Shown here one piece after another: positions 1 to 62,380 of a stretch of 62,380 bases of DNA. Numbering within the stretch: the first letter of the stretch is position 1; every line of letters starts with the position of its first letter. The notes under the pieces are model-generated. The model had not been told where the DNA came from. It was given only the letters and a program-made list of their open reading frames with translations, and ran no database searches. Source of the DNA: Gloeomargarita lithophora Alchichica-D10 (GTDB lineage: Bacteria; Cyanobacteriota; Cyanobacteriia; Gloeomargaritales; Gloeomargaritaceae); the NCBI RefSeq assembly GCF_001870225.1, contig NZ_CP017675.1, positions 2,628,561 to 2,690,940 on the forward strand. Direction: 5' to 3'. The translations under genes were made by a program, and so were the position numbers.

Positions 1-10
1 AAGGTTACTG

Positions 11-778
11 CTAACGATTGGGCATCACCAGTATTGCCAACCCAATTCCACCCAGATATAAACCAGCAATTGCCCCGGCGAGTAACATTTGGGTGAGGGG
101 GTCAGTGGAAGGGGTTAAAATTGCCCCAATCACCACAGCGGCCAGGATAACATAGCGCCAGCTAGACCACATTTGTCGGGGAGAAACCAACCCCAATGCG
201 CTGAGGATAAATTGAATCACCGGAATTTGAAAGGCTAAACCCGTGCCCAATAACAAAATCAAAATAAATTCAAAGTAACGCTCAATAGACCACAGGGGTT
301 CCACCACATCCGCACCATAATTCAAGAAAAATTGCAAGGCCGCTGGTACCAATACCCCATAGGCAAACGCCAAACCCAAAACAAATAAAATGCTGGAACC
401 AAACACCACCGGAGCCAGAATGCGCCGCTCCCGGCGGGTCAACCCCGGCAGGACAAACCCAATAATTTGATACAAAATCAGGGGACTGCTGAGAATCAGC
501 CCGCCGTAGGCCGCCACCTTCAACGACACAAAGAAAAACTCCCCCGGTGCCATCTGGAGAAATTTGACTGGCCCTGCGGGGGCTTCCAAAAACTGCACTA
601 GGGGCTTTACCCCAACAAAACAGCCCACGGTCGTTACCCCGAAGGCCATCAATGCCCAAAAAATCCGCTGCCGCAACTCTTCCAGATGATCAAACAGGGA
701 CATTTCCACATCATTGGGGGTCTCATCCAGGGAGTCTGATGCCGCCTCCAAAACCGGAGTGATGGGGTCAGGATTCAT
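11..778 (-). CDS. tatC: Sec-independent (Tat) protein translocase subunit TatC
   Basis: Polytopic core subunit of the twin-arginine translocase, which binds RR signal peptides and exports folded proteins across the plasma or thylakoid membrane. The product has about 255 residues, normal for the family. After an acidic N-terminus it carries the TatC signature '[12 protein letters not shown]', followed by about six hydrophobic segments. The open frame extends two codons upstream to a TTG (784), but the ATG at 778 is the more likely start. No clear Shine-Dalgarno site precedes it. It lies 23 bases downstream of ndk on the same strand, so the two are probably co-transcribed. tatA is not in the window. 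Confidence 0.95.
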
Positions 779-801
779 GGGCAAAAGGAAAAATCATATC
801 C

Positions 802-1254
802 CTACGATTCTACCAACCAAGCCACAGCCGCCGGTTGCCAGGACACCAATTCCTCCGAGCTAAACCAGAGGGCAATCTCCCGCTGGGCGGTTTCAATCGC
901 ATCAGAACCGTGGATCAGGTTCCGGCCAATACTGATGCCAAAATCCCCCCGAATTGTTCCGGGTTCGGCACTGAGGGGGTTGGTTGCCCCAATCATTTTT
1001 CGGGCGGAAGCCACCACCCCGTCCCCCTCCCAGACCATCGCCACCAACGGCCCGGAGGTGATAAATTCCACCAGCCCAGGGAAAAATGGCCGCTCCCGAT
1101 GGACATCGTAATGCTTTTCGGCTAATTCTTTGCTGACGTGCATCAATTTCAAACCCACCAGCGTAAACCCCTTAGCTTCAAAACGGCGCAGGATTTCCCC
1201 CACCAGTCCCCTCTGCACCCCATCCGGTTTGATGGCCATAAATGTCCGTTCCAT
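802..1254 (-). CDS. ndk: Nucleoside diphosphate kinase
   Basis: Transfers the gamma-phosphate of ATP to nucleoside diphosphates through a phospho-histidine, balancing NTP pools. The 150-residue product starts '[12 protein letters not shown]' and contains the active-site motif 'NLIHGSDA', whose His is about residue 115. The open frame also allows a start four codons earlier (1266), but family N-termini match the internal Met. It is the first gene of a short minus-strand unit with tatC and is divergent from tldD. Confidence 0.96.
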
Positions 1255-1323
1255 ACCCTGCCTCACGCATTACCTTTTGAATTGTATCCAAGCCGGAGCA
1301 ATATCTGAGCTACATTAGAAAAA

Positions 1324-2760
1324 ATGGCTAAGTTGCCGATGAATGCCACCGCTCTGTTGCATGAAATTGATGTGTCCGCCGATTGGGTAGGCGTGCGTTT
1401 GGTGCGGGAAACCACTACCAATCACCATCTGCGGGATGGCCACCCCCAGGCGCATGGCCGGGATACCACCTGGGGAGCCATGGTCGAAGTCAGCGTCCAG
1501 GGAAATTTGAGCTACTGCGCCACCACCCAAGTCACCCCCGCCGGCATTCGTCAGGCCGCCGCCCAAGCCCATGACCAGGCTAAATCAGTGCTGTTACGCA
1601 CCCACACCGTTCCCGAACGCCCCCCCGCCACGGGGCAGTACCTCTCCCCGGTGGCGCAACCCTGGCGAGAGGTCAGTACAAAAGAATTAACCGAAATTTT
1701 GGTAAAAATCTGCCACACCCTCAAAATCAACGATGAAATTGTTTGTACAAAAGCCAGTCTAGCCGCCACGGAATTGGAAACCTGGTTTGTCAGTACCAAT
1801 GGCGCAGATTTGTATCAGCAACAGCATTATTTCAGCAATCATTTTGCCGCCACCGCCCAAGTGGGTACGGAAGTGCAAACCCGCAGTGATCACGGGATGT
1901 TAGCCCGGTGCTACCAGGGGGGGCTGGAGTGGTTGCTCACCGATGACCTGTGGGAACGGGTACAACGGATTGGCGAACAGGCTTTGGAACTGGTACGGGC
2001 GGAAAACTGCCCAGAAATGCGTACCCATCTGGTGTTGGCTCCGGATCAAATGTTATTACAAATTCATGAAAGTGTCGGGCATCCCTTGGAGTTGGATCGC
2101 ATCTTGGGAGACGAGCGCAATTACGCCGGGTGGAGTTTTGTTAGTGTAAGTGACTTTGGTCATTTGCAGTACGGTTCCCCCCTGATGAATATCACCTTTG
2201 ACCCCACCGTACCAGGGGAATTTGCCAGCTATGCGGTGGATGATACGGGGTTACCCGCAAGCCGTGAATATCTGATCCAAGACGGCATTTTAAGGCGCGG
2301 GCTGGGCGGTTACGAAAGTCAAATCCGCACCGGGGTCGCCGGGGTCGCCTGTGGTCGAGCCTGTTCCTGGAATCGTCCCCCGATTGACCGCATGGCTAAC
2401 CTGAATTTAGAACCGGGAATGGGTAATTTCAATGAAGTTATCAGTGACATTGAGCAGGGAATTTACATGAAATCGAATCGTTCCTGGTCTATTGATGACT
2501 ACCGGCGCAAATTTCAATTCGGTTGCGAATACGCCCGGTTGATTGAAAACGGTCAACTCACCAAAACCTTCAAAAACCCCAATTATCGGGGGTTAAGTTC
2601 CGACTTTTGGCGCAATTTAGTCCGTTTGGGGGGCCTAGAAACCTGGGAAATGTACGGCTCCCCCTACTGTGGCAAAGGGGAACCCAACCAAGCGATTCGA
2701 GTTGGACACGGTTCCCCCGTAGCAGTATTCGCCAACGTGGAAGTGTTTGGGGGTGGTTAA
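1324..2760 (+). CDS. tldD: TldD/PmbA family metalloprotease
   Basis: The 478-residue product belongs to the TldD/TldE family, zinc-dependent proteases that in E. coli act as a heterodimer on flexible peptides and microcin precursors. The zinc site motif '[12 protein letters not shown]' lies near residue 248 (HExxxH), which identifies the TldD-type, catalytic subunit. The C-terminus keeps the family's 'CGKGEPNQ' and 'VGHGSP' segments. No tldE/pmbA partner lies next to it. It is followed after four bases by thrC on the same strand and divergent from ndk. The substrate cannot be told from sequence. Confidence 0.88.
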
Positions 2761-2764
2761 TACC

Positions 2765-3826
2765 ATGTGGCAGGGTTTAATTCATCATTACTATGACTAT
2801 TTACCCGTCACGCAAGCCACACCGATTGTCACTCTTTACGAGGGCAATACCCCCCTGATTCCCGTACCTAGAATTAGCAGTTATCTCGGCAAAAAAAATG
2901 TGCAGGTGTGGGTGAAATATGATGGTTTGAATCCCACCGGCAGTTTCAAAGACCGGGGGATGACCATGGCAATCAGCAAGGCCAAAGAGCAGGGGGCGAC
3001 CGCCGTGATTTGTGCCAGTACGGGGAATACGTCCGCCGCCGCCGCCGCCTATGCCCGTCGGGCTGGAATGAAGGCATTTGTGTTGATCCCCGATGGGTAT
3101 GTGGCACTAGGAAAATTAGCCCAAGCCCTAATGTATGGGGCGCAAGTCCTGGCGATTCAAGGTAATTTTGACCAGGCACTATCTTTGGTGCGTGAATTGG
3201 CTGAAAAATATCCAATTACCTTAGTTAATTCCTTAAATCCCTATCGTTTGGAAGGCCAAAAAACGGCGGCTTTTGAAGTCGTTGATCAACTGGGAAATGC
3301 TCCCGATTGGTTATGTATTCCAGTGGGCAATGCGGGCAATATCACCGCCTACTGGATGGGATTTTGTCAGTATTTTCAGCAGGGAAAATCCCAACAATTG
3401 CCCCGAATGTTTGGTTTTCAGGCTGCCGGAGCCGCCCCAATTGTCCATAACCAACCCGTGACCCACCCTGAAACCGTAGCCACAGCGATTCGGATTGGCA
3501 ATCCGGTGAATTGGCAAAATGCAATTGCGGTGCAAGAGGCTAGTCAAGGGGGTTTTTATGCCGTTAGTGACCAGGAAATTTTGACCGCCTATCAACTATT
3601 GGCCCAGGAAGAAGGGATTTTTTGCGAACCCGCCAGTGCCGCTTCTATTGCCGGTTTATTTCACATTCAAGACCAAATTCCTGAGGGGATACGCATTGTC
3701 TGCGTGCTTACGGGTAATGGTCTCAAAGACCCGGACAATGCCCTTGCCAGTGGACAGAAACAACTCTGTCAAGGGATTGCGCCGGAGCGGGATATTTTGG
3801 CACAGGCGATGGGTTTGCTGGGGTAG
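2765..3826 (+). CDS. thrC: Threonine synthase
   Basis: PLP enzyme that converts O-phosphohomoserine to threonine, the last step of threonine synthesis. The product is about 353 residues long. The PLP lysine is K62 in '[10 protein letters not shown]'; the phosphate-binding '[11 protein letters not shown]' and the late '[10 protein letters not shown]' are typical of the class I fold-type II enzyme. The frame opens at 2747 inside tldD, but the ATG at 2765 gives the usual N-terminus 'MWQGLI'. The tight spacing to tldD suggests a shared transcript. Confidence 0.95.
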
Positions 3827-3928
3827 ATGCAGTGGGAAAGTTATCAATATTTTTTATCAAATCAATCTATAGAACCCATTTAACATCTTATAGAATAGAG
3901 GGAAGTTGCGTTTCCCCAATGGAGATAT

Positions 3929-4279
3929 AGCTAAACACGCAAATGTTGACGCTAAATATGGATTATTTCCAAGCCAAGCCGGTCACGATTTCCAAAATTA
4001 CGATTCGACCGGGGGTATCATATTGACTATTTGACCAAGGAGCTGGAAAAGATTTATCCACAAATCATGACTAAAATCCGCTTTGAATTGTCAAAAAAGC
4101 CTTCAAAATAAGAGAAATCAGGCTTTGTTCCGGCAATAGCTAGGTGGGTGATTGAGTGGTCAAATGCTTGGATGGAGCGTTCCTGGTCAAGAATTTTGAA
4201 CGAACCCTGGCCAATGCCAACACTAAAATAAACCTTTGTTTCATCCGCCTCATGTTTAAGCGTCTCCCATCTCCCCCTT
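3929..4279 (+). pseudogene. Decayed IS5-type transposase remnant
   Basis: Plus-strand fragments in different frames line up with the C-terminal part of small IS5-family transposases. One frame reads 'HIDYLTKELEKIYPQIMT' then 'KIRFEL' and stops at a TAA near 4110. A segment with 'RWVIEWSNAWMER' follows (4141-4180). After a frame change comes 'VKNFERTLANANTKI', then 'NLCFIRLMFKRL', ending at TAA 4277-4279. The recognition is from memory of the family. At 3929-3952 lies a short sequence resembling one at 32509-32530, possibly an IS end. There is no intact reading frame, so the element is dead. Confidence 0.7.
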
Positions 4280-4400
4280 AAAATCTCAAATGGGTTCTGT
4301 ACAGCTAATTGTACAATACCAGGGAACATCGAACGCAGGGGGGGCAAGCCAACGCCTTTTAGCCCTCGCTACACCCCCGCTTTCAAGCGCAACTGACCCC

Positions 4401-4991
4401 CTAGATGGCGGCGAAGTATTCCTTGGCCTTCACCGGGTCGGGGTTCATGGTTTTTTCGCCCGGTTGCCAGTTGGCGGGGCAGACTTCATCCGGGTGGCTT
4501 TGCACATACTGGATAGCCTGCAACGTCCGCAGGGTTTCATCCACACTGCGCCCAAAGGCCAAATTATTGATCGTGGCGTGCTGGATCACCCCGTCTTTGT
4601 CAATGATAAATAAACCCCGCAGTGCCACCCCATCGGGAGAAAGGACATTGTAGGCCGAACTGATTGTCTTTTTCAAATCCGCCACCAAAGGATAGCTCAA
4701 ATCCCCCAGCCCGCCATCTTTGCGGTCGGTTTGAATCCAGGCCAAATGGGAAAATTGACTGTCCACCGATACCCCCAACACCTCCGTATGCAACTGGGCA
4801 AATTCCGGGTAACGGTCGCTAAAAGCGGTGATCTCCGTGGGGCAAACAAAGGTAAAGTCCAAGGGGTAGAAAAACAGCACCACATACTTGCCCCGATATT
4901 CAGACAATTTGATGGGCTTAAATTCCATATCCACCACGGCGGTGGCGGTAAAATCGGGAGCCGCTTGCCCCACCTGTAAGCACCCTTCCAT
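4401..4991 (-). CDS. 2-Cys peroxiredoxin (AhpC/TSA family)
   Basis: Thiol peroxidase that reduces H2O2 and organic hydroperoxides; in cyanobacteria this type is thioredoxin-linked. The 196-residue product has the peroxidatic Cys in 'FVCPTEIT' and the resolving Cys in '[11 protein letters not shown]' near the C-terminus, making it a typical 2-Cys enzyme. The longest frame starts at 5018, but the ATG at 4991 is preceded by an AGGAG site at good spacing and gives the usual N-terminus 'MEGCLQVGQ'. The downstream gap holds the transposase remnant. Confidence 0.95.
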
Positions 4992-5052
4992 GTGTCCCAC
5001 TCCTGTCCTGGTTGACATCTATGACTATATCATACTCATAACGATTTTGAGT

Positions 5053-6087
5053 TTAGGGTTGCAATTGTTGGAGTTGGTCGGGGGGCACCACGCCCCGTTC
5101 GGTGATAATGCCGGTGATGTAGCGCGCCGGGGTGACATCGAAGCTGGGGTTAAAAATCTCGATGCCGGGGGTGGTCAGCCATTGGTCACCGATTTTGTAA
5201 ACTTCTTCGATGTCCCGTTCTTCGATGGGGATTTGGGAGCCATTGCTCAAAGTCCAATCAATACTGGACAGGGGGGCGGCCACATAAAAGGGAATCTGGT
5301 GGGTATGGGCGAGGACGGCGAGGCTGTAGGTGCCAATTTTGTTGGCGGTGTCGCCGTTGAGGGCAATCCGGTCGGCACCCACCACGACCCCATGAATCAG
5401 CCCTTTCTGCATACAATAACCGGCCATATTATCGGTAATCAGCGTGGCGGAAATCCGATCTTGCACGCATTCCCAGGCGGTGAGGCGGGCACCTTGCAGG
5501 CGGGGACGGGTTTCGCACACATACACTTGCATTAGCCGTTGGGCATTGTGGGCGGAGCGAATCACCCCCAGGGCAGTGCCGTAACCAGCGGTGGCCAAAG
5601 CCCCGGCGTTGCAGTAGGTCATCAGGGTGAGACGCTGGGGTTGGGTCGGCAGGCAGGCTAACCCTTGATCGCCGATGGTGACGCAGGTGTGGTATTCATC
5701 CACCGCGAGATTTTGGGCGGCTTCGATCAATTTTTCCTGCAAAAAACCCATTGGGCCAACGGTTTGCCGCGCCGTATTTAACATTTGGTCAATCGCCCAA
5801 AAGAGGTTAATCGCCGTGGGGCGGGTGTGACGCAGGGCGGTGGCGACGGTTTCCAAGTGTTCCAGGAATTCCTGCCGTTCTTCGGTGTCAATTTCCTGAG
5901 CCGCCAAAGCAATCCCAAAGGCGGCGGCCACCCCAATCGCCGGGGCACCCCGGACAATCATGGTTTGGATCGCCGTGACCATATCCATCGCCCGGCGGAT
6001 TTCCACATAGGAAAACTCCACGGGCAGGCGGGTTTGGTCAATCAGGCGCACATGGTCGTAGGCCCAGGCAATCGGCAGGATAGACAT
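5053..6087 (-). CDS. mtnA: S-methyl-5-thioribose-1-phosphate isomerase
   Basis: Converts methylthioribose 1-phosphate to methylthioribulose 1-phosphate in the methionine salvage pathway. The 344-residue product carries 'VRGAPAIGVAAAFG' near residue 45, the catalytic-Cys segment 'YCNAGALATAGYGTALG', and 'VVGADRIALNGDTANKIGTY' with the conserved Asp. These separate it from the related eIF2B alpha subunits. It lies 44 bases downstream of trmFO on the same strand. No other salvage gene is present in the window. Confidence 0.93.
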   Translation of the reverse strand: MSILPIAWAYDHVRLIDQTRLPVEFSYVEIRRAMDMVTAIQTMIVRGAPAIGVAAAFGIALAAQEIDTEERQEFLEHLETVATALRHTRPTAINLFWAIDQMLNTARQTVGPMGFLQEKLIEAAQNLAVDEYHTCVTIGDQGLACLPTQPQRLTLMTYCNAGALATAGYGTALGVIRSAHNAQRLMQVYVCETRPRLQGARLTAWECVQDRISATLITDNMAGYCMQKGLIHGVVVGADRIALNGDTANKIGTYSLAVLAHTHQIPFYVAAPLSSIDWTLSNGSQIPIEERDIEEVYKIGDQWLTTPGIEIFNPSFDVTPARYITGIITERGVVPPDQLQQLQP

Positions 6088-6131
6088 GGCAAGTACCGGG
6101 GAGGAACATTTCCCAGTCTATGCCCAAGGGG

Positions 6132-7466
6132 TTAATGGTGTGGCACTGGGCGGGTTAGTTGTTGTGCCCTCCAGGGGGCTAAATCCGCCAATGACCGCTG
6201 GCTGTAGGCTTGATAACGGGCGGATTTTTGCTTCATCGTGGTGGGGAGGGGGGGCAAAATGCCAAAATTGGCGGGCATGGGCTGGAAGTGTTTTGCTTCT
6301 GCCGTACTGATAAAGTAAAACAATGCCCCCATCATCGTGGTGGTGGGCAAGGTCACCAAGGGCAGTCCCTGAACCAAGCGCACCAGATTGGTACCGGCGA
6401 GCCACCCCCCCGCCACCGCCGTTGCATAACCTTCCGTGCCCGTGAGTTGCCCGGCGGCCAACAGGTGGGGATAATCCCGAAATTGCAAAGTGGCCTGCAA
6501 AATTCTGGGGGCATTGAGAAAGGTATTGCGGTGCATCACCCCGTAGCGGACAAATTCCGCCTGCTCTAAACCGGGAATCAGCCGCAAAACCCGTTGTTGT
6601 TCGCCCCAGCGCAGGTTGGTTTGAAACCCGACCAGATTCCAGAGGTTGCCCGCCCGGTCTTCGGGGCGCAGTTGTACCACCGCATGGGCACGGCGGGTGG
6701 GATGCCTGGGGTCACGCAGTCCCACGGGTTTCATCGGCCCAAAGCGCAGGGTATCTATGCCCCGGCGGGCCATCTCTTCAATGGGTAAGCAGGCTTCAAA
6801 AAATTTCTTTTCTGACGCTTCAAAATCCTTGAGGGGAGCCTGTTCTGCGTTGATTAATGCCTGCCAAAATGCTTCGTATTCCGGGCGATCCAGGGGACAG
6901 TTCAGGTAGGCCGCCTCCCCCTTGTCGTAGCGGCTGGCGAGAAACGCAATCTCCCGGTTGATGGATTCCCCCAAAACAATGGGGCTGGCCGCATCAAAAA
7001 AACTCAGATATTCCTGCCCGGTGAGGTGCTGAAGTTGGGCGGCAAGGGCGGGGCTGGTCAAAGGTCCCGTGGCGAGGATCACCATGCCGGGGGGAATTTC
7101 CCGCACTTCTTCCCGGCGCAGGGTAACGAGGGGATGCTGGGCGAGAATTTGGGTCAACTCTTGGCTAAAGTGCGCCCGATCCACCGCCAAAGCTCCCCCG
7201 GCGGGTACCGCCTGGGCATCCGCCACCCGCATTACCAGCGAACCCAACTCCCGCAGTTCCTGCTGTAACAATCCCGTCGCCCGGTCCACCGCCCTCGCCC
7301 CAAAGGAATTGCTACACACCAGTTCCGCCAATTCCTCCGTATGGTGGGCGGGGGTTTTGGTGGCTGGCCGCATTTCCCATAGGGTGATGGGAAATCCCAT
7401 CTCGGCGATTTGCCAAGCCGCTTCCGTACCGGCCAAGCCGCCGCCGATCACATGAATGGCTGTCAT
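6132..7466 (-). CDS. trmFO: Methylenetetrahydrofolate-tRNA-(uracil-5-)-methyltransferase TrmFO
   Basis: Folate/FAD-dependent enzyme that methylates U54 of the tRNA T-loop to ribothymidine. The 444-residue product begins with the FAD-binding '[15 protein letters not shown]'. It contains 'LVCSNSFGA' (about residue 50) and the C-terminal '[16 protein letters not shown]', all hallmarks of the GidA-related TrmFO family. The start ATG at 7466 has a GGAG site about 10 bases upstream. It is divergent from the site-2 protease operon. Confidence 0.95.
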
Positions 7467-7603
7467 GGCAAGCGTAATCTCCTTCGGTGCATTGATTGGG
7501 CGCTGGGGGATAGGTACTTCTGATTCTATCAGCTAACCTATGGGGGCAGAACCGTACCCCGCCCTCCTGCCATTACCATAGGAAAGCAGGATGCTTCGCA
7601 TAG

Positions 7604-8974
7604 GTGCAAATCACGGGCATGGAGTATAAGTGGGAACCGGCGGTGCTGACCGGGGGGGTTTTGCTGGTATTGATGGGCGGCTGGTGGCGGTTGCAGATGC
7701 TGTCGCTGGATCGGCGGCTGGCCTGGGGGCAATGGTTTTTGTTGGCATTGCCCTGGGGGTTGTGGTTGGGGCTGATTGGGCTGGGAATTGCCGTGAATTT
7801 TACGGTAATTTTATGGATGCTGGTGATGACCCAGTTGGGTTATGTGGCCTTGGGGAGGTGGCGCCGAGGTTTACCCGTGCCTGTGGTGCTGGATGTCACC
7901 CCGACGGAAGCAGCGGGCACCCCGTTTTTGGGTTTGGCGGCACTGCGGGAGTTGTTTGGTTGGGAGCATTTTTTTGCCACAGAACTGCGTCCCTATCGGG
8001 GGGGGGCGATTGTGGTGGGAAATTTGCGGGGTAATCCGGCGCAGGTACACCGGGAGTTGACGGCGAAACTCCAAAACCGCTTCGGGGATGAGGCCTATCG
8101 GTTGTTTCTGGTGGCCGATGGTCAGGGTCGCCCCACGGTGGTGATTTTACCCACGGCGGAAGTGGAAACGGAGCCTGTGCCCTGGTGGCGGGGGTTGAGC
8201 TTGGGTTTGCTGGGCTTTACCCTGTTGACCTGTTGGCAAATTGCGCCGCCCTGGGGTTTGCTGATGGGGCTGGTATTGCTGGCGCATGAAGGGGGACACC
8301 GGTGGCAGGCAGGGCGGTACGGGGTGCGTCTGCTGTGGCCGTTGTGGGTGCCTACGGCGGAATTGGGTGCGTTTGGGGGGATTACCCGGTTTGCCACGGC
8401 TGTTCCCCACCGCACCGCTTTGTGGGATATTGCCGCCGCTGGGCCGGGGGTGGGTGCCCTGGTGAGTGGAATGCTTTTATTGGTGGGGTTGGGGTTATCC
8501 CCCACGGGGGACGGGGTGCCGGTGGAGCCGGAATGGCTCCAGACTTCTTTGCTGGTGGGGGGGCTGGCCCGGTTGGTTTTGGGGGCGGAATTGCAGGAGC
8601 CGTTGGTGCGGTTGCATCCCCTGGTGACCGTGGGCTGGGCGGGGTTGGTGGTCACGGCCTTGAATTTTCTGCCCGTAGGTTGCCTGGACGGGGGGCGGAT
8701 GGTGCAGGCGGTTTATGGGGAAAAGGTACTGCGGGCAACGACTTTGGTAACCTTGGTCGTCTTGGGATGTTTGGGGCTAGGCCAACCGGTGTTGTTGTCC
8801 TGGGGGGTCTTGATTTTATTTATCCAACGCCGCCCGGAACGCCCCAACCTGGAGGATATTACGGAGCCGGATGACCGGCGGGCATTTCTGACCTTGGGGG
8901 TGTTGCTGTTGACGCTCCTGGTGTTGTTGCCCTGGCAGGCGGGGTTGTGGGGTGCCCTGGGATGGGGGGGATGA
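7604..8974 (+). CDS. Site-2 protease family (M50) membrane metalloprotease
   Basis: Intramembrane zinc protease of the S2P/M50 family, which cuts membrane-bound regulators or precursors. The metal site 'HEGGHRWQAG' lies near residue 228 and the second motif 'LNFLPVGCLDGGRMVQ' near residue 355. About eight hydrophobic segments surround them, with a soluble insertion at residues 95-185. The frame opens with GTG at 7604; an ATG at 7619 is an equal candidate start. Its stop overlaps the ATG of the DUF2232 gene by four bases. The substrate is unknown. Confidence 0.85.
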   Translation: MQITGMEYKWEPAVLTGGVLLVLMGGWWRLQMLSLDRRLAWGQWFLLALPWGLWLGLIGLGIAVNFTVILWMLVMTQLGYVALGRWRRGLPVPVVLDVTPTEAAGTPFLGLAALRELFGWEHFFATELRPYRGGAIVVGNLRGNPAQVHRELTAKLQNRFGDEAYRLFLVADGQGRPTVVILPTAEVETEPVPWWRGLSLGLLGFTLLTCWQIAPPWGLLMGLVLLAHEGGHRWQAGRYGVRLLWPLWVPTAELGAFGGITRFATAVPHRTALWDIAAAGPGVGALVSGMLLLVGLGLSPTGDGVPVEPEWLQTSLLVGGLARLVLGAELQEPLVRLHPLVTVGWAGLVVTALNFLPVGCLDGGRMVQAVYGEKVLRATTLVTLVVLGCLGLGQPVLLSWGVLILFIQRRPERPNLEDITEPDDRRAFLTLGVLLLTLLVLLPWQAGLWGALGWGG

Positions 8975-9615
8975 GTGCCCCCCGGGTGCGGCCTGAATTG
9001 CCCCTGGCCTTGGTGGAAACGGCGTTTTTAGCCAGTACGGCCAGCCTGGGCTGGTTGGCGAGCTTTTATCTGGGGTTGACTCCTGTACTGCGCTTGTTTT
9101 TACCAATTCCCCTGGCGTTGGCGACCCGGCGCTGGGGAAATCGCTGGGGCTGGTTGGGGTTGGGCACGACGTTTTTATTGCTATCGGTGTTGATGGGGCC
9201 GCCCCGGGGGTTGGCCTACATTTTTCGCTATGGATTTTTGGCTCTGTTGTTGGGTTACCACTGGCGGCGGGGCAAAGGCTGGGGCACCACCGTACTGCAA
9301 GGGATTGGGGTGGGGACGGTGGGTTTTTTTGGGCAGATTATGGTGCTGTCGGTGCTGGTGGGGGAAAATCTTTGGCTGTACGTCACTAACCAAGCCACCC
9401 AAGCCCTGGAATGGGTGCTAGACCGGCTGGGCATCTTGGCGCAACCGGAGGTGATGTGGATTCAGGTGGCTACGGTGGTTTTGGTGATGGTCAATTCGGC
9501 GGTTTATACCTTTGTGGTGCAGTTGGTCGCCTGGGCGTTGCTGGAACGCTTGGATACGCCGGTGCCGCCGCCGCCCAACTGGTTACGGGTCTGGTTGGGG
9601 CTGGATGAACCGTGA
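8971..9615 (+). CDS. DUF2232 family polytopic membrane protein
   Basis: A 214-residue, very hydrophobic protein with about six predicted membrane segments. Its pattern (an early 'VETAFLAS' helix, loops with 'GPPRGLAYIFRYG', and a C-terminal 'PPPPNWL' tail) resembles the DUF2232 family found across cyanobacteria. The longest frame starts at 8947, but the ATG at 8971 makes an ATGA junction with the protease stop and is preferred. The downstream CobT-like gene starts in a GTGA overlap, so all three are translationally coupled. The function is not known; a substrate-binding (S) component of an ECF transporter is conceivable but not shown. Confidence 0.7.
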   Translation: MSAPRVRPELPLALVETAFLASTASLGWLASFYLGLTPVLRLFLPIPLALATRRWGNRWGWLGLGTTFLLLSVLMGPPRGLAYIFRYGFLALLLGYHWRRGKGWGTTVLQGIGVGTVGFFGQIMVLSVLVGENLWLYVTNQATQALEWVLDRLGILAQPEVMWIQVATVVLVMVNSAVYTFVVQLVAWALLERLDTPVPPPPNWLRVWLGLDEP

Positions 9616-10745
9616 TCCGGGGGCACAATCGCCCGGACTGGGTGCGGGCTTGGGGGGAGCAGGTGCGGAGGCACCGTCCTGAGTTGGTCTGCGTGTTGGG
9701 GTTTACGGAAACGGCCTTGATTCCCGGCATTTCGGCGGCGGGTGCCACACCAGCCTCCCGGCGTACCACGGCGGCGGCGGATGGGGAATTTCTCCTGCGA
9801 GGAGTGCAACCCCAGCCGGTTTATCCCTTGCCGCCTTTGATTCAAGGGGCTTCGCCGGTGTATATTTCCCATGCGATTGTGCGGACATTAGATATACCCA
9901 TAACCCTGGTGAATACGGGTTTGCCGGTGCCCCTGTCGGTTCCAGCGGTGCATCTGGGTGAGACCCCGGCGCGCTGTGTGAGTACCGGGCGAGCGATGGA
10001 CTTGACCACCGTCCACCAGCTTTGGCAGAGGGGTTGGGACTGGGGAAAATCGTTGCTTATATCTAAACATACGTCTAAACAAAAGCATTACTATATTTTG
10101 GGGGAATGCGTGGTGGGGGGCACGACCACGGCGTTGGCGGTACTCACGGGGTTGGGGTATCGGGCGCGGGGGCGGGTGAGTAGTAGCCATCCCCAGGGCA
10201 ACCACGCCCAAAAATGGCAGGTGGTGCAGAGCGGGTTAGGTCGGGCGGGAACATTGACCAACCCCTGGGTGGTTCTGGCCGCCGTGGGTGACCCGATGCA
10301 GGTGGTCGTGGCGGCAATTACCCTGGCGATCCATAGAGACGTACCGATTTTATTGGCCGGGGGAACGCAGATGCTGGCGGTGTGGGCGGTAATCCAGGCG
10401 ATTGCTGACCACGAAGGTTTGCCCTGGCATCCCGAACGGGTGCTGGTGGGCACCACCGGCTGGGTGGTCAAGGATGGCAGCGCCCAAGTGGTGGCCTTGG
10501 CGGAGGATTTGGGGGCACCCTTGGCAACAGCGGCTCTGGATTTTAGCCATTCCCAGTACAAAGTATTACAGGTATATGAACGAGGCTTTGTCAAAGAAGG
10601 AGTCGCCGCCGGGGGTTGTGCCTTGGCCGCCCATTGGTATCAGGGTTGGGGAAATGCACAGGTCTTACGGGCGGTGGAAGGGTTACTTACTGCTTCAGGG
10701 CATCCCCCAGACGTTCCAGAGCCAGATTTACCTCCCCTTCGGTAA
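9612..10745 (+). CDS. CobT-like nicotinate-nucleotide phosphoribosyltransferase homologue (TIGR00303 type)
   Basis: The 377-residue product resembles the cyanobacterial and archaeal branch of nicotinate-nucleotide:dimethylbenzimidazole phosphoribosyltransferases (cobalamin lower-ligand activation). Segments such as 'VVGGTTTALAVLTGLGY', 'VAAITLAIHRDVPILLAGGTQM' and the C-terminal 'FVKEGVAAGGCALAA' support the family. The start is a GTG in a 4-base overlap with the DUF2232 stop. The 3' end runs 59 bases into the convergent argD gene. The true base substrate is uncertain, since many cyanobacteria make pseudocobalamin with adenine. No other cobalamin gene or riboswitch was seen nearby. Confidence 0.75.
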   Translation: MIRGHNRPDWVRAWGEQVRRHRPELVCVLGFTETALIPGISAAGATPASRRTTAAADGEFLLRGVQPQPVYPLPPLIQGASPVYISHAIVRTLDIPITLVNTGLPVPLSVPAVHLGETPARCVSTGRAMDLTTVHQLWQRGWDWGKSLLISKHTSKQKHYYILGECVVGGTTTALAVLTGLGYRARGRVSSSHPQGNHAQKWQVVQSGLGRAGTLTNPWVVLAAVGDPMQVVVAAITLAIHRDVPILLAGGTQMLAVWAVIQAIADHEGLPWHPERVLVGTTGWVVKDGSAQVVALAEDLGAPLATAALDFSHSQYKVLQVYERGFVKEGVAAGGCALAAHWYQGWGNAQVLRAVEGLLTASGHPPDVPEPDLPPLR

Positions 10746-11892
10746 CAATCAAAGGCGGCACAAACCGGATCACCTGCGGGCCGGCGGGCACCAGCAGTAA
10801 GCCCTTGGCGATTGCCCGTTGGACAATATCCCCCGCTTGGAACGGTGCGGACGGGCGCAACACCAACCCTTGCAACAAGCCCCAGCCCCGCACCTCCTGG
10901 AACCAATCGGGGTGCGCCGTGACCCATTCATTTAACCCCTGGTGTAACTGTTCCCCCCGTTGTTGCACCTGGCTGAGCAGGTCAAGTTCCAAGATGGCCT
11001 GACCCACGGTTAAGGCCGCCCGACAGGCCAAGGGATTGCCCCCGTAGGTACTGGCATGGTCGCCGGGTTGGAATAAACTGTACTGCTCTTTACACAACAC
11101 CGCCCCGATGGGAATCCCCCCGCCTAGCCCCTTAGCAGAGGAAAAAATATCCGGTTCAATCCCCAGGCGTTCGTACCCCCACCAACGACCCGTGCGCCCC
11201 ATGCCGGACTGGACTTCATCTAAAATCAGCAAAATCCCCCGTTCGTCACACAAGCGGCGCACCCCTTGGAAGTAGTCCCATTCTCCCGGACGCACGCCCC
11301 CTTCCCCTTGAATGGGTTCGAGCAAAATCGCCGCCACCTGCTCCAGTTCTAAGACCGTCTTGGTTAATGCAGTCAAGTCGTTATAGGGCACATAAACAAA
11401 CCCCGGCACCAGGGGGTCAAAATGCTTTTGGTACTTGGGTTGGCCGGTGGCGGTCAGGGTGGCTAACGTCCGGCCATGGAAACTGGCTTGGGCGGTGATA
11501 ATTACCGGTTGTTCATAACCTTTAACGGTATGGGCATATTTGCGGGCTAATTTAATCGCCCCCTCGTTGGCCTCCGCCCCAGAATTGGCAAAAAACACCC
11601 GGTCTGCACCGGAATGGCGGGTGAGAAATGCCGCCAGTTCCGCCTGCAAAGGAATGTGATAAAGATTGGAAACATGGTGCAACTGCTGGATTTGGTCGCT
11701 CATCGCCTGCACCAACCGGGGATGGGCGTGCCCCAGGGAACAGGTGGCAATCCCCGCCACAAAGTCCAGATATTCCCGCCCCTGGTCATCCCACACCCGA
11801 CAGCCCGCCCCCCGCACCAAGGTCACCGGAAAACGGTTGTAGGTCGGCATCAAAGCTGGCGTGGCCGGGGGGGATTCCAGAAGGGTGGTCAT
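10687..11892 (-). CDS. argD: Acetylornithine aminotransferase
   Basis: Class III PLP aminotransferase that makes N-acetylornithine in arginine synthesis. The product has 401 residues. Motifs include 'FANSGAEANEGAIKLAR', 'EPIQGEGGVRP', 'LLILDEVQSGMGRTG' and the PLP lysine in 'SSAKGLGGGIPIGA'. The last 59 bases overlap the 3' end of the convergent CobT-like gene. Related aminotransferases (GabT, AstC) share the fold, but this architecture and length fit ArgD best. Confidence 0.92.
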   Translation of the reverse strand: MTTLLESPPATPALMPTYNRFPVTLVRGAGCRVWDDQGREYLDFVAGIATCSLGHAHPRLVQAMSDQIQQLHHVSNLYHIPLQAELAAFLTRHSGADRVFFANSGAEANEGAIKLARKYAHTVKGYEQPVIITAQASFHGRTLATLTATGQPKYQKHFDPLVPGFVYVPYNDLTALTKTVLELEQVAAILLEPIQGEGGVRPGEWDYFQGVRRLCDERGILLILDEVQSGMGRTGRWWGYERLGIEPDIFSSAKGLGGGIPIGAVLCKEQYSLFQPGDHASTYGGNPLACRAALTVGQAILELDLLSQVQQRGEQLHQGLNEWVTAHPDWFQEVRGWGLLQGLVLRPSAPFQAGDIVQRAIAKGLLLVPAGPQVIRFVPPLIVTEGEVNLALERLGDALKQ

Positions 11893-12015
11893 GGCTAGGG
11901 AAAATAAAAGTTTTGCCTATGGTAGCAGATCGGTTCTAGGCTACTTCCTGGGAAACCTTTAGCATATTCAATCGTTAAAATAGGTTAGGACACTTCTAAA
12001 AATAAGTCGCAGGGG

Positions 12016-13143
12016 CTAAATCGTCTCCGGCTGACGGACTCCCTGGGGCGGGGGTTGCCAATGCTCCTGATCCACGGGGAACGATGGGTCAAGGCCAATC
12101 ACCCGGAGGGCAGTTGCGGGTAAATTCACCTGCACCCGTTCGCCAATATGCAAGCCACCCCCGGCCTGGCGCACCTGGAGGCCAATTCCCCCTGGTAGTT
12201 GCACCCGATAGCGGGTATCCAAACCCAAGTAGTCCGCCTGGGTAATCAACGCCGAGGGTTCCGTGGGGGTGGCGGGCTGGAGTTGCACCTGTTCCGGGCG
12301 GATCACCAGGGTTACCTCGGCTCCCATACTGAGATTCCCACCCGGATGATGCACCCGCACCTGCTGGTCATTGCTCAAACGCACCTGCACCCAAGGGGAA
12401 CCCGGTGCCACCACCTGACCGGTGAGGAAATTGGATTCACCAATAAAATCCGCCACAAAATAACAGGCGGGTTGTTCATACACTTCCTGGGGAGAACCCA
12501 CCTGCAATATCCGCCCCCCCTGCATCACGGCCAGACGATTGGACAGGGTAAGGGCTTCCTCCTGGTCGTGGGTGACGTAGAGAAATGTCAATCCCAACTG
12601 CTGTTGCATCTGCTTTAATTCACCCTGCATCTGCTTGCGAAGTTTGAGGTCTAAGGCTCCCAGGGGTTCATCCAGCAATAGCACCTGGGGTTTTTGGATC
12701 AATGCCCGTGCCAAGGCCACCCGTTGTTGTTGGCCGCCGGAGAGTTCCCGGGGGGTGCGGTGTGCCAAGCCATCCAAACGCACCAAGGCCAGCATTTCCC
12801 CCACCTGGGAGCGGATTTCCCCCCGACTCACCCCCTTGAGTTCCAACCCAAAGCTGATATTGCGGGCGACGTTCAAGTGGGGAAACAGGGCGTAGTTTTG
12901 AAACACCGTATGTACCGGGCGTTGAAAGGGGGGCAGTCCGATCAAAGACCGTTCCCCCAGGCGAATGTCCCCCGCATCCGGGGTTTCAAACCCAGCAATC
13001 AAGCGCAGGGTGGTGGTTTTGCCGCAACCGGAAGGCCCCAGCAGGGCAAAAAATTCCCCCGCCTGAATCTCCAGGTTGATCCCCGCCACCGCAGAGCGGG
13101 GTTCCCGGCCATAGGTTTTCCACACCTGGGTCAAGGTCAGCAT
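12016..13143 (-). CDS. potA: Polyamine ABC transporter ATP-binding protein PotA
   Basis: The 375-residue ATPase of a spermidine/putrescine importer. Walker A is 'GPSGCGKTT' (near residue 38), the ABC signature 'LSGGQQQRVALARAL', and Walker B 'VLLLDEPLGALDL'. The C-terminal third (from about residue 235) is the TOBE-type regulatory domain of CUT1/Pot ATPases. It is the last gene of the potC-potD-potA unit; its ATG shares one base with the potD stop (TGATG). Iron or maltose ATPases look alike, so the assignment leans on the neighbours. Confidence 0.88.
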   Translation of the reverse strand: MLTLTQVWKTYGREPRSAVAGINLEIQAGEFFALLGPSGCGKTTTLRLIAGFETPDAGDIRLGERSLIGLPPFQRPVHTVFQNYALFPHLNVARNISFGLELKGVSRGEIRSQVGEMLALVRLDGLAHRTPRELSGGQQQRVALARALIQKPQVLLLDEPLGALDLKLRKQMQGELKQMQQQLGLTFLYVTHDQEEALTLSNRLAVMQGGRILQVGSPQEVYEQPACYFVADFIGESNFLTGQVVAPGSPWVQVRLSNDQQVRVHHPGGNLSMGAEVTLVIRPEQVQLQPATPTEPSALITQADYLGLDTRYRVQLPGGIGLQVRQAGGGLHIGERVQVNLPATALRVIGLDPSFPVDQEHWQPPPQGVRQPETI

Positions 13144-14231
13144 CAGCCTTTGCCCACCCGCAGTTTGATTTCATTCCAGGCCGCATCGTAGAGCTTTAAG
13201 GCCGCCGGGGGCACATCCCGCAGAATTTGCAATTTGGCGAGCACCGCCGGGGGTGGGTAAATGGCGGGATTGTTCAAATCCTCTGCCTGGATGAGTTTGT
13301 CCTGGATGGCGGTGCGATTGGGGGTGGCATAGCGGGTGTAGTTGGAAATCTGGGCGGCCACCTGGGGTTCCAGCAGGAAATTAATGAATTTTTGCGCCAA
13401 ATCCACCTGGGGTGCCCCCTTGGGAATGGCCAGATTATCCACCCACAAAATTGCCCCTTCTTGGGGAATGCTGTAGCCCAGGTCGGGGTTTTCCGCCATC
13501 GCCTGAAATACATCGCCACTATTTTCCAAGGTCAGCACCACCTCCCCCTGGTTGAGCAATTCCTCACCCGTATCCGGGGCAAAGGCCACGATATTGCCCT
13601 TGTGTTGGATCAGCCAGTCCCGCGCCCGGTTAATCTCCCTGGCCTCGGTGGTATTGGGGTCTAAACCCAGGGCAATCAACACCGCCCCCAGGGTCGCCCG
13701 GGATTCCTCCTGCCAGGCCACCCGGTACTGGGGGTCAAACATGGCCTGCCAACTGTCAATGGGTCGGCCAATTTTTTTCTGGTTGTAGCCAATCCCTTGG
13801 GTACCCCACTGGTAGGGCATACTGTAGCGGTTGCCCGGGTCGTAGGAGGGGTCACGAAATTTTGCCTCCAGATGCACCTGGTTGGGAATTTGGGCTGGCT
13901 CCAGGGGCACGAGCATCTCCTCGCTGATCATGCGTGCCACCAGATAATCCGAGGGGAAAATCACGTCATAGCCCGGATTGCCCGGTTTCAGCTTGGCGTA
14001 GAGGGTATCGGGGCTATCAAAGGTGTCGTATTTGATTTGCACATTGAACTTTTTCTCAAAGTCCGTCAACGCCTCAGGAGCGATATAGGTCGCCCAATTG
14101 TAAATACTCAAGGTCGCCGCAGGCGGGGTTTGCGCCGGAGGAGTATTCAACACCCCGCACCCCAGGGGAAGCCAGACCGCCACCCCAAACGCCACCCACC
14201 ATGCCCACCACCGTCGCCACGAAGATTTCAT
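13143..14231 (-). CDS. potD: Polyamine ABC transporter substrate-binding lipoprotein PotD
   Basis: Extracytoplasmic binding protein for spermidine/putrescine, about 362 residues. It begins with a basic stretch and hydrophobic segment ending in the lipobox 'LPLGC' (Cys25), so it is likely membrane-anchored by lipid. The mature part opens with 'LSIYNWATYIAPEAL' and has 'YDTFDSPDTLYAKL', both characteristic of PotD/PotF. The ATG at 14231 forms an ATGA overlap with the potC stop; the GTG at 14240 is a less likely start. Confidence 0.9.
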   Translation of the reverse strand: MKSSWRRWWAWWVAFGVAVWLPLGCGVLNTPPAQTPPAATLSIYNWATYIAPEALTDFEKKFNVQIKYDTFDSPDTLYAKLKPGNPGYDVIFPSDYLVARMISEEMLVPLEPAQIPNQVHLEAKFRDPSYDPGNRYSMPYQWGTQGIGYNQKKIGRPIDSWQAMFDPQYRVAWQEESRATLGAVLIALGLDPNTTEAREINRARDWLIQHKGNIVAFAPDTGEELLNQGEVVLTLENSGDVFQAMAENPDLGYSIPQEGAILWVDNLAIPKGAPQVDLAQKFINFLLEPQVAAQISNYTRYATPNRTAIQDKLIQAEDLNNPAIYPPPAVLAKLQILRDVPPAALKLYDAAWNEIKLRVGKG

Positions 14232-15028
14232 GCCTGCCACTCCTTACGACCTGGATTCCCCCGTTCTCCCTGCATCCACCAGGCCAACAACACCAAAAGC
14301 GTCGAAGCCAGCAACATCAGGGTGGAAATGGCATTGATGGCGGGAGTTACTGAAAATTTAATCATGCCATAGACAAATACTGGTAGCGTAGTTGCGCCCA
14401 CCCCTGCTGTAAAAAAAGTCACCACAAAGTCATCCAGCGATAAAGTAAACACCAACAACGCCCCACTCAGCACCGCCGGGGTCAACCAGGGCAAGGTAAT
14501 CCGCCCCAAGGTCTGCCAGCGATTGGCCCCCAAATCCATCGCCGCTGTCTCCCAGTCGGGGTCTAATTCCACCAAGCGCGCCCGCACCACCAAAGTGACA
14601 AAAGAAATCGCAAAGGTAATATGCCCGATGGTCACCGTGGTCAGCCCCAGGGTTAAGTTCCCGCCCCCCCAGGCGTGCCAGAGGCGAAATACCCCATTAA
14701 AAAACACCAACAAAGACACCCCCTGGGCAATCTCCGGGATCACCAAAGGCAGTAAAACCAACGCCTCAATCCCCGCCCGCCCCGGCCAGCGCACCCGGTC
14801 TAACCCCAGGGCCAAGGCCGTCCCCAAAGCCGTTGCCACCCCCGTGGTCACCACCGCCACCACCAGGCTATTGCCCAGGGCTTGGGTAACCCCATAGCCG
14901 CCAAAACCCACGGTTTCCGGGAACGCCCCCCCACCGCCGGTGAGCAACACCCGATACCAGTCCCAGGTGAACCCCTGCCAAACCCCAGTAAAGCGAGAAT
15001 TATTAAACGAATACCCCACCAGAACCAC
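14228..15028 (-). CDS. potC: Polyamine ABC transporter permease PotC (start uncertain)
   Basis: Inner-membrane permease of the CUT1-like binding-protein-dependent family. The EAA loop is 'ETAAMDLGANRWQTLGRITLPWL'-like around residue 170, in the usual position before the last helices. The first possible GTG (15028) gives 266 residues beginning inside the first membrane helix. In-frame sequence upstream to a stop at 15149-15151 encodes the missing half helix ('RLGALAGLGFIYLPI') but has no ATG, GTG or TTG; an ATC at 15112 follows a GAGGGG site. No potB is adjacent, as the upstream gene is a DUF151 nuclease. Confidence 0.85.
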   Translation of the reverse strand: MVLVGYSFNNSRFTGVWQGFTWDWYRVLLTGGGGAFPETVGFGGYGVTQALGNSLVVAVVTTGVATALGTALALGLDRVRWPGRAGIEALVLLPLVIPEIAQGVSLLVFFNGVFRLWHAWGGGNLTLGLTTVTIGHITFAISFVTLVVRARLVELDPDWETAAMDLGANRWQTLGRITLPWLTPAVLSGALLVFTLSLDDFVVTFFTAGVGATTLPVFVYGMIKFSVTPAINAISTLMLLASTLLVLLAWWMQGERGNPGRKEWQA

Positions 15029-15093
15029 AATCGGCAGGTAAATAAACCCCAGCCCCGCCAGTGCCCCCAGCCTTAGCCCCCGTTTGGGCCACC

Positions 15094-15612
15094 CTAACCC
15101 CGATCCGATGATTCCTGCCCCTCGCTGTGACCCCGCCGCCCCCCAAAATCATCCGGTCGCACCTGGGCGACAAACTCCCGAAACGCTTCCAATTCCGCCT
15201 CATCCGCCTCCCGGTCCACGGGAATCGAAGCATTCGCCACCACCTCCTCCATCACCCAAATGGGCAGGTCGGCTTTGAGAGCCAGGGCAATGGCATCGCT
15301 GGGGCGGGCATCCAACTGGCGCAGTTCTTCGCCCCGGTACAGGTCTAGCACCGCATGAAAAACGTTATCGTGCAGAGAGTGAATCACCACCCGGCGCAAG
15401 GTCACATCCCACAACCCCCACCCATTCAGCATCAGGTCGTGGGTTAAAGGCCGGGGTAAATCCTCCGCTTCTAAAGCACTGATGATGGCCTTGGCTTCCG
15501 CCTGCCCAATCCAAATCGGCAATGCCCGCCGCTCCGTGGTGTCCTTGAGCAATACAATGGGATTGCGGCTCAGGGCATCTAGGGCAATCCCGGCAACCTT
15601 CATCTCAATCAT
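15094..15612 (-). CDS. DUF151 bifunctional nuclease family protein
   Basis: The 172-residue product matches the BFN/DUF151 family, some of whose members have DNase/RNase activity. Typical segments are 'MIEMKVAGIALDALSRNPIV', 'LPIWIGQAEAKAI', 'LDARPSDAIALAL' and the UVR-like acidic C-terminus. The start at ATG 15612 is divergent from ribE. It is first in line with the pot genes (65 bases to the potC GTG), perhaps only by position. Its cellular role in cyanobacteria is unknown to me. Confidence 0.85.
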   Translation of the reverse strand: MIEMKVAGIALDALSRNPIVLLKDTTERRALPIWIGQAEAKAIISALEAEDLPRPLTHDLMLNGWGLWDVTLRRVVIHSLHDNVFHAVLDLYRGEELRQLDARPSDAIALALKADLPIWVMEEVVANASIPVDREADEAELEAFREFVAQVRPDDFGGRRGHSEGQESSDRG

Positions 15613-15696
15613 GCTTGGGTCGTGCCGCCTCTGGGTGAAGATGGATTGGCTCTATTTACTATACTAGGACGGAACCGCCGCTGGGGTGACCCCGCC

Positions 15697-16347
15697 ATGT
15701 TTACCGGGCTGATCCACACCTTAGGGCAAGTGGTGACCCAGACCCAGAACCGGCTGACCATTGCCGCCCCCATGAGCTATTTCCCGGATGTGGCGGTGGG
15801 GGATAGCATTGCCGTAGATGGGGTGTGCCTGACGGTGACGGCCTACGATAGCCAGGGCTTTACGGCGGCCACCTCCCCGGAGACCCGTCAGCGTAGTACC
15901 TTGGGGCAACGGTTGTGGGTGAATTTGGAACCGGCCTTGCGGGTGGGGCAAAAATTGGGGGGGCATTTTGTCAGCGGCCATGTGGATGGGGTGGGCAGTT
16001 TAACCCGTAGTGAGCGGGTGGGTGGGGATTTTTGGGAACTGGATTTTAGTGCGCCCCCGGCGGTGGGTCGGTACCTCATTCCCAAGGGTAGTATCGCAGT
16101 GAATGGGGTGAGTTTGACCATTGCCCAAGTCCTAGGGAATGGGTTGCAAGCGGCGGTGATCCCCCTGACCTACGAAGCCACCAATTTGCACCACCTGCGC
16201 CCCGGCGACCCGGTGAACCTGGAAGCGGATGTGCTGGGGAAATATGTGGAGAAATTCCTCCAACCCGGAGCGACTAACCCAGCCCTGAGTGAGAATTTTT
16301 TAACCCAACACGGGTTTATGGGGTCAGGGTCAAACCTGGTACAGTAG
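15697..16347 (+). CDS. ribE: Riboflavin synthase, alpha subunit
   Basis: Dismutates two molecules of 6,7-dimethyl-8-ribityllumazine to riboflavin. The 216-residue product shows the family's internal duplication of two lumazine-binding domains: 'MFTGLIHTLG' and 'GVCLTVTAY' in the first half, 'GHFVSGHVDGVG' and 'IAVNGVSLTI' in the second. The frame extends upstream to 15622, but only the ATG at 15697 gives the conserved 'MFTG' start. It is followed closely by ppk on the same strand. Confidence 0.95.
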   Translation: MFTGLIHTLGQVVTQTQNRLTIAAPMSYFPDVAVGDSIAVDGVCLTVTAYDSQGFTAATSPETRQRSTLGQRLWVNLEPALRVGQKLGGHFVSGHVDGVGSLTRSERVGGDFWELDFSAPPAVGRYLIPKGSIAVNGVSLTIAQVLGNGLQAAVIPLTYEATNLHHLRPGDPVNLEADVLGKYVEKFLQPGATNPALSENFLTQHGFMGSGSNLVQ

Positions 16348-16373
16348 GGGTGCCGTCTCACCAGGTAACACCG

Positions 16374-18524
16374 ATGAACGACGTTGGCTCCCTCTCCTTG
16401 GCGCATCCCAGCCACTTCATCAACCGGGAAAAAAGCTGGCTGTACTTCAACGACCGGGTACTGCACGAAGCCCTCGACCCCCGTACCCCGCTGTTGGAGC
16501 AGGTGAAATTCCTGGCAATTTTCAGCACCAACCTGGACGAGTACTTCATGGTGCGGATTGATGCCCTGCGGGATCAGGTGGAAGCCAATGTCACCACGCC
16601 CACCCCGGACGGCCTCACGCCCCAGCAACAACTGGATTTGATCAGCACTCACCTGGCACCGGTCATTACCCAACAACACGATTATTTCGCCCAGAACCTG
16701 CGTCCCCGCTTGGCTGAAGCGGGTATCATCATTGCCGATTACCCCACCCTCACCCCGGAGCAACAGGCGTACTTGCACAACGATTTCATGCGCCAGGTGT
16801 TTCCCATCCTCACGCCCCTGGCGGTGGATCCCGGCCATCCCTTTCCCTATATGTCCAATCTGAGTTTGAACCTAGCTGTATTATTACAAGATACTAAAAC
16901 TGGTCAGCACCATTTTGCCCGAGTGAAAGTGCCCACCAAGGCGGCTTCCAACCCCGGCGGTAAGGCTTTGAAGCGGTTTGTCACCCTGCCGGAGCCGTTG
17001 CGTCCCCCCGGTGTGCGCTGGCTGGGGGTGCCCCTGGAGCAGGTGATCGGCTACAATTTAGCGGTGTTGTTCCCCGGCATGGATTTGGTGGGCTGGTACC
17101 CGTTTCGGGTCACTCGCGATGCGGATTTGGCAATCCGGGAAGATGAGGCGGGGGATTTGCTCGCAGAAATTGAAAAAGAGGTGCGGAGCCGCCGCTACGG
17201 TCGGGATGCCACCCGGTTGGAAATTGTCAAGGCAGCCCCGGAGTTGGTGCGGGAAACCCTCACCCAGGGCTTGAATATCCAACTGCCTTGGGTCTATGAA
17301 GTCAATACCCTGCTGAATTTGGGGGATTTGATGGAGTTGGCCTTTTTGCCCTACCCGGAACTGCGGGACTCGGATTGGACACCCGTATTACCGGCTCTGT
17401 TTGAGGAAAAAGCCTACAACGATGCCTACGGGGGGGTGGATTGGTTTAACCTCATCCAACAGGGGGATGTGTTGGTACATCATCCCTACCATTCCTTTGC
17501 CGGGACAGTGGAGCGGTTTATTGCCCAGGCGGCCAAAGACCCGGAGGTACTCGGCATTAAAATGACTTTGTACCGCACCTCCGGGGATTCGCCCATCGTG
17601 CAGTCCTTGATTTTGGCCGCCGAAAATGGTATTCAGGTGGCGGTATTGGTGGAACTGAAAGCCCGTTTTGATGAGGAAAATAATATCCTTTGGGCAAGAC
17701 GTTTGGAGCAGGCGGGTGTCCATGTGGTTTATGGGTTAATCGGCCTAAAAACCCACAGCAAATTGGCCCTGGTGGTGCGCCGGGAAGGGGAAGGGATTCG
17801 GCGTTATATGCACCTGGGCACCGGGAATTACAATTCTAAAACCGCCCGGATTTACACGGATTTGGGGATTTTGACCTGTCGGGATGACCTGGCCGCCGAT
17901 GTGACGGAATTGTTTAATTTCTTGACGGGCTATTCCCGCCAACGCCAGTACCGGCAATTGTTAGTCGCCCCGGTGAATATGCGCGAAGAAATTGTCCGTT
18001 TGATCCGCCAGGAAGCCGACCAAGCGCGCCTCGGACAACCGGCTCGGATTTTTGCCAAGATGAATGCCCTGGCGGACACGGCGATTATTTTAGAACTATA
18101 TCAAGCCGCCCAGGCGGGGGTGGAAATTCGTCTGTTGATTCGGGGGATGTGTACCCTGCGTCCAGGGGTGCCGGGGTTGAGCGAGGGGATTCAGGTGGTG
18201 AGCATTATTGGCCGCTTTTTGGAACATTCCCGGGTGTTTGGGTTCCATAATGGCGGGCAAGAGAATCTGTACATTGGCAGTGCAGACTGGCGCACCCGCA
18301 ACCTGGATCGGCGGGTGGAAGCCCTGACCCCGGTGCTGGATGGGGTGGTGAAACAGCAGTTACAAGAAATTATGGAACTGATGTGGATGGACAACCGCCA
18401 AGCCTGGGATTTGCAACCCGATGGCACCTATATTCAACGCCAGCCCGCCCTGGGTGAAGCGGAACGGGGCTCCCACGCCTTGTTGATGCAAAGAACCTTG
18501 GCGGAGGCGACCCCGGTGGTTTAG
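16374..18524 (+). CDS. ppk: Polyphosphate kinase (PPK1)
   Basis: Builds polyphosphate from ATP by way of a phospho-histidine. The product has about 716 residues from the ATG at 16374; a GTG at 16350 directly after ribE is an alternative start. Domain order is PPK N ('FINREKSWLYFNDRVLHEA'), middle domain, and two PLD-like C domains. The autophosphorylated His is in 'GLKTHSKLALVVRR' (about residue 460), followed by 'MHLGTGNYN'. The second half keeps 'IYIGSADW'-type 'LYIGSADWRTRN'. Confidence 0.96.
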   Translation: MNDVGSLSLAHPSHFINREKSWLYFNDRVLHEALDPRTPLLEQVKFLAIFSTNLDEYFMVRIDALRDQVEANVTTPTPDGLTPQQQLDLISTHLAPVITQQHDYFAQNLRPRLAEAGIIIADYPTLTPEQQAYLHNDFMRQVFPILTPLAVDPGHPFPYMSNLSLNLAVLLQDTKTGQHHFARVKVPTKAASNPGGKALKRFVTLPEPLRPPGVRWLGVPLEQVIGYNLAVLFPGMDLVGWYPFRVTRDADLAIREDEAGDLLAEIEKEVRSRRYGRDATRLEIVKAAPELVRETLTQGLNIQLPWVYEVNTLLNLGDLMELAFLPYPELRDSDWTPVLPALFEEKAYNDAYGGVDWFNLIQQGDVLVHHPYHSFAGTVERFIAQAAKDPEVLGIKMTLYRTSGDSPIVQSLILAAENGIQVAVLVELKARFDEENNILWARRLEQAGVHVVYGLIGLKTHSKLALVVRREGEGIRRYMHLGTGNYNSKTARIYTDLGILTCRDDLAADVTELFNFLTGYSRQRQYRQLLVAPVNMREEIVRLIRQEADQARLGQPARIFAKMNALADTAIILELYQAAQAGVEIRLLIRGMCTLRPGVPGLSEGIQVVSIIGRFLEHSRVFGFHNGGQENLYIGSADWRTRNLDRRVEALTPVLDGVVKQQLQEIMELMWMDNRQAWDLQPDGTYIQRQPALGEAERGSHALLMQRTLAEATPVV

Positions 18525-18547
18525 GGGGCGTAATTTAATTAGCTTAA

Positions 18548-20194
18548 TTAATTTTGAATCCGTCCCAATGCGGGCGGCGATAGGGGCGATTGGGTGCGGA
18601 AATAGGTTTCCCAGGCCACCACATCCGTCACCCCCCCCAACCGGTCTTGTCCCTGGCGCAGGACGGTGAAATTGTCCCCCCCGTCGGCCAAAAAACTATT
18701 CACCGTCACCCGGTAGGTTTGGCTGGGGATAATGGCTTGGCCGTTGAGGGTGATGTTCTGTACCCGATTACCCAGGGGAGCCGCAACTGACCAACGGTAG
18801 CCAAACCCTTGGGACACCTGCAAAATCCGGTTTTGCCCCGCCACCGGGTTGTCAAATTGCTGTTCCAAAAGGGCTTTGATCTGCGCCCCGGTGAGGGTCA
18901 TGGTCACCAAATTATTGCCAAAGGGTTGCACCGCAAAGGCTTGCCCGTAGGTCACATTCCCCGGCGGCACATAGGTCAACTCCGCCCGGATTCCCCCCGG
19001 ATTCATCAACGCCACCACCGCCCCGCCCTGATCCGGCGCCCGGGTAGCAGACAACTGGGCATCGGCAATCAGATTTCCCAGGGGCATTTCCCCGCTGGGG
19101 CTGGCTGTGCGCAAAAAATCCGCCGTAATTTGCCCAATCACCCGGTTCGCCAGGGGGTCGGCCAGGGCTTTGTATTGGTCAATCAAACGGGTGAGCGCAT
19201 TATTTTTCGGCACATCCTGGGTAACGATGAGATTATTCGCCTGAATCGTGCGTACATCTTTTGTCCTGCGGTCAAGGGTGAGATTAATGTCCGTAACTAA
19301 ACGCCCAAAGGAAGCGGCACTGGTCACCGCCCGCCCTTCTACTACGCAATTATAGGCTTGATGGGTGTGGCCGGTGATGAATAAATCCACCTCCGGATGG
19401 GTGCGCTTCACAATCTCCACAATCGCCCCGGAAATACTGGGACATTCGTTAAAACCACCCGTGGGCAGGCCGCCCTCATGCACCAGTACTACAATCGCTT
19501 TAATCCCCTGTTTTTGTAATTCCGGCACCAGGGCATTTACCGTATCCGCCTCATTTTGAAACCGTAAACCGACAATTCCCCGCTGGGAAACAATTTTGGG
19601 TGTCCCTTCCAAAGTCATGCCAATAAACGCAATTTTTACCCCATCAAACGTATAAATTTTGTAGGGCGGCAGGATGGTTTTGCCGGTTTTTTCATTGATC
19701 ACATTGGCGGCTAAATATTGAAATTTTGCCCCCCCAAACCGCTGGTTATCCCGACAGCCATCCTGGGGATGACAGCCCCCCTTTTGCAACCGTAATAGTT
19801 CCGCCGCCCCCTGGTCAAATTCATGGTTGCCCACCGCATTAACATCAAGTTTCATGGCATCTAATGCTTCAATGGTGGGTTCATCGTGAAATAGGGCTGA
19901 GAGTAAGGGCGTTGCCCCGATGGAATCCCCCGCTGATACCAACAATGTGCGGGGATTTTTTCGCCGCAGTTGATTGATATGGGTCGCTAAATATTCCGCA
20001 CCCCCCGCCGGAATGCGCTGACCATCCGGTAAAGTAAAGGTTAAATTGGCGGGTTCTAAATTGCCATGCAAATCATTCAAAGCAATCAATTGCACCGCCA
20101 CCGTATTCCCTTGGGCGGCAAGGATGGGCATAAATGCCAGGGTCAACACCAGGGAAAAAAATCCCACCAGGAGTATTTTATAAATGCGATTCAT
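18548..20194 (-). CDS. Secreted 5'-nucleotidase / 2',3'-cyclic phosphodiesterase family protein
   Basis: The 548-residue product has a signal peptide (basic start, hydrophobic residues 8-26, 'LAAQG'). The N-terminal metallophosphatase domain carries 'NDLHGNLEP', 'SAGDSIGATPL', 'GNHEFDQG' and 'FITGHTHQAYN'. The C-terminal nucleotidase domain (about 345-530) has 'MNPGGIRAELTY' and 'VNSFLADGGDNFTVL'. Such enzymes release phosphate from nucleotides in the periplasm. It is convergent with ppk, 23 bases apart, giving two phosphate-linked genes side by side. Exact substrate is unknown. Confidence 0.9.
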   Translation of the reverse strand: MNRIYKILLVGFFSLVLTLAFMPILAAQGNTVAVQLIALNDLHGNLEPANLTFTLPDGQRIPAGGAEYLATHINQLRRKNPRTLLVSAGDSIGATPLLSALFHDEPTIEALDAMKLDVNAVGNHEFDQGAAELLRLQKGGCHPQDGCRDNQRFGGAKFQYLAANVINEKTGKTILPPYKIYTFDGVKIAFIGMTLEGTPKIVSQRGIVGLRFQNEADTVNALVPELQKQGIKAIVVLVHEGGLPTGGFNECPSISGAIVEIVKRTHPEVDLFITGHTHQAYNCVVEGRAVTSAASFGRLVTDINLTLDRRTKDVRTIQANNLIVTQDVPKNNALTRLIDQYKALADPLANRVIGQITADFLRTASPSGEMPLGNLIADAQLSATRAPDQGGAVVALMNPGGIRAELTYVPPGNVTYGQAFAVQPFGNNLVTMTLTGAQIKALLEQQFDNPVAGQNRILQVSQGFGYRWSVAAPLGNRVQNITLNGQAIIPSQTYRVTVNSFLADGGDNFTVLRQGQDRLGGVTDVVAWETYFRTQSPLSPPALGRIQN

Positions 20195-20262
20195 AGCCTG
20201 TTTTTCCCCTTGGTTCGCTGTTCATCTGCGCCCCTATTTTACCCCAGATATTCTGAGAATTT

Positions 20263-20727
20263 CTACAAATTCAAGCCGGTTTTAGCCGCTATATCCAGGG
20301 CAATTTCTGGCGGTACGGGCAAAACCGATAAACGATTCCCCGGTCGAATCACCAGCAATTCAGCGGGTTCATAATGCTGGCGCAACTCCCCCAGCGTCAG
20401 CGGTGAAGTACAGGTTTGTAAATAAGTTACTACTACTGTCCACCAGCGGGGCTTATCCACCGTAGATTTGGGGTCATAATAGGCACTGTTTGCATCAAAT
20501 TGGCTGGGGTCAACCAGGTTAATTTTGGTAATTTCCATCAAACCAAAAATGCCGGGTGGGTCAGCATTAGAATGATAAAAAAATGCCCGTTCTCCCACCT
20601 GCATCTGCCGGAGAAAATTTCTGGCTTGGTAATTGCGAACCCCGTCCCAAAGGGTAGAACTATCCCGTTGCAGATGCTCAATGCTGTACACATTTGGCTC
20701 CGATTTCATTAACCAATAGGCCATCAT
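20263..20727 (-). CDS. EVE domain-containing protein
   Basis: About 154 residues from the ATG pair at 20724-20727; the frame extends to 20781 without family-like residues. '[13 protein letters not shown]' at the start, '[23 protein letters not shown]' and '[10 protein letters not shown]' match EVE proteins, a PUA-like fold thought to read modified bases in nucleic acid. It is divergent from lipA. The ligand and role are unknown. Confidence 0.88.
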
Positions 20728-20804
20728 TGCGCCCCAGTAATGCGATTTTAATAGTTTCCCATAGAAACCCCTTGCCCCCAAAATTCTCTGTTACAATCAA
20801 GCCT

Positions 20805-21695
20805 ATGACCCAATCTCCCCCCGCTCCCCGCAAACCCGACTGGCTGAGGGTGAAATTAGGCCAAGGGCCAGTATTCGGCCAAGTCAAGCATTTGTTACGA
20901 GATTTACAGCTAAATACGGTTTGTGAAGAAGCCTCCTGCCCCAATATCGGTGAATGTTTCAGCCAGGGCACGGCCACCTTTTTGATGATGGGACCCGCCT
21001 GCACCAGAGCTTGTCCCTACTGCGATATTGATTTTGTCAAAAAGCCCCCCGCTCCCGACCCGCAGGAACCCCAGCGTTTGGCTGAAGCGGTGCGACGCTT
21101 GAATTTGCAACACGTTGTTATTACTTCAGTCAACCGGGATGACCTACCGGACGGTGGAGCAAAGCAGTTTGCCGATTGTATTAGCAAAGTAAGAGAATTT
21201 TGCCCCAAAACCACCATCGAAGTCCTGATCCCCGACCTGTGTGGGAATTGGGAGGCTTTAGAAGTAATTCTGGCCGCTCGCCCAGATGTCCTGAATCATA
21301 ATACGGAAACCGTACCGCGTTTGTACCGCCGGGTGCGCCCCCAAGGGGAATACAATCGCAGTTTATTATTATTACGCAAAACCCGGGAACTTCGCCCGCA
21401 AATTTACACCAAATCCGGCTTGATGGTGGGCTTAGGGGAAACCTGGGATGAGGTGGTGCAGGTGATGCAGGATTTACGGCAGGTGGACTGTGACCTCCTC
21501 ACCCTGGGGCAGTACTTACAACCCAGCCCCAAACATTTACCCCTCAGCCGTTATGTGCCGCCAGCGGAGTTTGACCAATGGCGTACCGTGGGAGAAGCGA
21601 TGGGCTTTTTGCAGGTGGTGGCCTCGCCCTTGACCCGCAGTTCCTACCATGCCGCCGAGGTGCGCCGGTTGATGGAGCGTTATCCCCGCCCCTAA
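20805..21695 (+). CDS. lipA: Lipoyl synthase
   Basis: Radical SAM enzyme that inserts sulfur at C6 and C8 of protein-bound octanoate. From the ATG at 20805 the product is 296 residues. It has the auxiliary cluster motif '[12 protein letters not shown]' and the radical SAM motif 'CTRACPYC' (CxxxCxxC), plus the C-terminal 'RSSYHAAE' with the conserved Arg-Ser-Ser. The longer frame from 20694 adds residues not typical of LipA. The stop overlaps the miaA 3' end by four bases. Confidence 0.96.
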
Positions 21696-22609
21696 TACCG
21701 AATCGCCGTCAGGAATGCCTGTACTTTGTCCCAACTATAGGTGATTAAATCCGGGCGGTCGCTATTAATACTCACTAAACCGCTTTGCCCCCGGAACCAG
21801 GTTCTCTGTCGTTTGGCAAGTTGACGGGTGTGTTGGATAATTGCTTCTTGCGCCTGGATTAAAGTACAATTCCCCCGTAAATAATCGCTGATTTCCTGAT
21901 AACCCAAAGTTTTTAATAAAGGTAAATCCGCCCCATATTTTGCTTGGAGTAATTGGGTTTCCGCAACTAATCCCTGGTCAATCATTTTTTGAGTGCGTTG
22001 GCTAATTCTTAACGTTAATTGGTCACTGTCTAAATACAGGTATAAAACGGGATAATTGGGGATATTTTGCCCTTGGAGTTGGGACAATGATCTGCCCATA
22101 ACGTAATAAACTTCCAACGCCCGTAGGGTACGCACCGCATCATGGGGATGAATTTTACGGGCACTGGGCGGGTCAATCTGCTGTAAAAAGTGATAACGTT
22201 CGAGTTGACTATAGGTTGACAATTGCTGACGTAATTTCGGTTGGGGAGCCACCGGCGGGATGCGTAAACCCTGCACCACTGCCTGCAAATAGAGACCGCT
22301 TCCCCCCACCAACAGAGGAATTTTCCCCTGCCCTTGAAACTGATCAATCAACCTTTGGGCTGCCGATTGATATTGGGCAACCGTGATCAATTCCGTTGGA
22401 GCCACCCAGTTGGTTAAATAATGGGGAACTTGTGCCCGCTGGGAGGGAGTGGGTTTGGCCGTGCCAATATCTAGCTCTTGATAAACCTGTCGGGAATCGC
22501 CGTTGATAATTACACTGTCTAACTTTTGTGCTAGGCAAATCCCCAACTCGGTTTTGCCCGTTGCCGTGGGTCCACTGATCAGGATTAGAGCCAGGACTGC
22601 ACCCCCCAA
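21692..22609 (-). CDS. miaA: tRNA dimethylallyltransferase
   Basis: Adds a dimethylallyl group to N6 of A37 in tRNAs reading UNN codons. The 305-residue product has the P-loop '[12 protein letters not shown]' at its start, then '[21 protein letters not shown]' and 'HYLTNWVAP'-type segments of the family. The only start that keeps the P-loop context is a TTG at 22609; an ATG start lies upstream at 22631 but in another frame. It shares a 109-base divergent promoter region with gyrB. Confidence 0.94.
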
Positions 22610-22656
22610 CTAAAATTTCACTCATTTCCATTCTTGGGGAGTTTTTAGGCGTTTTG

Positions 22657-22672
22657 TGTTAAAATTTTAACA
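22657..22672. promoter_or_regulatory. 16-bp perfect palindrome in the miaA-gyrB divergent promoter region
   Basis: The sequence TGTTAAAATTTTAACA is its own reverse complement. It lies 47 bases upstream of the gyrB ATG and 47 bases from the miaA start codon. Position and symmetry fit an operator or supercoiling-sensitive promoter element, but AT-rich palindromes can arise by chance. No repressor is assigned. Confidence 0.35.
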
Positions 22673-22679
22673 GATTTAA

Positions 22680-24653
<1,974 letters not shown>

Positions 24654-24715
24654 TGTTATATTCACTTTGACGAAACCGAATAAGGTTGCCACCTTGGTGT
24701 CCTATGGCTCTAAGC

Positions 24716-24787
24716 ATAGCAATCCAATTTGAATTTTACATAGCGGTCGCAGGGGACACCCCCGATATTATATTGGTTCTCCAGAAT
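24716..24787. repeat. Dispersed palindromic repeat, copy 1
   Basis: Contains a left arm (24717-24744, near-identical to one at 41994-42021), the core 'GCGGTCGCAGGGG', an inverted 'CCCCC', and 'ATTGGTTCTCCAGAAT'. The same parts recur at 32424, 32541, 43069, 45487 and 52735. It fills the 149-base gap between gyrB and the glycosyltransferase gene. Confidence 0.65.
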
Positions 24788-24802
24788 ATCTGGCTATATC
24801 AG

Positions 24803-25843
24803 TCATGTAATTGAGTGACTATTAGACAAAATTCCTACTTTCTGCAGGAGCGGTTTGACTATATTTCGCAATTTCCTGCGTAGGTTTTTTCTCATGTATT
24901 TTATATAGCATTCTCGAAAAAATATCTGTCCTAGAGAAGTCATATTTTTGAGGTTTAAGGTTGCCAATTCAGCAGAGACAGATTCAAATTCTCGCTTTTT
25001 CAACTCTTTTAATACAATTGCAAAAAATTCTATCGGCAACCAACTGAGATTCAAACTATTAATTGTTACTATTTGTTTTAATTCTTCGTGGTAACCGTAG
25101 AAATAGCCGGAACCATTTGTATAAATTTTCTTGACCTCTCGCCCCGTAAATAATCGCTCTGTCTCCAGTTCATGCTTGTAACACATACAATCATCAAAGG
25201 TTGAATTATTGATCACTGTATTGAGTCTAATTGTATTGATAACTGGTTCTTTCTTGAATTCCAAATAAGCAGACATTTCCGTAAAGGCATAATCAGGGTA
25301 AACTTCATCAAATAGTTTGCGTAAACCAGCTAAGTATTCCTGATCTTGAAAGAGATTATTAATCTTATCTAAATAGGACTCAACTGAATTGAGACTGTTA
25401 ATAAATCCATTGATACACATACCATTACATTGTTCCGTAGAGTCATAATTTTTGAATTTGTCTTCATGTTGAGATAAGTTGGTTAATATCATCGTATCTG
25501 AATCAAAATGCCAGAATTTTTCATAACCGGATGAGGTCGTAAAGTTATATACATAAAACCAACGTTTGAAAATAAAATTCACCCAGTCGGTCGTGCCCCG
25601 AATGCCATGATGATTGCGACCTTCGATCAGTTGATAAACCTGATTGAATAGTGCAATTTTTTCACCGTAATCAAACTCAGTAAAATAGAGATGTTTCAGG
25701 CTATATTTTGCGGCAATTTGGCGATTGGATTCATCCCCTAACAGAAAAATTTCGTGATCAGGATTAGTTAATCTAACTGCTTCAAAAACATAATTCAGAT
25801 AAGAACTTGGGCTGAAATGGCAGAAAATAATAGGGGCGTTCAT
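24803..25843 (-). CDS. Putative GT-A type glycosyltransferase, AT-rich
   Basis: The 346-residue product has no clear close family that I recognise. A GT-A style metal-binding motif is visible in 'WHFDSDTMIL' (D114, D116), after an N-terminal half typical of nucleotide-sugar binding. A basic amphipathic tail ('RRKLRNIVKPLLQKVG') could touch the membrane, as in other cell-surface glycosyltransferases. Base composition is clearly more AT-rich than the neighbours, suggesting horizontal gain. A GAG-containing site precedes the ATG by about nine bases. It stands alone between gyrB and uvrC. Confidence 0.6.
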   Translation of the reverse strand: MNAPIIFCHFSPSSYLNYVFEAVRLTNPDHEIFLLGDESNRQIAAKYSLKHLYFTEFDYGEKIALFNQVYQLIEGRNHHGIRGTTDWVNFIFKRWFYVYNFTTSSGYEKFWHFDSDTMILTNLSQHEDKFKNYDSTEQCNGMCINGFINSLNSVESYLDKINNLFQDQEYLAGLRKLFDEVYPDYAFTEMSAYLEFKKEPVINTIRLNTVINNSTFDDCMCYKHELETERLFTGREVKKIYTNGSGYFYGYHEELKQIVTINSLNLSWLPIEFFAIVLKELKKREFESVSAELATLNLKNMTSLGQIFFRECYIKYMRKNLRRKLRNIVKPLLQKVGILSNSHSIT

Positions 25844-25911
25844 CTTGATTTCTCAATTCATACCAACGACTAGGATTTAACCTAATCTTTTATCATGGTA
25901 ATTGTCAATGC

Positions 25912-27786
25912 TCACAGTTCTTGCGGATGAAAATATTGGTAAATTTGCTGAGCCAATCGCAACCCAATCCCCGGCACCTGCGCCAATTGCTCGGCGGTGG
26001 CGGCTTGAATCATATCCAATGAATGAAAATAGGCGAATAATTGTTGCTGGCGCTGGTGCCCCAATCCAGGAATTTGCGCCAGGGTAGAATAGCGGTAGCG
26101 ACGTGAGCGTTGTTGCCGATGAAATTTGAGGGCAAATCGGTGTGCCTCATCCCGAAGCCGCCTCAGCAATTGCATCCCCGGTTGCTCCGGCTCACTGACT
26201 AACGCTGTACTGCTTCCAGGTACATACACTTCTTCCTGTTTTTTGGCGAGGGCAATCACGGTCAACTGTTCCGTGAATGACCAAACATTTAGAACCTTCA
26301 TCACCGCCGATAATTGACCTTTACCGCCATCAATGACCACCAAATCCGGCCAATCAGCATCACCAATGGTCGCCCGTTCCGGGTCACGCATCCAAGGGGA
26401 AAAACGGCGGGTAATCACTTCCGCCATACTGGCAAAATCATCACTATGTCCCGGCGCAACTTGGGAATTTTTGATATTGTAATGGCGGTAATGTTGTTTG
26501 GCCGGTTGACCATCAATAAATACTACGCGAGAGGCCACCACATTGGTACCCTGCAAATGGGAAATATCATAGGCTTCCATGCGATGGGGAATGTCCGGTA
26601 AATTCAGTAATTCTGCCAGATCATTGAGGGCAAATAAATTCGCTTCTATTGCCCTTTGCCGACGATTTAATTCCAATTCTGCATTTCGCATCACCATGTT
26701 AATTAGTTCAGCTTTTTGCAAACGTTGGGGGGTGTGGATTTTAACTTTGCTTTGGCGTTTTTCGCCAAGAAAATGACCGAGTAATTCGGATTCAGGTAGG
26801 TCGTATTGCACCAAAATTAACGGCGGGATTTCTACCCCCTCTACTTGGGTATAATGTTCTTCCAATACCCGTTGAATGATTGCCCCCGGTTCGTCCCCTT
26901 GCCGTTGAGTGAAAAAAGCCAATTGTCCCACCAATCGCCCCGCCCGCATTTGAAATAATTGAATGCACACGTATTGGTCATCCATCGCCAGGGCAACCGC
27001 ATCCAAAACCGCATCTTCATCGGGTAAATTCACCTTGGGTTGTTCCCCTAAACCGTTCAACCGTCGGATTTGATCCCGGACTTGTGCCGCCCCTTCAAAA
27101 TTCATGGCTTGGGCAAGATTTTGCATTTTCTCGGCAAGTTTTTTGATCAATTCTTCCGTGCGACCTTGAAAAATCATGGCGACTTGATCCACCGTTTGAT
27201 GATATTCCTGTGGGTTAATAAGTTTCTGACAAACCCCCGGACACCGACCAATTTGATAATTCAAACAAGGCCGGTCAGAAAACAAAGGTTTAGGGCGTTG
27301 TCGCAGAGGGAATAAACGATACATTAACCCCAGGGTTTGCCGCAGTTGAAATGTATCCACATAGGGACCATAATAACGGTCTTTGGGATGGGTAAATCGG
27401 CGTTTACGGGTAATAAAAATCCGGGGATAATCCTCTGACCAAGTGATACAAACGTAGGGATAGGTTTTGTCATCCTTGAGTAGGATATTGTAATAGGGTT
27501 GATGTTGTTTGATTAAATTAGCTTCGAGGACAAGGGCTTCCGTTTCCGTATCGGTGACAATCAATTCAATCTCGTTAATTTGTTGCACCATAAGAGCGAT
27601 GCGAGGGCTGAGACGATGATCATTGCGAAAATAGGACTGTAAACGACTGCGTAATCGCTTGGATTTACCGATGTATAAGATATTATCCAGACGGTCTTTG
27701 AAAAAATAAACCCCTGGCTCTAAAGGAGCTTCCGCCAGCCGTTGTTGGAGTCGTTCCGGTTGGTAAATGAGCGGGGATTCAGTCAT
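25912..27786 (-). CDS. uvrC: UvrABC system protein C
   Basis: Endonuclease of nucleotide excision repair that cuts on both sides of the lesion with UvrB. The 624-residue product has the GIY-YIG domain at residues 20-100 ('GVYFFKD', '[13 protein letters not shown]'), and a UVR motif near 215-245. The RNase H-like C-terminal nuclease follows ('[14 protein letters not shown]', '[12 protein letters not shown]'). Two helix-hairpin-helix motifs close it ('[12 protein letters not shown]', '[13 protein letters not shown]'). It lies 14 bases downstream of the radical SAM gene. Confidence 0.97.
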
Positions 27787-27800
27787 GGGTCGTTACAATA

Positions 27801-29384
27801 CTAGACACCAGCGGGTACAGGATTTACGGCCTGCGCTGGTAACGATACCATGCCTAACTTCTCTTCTAAAATGTGCATCACTTCCCGGCCAAAATCATCG
27901 GGATTCCGTCCCCATGCCTCCAGACATACTTCCCCAAAAAATCGCCCCAAGGGTTCAGGATTCCAGAGTAATTTTTTCGCTGTCCAAGGTGTCATACTCA
28001 TGGGGTCATAACCGGGTTTGAGAATATCATTTTTTAGGGCATAGGCTTCTAAATGGGTATGGGGTTGCAGTCCAATGAAAAAGATGGCCGGTTCGACTTT
28101 ATCCGCCCCAAAAATTCGCTCTAGTTCCCGGTGATAGGCGACGGTTTGGCGAATGGTATCAAAGTTTTCATCAATCACATTAAAAGAGTAATTCACCGAA
28201 ACTAGGTCATTAAATCCAGCGGCTTTCAGGTCACGGCAATTTTCCAAAACCACCCGCAGATTGTACCCCATCCGCATTTTGCGAATCAATTCTTGGGCAC
28301 CGCTGGTAATGCCAATTTCAAAATAATTCATCCCCGTTTTGACCATCAAATCACATAGACGAGGGCTAAGATTATCCGCCCGAATGTAGGCCGCCCAATG
28401 AATATCTGTCATCCCCGCTGTTAAAATAGCTTCCAAAAGAGCTTCCGCATCGGGAATAAACTTCCGAGCAGGGATAAATTGGGCATCGGTAAACCAAAAG
28501 TTCCGCACCCCCCGCTGGTAAAGTTGTTGCATTTCTTGGACAACTTCGGTGATAGGATTTACCCGCACTTGTTTGCCTTCAATCACCGTATAAACACAGT
28601 AGCAACAGTTGTGGGGACAGCCCCGTTTGGTCTGCACGCCAAAGTAAAAATCAGGAGCTTGCAAATAATAGCTAAATTCCGGCCAAATTCGTTCAATATA
28701 GGCGTAATTACAGGCGGTTTTAATCAAAGGCACGGGAGCTTCATGGATGAGATTTGGCCGCGGTTTTTCCTGCCCCACCACATAGCAACGATGGCGGGAA
28801 ATTCCTTGACCTTTGAGCCAATCTTCGAGAAGCAATTCCCCCTCCCCAACGGAAATGATTGTCCCCTGGGGTAATTGCTGACCAAGCTGTTCATAAAATA
28901 CGCTCACCGCCCCCCCACCGACGATCAAACTCGCCTGGGGCTGGTATTGCCGTGCCCGCCGCAACCCCTGCTTAATCAGCCCCAAATTGCGCCACAATTC
29001 CCCGTAGTAGGCAGTAGCCAAATGTAACCCCCCCCAGGCTCCCCGCAGTTTGAGAAGGGGATTGCGGGCGTAGTAAAACTCAAAGGCATTTTGCAAGGGA
29101 TTGCCCCCCCGTCCCCCCACCGGCGCATAAATTTGGATGTCCCGCCAGGAATATACCAGCAGAGTGGGCTGAAATTCGGCAATTACCCGCTCCAAGGTGC
29201 GGCAAAAATCGAGGGGCGGAACGGTGCCCAAATCCAAAATCCTCTGCTCAACTTGGGGCAAAACCTTGCCAATATGGTCGGCTAAATAAACAACCCCAAT
29301 GGGAAAAATTGGGTTGCAGGGCAAACGCACGTACAGTACTCGTGCTGAAGTTGTAGCGAATAAAGGGAGGATACAATCAGACAT
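27801..29384 (-). CDS. B12-binding domain radical SAM protein
   Basis: The 527-residue product has an N-terminal cobalamin-binding-like Rossmann region (about 15-200, 'SLIVGGGAVS', 'SVGEGELLLEDWL'). The radical SAM core follows, with cluster cysteines C256, C260 and C263 in 'RGCPHNCCYC'. A late region has 'IFFIGLQPHTHLE'. A cyanobacterial radical SAM family linked to photosystem II high-light acclimation has this general layout, but I cannot confirm membership. It probably shares a transcript with uvrC. Substrate unknown. Confidence 0.75.
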   Translation of the reverse strand: MSDCILPLFATTSARVLYVRLPCNPIFPIGVVYLADHIGKVLPQVEQRILDLGTVPPLDFCRTLERVIAEFQPTLLVYSWRDIQIYAPVGGRGGNPLQNAFEFYYARNPLLKLRGAWGGLHLATAYYGELWRNLGLIKQGLRRARQYQPQASLIVGGGAVSVFYEQLGQQLPQGTIISVGEGELLLEDWLKGQGISRHRCYVVGQEKPRPNLIHEAPVPLIKTACNYAYIERIWPEFSYYLQAPDFYFGVQTKRGCPHNCCYCVYTVIEGKQVRVNPITEVVQEMQQLYQRGVRNFWFTDAQFIPARKFIPDAEALLEAILTAGMTDIHWAAYIRADNLSPRLCDLMVKTGMNYFEIGITSGAQELIRKMRMGYNLRVVLENCRDLKAAGFNDLVSVNYSFNVIDENFDTIRQTVAYHRELERIFGADKVEPAIFFIGLQPHTHLEAYALKNDILKPGYDPMSMTPWTAKKLLWNPEPLGRFFGEVCLEAWGRNPDDFGREVMHILEEKLGMVSLPAQAVNPVPAGV

Positions 29385-29549
29385 AAATCTTTACAGGCAG
29401 TCTCATCTTCTAGGATAGCATTGGTGGCTGAAGGTTGCGGGATAAAGTGATCGCCCCAGGGGAGGATTAGTAATTTCGATTACAGTGTGGCCGGGAAATT
29501 GGTGTTATGGTGGATGTCATAATGTGATGTTTTATTAATTTACGAAATC

Positions 29550-29837
29550 ATGAGTCAAGTTTTTGATCCCCTGCCGGTAACAGCCACGGATTGCCTGGTT
29601 TGTTGCTATGTTAATGCCACCAGTCAGATTCAGGTGGTGCGGATTACGGATGTGCCGAATTGGTATTTTGAGCGGGTGGTATTTCCGGGGCAAAGGCTGA
29701 TGTTTACTACCCCGGATACTGCCCATTTGGAGGTGCATGTGGGGATGATGGCGGCTTTGGATGACACGATTCCTTGCCGGGAGTTACAGATTACGGGGGT
29801 GTTGGCAGCACCGTTGCTGATGACGGCACACAACTGA
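29550..29837 (+). CDS. DUF1830 domain-containing protein
   Basis: A 95-residue soluble protein. 'DCLVCCYVNATSQIQVVRI', 'WYFERVVFPGQRLMF' and 'LEVH' are the usual DUF1830 features found almost only in cyanobacteria. It sits 96 bases upstream of the response regulator gene on the same strand. No function is known. Confidence 0.85.
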   Translation: MSQVFDPLPVTATDCLVCCYVNATSQIQVVRITDVPNWYFERVVFPGQRLMFTTPDTAHLEVHVGMMAALDDTIPCRELQITGVLAAPLLMTAHN

Positions 29838-29933
29838 GTGCATTGTCCAGAGCAATGGCCAGAGTAATGGTCGGGGGGACTGCTAGAGTGTTAGGTGGGG
29901 GTTCCTCTAGCATGAAAGGAATGGCATGGGGGC

Positions 29934-31394
29934 ATGATTTCACTGCCATGGCGTCAAGGATCACCGTTGATTTTGGTTGTGGATGATGAACGTACCATCC
30001 GCGAAATGCTTCAGTACGAAATGGAGCAGGAGGGGTATCGCACGCTGACGGCGGTTAATGGGGCAGAAGCGGTGGAACTCTGTCAGAAACATTTGCCGGA
30101 TATGGTGTTGTTGGATGCGGTGATGCCCACTTTGGATGGGTTTCGGTGCTGTGCGGAAATTCGCCGCTGGCCGCAGTGTGAAGATTTGCCGGTGCTGATG
30201 ATCACCAGTTTGGATGATGAGGAGTCGGTGGCAGAAGCCTTTGCGGTGGGGGCAACGGATTATATTATCAAGCCCTCGAAGCAGATTCACTGGGGGGTAC
30301 TGCGGCAACGGGTGCGCCGTCTGCTCCAGGCTCATGCGGCGATGCGGGAATTGCACCAGCGCAGTGCCCAGGAACGGAAATTAACCCAGATTACGGCGCA
30401 GGTGCGACGGTCGTTAGACCTGGCTACGATTTTGCGGACGACGGTGGGGGAGGTGCAGGAACTTCTGCAGGTGGAGCAGGTGGCGATTTGTGAATTTCCT
30501 ACCCTGGGGGAGCCTCGCTTTACCGTGGAGGCCGGGAGTGGGGGGTGTCCCTCGGTACTGCATACGCCGGTGCGGGTGCCCCATGCTCGCCCAGCGGATC
30601 GTTACACGCCGGACTGGTTGGTGCAGGTGACGGATGGGTTTGAGGTGAGCGGGGATTCCTGGTATGGGGAGTTGGTGCAGCGGGTGGGGATGCAGGCGTT
30701 TTTGGCGGTGCCGGTGGTGTTGGGGGAGCGGTTGTGGGGTCTGCTGACGGCGCACCACTATGCCACGCCCCGCGCCTGGACACCCCACGAGGTGAATATG
30801 TTGCAACAGTTGACGATGCAGTTGGCCAGTGCGATTCAACAGGCGCAGTTGTATCAACAATTGGAGGCGGCCAATGGGGAATTGCGTCGGTTGGCGGCCT
30901 TTGATGGGTTGACCCAGGTGCCCAATCGCCGCCGGTTTGATGAATATCTCACCCAGGAATGGCATCGTTTGGAGCGGGAAGAGTGCGCCCTATCTTTGAT
31001 TTTGGCGGATATTGATTTTTTCAAAAGCTACAATGATACCTACGGCCATGTGGCGGGGGATGAATGTCTGCGGCGGGTCGCCCAAGCCATTAGCCAAGTC
31101 GCCAACCGCTCTACGGATTTGGTGGCGCGCTATGGGGGGGAAGAATTTGCGGTAATTTTACCCAATACCCTGCTGGCGGGGGCGATGACGGTGGCGGAAC
31201 GGGTGCGAATGGGGGTGGAACAACTGCGGATTCCCCACCAAAATTCCCTGGTGCATGGGCAGGTGACCCTGAGTTTGGGGGTGACGAGTATCTTGCCCAC
31301 CCCGGTGCTCAATCCGGCGCAATTGGTGGCGGCGGCGGATCAGGCGCTGTACCAGGCCAAGCAACAGGGGCGTAATTGCGTGGTTCCCTATTGA
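29934..31394 (+). CDS. Response regulator with GAF and GGDEF (diguanylate cyclase) domains
   Basis: The 486-residue product has a receiver domain at residues 12-130 ('VVDDERTIREML', phospho-acceptor D61 in 'VLLDAVMP', 'IIKPSK'). A GAF domain spans about 150-310 and a GGDEF domain 320-486. The active site is intact as 'GGEEF' at about residue 401, with an RxxD I-site ('RSTD') five residues upstream, so c-di-GMP synthesis with product inhibition is expected. The GAF may bind a bilin or other ligand, but no obvious chromophore Cys motif stands out. The kinase partner is not in the window. Confidence 0.92.
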   Translation: MISLPWRQGSPLILVVDDERTIREMLQYEMEQEGYRTLTAVNGAEAVELCQKHLPDMVLLDAVMPTLDGFRCCAEIRRWPQCEDLPVLMITSLDDEESVAEAFAVGATDYIIKPSKQIHWGVLRQRVRRLLQAHAAMRELHQRSAQERKLTQITAQVRRSLDLATILRTTVGEVQELLQVEQVAICEFPTLGEPRFTVEAGSGGCPSVLHTPVRVPHARPADRYTPDWLVQVTDGFEVSGDSWYGELVQRVGMQAFLAVPVVLGERLWGLLTAHHYATPRAWTPHEVNMLQQLTMQLASAIQQAQLYQQLEAANGELRRLAAFDGLTQVPNRRRFDEYLTQEWHRLEREECALSLILADIDFFKSYNDTYGHVAGDECLRRVAQAISQVANRSTDLVARYGGEEFAVILPNTLLAGAMTVAERVRMGVEQLRIPHQNSLVHGQVTLSLGVTSILPTPVLNPAQLVAAADQALYQAKQQGRNCVVPY

Positions 31395-31421
31395 AGTTAA
31401 TTCCTACTGAGGCATAAACGA

Positions 31422-32198
31422 ATGAATTGGCGGTTTTGGGGGCGACCCCGGTGCATTGCCCGCATTGAAATCAACGGCATTATCAATGGGGCGACCCGCA
31501 AACGGGTGTTGAGCGCCCTAAAGATGGTGAAAACCAGGAAATTTCCCGCCCTTTTGTTGCGGATTGATAGCCCCGGCGGCACGGTGGGGGACTCCCAGGA
31601 AATCTATAGTGCCCTGTGCGCCCTGCAATCCCAGACCCGGATTGTCGCCAGTTTTGGCAATATTTCCGCTTCGGGGGGGGTGTATATCGGCATGGGCGCG
31701 CCCCACATCATGGCTAATCCCGGCACGGTGACCGGCAGTATTGGGGTGATCCTGCGGGGAAATAACCTGGAGGAGTTGCTGAAAAAAATTGGGGTTTCTT
31801 TTAAGGTGGTCAAATCCGGGCCTTACAAAGATATTCTTGCCTTTGACCGGGAATTAAGCCCCGAAGAACAGGGGATTTTACAGCAGTTGATTGATGTCAG
31901 CTATCAGCAATTTGTCAGTACAGTTGCCACCGCCCGCCATTTGACGGTAGAGCAGGTGCGGGAATTTGCCGATGGCCGCATTTTCACCGGGGAACAGGCG
32001 CAGGCGTTGGGGGTAGTGGATCGCCTGGGAACGGAAGAGGATGCCCGGCGCTGGGCGGCGGAACTGGCGGGACTCGACCCGGAACAGGCTCCGGTGCGGA
32101 CGCTGAGCGGTAAACCCCGTTCCCCCTTAGCGCGCTTGAGTGGCAACAGCCTGCCCTGGGAGTATGCGGGGATACCCCTCTGGCTCTACAGCCCCTAG
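31422..32198 (+). CDS. sppA: Signal peptide peptidase SppA (S49 family)
   Basis: Short-form serine/lysine protease that degrades cleaved signal peptides; the 258 residues match single-domain SppA. The nucleophile is S84 in 'NISASGGVYIGMG' and the general base is K136 in 'SGPYKDI'. 'RIDSPGGTVGDSQEIY' is the family's N-terminal signature. No strong transmembrane helix is present at the N-terminus, as in other cyanobacterial short forms. It follows the response regulator by 27 bases and may be co-transcribed. Confidence 0.92.
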   Translation: MNWRFWGRPRCIARIEINGIINGATRKRVLSALKMVKTRKFPALLLRIDSPGGTVGDSQEIYSALCALQSQTRIVASFGNISASGGVYIGMGAPHIMANPGTVTGSIGVILRGNNLEELLKKIGVSFKVVKSGPYKDILAFDRELSPEEQGILQQLIDVSYQQFVSTVATARHLTVEQVREFADGRIFTGEQAQALGVVDRLGTEEDARRWAAELAGLDPEQAPVRTLSGKPRSPLARLSGNSLPWEYAGIPLWLYSP

Positions 32199-32423
32199 CT
32201 GGGCGGCTTAGTCTTTCAGTGGTGGCGGTACACTCAATTTTTTTTTGTGTCAAAGCCAACGCAATTTTAGAAATGTCCCAAGGGAGCGCCTAAAAAGTGT
32301 CTCGTTTCTATCTGAAATGACTATAAAACTACAGGTCTGCCATCATACAGTCATAGAAATCTCACCTGATAGCTTGCGTGGCGCAGCCATTTTGTGAATA
32401 GAAATTTTATACTTAGAGAGTTA

Positions 32424-32495
32424 GGGGTCGCAGGGCGCAGCCCCGCATTGGTTCCCCAGAATCTTGAGGCGACAATCTTATCCTACTTAGCTATA
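32424..32495 (+). repeat. Dispersed palindromic repeat, copy 2
   Basis: Reads GGGGTCGCAGGGCGCAGCC, then CCGCATTGGTTCCCCAGAAT and an AT-rich tail with CTACTTAGCTATA. The same series of blocks, tail included, reappears at 32541-32612, forming a direct repeat with a 116-base period. Confidence 0.7.
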
Positions 32496-32508
32496 GTAAT
32501 AGGACTAT

Positions 32509-32530
32509 AGCTAAACACGTAAAGGTTGAC
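32509..32530 (+). repeat. Putative IS-end sequence shared with 3931-3952
   Basis: ATAGCTAAACACGTAAAGGT followed by TGAC matches, with about two mismatches, the sequence beside the decayed transposase at 3931-3952. A shared terminal repeat of a lost IS would explain both. Two short copies alone are weak evidence. Confidence 0.4.
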
Positions 32531-32540
32531 ATAATAACAT

Positions 32541-32612
32541 GGGTCGCAGGGCACCGCCCCGCATTGGTTTCCCAGAATCTTGAGACGACAACCTTACTCT
32601 ACTTAGCTATAT
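32541..32612 (+). repeat. Dispersed palindromic repeat, copy 3
   Basis: Second copy of the 72-base unit at 32424-32495, with scattered substitutions and an ACCGCC variant of the core. Its tail ends about 50 bases upstream of the antitoxin ATG, so it may carry or disturb that promoter. Confidence 0.7.
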
Positions 32613-32665
32613 ATGAAATAAGAGAGCATAGAGGACGGTTTATAAAATCTGTATTGAGGCAATTT

Positions 32666-32902
32666 ATGGTGAATGTCACTGTTGATGAAATACAACGCAA
32701 TCCTCTAAAGTATCTTCGTCAGGTGGAGGCAGGCGAAACACTTGTTATTGTTCGATCTGACCAGCCGATTGCTGAACTTAGACCTATTGCCAGTAGTAAG
32801 CAGTTGCGACCATTTGGTTTATGTGCAGGCGAGTTTATCGTTCCAGATGATTTTGACGCTCCTTTGCCAGAAGATGTCCTCAATACATTCGAGGGCAAAT
32901 GA
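32666..32902 (+). CDS. Type II toxin-antitoxin system antitoxin, Phd/YefM-like
   Basis: A 78-residue protein starting at ATG 32666 ('MVNVTVDEIQRNP'). The N-terminal half has the Phd/YefM pattern 'YLRQVEAGETLVIVRSDQPIAEL', normally a DNA-binding dimer. The C-terminal tail ('LCAGEFIVPDDFDAPLPEDV') resembles tails that wrap around VapC/PIN toxins. The frame continues upstream to 32564 across repeat sequence and is not real coding there. The stop overlaps the toxin ATG by four bases. Confidence 0.85.
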   Translation: MVNVTVDEIQRNPLKYLRQVEAGETLVIVRSDQPIAELRPIASSKQLRPFGLCAGEFIVPDDFDAPLPEDVLNTFEGK

Positions 32903-33282
32903 GGATTTTGCTAGATACGCATATTTTTTTATGGTTCATCAGTGGTCACACCCAGTTGTCAACGGACGCTCGGGATGCGATTCGTGACCCAGACAACGAA
33001 GTTTATCTGAGTTCAGTTTCAATTTGGGAAGCAATTGTTAAGTACCATCTAGGTAAGCTACCTCTGCCGGAGCCTCCCGAAACATATTTACCTAAACAAC
33101 GTAACCTTCATCAAATTGCCAGCCTTGGTCTTGATGAAAGCAGTGTAATTCAACTGGTTAAACTACCACCATTACATCGTGATCCGTTTGACAGAATGCT
33201 CATTTGTCAAGCATTATAAAACGGTTTGACCATTGCGACAGTGGATACAGCAGTTCGTGCCTACTCAGTTAGCGTCTTGTAG
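32899..33282 (+). pseudogene. PIN-domain (VapC-like) toxin, C-terminus cut by an in-frame stop
   Basis: PIN toxins are Mg-dependent RNases. The frame opens with 'MRILLDTHIFLWFISG' (first Asp, D6) and has E44 in 'VSIWEAIVKY' and the third acid in 'DPFDRMLI'. It meets a TAA at 33217-33219 after 106 residues. The same frame goes on with 'NGLTIATVDTAVRAYSVSVL' to a TAG at 33280-33282, the expected C-terminus holding the fourth acidic residue. So one nonsense change removed the last 20 residues. The toxin is probably inactive or weakened unless the stop is read through. Confidence 0.8.
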
Positions 33283-33310
33283 TAGCGTAGCCCAACTTTA
33301 CCGGTCACGG

Positions 33311-33336
33311 AAAAAAAACCAGCCCGAAAGGGCTGG
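33311..33336 (-). terminator. Rho-independent terminator, minus strand
   Basis: On the minus strand, CCAGCCC-TTTC-GGGCTGG forms a perfect 7-bp stem with a four-base loop followed by eight T. It ends transcripts about 110 bases after the serine hydrolase stop at 33443. On the plus strand there is no T run after the stem. Confidence 0.9.
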
Positions 33337-33396
33337 CTCTGACTGCTGTGTTGAGAGGAGAAAAGATCAAGAACCCCTGACCTTAGCTCTGTAAAT
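33311..33396 (-). ncRNA. Candidate small RNA ending in the terminator at 33311
   Basis: Reading the minus strand, AAGGTCA-(8 nt)-TGATCTT forms a small hairpin. About 25 unpaired bases rich in CU and CA (with CTCCTCTCAACAC) follow, then the strong terminator. That hairpin / single-strand / terminator plan recalls the cyanobacterial Yfr1 RNA, but the core differs from the Yfr1 motif as I remember it. It could equally be the 3' UTR of the serine hydrolase transcript. Confidence 0.25.
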
Positions 33397-33442
33397 AAAT
33401 GTAAAGGTCTGGGGACACAAATGCAAGTCCTAGGGATTGGTG

Positions 33443-34573
33443 CTAAGGGTACAAGCGGTTCATGGCCTGCCAACTCAACCGGCTCAATTCCGGCAGGAAC
33501 TGGTCATCGGCACTGTAGGCGGGGTCGTCGCCAAACACCACCAGGATATAGGCCAGTCGTCCATCGGTGCGGCTGATGATCACCCCATCGTGGCGGGAGG
33601 TGCTGGTTTGGCCTTCCTTGCCCATGACGTTGGCGGACTCAGGCAGTTCTGCCCCCAAAAAACCCGCTAAATTTTGCGCCCGCTGGGTGGGGGGCCGCTC
33701 CATCAGGGTCTGCATTTTTTGGCTGGCCGCCGGAGAAACCGCTTGCAGGGTATGGATTTCGGAGAGCAAACGGGCGGTCTGCCAGGTGGTCAGCCGGTTG
33801 CGGCTGGGTTGCTCCATGCCGCCCCGCAGTTGCAATTCCCGCCCCTGGGGTTCCTCTTGCCCCAGACTGTAGATGGGGAAATTTTTGTGTTTGAGATTCA
33901 AATAACCGTAGCCCGCCCCCCGAAAAAAGTGGTTGAGTCGCTCCCGTTGTTGTTTCCAGGGAGCCAATAGCCCTGGGGTTAAATCCGCCCCGGATGCCGT
34001 GCCGGTAATCGCATCCACCACCACACTGGCCGCATCGTTGCTGGAGTGCTGCATCATGGCATTGAGGTCAATCGGCTCCGCTGGACTGGGGGACAGCAAC
34101 CCCGCCTGTTGATAGGCCAAAAATGTCACCAACCAAAACAATTTCACCACGCTGGCCGGGTAGCGCCATTCCTGTTGCTGATAGCCAGCGATCTGGGGGC
34201 TGTCCGGGCGGGTGACATCCATGAGGGTGATGGACAAAGCCGGGAGGGGCAATCCCTGTTGTTGCACCCAGGCCACCATTTGATTCACGGTTTCCTGGAG
34301 TTGGGGATTGTAGTTGGTGGGGGGTGCGGTGCGGACATTGTAGATCGGTTGTCCTTCGGGAATGACGGTGCTGGGTTCCAAATTACTGCCCACAACGGGG
34401 GTAGATTCAGCCGGAATTAGCGTCGGTTGCCCCCAGCGCAGAGCCAGCCAGCCCCCGGCCAAGAAACCCGCACTTCCGGCACCCACAAATAAAAACAAAC
34501 CCAGCCACGGCCAGCCCCATTTCCACCCGTGATATTTGCGTCCGATCACATCCACCTCACCCCGGGTTCCCAT
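33443..34573 (-). CDS. Class A beta-lactamase-like serine hydrolase, membrane-anchored
   Basis: The 376-residue product has an N-terminal membrane anchor (residues 21-47) and a Pro/Thr-rich linker. The penicillin-recognising domain follows from about residue 90. S141 and K144 in 'YPASVVKLFW' form the SxxK motif, and S177-x-N179 the SxN motif. The third motif is 'GKEGQTST' in place of KTG. The lost lysine-threonine-glycine triad suggests a divergent esterase/peptidase rather than a true beta-lactamase. Its start lies only eight bases after a TATACT hexamer, so a leaderless transcript is possible. Confidence 0.82.
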   Translation of the reverse strand: MGTRGEVDVIGRKYHGWKWGWPWLGLFLFVGAGSAGFLAGGWLALRWGQPTLIPAESTPVVGSNLEPSTVIPEGQPIYNVRTAPPTNYNPQLQETVNQMVAWVQQQGLPLPALSITLMDVTRPDSPQIAGYQQQEWRYPASVVKLFWLVTFLAYQQAGLLSPSPAEPIDLNAMMQHSSNDAASVVVDAITGTASGADLTPGLLAPWKQQRERLNHFFRGAGYGYLNLKHKNFPIYSLGQEEPQGRELQLRGGMEQPSRNRLTTWQTARLLSEIHTLQAVSPAASQKMQTLMERPPTQRAQNLAGFLGAELPESANVMGKEGQTSTSRHDGVIISRTDGRLAYILVVFGDDPAYSADDQFLPELSRLSWQAMNRLYP

Positions 34574-34612
34574 GAGTACTTAGTATATCGGGGTTATCCC
34601 GCAACTGGCAGA

Positions 34613-34640
34613 CAAAAAAATACCCCACCAGCGGCAGGGT
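34613..34640 (-). terminator. Rho-independent terminator after cpcC
   Basis: On the minus strand ACCCTGCC-GCT-GGTGGGGT can pair as an 8-bp stem with two wobble pairs, followed by A and seven T. It lies about 55 bases after the cpcC stop at 34694 and would end the cpcBAC transcript. Confidence 0.75.
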
Positions 34641-34693
34641 TTCCAGGAAATGATTTTTTTGATGGCGTTGGCCGTCTAATTGCCAACTACCTC

Positions 34694-35545
34694 TTAGGCC
34701 GGGGTAATGCTGGCGATCCGCCCGCCCTGGCGTTGGATTTGTTGCATCCGCATGGAGAGTTGCTCGTAGGGCACCAACAGGGTTTGGGTACTGCGACGCA
34801 CCCGCGAGCCGGTCACCCCCGTAATTTCCACCCGATAGACCCGGCTACTTTCCCCCACGAGGGCACCTTGACGGGTGGGGCCGGTTTGATTGGGAGTGGC
34901 CCGAAATGCCCAGCCATCATTCACGCCGGAGGGAGCGATCACCGTATTCGCCGTATTGCGCGCCAAATCCCAGGTGAGGCGGGAGTTGCGTTGCTCCACC
35001 TGCGCCCGGTCACTGTTGGCATAGCCCCGGTACAACCGGAACATCCGGGGAAAGCCCACGGTTTTCTGCCCCCGTTGCGACCAAAAACCCCGGTAGTAGG
35101 GCACAATGTTTTCGCCAAAGTTATCCTGATACTCAGGACTATCCAGGTAGGAATCAATCTCCGCATCGTAGCCCTGATTGCTGTACAGGTCATTGTGCAG
35201 GCTGATTTCCATCTCATCGTAGGGTGCCCGTCCGAGGAGATGCTTGTAATTCAACTCGATAAAACGCACCTGGGGCAGCGGATAGAAAAACTTGTTTTTG
35301 TACAGTTCAGATTTGGCTAAAGCCCGCACAAATTCCCGCACGGTGATATTCCGATTGCGGAGTTGGGACTCGGCAAATTTCAACCGCTCCGCCCCCATGA
35401 TGTAATCGTTGCCAATCACCTGCCGGTAAGCCGCCCGGATCACCCGGTCGTAGTCTTGATCCGCAGCAAAACTACGCAGTTCAACCCGATTATTCCGCTC
35501 AAATTCACTAATGCCTAAATTTTGCGCCGAAGTAGATGTGGTCAT
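34694..35545 (-). CDS. cpcC: Phycocyanin-associated rod linker CpcC (about 32 kDa)
   Basis: Phycobilisome linker that joins phycocyanin hexamers in the rods. From the ATG at 35545 it has 283 residues. The linker domain covers about residues 15-160 ('[13 protein letters not shown]', '[17 protein letters not shown]', '[21 protein letters not shown]'). A C-terminal CpcD-like domain covers about 222-283 ('[10 protein letters not shown]', '[13 protein letters not shown]'). It is third in cpcB-cpcA-cpcC. No cpcD or lyase gene follows, since a terminator and a hydrolase gene come next. Confidence 0.93.
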
Positions 35546-35586
35546 GGCCTGTTTTTCCCCCAAAGAATTAAAACTCTAACCAATAA

Positions 35587-35631
35587 CAAACCCGGCAAGA
35601 ATCAACCCAAAGGCCATTCCCACCGGGTTTG
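35587..35631 (-). promoter_or_regulatory. Intercistronic hairpin between cpcA and cpcC
   Basis: A perfect 9-bp inverted repeat (CAAACCCGG ... CCGGGTTTG) with a 27-base loop lies between the cpcA stop and the cpcC start. There is no T run after it. Hairpins in this position of cpc operons can protect the cpcBA message or reduce read-through into linker genes; here that is inference. Confidence 0.6.
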
Positions 35632-35647
35632 ACACGAGCGTAAAAAA

Positions 35648-36136
35648 CTAGCTCAGGGCGTTGATGGCATAGTCAATAAACCCGTTGGCCTGCACCGACG
35701 AGTCACCGCTCAACCCATGGTTGGCCTTGATGCTCTTCAGGGCTTCCACATACCAACTAGGGGACAAGTTGAAACTGCTGTTGATTTCATCCAAACCAGC
35801 AACCAGGTACTCATCCATCGGGCCGGTACCGCCGACGATCAAACAGTAGGTGACCATCCGCAGGTAGTAGCCGATGTCCCGGGCGCACTTGGCTTTGCCC
35901 CGCTCGTCAGAAGCGTACTCGTTGCCCTGCATTTGGGTGGTGTAGGGAAACTTGCTGTACACCGCTTGGGCGGCTTGGTTGATCAGTTGGTCGGATTTGG
36001 CAGTCAATTCTTTAGCGGCTTGCAGACCGGCTTGCGCCTTACCAAAGCGACCAAAGGCAGACTGTAATTCGTTGTTGCTCAGGAAACGGCCTTCGCTATC
36101 GGCGGAAGCAATGATCTCGGTCAAAGGGGTTTTCAT
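35648..36136 (-). CDS. cpcA: C-phycocyanin alpha subunit
   Basis: Light-harvesting subunit of the phycobilisome rod, 162 residues, the standard length. The single phycocyanobilin attachment site is C84 in '[12 protein letters not shown]'. '[19 protein letters not shown]' is the conserved start at ATG 36136; the frame runs further upstream without sense. It follows cpcB by 58 bases and precedes cpcC. Confidence 0.98.
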
Positions 36137-36194
36137 GATCGATACAACTCCAAAAAAGTAAAAGGTTTCAACACAGCAATCAGAGCCACAGAGC

Positions 36195-36713
36195 TTAGAC
36201 GACGGCCGCCGCTGCCCGGTCAAAGTAGCTGGCGATCTCGGACACGAGCTGGCTACAATCCCCTTTGGTAATCCCGGTGGGGTCATTGACGATGGAAACC
36301 GCCGCTTCCTTCATCTTTTGCACGCCCACGGCTACGGAAGCACCGGGCACGCCCAAGGCTTGGTAGGTTTCCCGCAGACCATTCAAACACCGGTCATCCA
36401 ACACGCTGGCATCCCCGGCCAACACGGCGTAGGTTACATAGCGCAGGATAATTTCCATATCCCGCAAACAGGCCGCCATCCGCCGGTTGGTGTAGGCATT
36501 CCCACCCGGCTGGATCAATTGGGGCTGTTCAGCAAACAGAGAGCGAGCCGCATTGGTGACAATGGCAGCGGCATTCGAGGTCAGACGGTTCACGGAATCC
36601 ATCCGCTTGTTGCTCTCTGCCACCATGGCAGACAGGGCATCAATCTGGGAAGTGCTGATGAATTCCCCCCGGGTGTCCGCTTGGGCAACAACTTTGGCAA
36701 ATGCGTCCAACAT
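36195..36713 (-). CDS. cpcB: C-phycocyanin beta subunit
   Basis: Partner of CpcA, 172 residues from ATG 36713. It has the two bilin cysteines C82 ('[10 protein letters not shown]') and C153 ('KGDCSQLV'), and N72 in 'GGNAYT', the asparagine that is N-methylated in this family. An AAGGAG site lies about 11 bases upstream; the TTG at 36722 is not a likely start. It is the first gene of cpcBAC, divergent from cpcG. The two attachment sites but no phycoerythrin-type third site fit phycocyanin. Confidence 0.98.
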
Positions 36714-37248
36714 GGATGTCAATCTCCTTAAAACGGAATCTGCATTAAACTGCTTTCATGGCGGAAGTTGCATCGGCCACTACCCCCCCTCGAACCACCC
36801 TCAAAAACCCAAGGTTTCTCAGAATCGTCCCAAGGAATGTGGAACTAGGTTCCTGGCCTCAGCCGCATGTCCTCCAAGAACTTTTATAACTTAAGATTAG
36901 AACCAACTTTTTTAAGAATGATTGCGAGCTTCCTCAGATAGTGTACATGGACACAGACGGACTGTAACCCAACCGGAGTCGGTATTACCCGTGTTCCACC
37001 CCAAAGCTTTTGGAACCAAATTTCGGGAATCTCGCAATAAAAATTAACAATAGTTCATCAACTATGAGGATTTGACGGGATTGGAGGCGGAATGGGGCGT
37101 ATTTCTTTTGTATTTCTTAATAAATGCGCCAAAACCGCTTAACATTTTAAGGAATGGGGATTGTGGCTGTCATTCTTGAGTATTATCAAAAGGCAGAACG
37201 CAACCGAGCGTGTTACCCCAAGCATTATATTTTTTTGGAGAAATACCG
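36714..37248. promoter_or_regulatory. Divergent cpcB / cpcG regulatory region
   Basis: This 535-base gap has no open frame with support. It should hold the cpcBAC promoter and its 5' leader on the minus strand and the cpcG promoter on the plus strand. A minus-strand TATAAAA at 36882-36888 is a possible -10 element about 170 bases from the cpcB ATG, which would give a long leader. A TTTGGAG site precedes cpcG by about nine bases. No operator was recognised. Confidence 0.55.
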
Positions 37249-37998
37249 ATGGCGTTACCTTTGCTCAAGTACGGGCCGACCAGCCAAAATCAGCGGGTGG
37301 TGGGCTATGAGGTGGGGGGGGACGAGCAACCCCGGGTGTTTACCACGGAAAATTTGTTGTCTGCCAGCGCTATGGATGGGCTAATCTGGGCGGCCTACCG
37401 GCAGATTTTCAGCGAGCATCAATTGCTCAAGGCCAACCGGCAAAAAATTCTGGAATCCCAATTGCGCTACGGCCAGATTACGGTGCGGGATTTTATCCGG
37501 GGGTTGGTGGTTTCGGAAACCTTCCGCCGCTACAACTACGAGTTCAATAATAATTATCGGTTTGTGGAATTGGTTGTCCAGCGGGTGCTGGGGCGGGATG
37601 TGTATAGCGAGCAGGAAAAAATTGCCTGGTCAATCGTGTTGGGCACCAAGGGTTTGAAGGGCTTTGTGGATGCGCTGGTCAACAGTGCCGAGTACATCGA
37701 GAATTTTGGGGATAATACGGTGCCCTATCAACGGCGGCGTATCCTGCCCCAACGGGAACAGGGCGAAACCCCCTTCAACCTGAAAACCCCTCGCTACGGG
37801 GCGTACTACCGGCAAAAACTCGGTTTCCCCCAGTTGGGGGCGGGTTTGCCCATCAAACGGATTCCCGACCGGGGGCGCAATGGCGGCGATCCGGCGGATT
37901 ATCGGGATTTGGCACGCTTGGTCATCTACTCGGTCAAAATGCCCCCCGCTTCCGTCACCATCCCCGACGACTTCCTGGCTGCTGTGCCCCGCCGTTAG
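37249..37998 (+). CDS. cpcG: Phycobilisome rod-core linker CpcG
   Basis: Attaches phycocyanin rods to the allophycocyanin core. The 249-residue product starts '[17 protein letters not shown]', the usual CpcG N-terminus. The linker domain covers residues 10-180 ('[13 protein letters not shown]', '[15 protein letters not shown]', '[19 protein letters not shown]'). The C-terminal tail is basic and polar without a membrane helix, so it is the CpcG1-like soluble type, not the membrane CpcL type. It overlaps the convergent nadE stop by four bases. Confidence 0.94.
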
Positions 37999-39698
37999 GG
38001 GTTCAAGGGCAAATTGTGCCGGGGGGGTTGGGCAACATTCGGCACCCGCCAGCCCCGGTCAAAGCCCCGCTCGGAGATTTTTAATACTGGGGCGGCTTGG
38101 AATCGCTTGAACTCTGCCCGTTGGACAAGCTGAAACACCCGTTCAATTAGCACCGGGTCGTGGCCTGCCTGGGCAATCTGCGCCGGAGTTTGGCGTTCGC
38201 TCAGCCAGCGGTGCAGGATGTCATCGAGCACTGCGTAGGGGGGCAGGCTGTCCTGGTCAGTTTGACCGGGTTTCAGTTCAGCACTGGGAGCTTTGGTGAG
38301 GATATGTGCGGGGATGAGGGCGGTTTCTCCTCGCAATTGAGTATATTCATTGTACCAACGAGCCAGGGCATACACCTGGGTTTTGAACAAATCCCCCAGG
38401 GGTGCCAATGCGCCGCACATATCCCCATACAATGTGCAGTACCCCACTGCCAATTCGGATTTGTTGCCCGTCGCCAGCACTAGGGCTTGAAATTTATTCG
38501 CCAGAGCCATCAGTAAATCCCCCCGAATCCGGGACTGGATATTTTCTTCGGTGACATCGCTGGCATAGCCCTGAAACAGGGGATTGAGGCTGGCGGCGTA
38601 GGTTTCCATGAGGTTTTGAATGGGAATTTTCTCGGTTTTGATCCCCAGATTCGCCGCCAGCGCCAGGGCATCGGTCACGGAATGGGCAGAACTGTAGGGG
38701 GAGGGCATCAACACCCCCAACACCTGCTCCGCCCCCAGTGCCTGCACCGCCAAGGCCGCCACCACCGCCGAGTCAATGCCGCCGCTCAGCCCCAACACCA
38801 CCCGTTGAAAGCCGCTTTTGTGGACGTAATCCCGAATCCCCAGCCCCAGGGCTTGCCCCACCTCCGCCCAGGGTTCCGGTGGGTTCTGGAGTCGGGTATT
38901 CTGCCATTGCCCCTGGTCGTAGGTCACCGTTTGCACCTCCTGGGTAAACCCCCGCCCCCGGTGCATCACCTGCCCTCCAGCATCAAAAATCAAATTGCGG
39001 CCATCGAAAATCAACTGATCCGTAGCTCCCACTTGATTCACATAAATTACCGGCACCTGGTACTGGCGAGCGCAGTGGCCGAGCAGGGATTCCCGCAAAG
39101 CACTTTTTCCCTGCCAATAGGGCGATGCGGACATATTGATTAAAATATCTATCCCCCGTTCTATCAGTGCGGGGACTGGATTTTGGGGGTAACGTTTGCC
39201 GCTCCAAAACTGCTCATCATTCCACAAATCCTCACAAATGGTTACCCCAAAGCGTACCCCCTGCCAACGTAATAAATTCACCTGGGCACCGGGTTGGAAA
39301 TACCGATGTTCGTCAAATACGTCATAGTCCGGGAGCAGTTGTTTATAAAACGTGTAACGAATGCGCCCATCTAATAATAAAGCCGCCCCGTTAAATAAGG
39401 GTTTTTCTCCCGTTTGCCACCAATCGGAATTGGGGAAAATCGTGCCCACCAAGACCCCGATTTTGGGGGGGATGCGGAGGGCTAAATGATGCAATGCGGT
39501 TTGGCAGTTTTCCACAAACAAGGGGTCAAGCAAAAGGTCTTGGGGTGGATACCCACACAGGGATAATTCTGGCGTAATCAATAAAGAAACTTCCTGAAAC
39601 GCACAGTTTTTGGCCGCCTGGAGAATTTTTTGACTATTGCCCAACAAATCCCCCACCGTGGGATTGAGTTGTGCCAAACCCAAACGCAATTCACTCAT
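37995..39698 (-). CDS. nadE: Glutamine-dependent NAD+ synthetase
   Basis: Last step of NAD synthesis, amidating deamido-NAD with ammonia from glutamine. The 567-residue product fuses an N-terminal nitrilase-type glutaminase (about 1-260; catalytic Cys in 'TICEDLWND') to an ATP-pyrophosphatase domain ('[16 protein letters not shown]'; '[18 protein letters not shown]'). Its ATG overlaps the stop of the NrtR-like gene by four bases. It ends the nadD-nrtR-nadE operon. Confidence 0.95.
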
Positions 39699-40366
39699 AT
39701 AAATACCATCGGTTTATCTTGGTAGGGCAAAAAAGCGTGTTGGTCAAACCGGTACAAACTGGCGGGACGACCGGCACCCCGACAAACTTTTTGCCCCGTA
39801 TCTCGTAAAAATCCTAATTTCAATAACCGGGAACGAAAATTGGAATAATCACTAAAATCTTCCCCCAAAATAATTGTGTATAACTGATACAATTCTCCCA
39901 AAGTAAACAACTCCGGCAAAACCTGAAACGCAATCGGACTGTATTCTAATTTATTGCGTAACCGTTGATAGCCATACTGGACAATCTGGGCGTGATCCCC
40001 CCACAATACGGGCAGTTGCGGCACCGGCACCCACTGCACCGGCTGGGGTTCTAGCAATAACACCGTTTCCTGGTACTGCACCAGGGCAAAATAGGCTACA
40101 CACAAGCACCGCCGTTGGGACGTTTCCCGCTCATCCCGCCCCGGCCCGCCAAAGGTATATAGCTGTTCTAAGTACAAATGCTCGACTTGAACTTTGGTTG
40201 CCAAAACTTGATACGCCTGTTCTGCTAGGCTGAGTTCCTCCGCCAAAACCAGGCCGGGCAACCGGGGCAATTCTCCCCCACACACCAGCACCAGTAAGCG
40301 GTTCGCCTCCGGGTCAACCGAAAAAATCACCGTTACCACATCCACGGTAATTTGTAATGCTGTCAT
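39695..40366 (-). CDS. NrtR-like Nudix-fold transcriptional regulator
   Basis: The 223-residue product has an N-terminal Nudix fold (about 8-140) and a C-terminal winged-helix region (about 145-215; 'SNFRSRLLKLGFL', 'GRPASLYRF'). This is the layout of NrtR, a repressor of NAD genes that senses ADP-ribose. The Nudix box around residues 37-58 lacks the REx2EE catalytic core, consistent with a regulator rather than a hydrolase. It lies between nadD and nadE with 4-base overlaps on both sides, which supports a role in NAD metabolism. Confidence 0.78.
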   Translation of the reverse strand: MTALQITVDVVTVIFSVDPEANRLLVLVCGGELPRLPGLVLAEELSLAEQAYQVLATKVQVEHLYLEQLYTFGGPGRDERETSQRRCLCVAYFALVQYQETVLLLEPQPVQWVPVPQLPVLWGDHAQIVQYGYQRLRNKLEYSPIAFQVLPELFTLGELYQLYTIILGEDFSDYSNFRSRLLKLGFLRDTGQKVCRGAGRPASLYRFDQHAFLPYQDKPMVFI

Positions 40367-40953
40367 ACGGTTGAAGGGAGGACCACATCTTGATAAAGCT
40401 GATGACAGCGGATATAGGCCAGCACCGCGGGACTCAATTCATCTGGGCGTTGCCCTTCCCGAAACGCCCGGGACGACCAATCCGGCACGCTAATCGGGGC
40501 GATGCTCACCCGCGGGCTATGCTGATGCAACCAATCCAAGGCCGCCGGTGCCAGGGAATAACCCGGGCGGGGAATGATCACCACCCCCACCTGCGGGAAC
40601 AAGGCTTCCGCCTGGTGCCAGCGGGGCAGTTGGGGTAATAAATCCGCCCCCAGTGCCAGGGTTAAACTCGCCTGCGGCCACTGCACCTGCGCCCGTGCCA
40701 CGCTCACCCGGGTAAAGCGATGGCTGAGTTCCGGCCACAACTGCACCTGGGATTCCCCCAATTCTTGGAGGAGACAGTCCAACATCGCCATCCGGTGCCC
40801 CAGGGGAGTTTGACCCGTTTTGAGGGGGTTGTCCGCCGCCCACACCAAGGTCAAGTCAAACGCCTGAGCCAACCACTGGATAATCTGCCGGTGCGCCAAA
40901 GTCGGGGGGTCAGCACTGGTGCCAAAAAGAGCCAACCGTTGGGGAACCACCAT
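40363..40953 (-). CDS. nadD: Nicotinate-nucleotide adenylyltransferase
   Basis: Forms deamido-NAD from nicotinate mononucleotide and ATP. The 196-residue product has the nucleotidyltransferase motif 'LFGTSADPPTLAH' (a variant of GxFxPxHxGH), 'NPLKTGQTPLGHRMAML' and the late 'WSSRAFREGQ' in place of the usual ISSTxIR. It is the first gene of the nad operon. A TATAAT box lies about 22-27 bases upstream of the ATG and a GAGG site precedes the start. Confidence 0.9.
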   Translation of the reverse strand: MVVPQRLALFGTSADPPTLAHRQIIQWLAQAFDLTLVWAADNPLKTGQTPLGHRMAMLDCLLQELGESQVQLWPELSHRFTRVSVARAQVQWPQASLTLALGADLLPQLPRWHQAEALFPQVGVVIIPRPGYSLAPAALDWLHQHSPRVSIAPISVPDWSSRAFREGQRPDELSPAVLAYIRCHQLYQDVVLPSTV

Positions 40954-40974
40954 TGTCCGCCTCGGTGAAAATAA

Positions 40975-40980
40975 ATTATA
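40975..40980 (-). promoter_or_regulatory. Probable -10 box of the nad operon
   Basis: The minus strand reads TATAAT, a perfect -10 hexamer, 21 bases upstream of the nadD ATG. No good -35 hexamer sits 16-18 bases further up, so it may depend on an activator or only resemble a promoter. Confidence 0.5.
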
Positions 40981-41070
40981 GTGATTTTAACCAAAAATCC
41001 TGCCGTTTGCCCAGGGGGATGACCCAAGGGTTTTAAGTCGGGGGAACCCCAGATGCCCAAAGCCAAAAGC

Positions 41071-41394
41071 CTAAATTTTTACCGCCGTACCCGTGGCTGT
41101 CACCAACAGCAATACTCCCCCACTCCCAATTTCAATCGAACCGGTGCTGAGGCGAATTCCCACCACCCCATTGGCACCCAATTTTTGCGCCCGTTGTTGC
41201 AGTTCTTGCATGGCCTCCTGTTGGCTTTGCTGAAACACCCGCTCGTAACTGCCGGTGCGCCCGCCAATAATATCCCGAATCCCCGCAAAAAAATCCCGCA
41301 GGGCATTGCTCCCATAAACCACCTCAGCGGTGACGATGCCTAGATAGGCTTGAATCGGGCGGCCATCCAACGTATCCGTCGTACTGAGCAACAT
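41071..41394 (-). CDS. YbjQ / UPF0145 family protein
   Basis: A 107-residue protein with the family pattern 'LGIVTAEVVYGSNALRDFFAGIRDIIGGRTGSYE'-like core (residues 17-50), then 'ALGANGVVGI' in the form 'KLGANGVVGIRL'. The fold is a small homopentamer related to heavy-metal-binding proteins, with no firm function. Its ATG overlaps the stop of the upstream secreted protein by one base. Confidence 0.85.
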   Translation of the reverse strand: MLLSTTDTLDGRPIQAYLGIVTAEVVYGSNALRDFFAGIRDIIGGRTGSYERVFQQSQQEAMQELQQRAQKLGANGVVGIRLSTGSIEIGSGGVLLLVTATGTAVKI

Positions 41395-41837
41395 CAGCGA
41401 CCCAGTTGTTTGAAGATGGTCTGCATCATATCCATAATGGGGCGGGTTTCGGGGGTGTTAGGCAAATTTTTGATCAGCGGCTCGATCACCCTGCCCATCG
41501 CCTGGGTTTCTGCGCTATTCGGTAGGGATTCCGCAGGAATTTGGCTCATTAGTCCTTGGAGTAACGGCAGGACAACATTGAACAAAGCCAGGACATCCTG
41601 AGTCCGACCCTGGCGCAATAACCTTTGGCCTTGGAGCAATAAATCCAGAATTTGCCCCCCACTCATCCCCCGGATCGCCTGTTCCAAAAATTGCAAAGAA
41701 CTTGCTTGGTCCCCCTGGGTGAGGGCTGACTGACTCTGACGCACCCAATCCACCGGCGGTACGTCCAATACCTCTGCCCGCACTGGGGTAGCAGTGCCAA
41801 ATATAATCGCCAAAATCGTTAACCAACGACCCACCAT
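41394..41837 (-). CDS. Secreted protein of unknown function
   Basis: About 147 residues from the ATG at 41837, which has a strong AGGAGG site seven bases upstream. A signal peptide ends near 'TPVRA-EV'. The mature part is helical and rich in Leu/Gln, with a TPR-like helix pair ('ALTQGDQASSLQFLEQAI', 'LLRQGRTQDVLALFNVVLP'). No known family is recognised. It is coupled to the YbjQ gene by a one-base overlap. Confidence 0.6.
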   Translation of the reverse strand: MVGRWLTILAIIFGTATPVRAEVLDVPPVDWVRQSQSALTQGDQASSLQFLEQAIRGMSGGQILDLLLQGQRLLRQGRTQDVLALFNVVLPLLQGLMSQIPAESLPNSAETQAMGRVIEPLIKNLPNTPETRPIMDMMQTIFKQLGR

Positions 41838-42146
41838 TAGCACACCTCCTGATTACCCACCTTGTTTTTAATTTAGCACTGGGGATCAACAACCGTAGGC
41901 AAAAAAATCAGGCACAAAAGCCCTCGGTTTTTCCCTATGCCCCTACACCTTGTTTCAAAAAATCAAGCCGCTTAGTCATTGGTGGGGGCAATATAGCAAT
42001 CCTATTTGAATTTTGCATAGCGTTGAGAAAAGGTTAGAAACCCTTTCAGCGTTGGCTGAACCAGCAATAATTTTAGGATTTTAGGTTTTTTGAATCCAAA
42101 CGCTCCGGTGTATGATCAAACAACAGGCATTAGGAAAAGTTGAGCT
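41838..42146. other. Intergenic region with a repeat arm, no gene seen
   Basis: This 309-base gap contains, at 41994-42021, a 28-base arm nearly identical to 24717-24744 of the dispersed repeat, but without the GC-rich core. At 42045-42060 lies a small hairpin (TTCAGC-GTTG-GCTGAA). It presumably also holds divergent promoters for the secreted protein and the coiled-coil genes. No open frame has support. Confidence 0.5.
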
Positions 42147-42497
42147 ATGAATACTCCTGTCACCCTAGAAACCATTGCCGCTAGCCTAGAAAGCATCGCT
42201 CAACAGGTGCAAGCTCTAGACTATAAGGTGCAAGCCCTCGACCATAAAGTAACGATGCTTGACCAACGGGTAGAAGCCTTGGATCACAGGGTAGAAGCCC
42301 TGGAACAACGGGTAGAAGCCTTGGATCACAGGGTAGAAGCCCTGGATCAAAAAGTTACCACCCTAGAAGCGGAACAAGCCAAAACGAACCTAATCGTTGA
42401 AACCTATCAAAAAGCCTCAACCCAGGTGGTCAATCTGGCTTTTGGTTTACTGGCTACAGCAACCATCACCGTCATCGTCACCAGTGTCTTTAAGTGA
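42147..42497 (+). CDS. Coiled-coil protein with heptad repeats and C-terminal membrane anchor
   Basis: A 116-residue protein of unknown function. Residues 15-75 are a run of seven-residue units of the type 'VEALDHR' / 'VEALEQR' / 'VQALDYK', an almost ideal parallel coiled coil. Residues 93-113 ('VNLAFGLLATATITVIVTSV') form one membrane helix, so the rod likely projects from a membrane. It is followed after 19 bases by a second coiled-coil gene of the same plan. The DNA repeats (21-base units) can change copy number. Confidence 0.7.
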   Translation: MNTPVTLETIAASLESIAQQVQALDYKVQALDHKVTMLDQRVEALDHRVEALEQRVEALDHRVEALDQKVTTLEAEQAKTNLIVETYQKASTQVVNLAFGLLATATITVIVTSVFK

Positions 42498-42516
42498 TTC
42501 AGGATGAAAAATATCT

Positions 42517-43014
42517 ATGAATGAAACCACGAATCAAGAACTCAAAGAATTGATGCTATCCCTGTTTAATCAGTTGGATAAAAAAATTGATGCCAAGTTT
42601 GGTGAACTAGATAAAAAAATTGATGCCCTCGACAAGAAAACCGATGTACAATTTATTGAACTTAAGGGAGAAATCAAAACCCTAGAAGAAAAAGTAATGG
42701 GTGAAGTTAAACGAGTTGAAATTCAATTAACTGCAGAAGTTAAGCGAATTGAGATGCAACTAACTGCGGAAGTTAAGCGGGTAGAGATGCAATTAACTGC
42801 GGAAGTTAAGCGGGTTGAAGTGGAACTCAAGGGAGAAATCCAAAGAGTTGAAGTAGAGCTTAAAGGGGAAATTAAACGAGCGGATGAACAGTTTAAGGGC
42901 ATGGATAAACGTTTAGCAAATGAGGAATTTATCAGCCGGAGTGCTTTTGGAACTTTATTCCTAGGTCTTGTTACTGCACTTGTCAAATACTTCTTTTTCC
43001 CGCCTAACTCCTAA
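42517..43014 (+). CDS. Coiled-coil protein with 11-residue repeats and C-terminal membrane anchor
   Basis: A 165-residue protein of unknown function. After a helical N-terminus with 'LDKKIDAKFGELDKKID', residues 60-125 are about six units of the 11-residue type 'LTAEVKRVEMQ' / 'LKGEIQRVEVE'. Hendecads give right-handed or straightened coiled coils. A membrane helix ('FGTLFLGLVTALVKYFFF') lies close to the C-terminus. In DNA the units are 33-base tandem repeats. It shares layout with the gene before it and probably an operon. Confidence 0.7.
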   Translation: MNETTNQELKELMLSLFNQLDKKIDAKFGELDKKIDALDKKTDVQFIELKGEIKTLEEKVMGEVKRVEIQLTAEVKRIEMQLTAEVKRVEMQLTAEVKRVEVELKGEIQRVEVELKGEIKRADEQFKGMDKRLANEEFISRSAFGTLFLGLVTALVKYFFFPPNS

Positions 43015-43068
43015 TGGACATCTCCATTTATTTGAAGCAAAAGAAAATTCTATCGCTGGTAGGCAAAA

Positions 43069-43122
43069 ATTCTGGAAAACCTGCGCCCCTGCAACCGTTT
43101 ATTCTTAATTTATAGAGGTGTT
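43069..43122 (-). repeat. Dispersed palindromic repeat, partial copy
   Basis: ATTCTGG-AAAAC, then TGCGCCCCTGCAACCG and TTAATTTATAGAGGT, match the ends of the repeat at 52735-52793 with the middle removed. It sits just upstream of aroB. Confidence 0.55.
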
Positions 43123-43127
43123 CTAGT

Positions 43128-44222
43128 ATGCCAATCATCGTATCTTTGGACGAGCGGAGTTATCCCATTTATATCAGCCCTCAAAGTTTACATCGAACGG
43201 GAGAACTACTGATAGATATTGGGGGCAAAGGTAAAGTTTTAATTGTGTCCAATCCAGTGATTTTTCGTCACTATGGCGAGATAGTATTTACCGCTCTGAT
43301 TACCCTAGGATTTGAGGTGCAAACCTGCATCCTACCGGCGGGAGAACGCTATAAAAACTTAAAAACGATTGAACGGATTTATCAACACTGCGCTCAGTAT
43401 CGCTTGGAACGTCGCTCAACCATAATTGCCCTGGGGGGTGGGGTGATTGGTGATATGGCCGGATTTGCCGCCGCCACTTGGTTACGGGGCATTAACTTCG
43501 TACAAATTCCCACCACTTTACTGGCGATGGTGGATGCCGCTATTGGGGGCAAAACCGGGGTTAATCATGCCCAAGGCAAGAATTTAATCGGGGCATTTTA
43601 TCAACCTAAAGCGGTTGTTATTGACCCAAATGTATTGCAAACTTTACCCGTGCGAGAATATCGCTCCGGCATGGCAGAAGTGATTAAATATGGAGTGATT
43701 TGGGAACCGGAATTATTTAATTTGCTAGAATCCCAACCCCAACTATCCCAGTACCGTTATTTAGCCACTCAGGACTTAGAAAAAATCCTCTATTTCTCTT
43801 GTCAAACCAAAGCCACAATTGTCAGTCAAGATGAACGGGAAGGGGGCATTCGTGCCTTATTAAATTACGGCCATACCATCGGTCATGCGATTGAAACCGT
43901 GACCCAGTATCGTTATTATACCCACGGGGAAGCGGTGGCTTTGGGGATGATCGCCGCAGGAGACATCGCTGTGCAGTTGGGTTGGTGGTCAAAGGATGAA
44001 CAATCCCGGCAAAAACAATTGATTGCCAACGTTAAATTACCGATACAATTAAAACCTGATATTGACCTAGAAGCCATTAAATTAGCCTTAAATTGGGATA
44101 AAAAAGTTGTCCAGGGAGCGGTACGATTTATTTTACCTAAAAAGATTGGTCAAGCCGCCATGACCGACCAGGTGCCCCCAGATGTGATTCACCAAGCCTT
44201 AATTTGTTTAATTGCTCAATAA
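43128..44222 (+). CDS. aroB: 3-dehydroquinate synthase
   Basis: NAD-dependent, metal enzyme that closes DAHP to 3-dehydroquinate in the shikimate pathway. The 364-residue product has 'GGGVIGDMAGFAAATW' (near residue 103), 'PTTLLAMVDAAIGGKTGVN', the metal-site 'LNYGHTIGHAIE' and 'THGEAVALGM'. It overlaps the convergent glycosyltransferase by seven bases. The next shikimate enzyme, aroQ, is also in this window at 60.8 kb. Confidence 0.96.
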   Translation: MPIIVSLDERSYPIYISPQSLHRTGELLIDIGGKGKVLIVSNPVIFRHYGEIVFTALITLGFEVQTCILPAGERYKNLKTIERIYQHCAQYRLERRSTIIALGGGVIGDMAGFAAATWLRGINFVQIPTTLLAMVDAAIGGKTGVNHAQGKNLIGAFYQPKAVVIDPNVLQTLPVREYRSGMAEVIKYGVIWEPELFNLLESQPQLSQYRYLATQDLEKILYFSCQTKATIVSQDEREGGIRALLNYGHTIGHAIETVTQYRYYTHGEAVALGMIAAGDIAVQLGWWSKDEQSRQKQLIANVKLPIQLKPDIDLEAIKLALNWDKKVVQGAVRFILPKKIGQAAMTDQVPPDVIHQALICLIAQ

Positions 44223-45355
44223 TTCCTGCCCCGCCACTGTTTTGGGCGAGTGACGGAAGATAAAACAATGCGTATCACAGCGAAAATATCCGCCAAGGGA
44301 GACAGCCAAAATGTCCAACTATTGCGGTTCCAACCCGAATACACGGGTCTAATGGCAAATAGCATTCCCCAACGGGTTAATACCAGGGACAAATTCAACC
44401 AAAATAATCCTTGATTCACCAGATTGGGTGTTAGGAAAAAACTGATTACTAATAACAGTAATGGTGCCCCCTGAACGCTGACCAAAAACCAAGCGTCTCC
44501 CCAGAGTTGGGCGATGGGTGTAGCATCTTTCAAATCTAAGGAACGCCCCCATTCTCGCCAGGTTTCCCCCAAGCCTTCGTACATCCGTACCTGCAACACC
44601 CGTGAACCATCCAAAAAGCCCACTTTATAACCCTGTTTTGCTACATTTCGCACCAAAGTCACATCATCACAAAATGAATTTTTCGCCGTTTCATATCCCT
44701 GCATTTTTTCCAAAACCGAACGGCGCACGAGGCAACATTGACCATTCGCCATCACCCGCTCCGGTGACGATGCGCTGACTCCCGTTGCCCCAAACCGATA
44801 AATTAGGGTCATTAATAAAGCCGGTTGTAACCACCATTCCCCCGGATATTTGAGAATAAATTGTGGAGATAGTGTAATTAAATCATAATTTTTTTGTATA
44901 GCTAATTGCAGTAAGGCTGGCACCAAACCCATCTGGGGACGGGTATCCGCATCCAGATTCAAAATCCACACACTGCGGGGGGAACTCTGCCGCCAGCCCC
45001 AGTCCAGTGCCCAGGGTCGCCCCACCCAATCCGAGGGTAGAGGCGGGTCAGACAGCAAACGCAGGCGGGGGTCACGGGGTTGTTGCGCCGCCACCAATTC
45101 CCTCGTACCATCCTGGGATTGGCTATCTACCACCAGAACTTCCCGCACGCTGTAGCCCTGTTTCTGCACTGCCGCCAAGCAAGCTGACAACCTCTGCACC
45201 TCATTTAAGGTGGGAATCACCACGCTGACTTGACCCAAATAGGCTGGGATTTCCGGGGCGGGCGCAAGGGGCGTGGGTCGTTGGATTCCCGGTAATAACC
45301 GTGCCAAAAGCAACGCCACTGCGGGTAACTGCACCAGTAGAATTATCAAACCCAT
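44216..45355 (-). CDS. cruG: CruG-like carotenoid glycosyltransferase (GT2 family)
   Basis: The 379-residue product is a family 2 glycosyltransferase: 'VSVVIPTLNEVQRL' near residue 43, 'LVVDSQSQDGT', the DxD motif in 'LNLDADTRPQ', and the acceptor-side 'SFCDDVTLVRN'. Membrane segments flank the domain at residues 2-22 and near 295-375. Segments such as 'ERVMANGQCCLVRRSVL' and 'TWREWGRSLDLKDA' recall cyanobacterial CruG, the 2'-O-glycosyltransferase for myxol-type carotenoids. The family is firm; the CruG name is from memory. Confidence 0.75.
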   Translation of the reverse strand: MGLIILLVQLPAVALLLARLLPGIQRPTPLAPAPEIPAYLGQVSVVIPTLNEVQRLSACLAAVQKQGYSVREVLVVDSQSQDGTRELVAAQQPRDPRLRLLSDPPLPSDWVGRPWALDWGWRQSSPRSVWILNLDADTRPQMGLVPALLQLAIQKNYDLITLSPQFILKYPGEWWLQPALLMTLIYRFGATGVSASSPERVMANGQCCLVRRSVLEKMQGYETAKNSFCDDVTLVRNVAKQGYKVGFLDGSRVLQVRMYEGLGETWREWGRSLDLKDATPIAQLWGDAWFLVSVQGAPLLLLVISFFLTPNLVNQGLFWLNLSLVLTRWGMLFAIRPVYSGWNRNSWTFWLSPLADIFAVIRIVLSSVTRPKQWRGRNY

Positions 45356-45688
45356 TAGTTCCGCCTCAATCGTATATTTATTAACCGTTTATCACGCTGA
45401 GAAGCTCTATTATTTTAGGGCAAACCCTAGGTTAGATTAACAAAAATTTCGTATAGTAATCTCACAGGATTTGTGAACAAAAGTGCCGGAGAACCAATTA
45501 CGGGGGCTGCGCCCCTGCGACCGCTTTTCTCACAATTCAGATGTGATTGGTATAGAGCAATCTCAAATTATTCGGGGAAAAAGCCCTCACCCCCTACCCC
45601 TCTCCCAGGACGAGTGAGGGGAGTGCCAGAATTTATAAATCAAATGAAAATGCTATATTAATTCACTAAAATAGTGGAAGATAACCCC
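45356..45688. other. Intergenic region with repeat copy 4, no gene seen
   Basis: The 333 bases between the glycosyltransferase start and the VOC gene contain repeat copy 4, short AT-rich stretches, and a CCCTCACCCCCTACCCCTCTCC run at about 45586-45609 that resembles a common cyanobacterial repeat fragment. No supported gene lies here. Confidence 0.5.
45487..45550 (-). repeat. Dispersed palindromic repeat, copy 4
   Basis: On the minus strand it reads GCGGTCGCAGGGGCGCAGCC followed by CCCGTAATTGGTTCTCCGG, the fullest core in the window. Its left arm (CAATCACATCTGAATT) is related to the arm of copy 1. Confidence 0.7.
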
Positions 45689-46117
45689 ATGTCCCAACCC
45701 CTGTTTCATCTCGCTTTTCCGGTGGGAGATATTCCCCAAACCAAAGCATTTTACGTTCAGGGTTTGGGATGTGTGCCCGGACGGGAAACCCCCCACTCGT
45801 TAATTTTGAATTTTTATCACCATCAACTGGTTGCCCATGTTACCCCAGAAATTCATTCCCAAAAAGGAATTTATCCCCGGCATTTTGGACTGGTATTTCC
45901 CACCCTATCCCAATGGCAAGAATTTTATGATCAGGCACAAGCAAAGCATTTACCATGCTACCAAGCGGCCAAATTACGCTTCCCCAATTCCCCCCTAGAG
46001 CATCGCACCTTTTTCCTGATTGACCCCTTCGCTAATCTTTTGGAATTTAAGTTTTATGCCTACCCGGAAGCTATTTTTGGTTGTCAGGAATATGCCCAAA
46101 TTGGGGATAGTAATTAG
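45689..46117 (+). CDS. VOC (glyoxalase/dioxygenase fold) family protein
   Basis: The 142-residue product from ATG 45689 starts with 'LFHLAFPVGDIPQTKAFY', the VOC signature, with H at the first metal position. It also has 'RHFGLVFPTLSQW' and ends with 'FFLIDPFANLLEFKFY', carrying the usual metal-binding Glu. It resembles single-copy dioxygenase-like VOC proteins of cyanobacteria. Substrate unknown. Its stop is seven bases from the convergent cysteine desulfurase stop. Confidence 0.82.
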   Translation: MSQPLFHLAFPVGDIPQTKAFYVQGLGCVPGRETPHSLILNFYHHQLVAHVTPEIHSQKGIYPRHFGLVFPTLSQWQEFYDQAQAKHLPCYQAAKLRFPNSPLEHRTFFLIDPFANLLEFKFYAYPEAIFGCQEYAQIGDSN

Positions 46118-46123
46118 CTTTTT

Positions 46124-47278
46124 TTAGCTCCAGGATAGGGCAGGGGTCAACCGCTGTAAAACTTCCCCCAACGCCGTTACCGCCTGGTCTAATTCTGATT
46201 TTGTTGTGTAATGGCTCAAACTAAAGCGCACCCCACACCGAGCTAGGCGGTCATCATAACCCATCGCTTGGAGAACCGGACTAGGCTGGGTTTTGCCACT
46301 GGCGCAGGCGGAACCGGAACTCACCGCCACTCCCCGTTGGTTGAGATAGTGTACTAACGTTTTGCCCGTGTGGGTGGTATCCCCGTGCTGCCAAACCACG
46401 CTGACATGGTGCGGTAAACGGTCTGACCAGGAGCCGGTGAGACGCAACCCCGGCAATGCCAACAACCGGGCGCAGAGATAGTCCCGTAAATTTAACAAAT
46501 AAGCCTGCTGGGGCAAAAATTCCGTTTGTGCCAACTCCGCCGCCATCCCCAACCCCGCCAATAGTGCCACCGGGGGCGTACCCGAACGCTGTCCCCCTTC
46601 CTGCCCACCGCCGTACAACCAGGGTTGCAAAGCCAAGCCCCGCCGGACAACTAGGGCACCACACCCCTGGGGCGCATAGAATTTATGCCCAGACAGGGAC
46701 AGCAAATCCACGCCCAAATCGGGCATATCCACCGGCAAGCGGCCAACAACTTGTACCGCATCCGTATGAAAAACAATGCCCCGGCAACGGCAAATTTGCG
46801 CCAATTCGGCAATGGGTTGCAACGTCCCCACTTCACTTTGTCCATAAATAATACTGACCAAAACCGTGTTGGGTTGCAAATGCGCTAACAGGGTTTCCGG
46901 GTCAACCCGGCCAGTGGCATCCACAGGGAGGGTGGTAATTTGCCAACCCCGCTGAGCCAGAACAGCCAACGGCGCACTAATGGCCGGATGCTCCACGGCA
47001 GAAGTAATAATATGTTGGGGCTGGGTATAATTCTGTGCCACACCAAAAATGGCCAGGTGATTGGCTTCGGTTCCCCCGGACGTGAAAATAATTTCCTCCG
47101 GCGTGACCGCCAACAAAGCGGCTAAGGCCAGGCGTGCCCGTTCCACCACCAAGGCCGCCCGCTGCCCGTACTGGTGAATACTACTGGGATTGCCCCACTC
47201 CTGCGATAAAACCTCTGCCACCCGGGCGGTCACCTGGGGATGGGGCGGCGTAGTGGCACTGTAATCCAGGTAAATCAT
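46124..47278 (-). CDS. Cysteine desulfurase (NifS/IscS family)
   Basis: PLP enzyme that takes sulfur from cysteine for Fe-S clusters and thio-modifications. From ATG 47278 the product has 384 residues: 'MIYLDYSATTPPHP', 'TSGGTEANHLAI', the PLP lysine in 'LSGHKFYAPQGCG' and the active Cys in 'VSSGSACASGKT'. The short loop before the Cys suggests group I. No iscU or isc genes are adjacent. The longer frame from 47305 is less likely. Confidence 0.92.
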   Translation of the reverse strand: MIYLDYSATTPPHPQVTARVAEVLSQEWGNPSSIHQYGQRAALVVERARLALAALLAVTPEEIIFTSGGTEANHLAIFGVAQNYTQPQHIITSAVEHPAISAPLAVLAQRGWQITTLPVDATGRVDPETLLAHLQPNTVLVSIIYGQSEVGTLQPIAELAQICRCRGIVFHTDAVQVVGRLPVDMPDLGVDLLSLSGHKFYAPQGCGALVVRRGLALQPWLYGGGQEGGQRSGTPPVALLAGLGMAAELAQTEFLPQQAYLLNLRDYLCARLLALPGLRLTGSWSDRLPHHVSVVWQHGDTTHTGKTLVHYLNQRGVAVSSGSACASGKTQPSPVLQAMGYDDRLARCGVRFSLSHYTTKSELDQAVTALGEVLQRLTPALSWS

Positions 47279-47361
47279 AGTTTTATTTTGCCATGAACCC
47301 TCCATTGGCTAGAATGGAACCCGGTGCCCATCGTCCCATTCCCCCTGAGAGTCTGCCTGCC

Positions 47362-47574
47362 ATGAATGCCCAACCCTTGACCGAACAAGAGATTCAACAT
47401 CTCACCCCCGCCCAGGTGTCTGCCCTTGCCCAACGACTGGAACGGGATGATTATCCCAATGCCTTCGCCAGCCTCCAGGATTGGCATTTATTACGAAAAA
47501 TTGCGTTTCAACGCCCCGACCTGGTGGAATCCTATATGCACCTGTTGGATTTGGAAGCCTACGATGAATCCTGA
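47362..47574 (+). CDS. Small conserved-looking protein of unknown function
   Basis: About 70 residues from ATG 47362 ('MNAQPLTEQEIQHL'). The sequence is acidic and helical, with 'SALAQRLERDDYPNAF', 'LQDWHLLRKIAFQRPDLVE' and the end 'LLDLEAYDES'. I believe similar short proteins occur in other cyanobacteria, but give no family name. The frame can be extended to 47293. It precedes the glycine-rich membrane protein by 68 bases on the same strand. Confidence 0.6.
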   Translation: MNAQPLTEQEIQHLTPAQVSALAQRLERDDYPNAFASLQDWHLLRKIAFQRPDLVESYMHLLDLEAYDES

Positions 47575-47642
47575 CCCAGAACTTTGGGGTAGGATAGTGA
47601 TTGCCCAGAGGGGCGACTGCTGTTGTTGATGCGGGGGCAATC

Positions 47643-47966
47643 ATGGGTTTAATTAAGCGTTTATTTGGGTTAATTGGTGCCATTTTTGGCTTCATTGGCG
47701 GTATCTTCGGGGCAATTTTCGGTATTTTCCGGCGGCGACCCCAAACGGAGTCTTCCCTGGAAGTATCCTTTTTCCTTGACCCAGACGATGCGAAAAGTGT
47801 TGGCAGACAGAATGAACCGGCTCGCCCGGAAGCCAAGCTAAACACGGCGGCGGCACGGGTCGCCATGGCTTTTAATTCCGGTTCCCCGGATTTGAGCAAC
47901 CGGCGCCGGCCTGGGCCGAATATGAATGCGTTTTTGGACATGGCGAAGCAGGTGCGCCGTACCTGA
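47643..47966 (+). CDS. Small protein with N-terminal glycine-zipper membrane segment
   Basis: The 107-residue product from ATG 47643 begins 'MGLIKRLFGLIGAIFGFI' and continues with regularly spaced Gly (about every four residues) to residue 28, a glycine-zipper-like hydrophobic helix. A basic stop 'FRRRP' and a hydrophilic tail follow ('LEVSFFLDPDDAKS', 'NAFLDMAKQVRRT'). No family is assigned. The stop overlaps the ictB ATG by one base (TGATG), so the two are translationally coupled. Confidence 0.65.
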   Translation: MGLIKRLFGLIGAIFGFIGGIFGAIFGIFRRRPQTESSLEVSFFLDPDDAKSVGRQNEPARPEAKLNTAAARVAMAFNSGSPDLSNRRRPGPNMNAFLDMAKQVRRT

Positions 47967-49285
47967 TGCTCCCAGCGGCTTGGTTCCCGGCCAGTTGGCT
48001 CACCCGCTGGTGGGGTCGGGGTAGCCCTTGGTTGCCGGGGAGTGTCCTGGGGCGATGGCGGGATGAAGCTACGGTGCTTTGGGTGGCGGTGGTCTTACTG
48101 GGGCTGCCGTTTTTAACCAATGACCAAATTGGTATCCTGCTGTTGGGCGGGGTGGGTTTGTGGCTGGGTTTATTGCTGTTGGAGCCGCCCCAGGGATTGT
48201 GGTACCCGGCGGTAGGGTATTGGCTGATTCTGACCTGGGCAACGGCCTTTTCCCCGGTGAAAATGGCGGCCTTGAGCGGTTGGGTGAAGGCCAGTCTCTA
48301 TCTGGCTTCCTTGGGGGTACTGTTGCGGGGGGTGCGCCGCCGGGGGAATTTATTAATGATGGTGTACCTGCTGGTGGCACTGCTGGTGGCGGTGGTCGGT
48401 CTGCGGCAATGGGTTTTTGGGGCAGAAGCCCTAGCGACCTGGATTGACCCGGAATCGCCGCTATCGGGCACGACCCGGGTGTATAGCTTTTTGAAAAATC
48501 CCAATGTGTTGGCGGGCTATCTCCTGCCGGGGGTGGGGATGGGTTTGGGCTGTCTGCTGGGCTGGCGCACCTGGGCGCAACGGGGGCTGGCCTTAACCCT
48601 GGTGCTAGTGTTGACCAGTTGTGTCGTACTCACGGGCAGTCGGGGCGGCTGGCTGGCACTGGCGGCGGTCTATGGCAGTTTTGGGCTATTGGTGGGCTGG
48701 GGCTGGTGGCAATGGAGTCCCCATCGTCCCCTCTGGCAAAGGGTTTTGCTGTGGGTAGGGGCGGGTTTGCTCCTGGTGGCTGTACTGTCATTGTTGGGAC
48801 GGTCTGAACGCCTGCGCCTGCGGTTCCTGAGCATTTTTGCGGGACGAGCCGACAGCAGTAACAATTTTCGGATCAATGTCTGGGCGGCGGTGGTGGCGAT
48901 GATCCGGGATTATCCTTGGCTGGGCATCGGGCCGGGCAATCGGGCGTTTAATCTCATCTACCCCCTCTACCAACGACCGAATTTTAATGCCCTGGGGGCT
49001 TACTCGGTGCCCCTGGAGGTGACGGTGGAAGCGGGACTGCTGGGCTTGGGGGCTTTTCTGGCCTTGACGGGGGCGACCCTGCGCCGCAGTTGGCAGAATT
49101 TACATTACTTTGTCAAACACCCCTGCCCGGAAACATTCCTGCTCATGGGTGTTCTGGCCGGAATGGCGGGCACCATGACCCACGGCCTGGTGGATACCCT
49201 CTGGTTTCGCCCCCAGGTGCAGATACTCTGGTGGTTTAGCGTTGCCCTGGTTTTTTCCACCTACGATTCCAAGTCATCGCCGTAG
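47966..49285 (+). CDS. ictB: IctB-family polytopic membrane protein (O-antigen ligase-like)
   Basis: The 439-residue protein has about ten or more membrane segments and the Wzy/WaaL-like features 'FLKNPNVLAGYLLPG', 'LTGSRGGWLALA' and 'YPWLGIGPGNRAFNLIYPLYQ'. Cyanobacterial members are named IctB, once proposed as inorganic-carbon transporters; the fold is closer to O-antigen ligases, so the biochemical role is open. It is coupled to the small glycine-zipper gene. Its 3' end overlaps the convergent DUF2973 gene by 25 bases. Confidence 0.83.
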   Translation: MLPAAWFPASWLTRWWGRGSPWLPGSVLGRWRDEATVLWVAVVLLGLPFLTNDQIGILLLGGVGLWLGLLLLEPPQGLWYPAVGYWLILTWATAFSPVKMAALSGWVKASLYLASLGVLLRGVRRRGNLLMMVYLLVALLVAVVGLRQWVFGAEALATWIDPESPLSGTTRVYSFLKNPNVLAGYLLPGVGMGLGCLLGWRTWAQRGLALTLVLVLTSCVVLTGSRGGWLALAAVYGSFGLLVGWGWWQWSPHRPLWQRVLLWVGAGLLLVAVLSLLGRSERLRLRFLSIFAGRADSSNNFRINVWAAVVAMIRDYPWLGIGPGNRAFNLIYPLYQRPNFNALGAYSVPLEVTVEAGLLGLGAFLALTGATLRRSWQNLHYFVKHPCPETFLLMGVLAGMAGTMTHGLVDTLWFRPQVQILWWFSVALVFSTYDSKSSP

Positions 49286-49512
49286 AGTTTATCCAACTGC
49301 TGGCGGGCTTCCTCCAAATTGACGCTCCGCATCACCATCAACGGTTCATTCACCGGATTACCTGCCTCGTCCAAAAGCTCTGGATGGGGTACGGCACGGT
49401 GTCGGGGGTATTGGGATTCTAAGCTGAGGCGCATTAAACTGCGGAGAAGATTGCCCAGAGCCAAAACCGCTAAGACGGTAAAGAGGACAACGTATAGTAA
49501 ATGTAAAATCAT
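49261..49512 (-). CDS. DUF2973 small membrane protein
   Basis: An 83-residue protein with one N-terminal membrane helix ('LHLLYVVLFTVLAVLALGNL'). A cytosolic tail with 'VPHPELLDEAGNPVNEPLMVMR' and 'EARQQLDKLYG' is the pattern I know as cyanobacterial DUF2973. It follows a DUF2605 gene by 19 bases, a pair that often occurs together. Function unknown. Confidence 0.78.
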   Translation of the reverse strand: MILHLLYVVLFTVLAVLALGNLLRSLMRLSLESQYPRHRAVPHPELLDEAGNPVNEPLMVMRSVNLEEARQQLDKLYGDDLES

Positions 49513-49531
49513 TATCGGTGGGAAAAGCGGG

Positions 49532-49837
49532 TTAGGGGTGGGTGCGGGTCTGTAACCGGAGATGCCAACATTCTAAAACCAGACGATGCCAGCCCATTAA
49601 AACTGAGGTGTCTACCCCAACGCCGGTGCTGGCGAGGAGGGCATGGGTGGCCTGGACTTCGCCCTGGGCTTGGGTAATCTGTGCCAAAAGTGTTTGCCGC
49701 TGGCTGGGTTCCAAAAACGGCAGGGTGTCCCCGTTGAGCATCTGGCGGGCTTGGCTGAACCAGTACATAAAGTCTTCTAAAAGTGGTTCCAGAAGCGACT
49801 TTACAATGGGGGAGTAGGACGAGTGGGGCATATTCAT
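49532..49837 (-). CDS. DUF2605 family protein
   Basis: A 101-residue soluble helical protein. 'LLEPLLEDFMYWFSQARQML', 'QAQGEVQATHALLASTGVGVD' and 'MGWHRLVLECWH' fit DUF2605, a cyanobacterial family of unknown function. Start choices are ATG 49837 or 49831. It is divergent from rubA and upstream of DUF2973 on one likely transcript. Confidence 0.78.
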   Translation of the reverse strand: MNMPHSSYSPIVKSLLEPLLEDFMYWFSQARQMLNGDTLPFLEPSQRQTLLAQITQAQGEVQATHALLASTGVGVDTSVLMGWHRLVLECWHLRLQTRTHP

Positions 49838-49974
49838 AGGGGGTTTATCAAAAGTGGGTTAACATCTCTATACATATTAAATCTTTTTACACTTCTTAAC
49901 AATAGGGGGACAGCCTTATTTGGCGGTGCGGGGGTACCCCTGTGGCATAATGGGAAAGGCGTTGGGGTGGGTTT

Positions 49975-50301
49975 ATGACTGAATTGGCGGTGGCGGAACT
50001 GTCCCGTTATGAATGCCGTTCCTGTGGCTACATTTACGAGCCAGAGCGGGGACAACCGGATAAGGGGGTGATGCCAGGAACGGCCTTTACCAGCTTGGTT
50101 GCCGATTGGCGGTGTCCCGTGTGTGGTGCCCGCAAGAGTGCTTTTGCGGATATTGGTACCAATCAGACGGCGGGCTTCCCGGAAAATTATCGCTACGGGT
50201 TGGGGGTAAATACCCTCACGCCGGGGCAGAAAAATTTGTTGATTTTTGGCGGGTTGGCGATTGGGTTTCTCTTTTTAATGAGTTTCTACGGGTTGAAATA
50301 G
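49975..50301 (+). CDS. rubA: Membrane-anchored rubredoxin RubA
   Basis: Thylakoid rubredoxin needed for photosystem assembly in cyanobacteria and chloroplasts. The 108-residue product binds one iron through 'CRSCGYIYEPERG' and 'CPVCGARKSAF' (residues 15-58). A linker leads to a single C-terminal membrane helix ('NLLIFGGLAIGFLFLMSF'). A GGCATAAT box lies about 30 bases upstream. It is followed one base later by ycf48, the usual partner. Confidence 0.93.
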   Translation: MTELAVAELSRYECRSCGYIYEPERGQPDKGVMPGTAFTSLVADWRCPVCGARKSAFADIGTNQTAGFPENYRYGLGVNTLTPGQKNLLIFGGLAIGFLFLMSFYGLK

Positions 50302-50302
50302 T

Positions 50303-51286
50303 ATGCGGCGCGTGTGGGCAATGATTCTGTGTGTGTTTTTGCTGGGGTGTGCCCGGGGGCCAGCGGCTTTGGCGGTGCATCCCTGGGAGCCGGTGCCTTT
50401 GCCGACGACGGCCACCCTGATGGACATTGCTTTTGACCCGGATAATGCCCAACATGGCTGGGTGGTGGGGACGGAGGCCACCCTATTGGAAACCCAGGAC
50501 GGGGGCAAAACCTGGGCTTTGCGGGCGTTGGATGTGGGGGAGGGGTTGTACCGCTTGACGGCGGTGAGTATGCGCTCCGGGGAAGGTTGGGTGGTGGGCA
50601 AACCGGCACTGCTGTTGCATACCACGGATGGGGGGCAGTCTTGGGTGCGGATTCCTTTGGATGAACGACTGCCGGGGGCACCGATTGCCATTGCCGCCTT
50701 GGGGACAGGTCAGGCGGAGATGACCACGGATTTGGGGGCAATTTATCGCACGACCGATGGGGGGCAGTCCTGGCAGGCGCAGGTGCAACAGGCGTTGGGG
50801 GCGGCGCGGGATTTAGACCGGGACGGGCAGGGGCGTTATACGGCGGTGTCCACCAAGGGGAATTTTTATTCCACCTGGGAGCCGGGGCAGGCGGCCTGGG
50901 TGCAACACAACCGGGAGAGTTCCCGACGGGTGCAGAGCATGGGGTTTATGCCCAGCGGGGGCTTGTGGATGCTGAGTCAGGCGGGGGAATTGCGCTTCAA
51001 TCCCGATGGTCAGGAGGGGAATTGGACAAAACCCCGGCAACCGGAGGGGAATGTGGGTTTTTTGGGGATTGGTTTGCTGGATATGGCCTACCGGTCGGCT
51101 CAGGAACTGTGGTTGACGGGGGGGAGTGGGACGTTGTATGTCAGCCAGGATGGGGGACAGACCTGGCAACAGGATAAGGAAGTGGAGAAAATTCCGGCGA
51201 ATTTGTACCGCATTGTCTTTTTTACGCCGGAGCAGGGATTCATTCTGGGGAATCAGGGGACACTCCTGCGCTACCGGGGGGTTTAG
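50303..51286 (+). CDS. ycf48: Photosystem II assembly factor Ycf48 (HCF136)
   Basis: Lumenal assembly factor that helps bring D1 into early PSII complexes. The 327-residue product starts with a lipoprotein-type signal, 'MILCVFLLGC' (lipobox Cys near residue 16). A seven-bladed propeller with BNR/Asp-box motifs follows: 'QDGGKTW', 'TDGGQSW' (twice) and 'QDGGQTW'. In most cyanobacteria psbEFLJ follow rubA-ycf48; here the next gene is an acyltransferase. Confidence 0.95.
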   Translation: MRRVWAMILCVFLLGCARGPAALAVHPWEPVPLPTTATLMDIAFDPDNAQHGWVVGTEATLLETQDGGKTWALRALDVGEGLYRLTAVSMRSGEGWVVGKPALLLHTTDGGQSWVRIPLDERLPGAPIAIAALGTGQAEMTTDLGAIYRTTDGGQSWQAQVQQALGAARDLDRDGQGRYTAVSTKGNFYSTWEPGQAAWVQHNRESSRRVQSMGFMPSGGLWMLSQAGELRFNPDGQEGNWTKPRQPEGNVGFLGIGLLDMAYRSAQELWLTGGSGTLYVSQDGGQTWQQDKEVEKIPANLYRIVFFTPEQGFILGNQGTLLRYRGV

Positions 51287-52654
51287 GTGCGGCGCGCCCA
51301 ACCTGGTTTGCAATTTATCCCCCCCCAGTACCAGCCGTGGGTGTGCCGGGGGATTCATGGCATATTGCCCTGGTGGATGCGGACGCAGTTAAAAATTGCC
51401 CAGGTGCGGGTGGAGGGGGCGGCGACCCTGGTGCCCTGGTACGAGCAGGTGCAAAAGAATCAGGCACGGGTGCTGTTGGCCTTTCGCCATCCCACCCTGG
51501 ATGACCCGTATATGATTTTGTACTTACTTTCCCGCTCGGTGCCCCAGGCGGCGCGGGGGTTGGGGGTGAAATTAAAACTGCCATTACACAACTATTTTAT
51601 CTACGACCGGGGAATTCCCCTGTGGGCGGGGCGGTGGGTGGGCTGGTTGTTTTCCCGGTTGGGGGGGATTCCCATCCAGCGGGGGCGCAGTGACCGGACG
51701 GCAATTAAAACGATTCGGGAACTTTTGGTGCGGGGGGGAATGCCCTTGACCGTGGCACCGGAGGGGGGGATCAACAGCCACAGTGAACGCTTGGCACCCC
51801 TGGAGCCGGGGTTGCCCCAGATGGGGTTTTGGTGTTTGGAGGATTTGGCCAAACAGGGGCAGGAAATGCCGGTGGTGGTGATTCCGATTGGGATTCAGTA
51901 CGGGTTTTTGCATCCCCCCTGGGAAAAAATCAGCGAACTATTGGCCAAGATGGAGACCTGGTGTGGGTTGCCGGTGGCGCAACCATTACCTACGGAACCG
52001 ACCGCCCGGCAGGAGCACCTTTATGCCCGCCTGCTGGGCTTGGCGGATTATTTGCTGACCCAGATGGAGGCGTTTTACGCTCGGTTTTATCACCATTCCC
52101 AGGCGAGTATTGCTCCAGATACGGATTTAGGGATCAATGCCCATTTGAAAATTCGCTTGGAACGTCTGCGGGAGGCGGCCTTGGCGATCACGGAAGCCTT
52201 TTTTGGGGTCAAGGGAGAGGGCACCACCATTGACCGGTGCCGCCGCTTGGAATCCGCCGGTTGGGAGTGGCTGTACCGCCAGGATTGGGCAGAATTATCC
52301 CCGATGGCTCGGAATTTGGCCGACCGGATCGCCCAGGAAGCGGAACTGCGCCTGTGGCATATGCAGTTGGTGGAACGGCTGACCAGCGTGACCGGGGATT
52401 ATGTGCGGGAAAAGCCCACCGCCGACCGCTTTGCTGAAATTACTTTGATCCTGTGGTCGGTGGTGACGCACCTACGGGGCAAAAATCAACCGGCGAATTT
52501 GGGGCAACGCTGGGTCGCCATCCGGGTCGGGGAACCCCTGCGGTTGAATGATTACTGGGATACGTACCAAAGCAATCGCAAGGCCGCCCGCCAGGTGGTG
52601 AATGAGGTGACGGACACCTTGGCGCAACGGTTGCAGGCATTGATTGTGGGTTAA
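51287..52654 (+). CDS. PlsC-like glycerolipid acyltransferase
   Basis: The 455-residue product carries the LPLAT motifs: H(x4)D in 'AFRHPTLDDPY' (about residue 64), 'GGIPIQRGRSDRTAI', and 'VAPEGGINSHSE' for substrate binding, then 'VIPIGIQY'. The C-terminal 200 residues are helical and unusual in length compared with simple 1-acyl-glycerol-3-phosphate acyltransferases (about 250 residues). The start is a GTG directly after the ycf48 stop, so it is co-transcribed. Acyl substrate unknown. Confidence 0.8.
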   Translation: MRRAQPGLQFIPPQYQPWVCRGIHGILPWWMRTQLKIAQVRVEGAATLVPWYEQVQKNQARVLLAFRHPTLDDPYMILYLLSRSVPQAARGLGVKLKLPLHNYFIYDRGIPLWAGRWVGWLFSRLGGIPIQRGRSDRTAIKTIRELLVRGGMPLTVAPEGGINSHSERLAPLEPGLPQMGFWCLEDLAKQGQEMPVVVIPIGIQYGFLHPPWEKISELLAKMETWCGLPVAQPLPTEPTARQEHLYARLLGLADYLLTQMEAFYARFYHHSQASIAPDTDLGINAHLKIRLERLREAALAITEAFFGVKGEGTTIDRCRRLESAGWEWLYRQDWAELSPMARNLADRIAQEAELRLWHMQLVERLTSVTGDYVREKPTADRFAEITLILWSVVTHLRGKNQPANLGQRWVAIRVGEPLRLNDYWDTYQSNRKAARQVVNEVTDTLAQRLQALIVG

Positions 52655-52734
52655 GGGTAATTGAGTTCGTATTGATAAGGACACCTCGATTGATTCGCAC
52701 CAGCAGAAAGTCATCTCGCTGGAATGCCAGTATT

Positions 52735-52793
52735 ACTGAGAACCAAGGACGGGGGCGGTGCCCCTCTGACCGCTAATTCTAAATTTATAGAGG
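52735..52793 (-). repeat. Dispersed palindromic repeat, copy 5
   Basis: On the minus strand: ACCTCTATAAATTTAGAATT, AGCGGTCAGAGGGGCACCGC, CCCCGTCCTTGGTTCTCAGT. It lies in the gap between the acyltransferase and ychF stops, adjacent to the ychF 3' end. Confidence 0.65.
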
Positions 52794-52812
52794 TACCCTT
52801 TAGTCGGTTACA

Positions 52813-53904
52813 TCACACATTAAACCGAAATACCATCACATCCCCTTCTTGTACCAGATATTCCTTGCCCTCACTGCGAATCAGCCCTTTTTCCCGTGCC
52901 GCCGTCATCGCACCGGAACGCACCAAATCCTCGTAGCCAATGGTTTCTGCCCGGATAAATCCCCGCTCAAAATCCGTGTGAATCACTCCGGCGGCCTGGG
53001 GGGCGAACATCCCGGCTTTGATTGTCCAGGCGCGGGTTTCGGTTTCTCCGGTGGTCAAAAATGTCCGCAAACCCAACAATTCATAGGTCGCCCGAATCAA
53101 AGCCCGCAAGCCGCCACTGCTGACCCCTAAACTGGCTAGGTAATCCGCCCGTTCCTGGGGAGAAAGTTCCGTGAGTTCCGCTTCCACCTGCGCCGACACC
53201 CGCACCACCTGCGCCTGTTCAGTGTGCGCCAGGGTTTCCACTTGGCTAGTCCAGGGATTTCCGGTGGCTAAATCCGTTTCGCTGACATTGGTGGCGTAGA
53301 TCATGGGTTTGGCGGTCAATAAATCCAAAGGCCGCAGGATGGCTTGCTGTTCCTCGGTTAAACCCATCTGCCGCACTAAGCGTCCCTGATTCAATTCGGC
53401 GGCCACTTGGGCTAACAGTTCTATTTCTTCCTGGGCAGATTTTTGGGTACGGGCAAGTTTTTTTTGCTTGTCCTGCCGTCGTTCCACCTGCTCCAAATCA
53501 GCTAAGGCCAGTTCCAGGTTAATTACCTCCATATCCCGCCCCGGGTCAACGGAACCGCTGACGTGGATAATGTCCGGGTCATCGAAACAGCGCACCACCT
53601 GGACAATCGCATCCACCTGACGAATGTGCGACAAAAATTGATTGCCCCGCCCTTCCCCCCGGCTCGCCCCCTCGACCAACCCGGCAATATCCACAAATTC
53701 AATCTGCGCCGGGACAATCTGCCGGGAACGGGAAAGCTGAGCCAGCACCGCCAGCCGCTCATCCGGGACATTCACTACCCCCCGGTTGGGTTCAATCGTA
53801 CAAAAAGGATAATTTTGGGCATCCGCCTTGGCATTTTCCACCAGGGCGTTAAATAGGGTTGACTTACCCACATTCGGCAGACCAACAATTCCCGCTTTGA
53901 GCAT
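52813..53904 (-). CDS. ychF: Ribosome-binding ATPase YchF
   Basis: Obg-related P-loop protein that binds ribosomes and prefers ATP. From ATG 53904 (AAGGGA site) it has 363 residues. The G1 motif is 'GLPNVGKSTLFNAL', G3 'DIAGLVEGASRGEGRGNQFL', and the base-reading motif is 'TNVSETD' (NxxE) in place of NKxD, which marks YchF. The C-terminal TGS domain has 'FERGFIRAETIGYEDLV'. The frame extends to 53997 without support. Confidence 0.95.
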   Translation of the reverse strand: MLKAGIVGLPNVGKSTLFNALVENAKADAQNYPFCTIEPNRGVVNVPDERLAVLAQLSRSRQIVPAQIEFVDIAGLVEGASRGEGRGNQFLSHIRQVDAIVQVVRCFDDPDIIHVSGSVDPGRDMEVINLELALADLEQVERRQDKQKKLARTQKSAQEEIELLAQVAAELNQGRLVRQMGLTEEQQAILRPLDLLTAKPMIYATNVSETDLATGNPWTSQVETLAHTEQAQVVRVSAQVEAELTELSPQERADYLASLGVSSGGLRALIRATYELLGLRTFLTTGETETRAWTIKAGMFAPQAAGVIHTDFERGFIRAETIGYEDLVRSGAMTAAREKGLIRSEGKEYLVQEGDVMVFRFNV

Positions 53905-54045
53905 TCCCTTGCACCAACCATTCCTCAGGCATCGTAACATTCTTAAATATGTTCTCAGCTTTGCGGGATTTGGGCAAAAAGATTTTGTAGGATACATGGG
54001 GGGTGATTGCCCCGTTCATTCATTTACTACTGAGGCGAGGGGAAC

Positions 54046-54372
54046 ATGGGTGCTCTAATGACCGTACTGCTAACGATGGTGATGGTGGTGGTGGGTTGGA
54101 TTCAGCCTGCCCAAGCCGCTGATCTGGCTCACGGGGGCAAAGTGTTTGGTGCCAACTGTGCCGCTTGCCATGCCGGGGGACGGAATGTGGTGGTGGCCAG
54201 TAAATCCCTGAAAAAAACCGACCTGGAAAAATACGGCATGGACTTGGCTGGGATTGTCTATCAAGTCACCAACGGCAAAAATGCCATGCCCGCCTTCAAA
54301 GGCCGTCTGAGTGCCGCTGATATTGAAGATGTGGCCAACTTTGTGGTGGCGCAGGCGGAAAAAGGCTGGTAG
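54046..54372 (+). CDS. petJ: Cytochrome c6
   Basis: Soluble lumenal electron carrier from cytochrome b6f to photosystem I. The 108-residue precursor has a signal peptide cut near 'AQA-ADLAHG'. Heme attachment is 'CAACH' and the Met ligand is in '[11 protein letters not shown]'. A GAGGGG site precedes the ATG by four bases. The mature size (about 84 residues) is normal. No plastocyanin gene is seen in the window. Confidence 0.95.
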
Positions 54373-54401
54373 TTGCCGATCACCGGCGGGGGGTGCATCC
54401 G

Positions 54402-56090
54402 ATGGGTAAGCGACGTTGGGGTTGCCTGCTCGTATTCAGCCTGGGATGGGTTCCCCCCGCTGGGGCACAAAAAACCCCCGACCAGATGCAACTCTGGCGG
54501 CAACCCACCCTCGTGCATCTCACCAGTGGGTATCAGGGGCAATGGCAGTGGCAACAGCGCACCTGGACAACCGTGGCCACCACCCAGGGCACGGGAGTTC
54601 TTGTCCATCCCAACGGCCAGATTTTAACCCTGGCGACCGTTGTTCAAGCCACCGCCCAGGGGGAAGCCTTCGGCAAGCAATTACTCCTAGAAGATTTGGC
54701 ACGCCAGCGGTTGACCCTGTATAACGAAGCCTTTCCCCAGCAAAAAATCCCCCTCACCCCAGCCAACATTCGGGAAGCGGCACTGCGTATCCAACCGGAA
54801 GCCCAACTGGAACAGTTTGAACGTTTTAATGAGGCTTTTTTATCCGGGGGACGGGCAGACCAGTCCTACGGGTTTCGGGTGGCCAAGTACGACCCCCGGC
54901 GCAACCTGGCCCTGGTGACGGTGCAGTTGACCCAGACCCCCACGCTGGTCTTGGGAATGGTGGTTCCCCCCAGTGCTGGGACGACGATTTACGCTTTGGC
55001 GCAACCCAACCCGGAGGTGACCCCGACTCCCACCCGGTACACAGGGACATGGAACGGGCAGGGCATGGCCTTTCCCAATCCCCAGGGGATAGCGGGGGGC
55101 ATTGTGTTTCTGGTCAGCGGCGATATTTTGGGGTTGGCCGCTCCCCAGGGCAATCAAGTCACCCTAATTCCTACGACCACCCTCAACGAATTTCTGCAAA
55201 CAGCGGGGGTCGAAAACCAGGACAGCCCCGTGAATGCCCTCTGGCAGGAGGGGTTAGCGCATTTCTGGCAAGCCCATTACCGCCATGCCCAGCCGGTTTT
55301 GCAAGCCGTCCTCAACCGCTATCCCCAGCATCACAGCGCCCAAACCCTTTTGACCCAGGCGCAAGAACGGATCACCCAGGGGCAAGACCGCTCCCCGGTG
55401 GCCTGGTGGCAAGTGGGGTTGGTGGTGGGCGGAGTGGGTATTTTAATTTTGGGCACCGGGGCAGTGGGGTTGGCGATTTGGCTCAACCGTCGTCCCCGGC
55501 GCGTGCCGCCCGTGCAGGGGATTCCTACTCCTCCCAGTCCAGAAAGTCTGACCATTCCCCTGGCGGGTTTGGATGCAACCGCCCCCGTCACCCCGGCGAC
55601 GATACCTTTGGCGGAAAACCCGCCTCTTGACCCCATAGAAGCCCCACCCACCCGGATGATGGTGCCGCCCCCACTGGAGCCAGAACCCCCCACCCGCATT
55701 GCCATCCCGGAACCGGAAACCCGGATTTTGACCCCGCCCCCCCTGCCCACACCGCCGGTGCCCGCCCCGGCCACAGAAGAATTTCGGCCCAGCCGCTTGG
55801 AATGTATCGCCGGCCCTGCCGAGGGGGAAAGCTTTACCCTGGTGGGCAGTCACTACCTGGGACGGGACCACCAACGCTGTCAGATTGTCATCCCCGACTC
55901 CCAGGTTTCGGGGCAACACGCCGGGATTGAGGTGACCGAAACCCACGTTACCCTGCGGGATTGTGGTTCCACCAATGGCACCTTTATCAATAGCGTTTTG
56001 CACCCCCGCATCACCGAAATCCGCCTCCAAGACCAAGATGTGATCATCCTGGGGCAAAAAGCGACGGTGAAATTCCGGTTCCACGCCTGA
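54402..56090 (+). CDS. FHA-domain membrane protein with degenerate trypsin-like domain
   Basis: A 562-residue protein from ATG 54402 (GTG 54393 possible). After a signal sequence, residues 35-270 look like an HtrA/trypsin fold, with 'GTGVLVHPNGQILTLATVV', 'KYDPRRNLALVTV' and 'GIAGGIVFLVSGDILGL'. At the positions of catalytic His, Asp and Ser it has T, N and A, so it should be inactive. A helical segment (about 275-330) precedes one membrane helix ('VGLVVGGVGILILGTGAVGL'). A Pro-rich linker (about 370-465) and a C-terminal FHA domain follow ('YLGRDHQRC', 'VSGQHAGIE', 'DCGSTNGTFIN'). Confidence 0.75.
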   Translation: MGKRRWGCLLVFSLGWVPPAGAQKTPDQMQLWRQPTLVHLTSGYQGQWQWQQRTWTTVATTQGTGVLVHPNGQILTLATVVQATAQGEAFGKQLLLEDLARQRLTLYNEAFPQQKIPLTPANIREAALRIQPEAQLEQFERFNEAFLSGGRADQSYGFRVAKYDPRRNLALVTVQLTQTPTLVLGMVVPPSAGTTIYALAQPNPEVTPTPTRYTGTWNGQGMAFPNPQGIAGGIVFLVSGDILGLAAPQGNQVTLIPTTTLNEFLQTAGVENQDSPVNALWQEGLAHFWQAHYRHAQPVLQAVLNRYPQHHSAQTLLTQAQERITQGQDRSPVAWWQVGLVVGGVGILILGTGAVGLAIWLNRRPRRVPPVQGIPTPPSPESLTIPLAGLDATAPVTPATIPLAENPPLDPIEAPPTRMMVPPPLEPEPPTRIAIPEPETRILTPPPLPTPPVPAPATEEFRPSRLECIAGPAEGESFTLVGSHYLGRDHQRCQIVIPDSQVSGQHAGIEVTETHVTLRDCGSTNGTFINSVLHPRITEIRLQDQDVIILGQKATVKFRFHA

Positions 56091-56132
56091 CTTGACCTAT
56101 ACTAAAACTAAGTAATAATTCTTAATACCATC

Positions 56133-56588
56133 ATGGCTAAAATTACAGTTGGAATGTCTGCCCCGGATTGGCAACTGCCGGATACCAGCGGGCAATTGGT
56201 CACACTCCAGCAATTTCAGGGGCAGTGGGTGGTGTTGTATTTTTATCCCAAGGATGACACCCCCGGTTGTACCGCCGAAGCCTGTGCCTTCCGGGACAAT
56301 TACGAAGCATTTCAGACCGCCGGGGCAGTGGTAATCGGAGTCAGTGGCGATGACACCCCCAGCCACGAGCGGTTCAAAAGTAAATACAATTTACCGTTTA
56401 TCCTGGTCAGTGATGCCAATAACCAACTGCGGCGCACCTACGGGGTACCGGCGACCTTTGGCCTGATTCCGGGGCGGGTAACCTACGTGATTGACCCGCA
56501 GGGGGTGGTGCGGTTGGTGTTTGACTCCCAGTTTGATTTTCGTGCCCACGTGGACAAAGCCCTGGCGGTGATCAAAGCCACCCCATGA
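56133..56588 (+). CDS. Peroxiredoxin Q (BCP family)
   Basis: Thiol peroxidase of 151 residues. The peroxidatic Cys and a second Cys five residues later lie in 'PGCTAEACAFRD', the atypical 2-Cys PrxQ type. 'PDWQLPDTSG' and 'GVPATFGLIPGRVTYVID' are family features. Its stop overlaps the ATG of the next small gene by four bases. Confidence 0.93.
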   Translation: MAKITVGMSAPDWQLPDTSGQLVTLQQFQGQWVVLYFYPKDDTPGCTAEACAFRDNYEAFQTAGAVVIGVSGDDTPSHERFKSKYNLPFILVSDANNQLRRTYGVPATFGLIPGRVTYVIDPQGVVRLVFDSQFDFRAHVDKALAVIKATP

Positions 56589-56824
56589 ACGAGCAATTTC
56601 TCACCCTGGCGGAGTCCGCCCAGGTGGATGCCGCCCTGCTGTCCGCCCATGAAAAATTTTTAACCCGCCTGACCATTTCTTCCCTGCGTCTGCTCATCCA
56701 CATTGCCGCCAGTTACCAACTGCCGGTGGAGCAACTCACCGCCGCCCACATTACGCACTGGTTTGAGCAAGATAGCAAAATACGGCGAGAGCAAGGAGCC
56801 ACCGCCGCATTCTTGAAATGGTAG
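56585..56824 (+). CDS. Small helical protein coupled to PrxQ, function unknown
   Basis: A 79-residue soluble protein with 'AHEKFLTRLTISSLRLLIHIA', 'LPVEQLTAAHITHWFEQDSKIRRE'-like pattern and no cysteines. An ATGA overlap with prxQ implies translational coupling. I do not recognise the family. It may be a conserved cyanobacterial protein, since the frame is clean and the overlap is precise. Confidence 0.6.
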   Translation: MNEQFLTLAESAQVDAALLSAHEKFLTRLTISSLRLLIHIAASYQLPVEQLTAAHITHWFEQDSKIRREQGATAAFLKW

Positions 56825-56894
56825 AACTAGATTCTCAGGATCAAAAAGCTAGGATCAAAAACGTGAGGAGTGAATCAGCGTTAAAGAAATAAAA

Positions 56895-57428
56895 CTAACC
56901 CCGACCCCGGATGGGCGCAGGGGGCGGCATAAATTCTTGGGGAACTTCCACCGCCGGAGCCGGGGGATAAAAAGCACCATCCCGGGCGCACCCGGTTTCA
57001 ACCGGACGACAATTCAGGTTAAACAGGGAAGCCGAGTAGGGGTTGGGGAAATCCTGCACCCGGTAGGTGGGGCCGGGAATCTGGCCTTGGATGTCCATGA
57101 CATTCACATTCAACTCGGACAGGTTGCGGGTGTCCGTCTGTACCGCAATTTCTGGGCCACCAGGGGTGGTCTTCAACCGGCCAATGTTGAGATTAAACAA
57201 CATTTGGGTTTGCCCCGCCAACCAGGATTGGTAGTAGTAACCGCCCGTATTGCCGAAGTACACCTGGTTGTACATCCGTTGCAGGGGCAGGGTGTTCGGC
57301 CCGGTGGTAAAGTGGGTGTAGCCATTGGGATAGCTCTCAAAAAATTGCGCTTTGGCGGGAGTAGCGACTCCCAGCACCAAGCCACCCAGGGCTAACATGA
57401 GTAATTGTTTCATGGGTAATTGTTTCAT
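56895..57428 (-). CDS. Secreted protein of unknown function
   Basis: About 177 residues from ATG 57428, 11 bases after a GAGGAG site. The signal peptide ends at 'TPAKA-QFF'. The mature protein is rich in Tyr, Asn, Gly and Pro ('YNQVYFGNTGGYYYQSW') and has two Cys (in 'LNCRPVETGCARDG') that could form a disulfide. The tail is Pro-rich. A 15-base tandem duplication at the 5' end gives two 'MKQL' starts. No family recognised. Confidence 0.6.
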   Translation of the reverse strand: MKQLPMKQLLMLALGGLVLGVATPAKAQFFESYPNGYTHFTTGPNTLPLQRMYNQVYFGNTGGYYYQSWLAGQTQMLFNLNIGRLKTTPGGPEIAVQTDTRNLSELNVNVMDIQGQIPGPTYRVQDFPNPYSASLFNLNCRPVETGCARDGAFYPPAPAVEVPQEFMPPPAPIRGRG

Positions 57429-57571
57429 GGGAAAATGCACTCCTCGGAAGAATAGATTAAACGCTGTGTGTTGCTACTGATCCTATATCTTACTATAGGG
57501 GACTTTCCCGGTCTTGCAAAGCCCTGGAGGACAGGATTTATGACTACAATTGAAGGGAAACCCCTCAACTT

Positions 57572-57835
57572 ATGAAAATCATGGCCGTGCAAGTCCATTT
57601 TTTGCCGGAGGATATTACGGTGACGGCCACGGTGGGGGAACCCCTGCTGGGGGTGGCCGAGCGGGCGGGGGTGGTGATTCCTACGGGTTGTTTGCTGGGG
57701 GCGTGCCATGCCTGCGTGGTGGATTGGGAATTGGCGCCGGGGGCGGAACCGGAGGGGGTGCGGGCCTGTTTGACCAGCATTCCGGCGGGGGTGGCGATGT
57801 TAATTATTCACCTTTACCAAGACCCCACCTGGTAA
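57572..57835 (+). CDS. Plant-type [2Fe-2S] ferredoxin-like protein
   Basis: An 87-residue protein with the cluster motif C-x4-C-x2-C in 'GCLLGACHACVVD' and a fourth Cys in 'VRACLTSIP'. This gives the four ligands of a [2Fe-2S] cluster. It is shorter and more divergent than PetF, and the N-terminal 'VHFLPEDITVTATVGE' is not that of the main photosynthetic ferredoxin. It lies 79 bases upstream of psaE on the same strand. The redox partner is unknown. Confidence 0.85.
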   Translation: MKIMAVQVHFLPEDITVTATVGEPLLGVAERAGVVIPTGCLLGACHACVVDWELAPGAEPEGVRACLTSIPAGVAMLIIHLYQDPTW

Positions 57836-57914
57836 TAATTCTTAGCAGTGGATTTCTCCCATTGGGGCAGGGCTGGCTTTAAGCTAAAAATCAGCCTGTG
57901 TATGGGAGGAAGGT

Positions 57915-58145
57915 ATGGTACAACGGGGTGCAAAGGTACGGATTCTCCGCAAAGAGTCCTACTGGTATCAGGATGTGGGCACGGTGGCTTCGGTGGACAA
58001 AAGTGGCATCAAGTATCCGGTGATCGTGCGGTTTGACCGGGTGAACTACACCGGCTACAGCGGCGAGCAGGGCGGGGTGGCGACCAATAATTTTGCCCTG
58101 GATGAACTGCTGGAAGTGGAACCGCCCCCGAAAAAAGGGCAATAA
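57915..58145 (+). CDS. psaE: Photosystem I reaction centre subunit IV
   Basis: Stromal SH3-like subunit that helps dock ferredoxin and supports cyclic electron flow. The 76-residue product starts '[20 protein letters not shown]' and has '[17 protein letters not shown]' and 'NFALDEL'. A strong GGGAGGAAGG site directly precedes the ATG. A small stem (GGCTG...CAGCC, about 57869-57895) lies in the leader. mutM follows after 12 bases. Confidence 0.97.
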
Positions 58146-58157
58146 CGGGTCGCCCAT

Positions 58158-58997
58158 TTGCCAGAGCTACCGGAAGTTGAGATTATTCGCCGGGGGTTGG
58201 TTAGCCTGACCCCTGGTTTGACCATTGCTGAAGTGGAATTACTCCGCCCGGACTGTGTGGTGGGTGCCGCCCCCGAATTTACCGCCGGTTTGTGCCATCA
58301 AGTCCTCCAAGACTGGCAGAGGCGGGGCAAGTATCTATTGGGCAAATTAAGCAACGGCGGCGGGTGGGTGGTGCATCTGCGGATGACGGGGCAGTTGTTG
58401 TGGTTGACGACCCCCCAACCGGTGACGAAACACACCCGGGCGCGGATTTTTTTCACCGGGGGGCAGGAATTGCGGTTTGTTGACCAGCGCACCTTTGGCC
58501 GTCTGTGGTGGGTAGCACCGGGGCAAGCCTTAACCCAGGTGGTGACGGGGCTGCAGAACCTGGGGCTGGAACCCTGGGATTGTTCAGCGGAAATTTTATA
58601 CCCAAAATGTCAGCGCACCCGCCGAGCGATTAAATCGGCTCTTTTGGATCAAACCTGGATCGCCGGATTGGGGAATATCTACGCCGATGAATGTTTATTT
58701 TTGAGTGGCATTGACCCGCAAACTCCTTGTCAAGATTTATCTGCCCCGCAGGTTGCCCAACTGCACCAGGCCATTGTGCGTGTCCTGGAAACCAGCATCC
58801 AGGCGGGGGGGACGACCTTTGCCCACTTTCGCCATGTGCAGGGGATGAACGGCCATTACCTGGATCAAGCCTGGGTTTATGGGCGGGCGGGACAACCCTG
58901 CCGGGTGTGTGGCACGGCCATTCAACGCCAGAAAATCGCTGGCCGCTCCAGCCATTTTTGCCCCCGGTGTCAACCCAAACGGCTGACCAGGCATTGA
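58158..58997 (+). CDS. mutM: Formamidopyrimidine-DNA glycosylase
   Basis: Base-excision repair enzyme for 8-oxoguanine. The 279-residue product begins 'PELPEVEIIRRGL' after a TTG start at 58158, so the catalytic N-terminal Pro is present. The helix-two-turn-helix has 'AGLGNIYADECLF' and the zinc finger 'CRVCGTAIQRQ' / 'SHFCPRCQ'. It follows psaE by 12 bases. Its 3' end overlaps the convergent cyclase gene by 28 bases. Confidence 0.95.
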   Translation: MPELPEVEIIRRGLVSLTPGLTIAEVELLRPDCVVGAAPEFTAGLCHQVLQDWQRRGKYLLGKLSNGGGWVVHLRMTGQLLWLTTPQPVTKHTRARIFFTGGQELRFVDQRTFGRLWWVAPGQALTQVVTGLQNLGLEPWDCSAEILYPKCQRTRRAIKSALLDQTWIAGLGNIYADECLFLSGIDPQTPCQDLSAPQVAQLHQAIVRVLETSIQAGGTTFAHFRHVQGMNGHYLDQAWVYGRAGQPCRVCGTAIQRQKIAGRSSHFCPRCQPKRLTRH

Positions 58998-59860
58998 TAA
59001 CGAATCCCCTCGATTTCCAGCGTGCCGGGGTGGATGGTGCCCTCCTTTTGCAGGATAAATTCGTCCCGGCGGATATGCACCGGGGTTCCCTCCAGGGGTT
59101 TGACGTGGGTGCCGTTGGCACTTTGATCCACCAGGATAAATTTGCCCCGGCGGAACTCAATGCGAGCGTGCTGGCGGGACACCTGATCCAAGCGAATCAC
59201 CAAATCATTGTCCGTAGCCCGTCCCAGACTCAGGGTATGGTGTTGTTCGTCCAGGTAATGCACCTGATCCCGAAATTGTAGGCGTAACCGCAGGGCCGCT
59301 GGCGGTTCAACCGGGGGGGTCATGGCGGCTCCCACGATGGTGGCATCGGAGGCGTGGAGCAAAATTTCATAGACTTCAATCGGTTCCTGTTTGCCCCGCA
59401 CCAAGGTACGCTCCACCAACCGTTTTTGCAGAGCCAACCCGGGGTCAATTTGTTGTACCGTATCCACCGGGGTGAGGATTTGGTTGCGTTTGGCGATCTG
59501 CACCATGCGGGCGGCCACATTCACCGCATCCCCAAACACATCCCCGTCCGGTTGTTCGATGACCGAGCCGTGATTAAAGCCCACCTTCAAACCAGAAACC
59601 ACCTTGCGGTTGAGGAAAAATAGGGTCGCCTGGTCTTGCATTTCAAAGGCCGCCTGCGCCGCCAGAGAGGGGTTGGGGAACCGGATCATAATTTCATCCC
59701 CGATGGTTTTGACCACCTGCCCCCGGTACTTTTGCCCTAGCAATTGCAGGAGTTGCAGACAGTCACTCACCAACACCAAGGCCGCCTCATCCCCCAGGGT
59801 TTCATAGAGCTTGGTACTGCCGCTGATGTCAGCAAAAAGAATCGTGGATTCGCTACCCAT
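58970..59860 (-). CDS. Class III adenylate/guanylate cyclase-like protein with C-terminal FHA domain
   Basis: The 296-residue product from ATG 59860 joins a nucleotide cyclase domain (about 5-165) to an FHA domain (about 195-290). Metal-binding Asp lies in 'ILFADISGSTKLYE' and the second in 'KTIGDEIMIRF'; 'GDVFGDAVNVAARM' is the usual late motif. The FHA has 'LSLGRATDNDLVI', 'VSRQHARIE' and 'SANGTHV', suggesting binding of a phospho-Thr protein. Whether it makes cAMP is not certain. Confidence 0.85.
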   Translation of the reverse strand: MGSESTILFADISGSTKLYETLGDEAALVLVSDCLQLLQLLGQKYRGQVVKTIGDEIMIRFPNPSLAAQAAFEMQDQATLFFLNRKVVSGLKVGFNHGSVIEQPDGDVFGDAVNVAARMVQIAKRNQILTPVDTVQQIDPGLALQKRLVERTLVRGKQEPIEVYEILLHASDATIVGAAMTPPVEPPAALRLRLQFRDQVHYLDEQHHTLSLGRATDNDLVIRLDQVSRQHARIEFRRGKFILVDQSANGTHVKPLEGTPVHIRRDEFILQKEGTIHPGTLEIEGIRYQCLVSRLG

Positions 59861-59923
59861 TACCCCACTGGCCACGACTGGTCACAAGTATCCCAGATTA
59901 TCATAGCCCCAAGCGACAGGGGA

Positions 59924-60586
59924 TTAGCGGCTGAGTTGCTCCGGCCACGCCTGGGGGGGGACAATCGCCACCAGGCTAAAACGGTTATTTCCCTGCGGAC
60001 GTACCACAGCGGCTCCCCCCTCCGGCAGGTCAATTTCCGCCGCCGCCGCCAGATTTACCCCATGCCCTATCAAAATGGTATTTGTCCCCGCAGTGGGAAG
60101 CGTACTCAGCAGTTGGAACATGGCCGTCACCCGCACATCCCCCAGGGAGCGGTTATAGAAAATCGCCAGCAGTGCCGGTTCTGGCTCCACCCGCCCAAAG
60201 GCCAGCCGGGCCGTGTCCAACGTGCGGCAGTAGGGACTGGCCACGACCCGACCGATGGGAATGTTGGCGGTTTGAAACGCTTGGCCGATCGCCTGAGCCT
60301 GCTGTTGGCCTGCACTACTTAGGTTCCGTTGCGCCGTGCAATTACTTAGGTTATTGCGAATATCCCGATCCCGCACCGTGCGGTCGGTGAGCGCATGGCG
60401 AAAATAAATCACATACCCGCCCCGGCGCAAATCCTGACCCAGGGTAGGGGTGGGTTGATAATCGTACTGATCCGCATTGGCCGACCAATGGAGTGGGGCA
60501 TTTGGGGGCACCCCCCCTGGCGACAGAAACACCAAACCCAGCCACCCCAATCCGAGCATATTTCCCCGCAGAAACCCCGCCCTCAT
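59924..60586 (-). CDS. Histidine phosphatase superfamily protein, probably secreted
   Basis: About 220 residues from ATG 60586 (GGGGGA site); ATG 60637 is also open. A hydrophobic N-terminus ('MLGLGWLGLVFLS') suggests export or membrane anchoring. The phosphatase motif is 'VIYFRHALTDR' (RHA rather than RHG) with the second His in 'LIGHGVNLAA' and 'VASPYCRTLDTARLAFG'. Substrate unknown. Confidence 0.8.
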   Translation of the reverse strand: MRAGFLRGNMLGLGWLGLVFLSPGGVPPNAPLHWSANADQYDYQPTPTLGQDLRRGGYVIYFRHALTDRTVRDRDIRNNLSNCTAQRNLSSAGQQQAQAIGQAFQTANIPIGRVVASPYCRTLDTARLAFGRVEPEPALLAIFYNRSLGDVRVTAMFQLLSTLPTAGTNTILIGHGVNLAAAAEIDLPEGGAAVVRPQGNNRFSLVAIVPPQAWPEQLSR

Positions 60587-60648
60587 TCTACAAATTCCCC
60601 CCTGCCCAGGGGATGTTTTGAGTATCAGGGGAAACATTTCTCCCCATT

Positions 60649-60677
60649 CTGACGCAAATGAAAGAGTTGACTATAAT
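60649..60677 (+). promoter_or_regulatory. Probable promoter of the small-ORF / aroQ unit
   Basis: A TATAAT hexamer at 60672-60677 is preceded, with a 17-base spacer, by CTGACG (four of six -35 matches). It lies 45 bases upstream of the small ORF at 60722. Confidence 0.55.
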
Positions 60678-60721
60678 GGAAAATACCGGTGCTTCGGGCT
60701 GTTGCGTTTGGAATAACCTTT

Positions 60722-60835
60722 ATGGATAGCATCCTCGCCAAATTGAGAGACTGGTTAAGACGTTTGATTGATGTGCTTCTCGGCCCGCACCCCGAAGCCG
60801 AGCCGATTCCCGTCCCAGTGGATGACCGCCGTTAG
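60722..60835 (+). CDS. Small 37-residue protein upstream of aroQ
   Basis: Starts at ATG 60722 and ends at TAG directly before the aroQ GTG. The first 20 residues ('MDSILAKLRDWLRRLIDVLL') form an amphipathic helix with Arg/Lys on one face; the rest is Pro/Glu-rich. The exact adjacency suggests translation coupled to aroQ. It could be a real small protein or a leader. No family known. Confidence 0.5.
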   Translation: MDSILAKLRDWLRRLIDVLLGPHPEAEPIPVPVDDRR

Positions 60836-61291
60836 GTGCATATCCTGGTGTTACACGGCCCGAATTTGAACCTGTTGGGTCGGCGAGAACCGGAAATTTA
60901 TGGGTCGCTCTCTTTGGTCGAGATTGACCAGCGGCTCCAAGCGCAGGCAACTGAGTTGGCGGTGCAGGTCACCTGCCGCCAGTCCAACCACGAGGGGGTT
61001 TTGGTGGATTGGATTCAGCAGGCATTAGGGGAATTTCAGGGCTTGCTGATCAATCCGGGGGCTTACACCCACACCAGTTTGGCGATAGCGGATGCGATTC
61101 GGGGGACGGGGTTACCCACGGTGGAGGTGCATCTGAGCAATATCTACGCCCGGGAAAATTATCGGCATCACTCTTGGATTGCGCCGGTGGCAATCGGGCA
61201 AATTAGTGGGTTGGGAGGAGCGAGCTATCGGTGGGGATTGGCGGCACTGGTGCAGTATTGTCAGGAACATCAATCCCGGAAATTGTCATAA
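60836..61291 (+). CDS. aroQ: 3-dehydroquinate dehydratase, type II
   Basis: Shikimate-pathway enzyme acting after AroB. The 151-residue product has '[18 protein letters not shown]' with the catalytic Arg and Tyr, '[12 protein letters not shown]', '[12 protein letters not shown]' and '[17 protein letters not shown]'. The start is GTG 60836. The C-terminal 29 codons overlap the convergent bestrophin gene by 89 bases, unusually long. Confidence 0.94.
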
Positions 61292-62165
61292 CATTGTCCA
61301 CCAACATGGTACAGATACCATCCAAGGGCAGGTCGTTGGGGTCAAAGCCGAAGGGGTCTTCGATTTCCCGGCCCAGTTCTTCGATGCCAAACAGGATAAA
61401 TCCGATTATTCCCACCACCGGGACTGTCCACCAGCCCAATTTCGGCACCAATACCACCGGCAGGCAGAGGCAATAGACCACAATCAACCGGCGCAGGTAA
61501 ATCAAATAGGCGGGGGGAATGGGGGTCTGGCGAATCCGTTCACAGGCGGTCAACCCCTGGATGATGTTATTAAGAAATTGGTTCAGTTCCAACAGGCGTA
61601 CCGTGTCAATCCGTTCCTGCTGAAATTCCTGCTGGAGATAATCCTGAATCCAGAGGGTAATTTGCAGGGGACGGTTAGGACTTTGCCGCAGTTGCATCAA
61701 TTCCTGGGGGCTAAAAAATGGCTCCAATTCTTGATTTTCACCCATATCCCGCAGGTGGAGTTTGGTGGCGACCGCAAATCCGGGCAACATCTGCAAAACT
61801 TTTTGGCGGCGCTGTTGTTGTTCTGCCGTTTGCACCGGAATACATAACTGAATCGTCCGCGCCAAATTCCGCACATTCACCACAATATCCCCCCAGGCTT
61901 TGCGCCCCTCCCAAAACCGGTCGTAGGAACTATTGGTGCGAAACACCAACAACAAACCCAAAACCAGGTTGCACACCACATTGCCAGTCAATTCCCCCAG
62001 CATCCCAATTGGTAACGGCCAATGGGTCTGCCAGGCCGCCACGATCAGGGCACTATACAACCCAAACAGGAAAATCAAGGGTAGGATACGGGGCAAAACC
62101 GAACCCCGGAGGATGACTAGGGAGCGCAACCAGCCCCACAGGGAGGGGAGAGATTTAGCGGTCAT
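61203..62165 (-). CDS. Bestrophin/UPF0187 family membrane protein
   Basis: About 320 residues from ATG 62165. It has early hydrophobic helices ('[19 protein letters not shown]'), '[24 protein letters not shown]' (the family signature), and late helices with '[23 protein letters not shown]'. Bacterial bestrophins are pentameric anion or cation channels, and cyanobacterial or algal ones may carry bicarbonate or chloride across thylakoids. The start overlaps the upstream paralogue by 11 bases. Confidence 0.88.
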
Positions 62166-62380
62166 GGGGTGGGAAAAAAGCGGGCGGCTGAAACTGGCCA
62201 ATCATGTTTATACTACGGCGAATCATCATGCAGATGTCATCCAGGGGGAGGTCATTTACGTCCAAACCAAAGGGATTTTCAATTTCCCTGGCCAACTCCT
62301 CCACCCCCATCAGAATAAACGCCACCATGCCCACAATCAGTACCACCGCCCAGCCCAATTCCGGTTTCAGCCCCAGGGGC
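62155..62380 (-). CDS. Second bestrophin-like protein, partial at window end
   Basis: Only the C-terminal 74 or so codons are in the window; the frame is open to the edge. It has a hydrophobic helix ('WAVVLIVGMVAFILMG') and then 'VEELAREIENPFGLDVNDLPLD', near-identical in plan to the next gene. It ends in a Pro-rich tail. The two genes are tandem paralogues, overlapping by 11 bases. Confidence 0.82.
   Translation of the reverse strand, partial: PLGLKPELGWAVVLIVGMVAFILMGVEELAREIENPFGLDVNDLPLDDICMMIRRSINMIGQFQPPAFFPPHDR

What the first reader, a model, noticed from the sequence alone, without database searches (positions are those of the whole stretch)
54402..56090. Trypsin-like domain with all three catalytic residues replaced, fused through a membrane helix to an FHA domain
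The N-terminal domain follows the HtrA pattern, but at the positions of catalytic His, Asp and Ser it has Thr ('LATVV'), Asn ('RRNLALV') and Ala ('GIAGG'). A membrane helix and a Pro-rich linker then lead to an intact FHA domain. This looks like a dead protease used as an extracytoplasmic sensor or scaffold that signals to a cytosolic phospho-Thr partner. The layout (periplasmic pseudo-protease, TM, FHA) is not one I know by name.
Basis: partly seen in the sequence, partly recalled or inferred. Interest (0 to 1): 0.6.

Follow-up and report, generated by a model that had tools for sequence, protein, structure and literature searches.

The report
Dead HtrA-like protease joined to FHA
A cyanobacterial membrane protein carries, outside the cell membrane, a trypsin-shaped domain that has lost all three catalytic residues, and, inside the cell, a phosphothreonine-reading FHA domain; it is the degenerate member of a widespread family whose other members keep the protease intact and usually, in cyanobacteria, sit next to a membrane kinase gene, so it is probably a signalling receptor or scaffold rather than an enzyme.

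Summary
The ORF at 54402-56090 (+, 562 aa) encodes a signal peptide, a trypsin/HtrA-fold domain, a TPR-like helical unit, one membrane helix, a 33% Pro linker and an intact FHA domain. Alignment puts T79, N168 and A231 exactly at the His, Asp and Ser columns. The model (pLDDT 91.5) matches HtrA proteases at Z about 23.

The same order with an intact triad occurs in other cyanobacteria, Acidobacteriota and Myxococcota, and an HMM of those relatives, built without this genus, still finds this protein (E 2e-37). (2) All four same-genus orthologues lack the triad, but T/N/A is not conserved (also T/N/T and S/S/N); two other genomes of the genus lack the gene. (3) dN/dS is about 0.2, so it is maintained, not a pseudogene. 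(4) Triad residues were lost at least three times in the family. (5) In 11 of 17 other cyanobacterial loci the gene directly precedes a Ser/Thr kinase gene.

Best reading: a pseudoprotease ectodomain used as a binding or sensing part, coupled through the membrane to FHA recognition of a phosphorylated partner, probably a Hanks-type kinase. The partner is not adjacent here and is unproven.

The parts
54402..56090 (+). whole gene, 562 aa; a GTG at 54393 is a possible alternative start
   Evidence: orthologues L002, L003, L004
54402..54467 (+). Sec-type signal peptide, residues 1-22 (KRR, hydrophobic core, AGA|Q)
   Evidence: read from sequence
54468..55211 (+). trypsin/HtrA-fold domain, residues 23-270, catalytically dead
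   Evidence: AF2 model; structure matches; HMM of intact relatives
54636..54638 (+). T79 codon at the catalytic His column
54903..54905 (+). N168 codon at the catalytic Asp column
55092..55094 (+). A231 codon at the catalytic Ser column
55212..55406 (+). TPR-like helical unit, residues 271-335, shared with the whole family (YREGLxLYWxGDYxxAxxxF)
   Evidence: alignment; helices at model residues 254-303; HMM domain 2
55416..55487 (+). single transmembrane helix, residues about 339-362, then RRPRR
   Evidence: hydropathy
55488..55781 (+). Pro-rich linker, residues 363-460 (33% Pro)
55782..56087 (+). FHA domain, residues 461-562, conserved residues intact
   Evidence: Pfam; conservation
54046..54372 (+). 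upstream neighbour: c-type (c6-like) cytochrome gene, 29 bp before the ATG; order kept in the genus
56133..56588 (+). downstream neighbour: BCP-type peroxiredoxin, 42 bp after the stop; directly follows the cytochrome gene in two species without this gene

Best explanation
It is a membrane-anchored pseudoprotease receptor or scaffold. Shown or strongly supported: the protein descends from a trypsin-TPR-TM-FHA family, keeps the fold, TM and FHA, has lost the catalytic triad in all four orthologues known here, and is under purifying selection. Inferred from topology: the trypsin-like and TPR parts face the periplasm or lumen and the FHA faces the cytoplasm. Inferred mechanism: the dead protease domain binds a peptide, protein or other ligand without cutting it; binding changes clustering or availability of the cytosolic FHA, which docks on phosphothreonines of a Hanks-type kinase or its substrate and so links envelope state to phospho-signalling. 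In intact cyanobacterial relatives the partner is probably the Ser/Thr kinase encoded next door; here the partner would be encoded elsewhere among about 22 kinases.
For: HMM built without this genus finds all four orthologues at E 2e-39 to 2e-32 across trypsin and TPR parts. HtrA fold Z 21-23. Triad columns T/N/A, T/N/T, T/N/A, S/S/N. dN/dS 0.19-0.24 in the trypsin part and 0.06-0.27 in FHA. FHA contact residues identical in four orthologues. This FHA matches the FHAs of nine same-layout proteins (52.8-68.6 bits) better than any control FHA from relatives (51.2 bits or less), so the layout looks inherited whole. Kinase gene directly downstream in 11 of 17 cyanobacterial relatives against 21-47 kinases per genome, kept at two triad-less ones (L184, L191). 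Own genome holds about 22 kinases. Precedent: MamO, a degenerate HtrA-type protease with two non-catalytic activities (PMC4794232).
Against: No kinase lies next to this gene; the neighbours are a cytochrome c gene and a peroxiredoxin gene. The gene is absent from two genomes of the genus, so the function is dispensable. No ligand or phospho-partner is known. The kinase link is by gene neighbourhood in relatives, not by interaction.
Confidence: 0.5

Rival explanations
1. Regulatory subunit model: the dead domain forms mixed trimers with, or allosterically controls, an active HtrA-type protease of the same cell, and the FHA ties that control to phosphorylation.
For: The genome holds seven other Trypsin_2 proteins above cut-off, including HtrA-type ones. 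MamO activates MamE-dependent proteolysis (PMC4794232).
Against: No co-located active partner; in relatives the usual neighbour is a kinase, not a protease.
Confidence: 0.2
2. Relic model: the protease domain is only a dispensable leftover or spacer, and the function lies in the membrane-tethered FHA (plus TPR) alone.
For: FHA is better conserved than the trypsin part (84-99% against 67-72% identity between the three closest genomes). Triad substitutes vary freely. The gene is missing in two species.
Against: The trypsin part is still under purifying selection (dN/dS about 0.2), 99 of 248 residues are identical in four orthologues, and a confident fold is predicted.
Confidence: 0.2
3. The domain still catalyses something with a changed active site (other residues or another reaction).
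For: One His (H69), D164 and S42 are conserved in the four orthologues.
Against: H69 lies in the hairpin before the His column, where intact relatives have other residues (N or S in INPNG/ISSDG); the Ser and oxyanion segment is shortened and replaced. No coordinates were available to test geometry.
Confidence: 0.05
4. Artefact: pseudogene or misread low-similarity domain.
For: Trypsin_2 is below Pfam's cut-off.
Against: Orthologues in four genomes with open frames and dN/dS about 0.2; HtrA fold Z 23; HMM E 2e-37.
Confidence: 0.02

Closest known systems
Trypsin_2-TPR-TM-FHA proteins of other cyanobacteria, Acidobacteriota and Myxococcota (no family name in Pfam or NCBIfam; seen here as L005, L032-L049, L065-L072, L078-L091)
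   Same: domain order, TPR-like unit, TM, Pro-rich linker in many, FHA; homologous along the full length
   Different: nearly all have an intact His-Asp-Ser; many cyanobacterial ones precede a Ser/Thr kinase gene; this one has neither
MamO of magnetotactic bacteria (PMC4794232)
   Same: HtrA-type protease domain with a degenerate active site and non-catalytic roles; convergent pseudoproteases in other taxa
   Different: no FHA reported; MamO binds transition metals and activates MamE; no metal site tested here
HhoA/HhoB/HtrA (Deg) proteases of cyanobacteria
   Same: protease fold (HhoA 5t69, Z 22.2)
   Different: active triad and PDZ domain; no FHA; the NCBIfam model scores only 11.6 bits here against a 450-bit cut-off
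Clostridium thermocellum RsgI9 S1C ectodomain
   Same: protease-like ectodomain reported to bind cellulose, on a single-pass membrane signalling protein (PMC12203970); structural match 7sjy, E 5.7e-10
   Different: anti-sigma cytosolic part instead of FHA; different layout
Bacteroides FHA-FHA-trypsin protein NP_811686.1 (PMC2605481)
   Same: FHA and trypsin domains in one protein
   Different: two FHAs in front of the protease; order differs

Membership tests
HtrA/Deg-type S1 serine protease (Trypsin_2, PF13365) | trypsin-like double beta-barrel fold | tested here: met
   model; HtrA1 Z 23.1, rmsd 2.6 over 180 residues
HtrA/Deg-type S1 serine protease (Trypsin_2, PF13365) | His-Asp-Ser catalytic triad | tested here: not met
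   T79/N168/A231; triad also lost in three orthologues
HtrA/Deg-type S1 serine protease (Trypsin_2, PF13365) | score above Pfam cut-off | tested here: not met
   24.0 bits against 27.6
HtrA/Deg-type S1 serine protease (Trypsin_2, PF13365) | C-terminal PDZ domain (HtrA/Deg proper) | tested here: not met
   no PDZ hit; a TPR-like unit follows instead
FHA domain protein (PF00498) | FHA domain with phosphopeptide-contact residues GR..S..H..NG | tested here: met
   65.1 bits; residues identical in four orthologues
FHA domain protein (PF00498) | binds phosphothreonine peptides | not testable with these tools
   needs a binding assay
Trypsin_2-TPR-TM-FHA family (unnamed) | full-length homology and domain order | tested here: met
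   HMM without this genus: E 2.4e-37 over both parts; FHA nearest to same-layout FHAs
Trypsin_2-TPR-TM-FHA family (unnamed) | intact catalytic triad (most members) | tested here: not met
   other members without it: L037, L045, L040
Trypsin_2-TPR-TM-FHA family (unnamed) | adjacent Ser/Thr kinase gene (most cyanobacterial members, not all) | tested here: not met
   neighbours are cytochrome c and peroxiredoxin genes; kinase at 11 of 17 other loci
MamO-type pseudoprotease | sequence match to NCBIfam MamO | tested here: not met
   not among NCBIfam hits for this protein at E up to 10

The most novel reading that the evidence does not exclude
Bacteria have an undescribed transmembrane signalling device: a trypsin-TPR ectodomain joined through the membrane to an FHA domain, working with a Ser/Thr kinase encoded next door, in which proteolysis is optional and was lost several times while sensing and phospho-reading were kept. 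The protein in this window is then a pure receptor form.
Probability: 0.3. Interest if true: 0.65.

Novelty: new variant of a known kind. Interest (0 to 1): 0.45.

Why it matters
Pseudoproteases with HtrA fold are known (MamO), and FHA proteins are common, but I found no description of this layout or of its pairing with a kinase gene in the papers searched (a limited set). If the pairing is functional, it gives a testable route by which Hanks-type kinases of cyanobacteria and other bacteria receive envelope signals, a question that is largely open. The repeated loss of catalysis gives a natural experiment on whether cleavage is needed.

Tried and rejected
Chance or pseudogene: rejected by orthologues and dN/dS. 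Triad moved to other positions: no conserved His other than H69 in the domain. A new fusion made in this genus: rejected, because the layout is shared with other phyla and the FHA is nearest to same-layout FHAs. Exact placement of the genus in the family tree: left open; the stem is 2.23 changes per site and the four rows have odd composition. Alignment A2 with the dead members was too divergent to scan genome contigs, so the scan used intact members; its pattern contains the catalytic His, so His conservation in those loci is by construction, while Asp and Ser are not. Literature searches for FHA with trypsin or pseudoprotease found only other architectures. The VIA list covers only model residues 1-249 (protein residues 23-271), so the TPR-like part was not tested by structure search.

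Full report
Observation. The ORF at 54402-56090 encodes 562 aa. The start is ATG 54402; a GTG three codons upstream (54393) is possible. The quoted motifs are there and the residues are T79, N168 and A231. Pfam gives FHA at 486-551 with 65.1 bits and Trypsin_2 at 63-211 with 24.0 bits, under its cut-off of 27.6.

Structure. An AlphaFold2 model of residues 23-335, made with an alignment of window and genome contigs sequences only, has mean pLDDT 91.5 and pTM 0.87. Foldseek and VIA-align 2 return HtrA-type proteases throughout: HtrA1 Z 23.1 (rmsd 2.6, 180 residues), Legionella DegQ 23.0, Synechocystis HhoA 22.2, DegP 21.5.

Orthologues. In the genus, four of seven genomes have the gene. At the three triad columns they read T/N/A (window), T/N/T (G002), T/N/A (G004) and S/S/N (G001). 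So the loss is conserved but the replacing residues are not; there is no sign that T, N or A themselves are needed. Two further genomes, G003 and G006, have the neighbours YchF, cytochrome c and peroxiredoxin in the same order without this gene; the seventh, G005, is 83% complete and remains open. dN/dS (Nei-Gojobori) is 0.19-0.24 for the trypsin part where dS could be estimated and 0.06-0.27 for FHA (dS is high, so these are rough). The gene is maintained where present.

Relatives outside the genus. A same-class genome (G026, L005) gave the first relative with the same order and an intact triad NAH/KDIAV/GSSGG. With it as query, 16 genomes outside the genus among 388 cyanobacterial genomes gave layout members with FHA, a lower bound (sequences; FHA in frame). 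A scan of genome contigs added Symploca, Acidobacteriota (L067, L068, L070, L072) and Myxococcota (L078, L079, L089, L091) members with FHA; a Chloroflexota (L071) and an Arthrobacter (L092) relative end in a zinc-ribbon-like tail, and Bacillota relatives have no FHA. An HMM of the core built without the genus scores the window protein 126.3 bits (E 2.4e-37), covering the trypsin and the TPR part, whereas other Trypsin_2 proteins of the same genome score 21-99 bits and match the protease part almost only. The FHA of this protein is closer to the FHAs of same-layout proteins with canonical FHA (52.8-68.6 bits) than to the best FHAs of related cyanobacteria (51.2 bits or less). The layout was therefore most likely inherited whole, with the protease active, and the triad was lost on the long stem of this genus (2.23 changes per site).

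Repeated loss. Triad loss also appears in L037 (His deleted, Ser to Ala), L045 (His lost, Asp to Asn, Ser to Ala) and L040 (His to Arg, Asp to Asn, Ser kept). Parsimony on the tree needs three changes.

Kinase neighbour. In 11 of 17 distinct cyanobacterial layout loci (L065, L180-L185, L188, L189, L191, L192; L066 is the same contig as L182 and not counted) the next gene on the same strand is a Hanks-type kinase; it is absent in L179, L186, L190, L193 and L194, and L187 has kinase fragments upstream instead. In most of the kinases examined a hydrophobic helix follows a long linker, with further sequence beyond it. The genomes hold 21-47 kinase matches each, so by my estimate of several thousand genes per genome a given neighbour is a kinase by chance about once in a hundred. 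The two related triad-less loci, L184 (L037) and L191 (L045), keep the kinase gene, although the kinase frame of L184 stops at 282 aa. A kinase is also next to the Kofleriaceae gene L091. In the window there is none; the genome has about 22 kinases elsewhere.

Mechanism. Shown by computation: fold, loss of triad, purifying selection, intact FHA, shared layout. Inferred: N-out, C-in topology from the signal peptide and the positive residues after the TM; ligand binding by the dead domain; FHA docking on a phosphorylated kinase or substrate. MamO shows that a degenerate HtrA-type domain can take non-catalytic roles (PMC4794232), and RsgI9 has a protease-like S1C ectodomain reported to bind cellulose (PMC12203970). 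The regulatory-subunit and relic models remain open.

Identity of the genome. The 3,049,282-base single contig fits what I recall of Gloeomargarita lithophora; this is from memory and was not tested.

Noticed in passing
L200:5067-6359 (-), about G000:C1 2343066-2344358 (same genome, outside the window): A second trypsin-like protein with a degraded triad (NLTSLGG at His, Asp kept, GSQGAP at Ser), directly next to an intact one (L200:3851-5089) on the same strand.
   Followed up: partly
L168 and L170: Empty site: in two species of the genus the cytochrome c and peroxiredoxin genes are neighbours without this gene, about 184 and 65 bp apart.
   Followed up: yes
L065, L180-L185, L188, L189, L191, L192: Conserved gene pair: trypsin-TPR-TM-FHA gene followed by a Hanks-type kinase gene, mostly with a predicted membrane helix.
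   Followed up: partly
58970-59875 (-): Adenylate/guanylate-cyclase-like domain followed by an FHA domain in one protein, near the finding; read from the sequence.
   Followed up: no
L071, L092: Relatives of the same protease-TPR-TM core that end in a zinc-ribbon-like motif instead of FHA, so the cytosolic module is exchanged between phyla.
   Followed up: no
L187 (G312): Layout member that lost His and Asp but kept Ser; kinase-like pieces in several frames upstream suggest a broken kinase gene.
   Followed up: no
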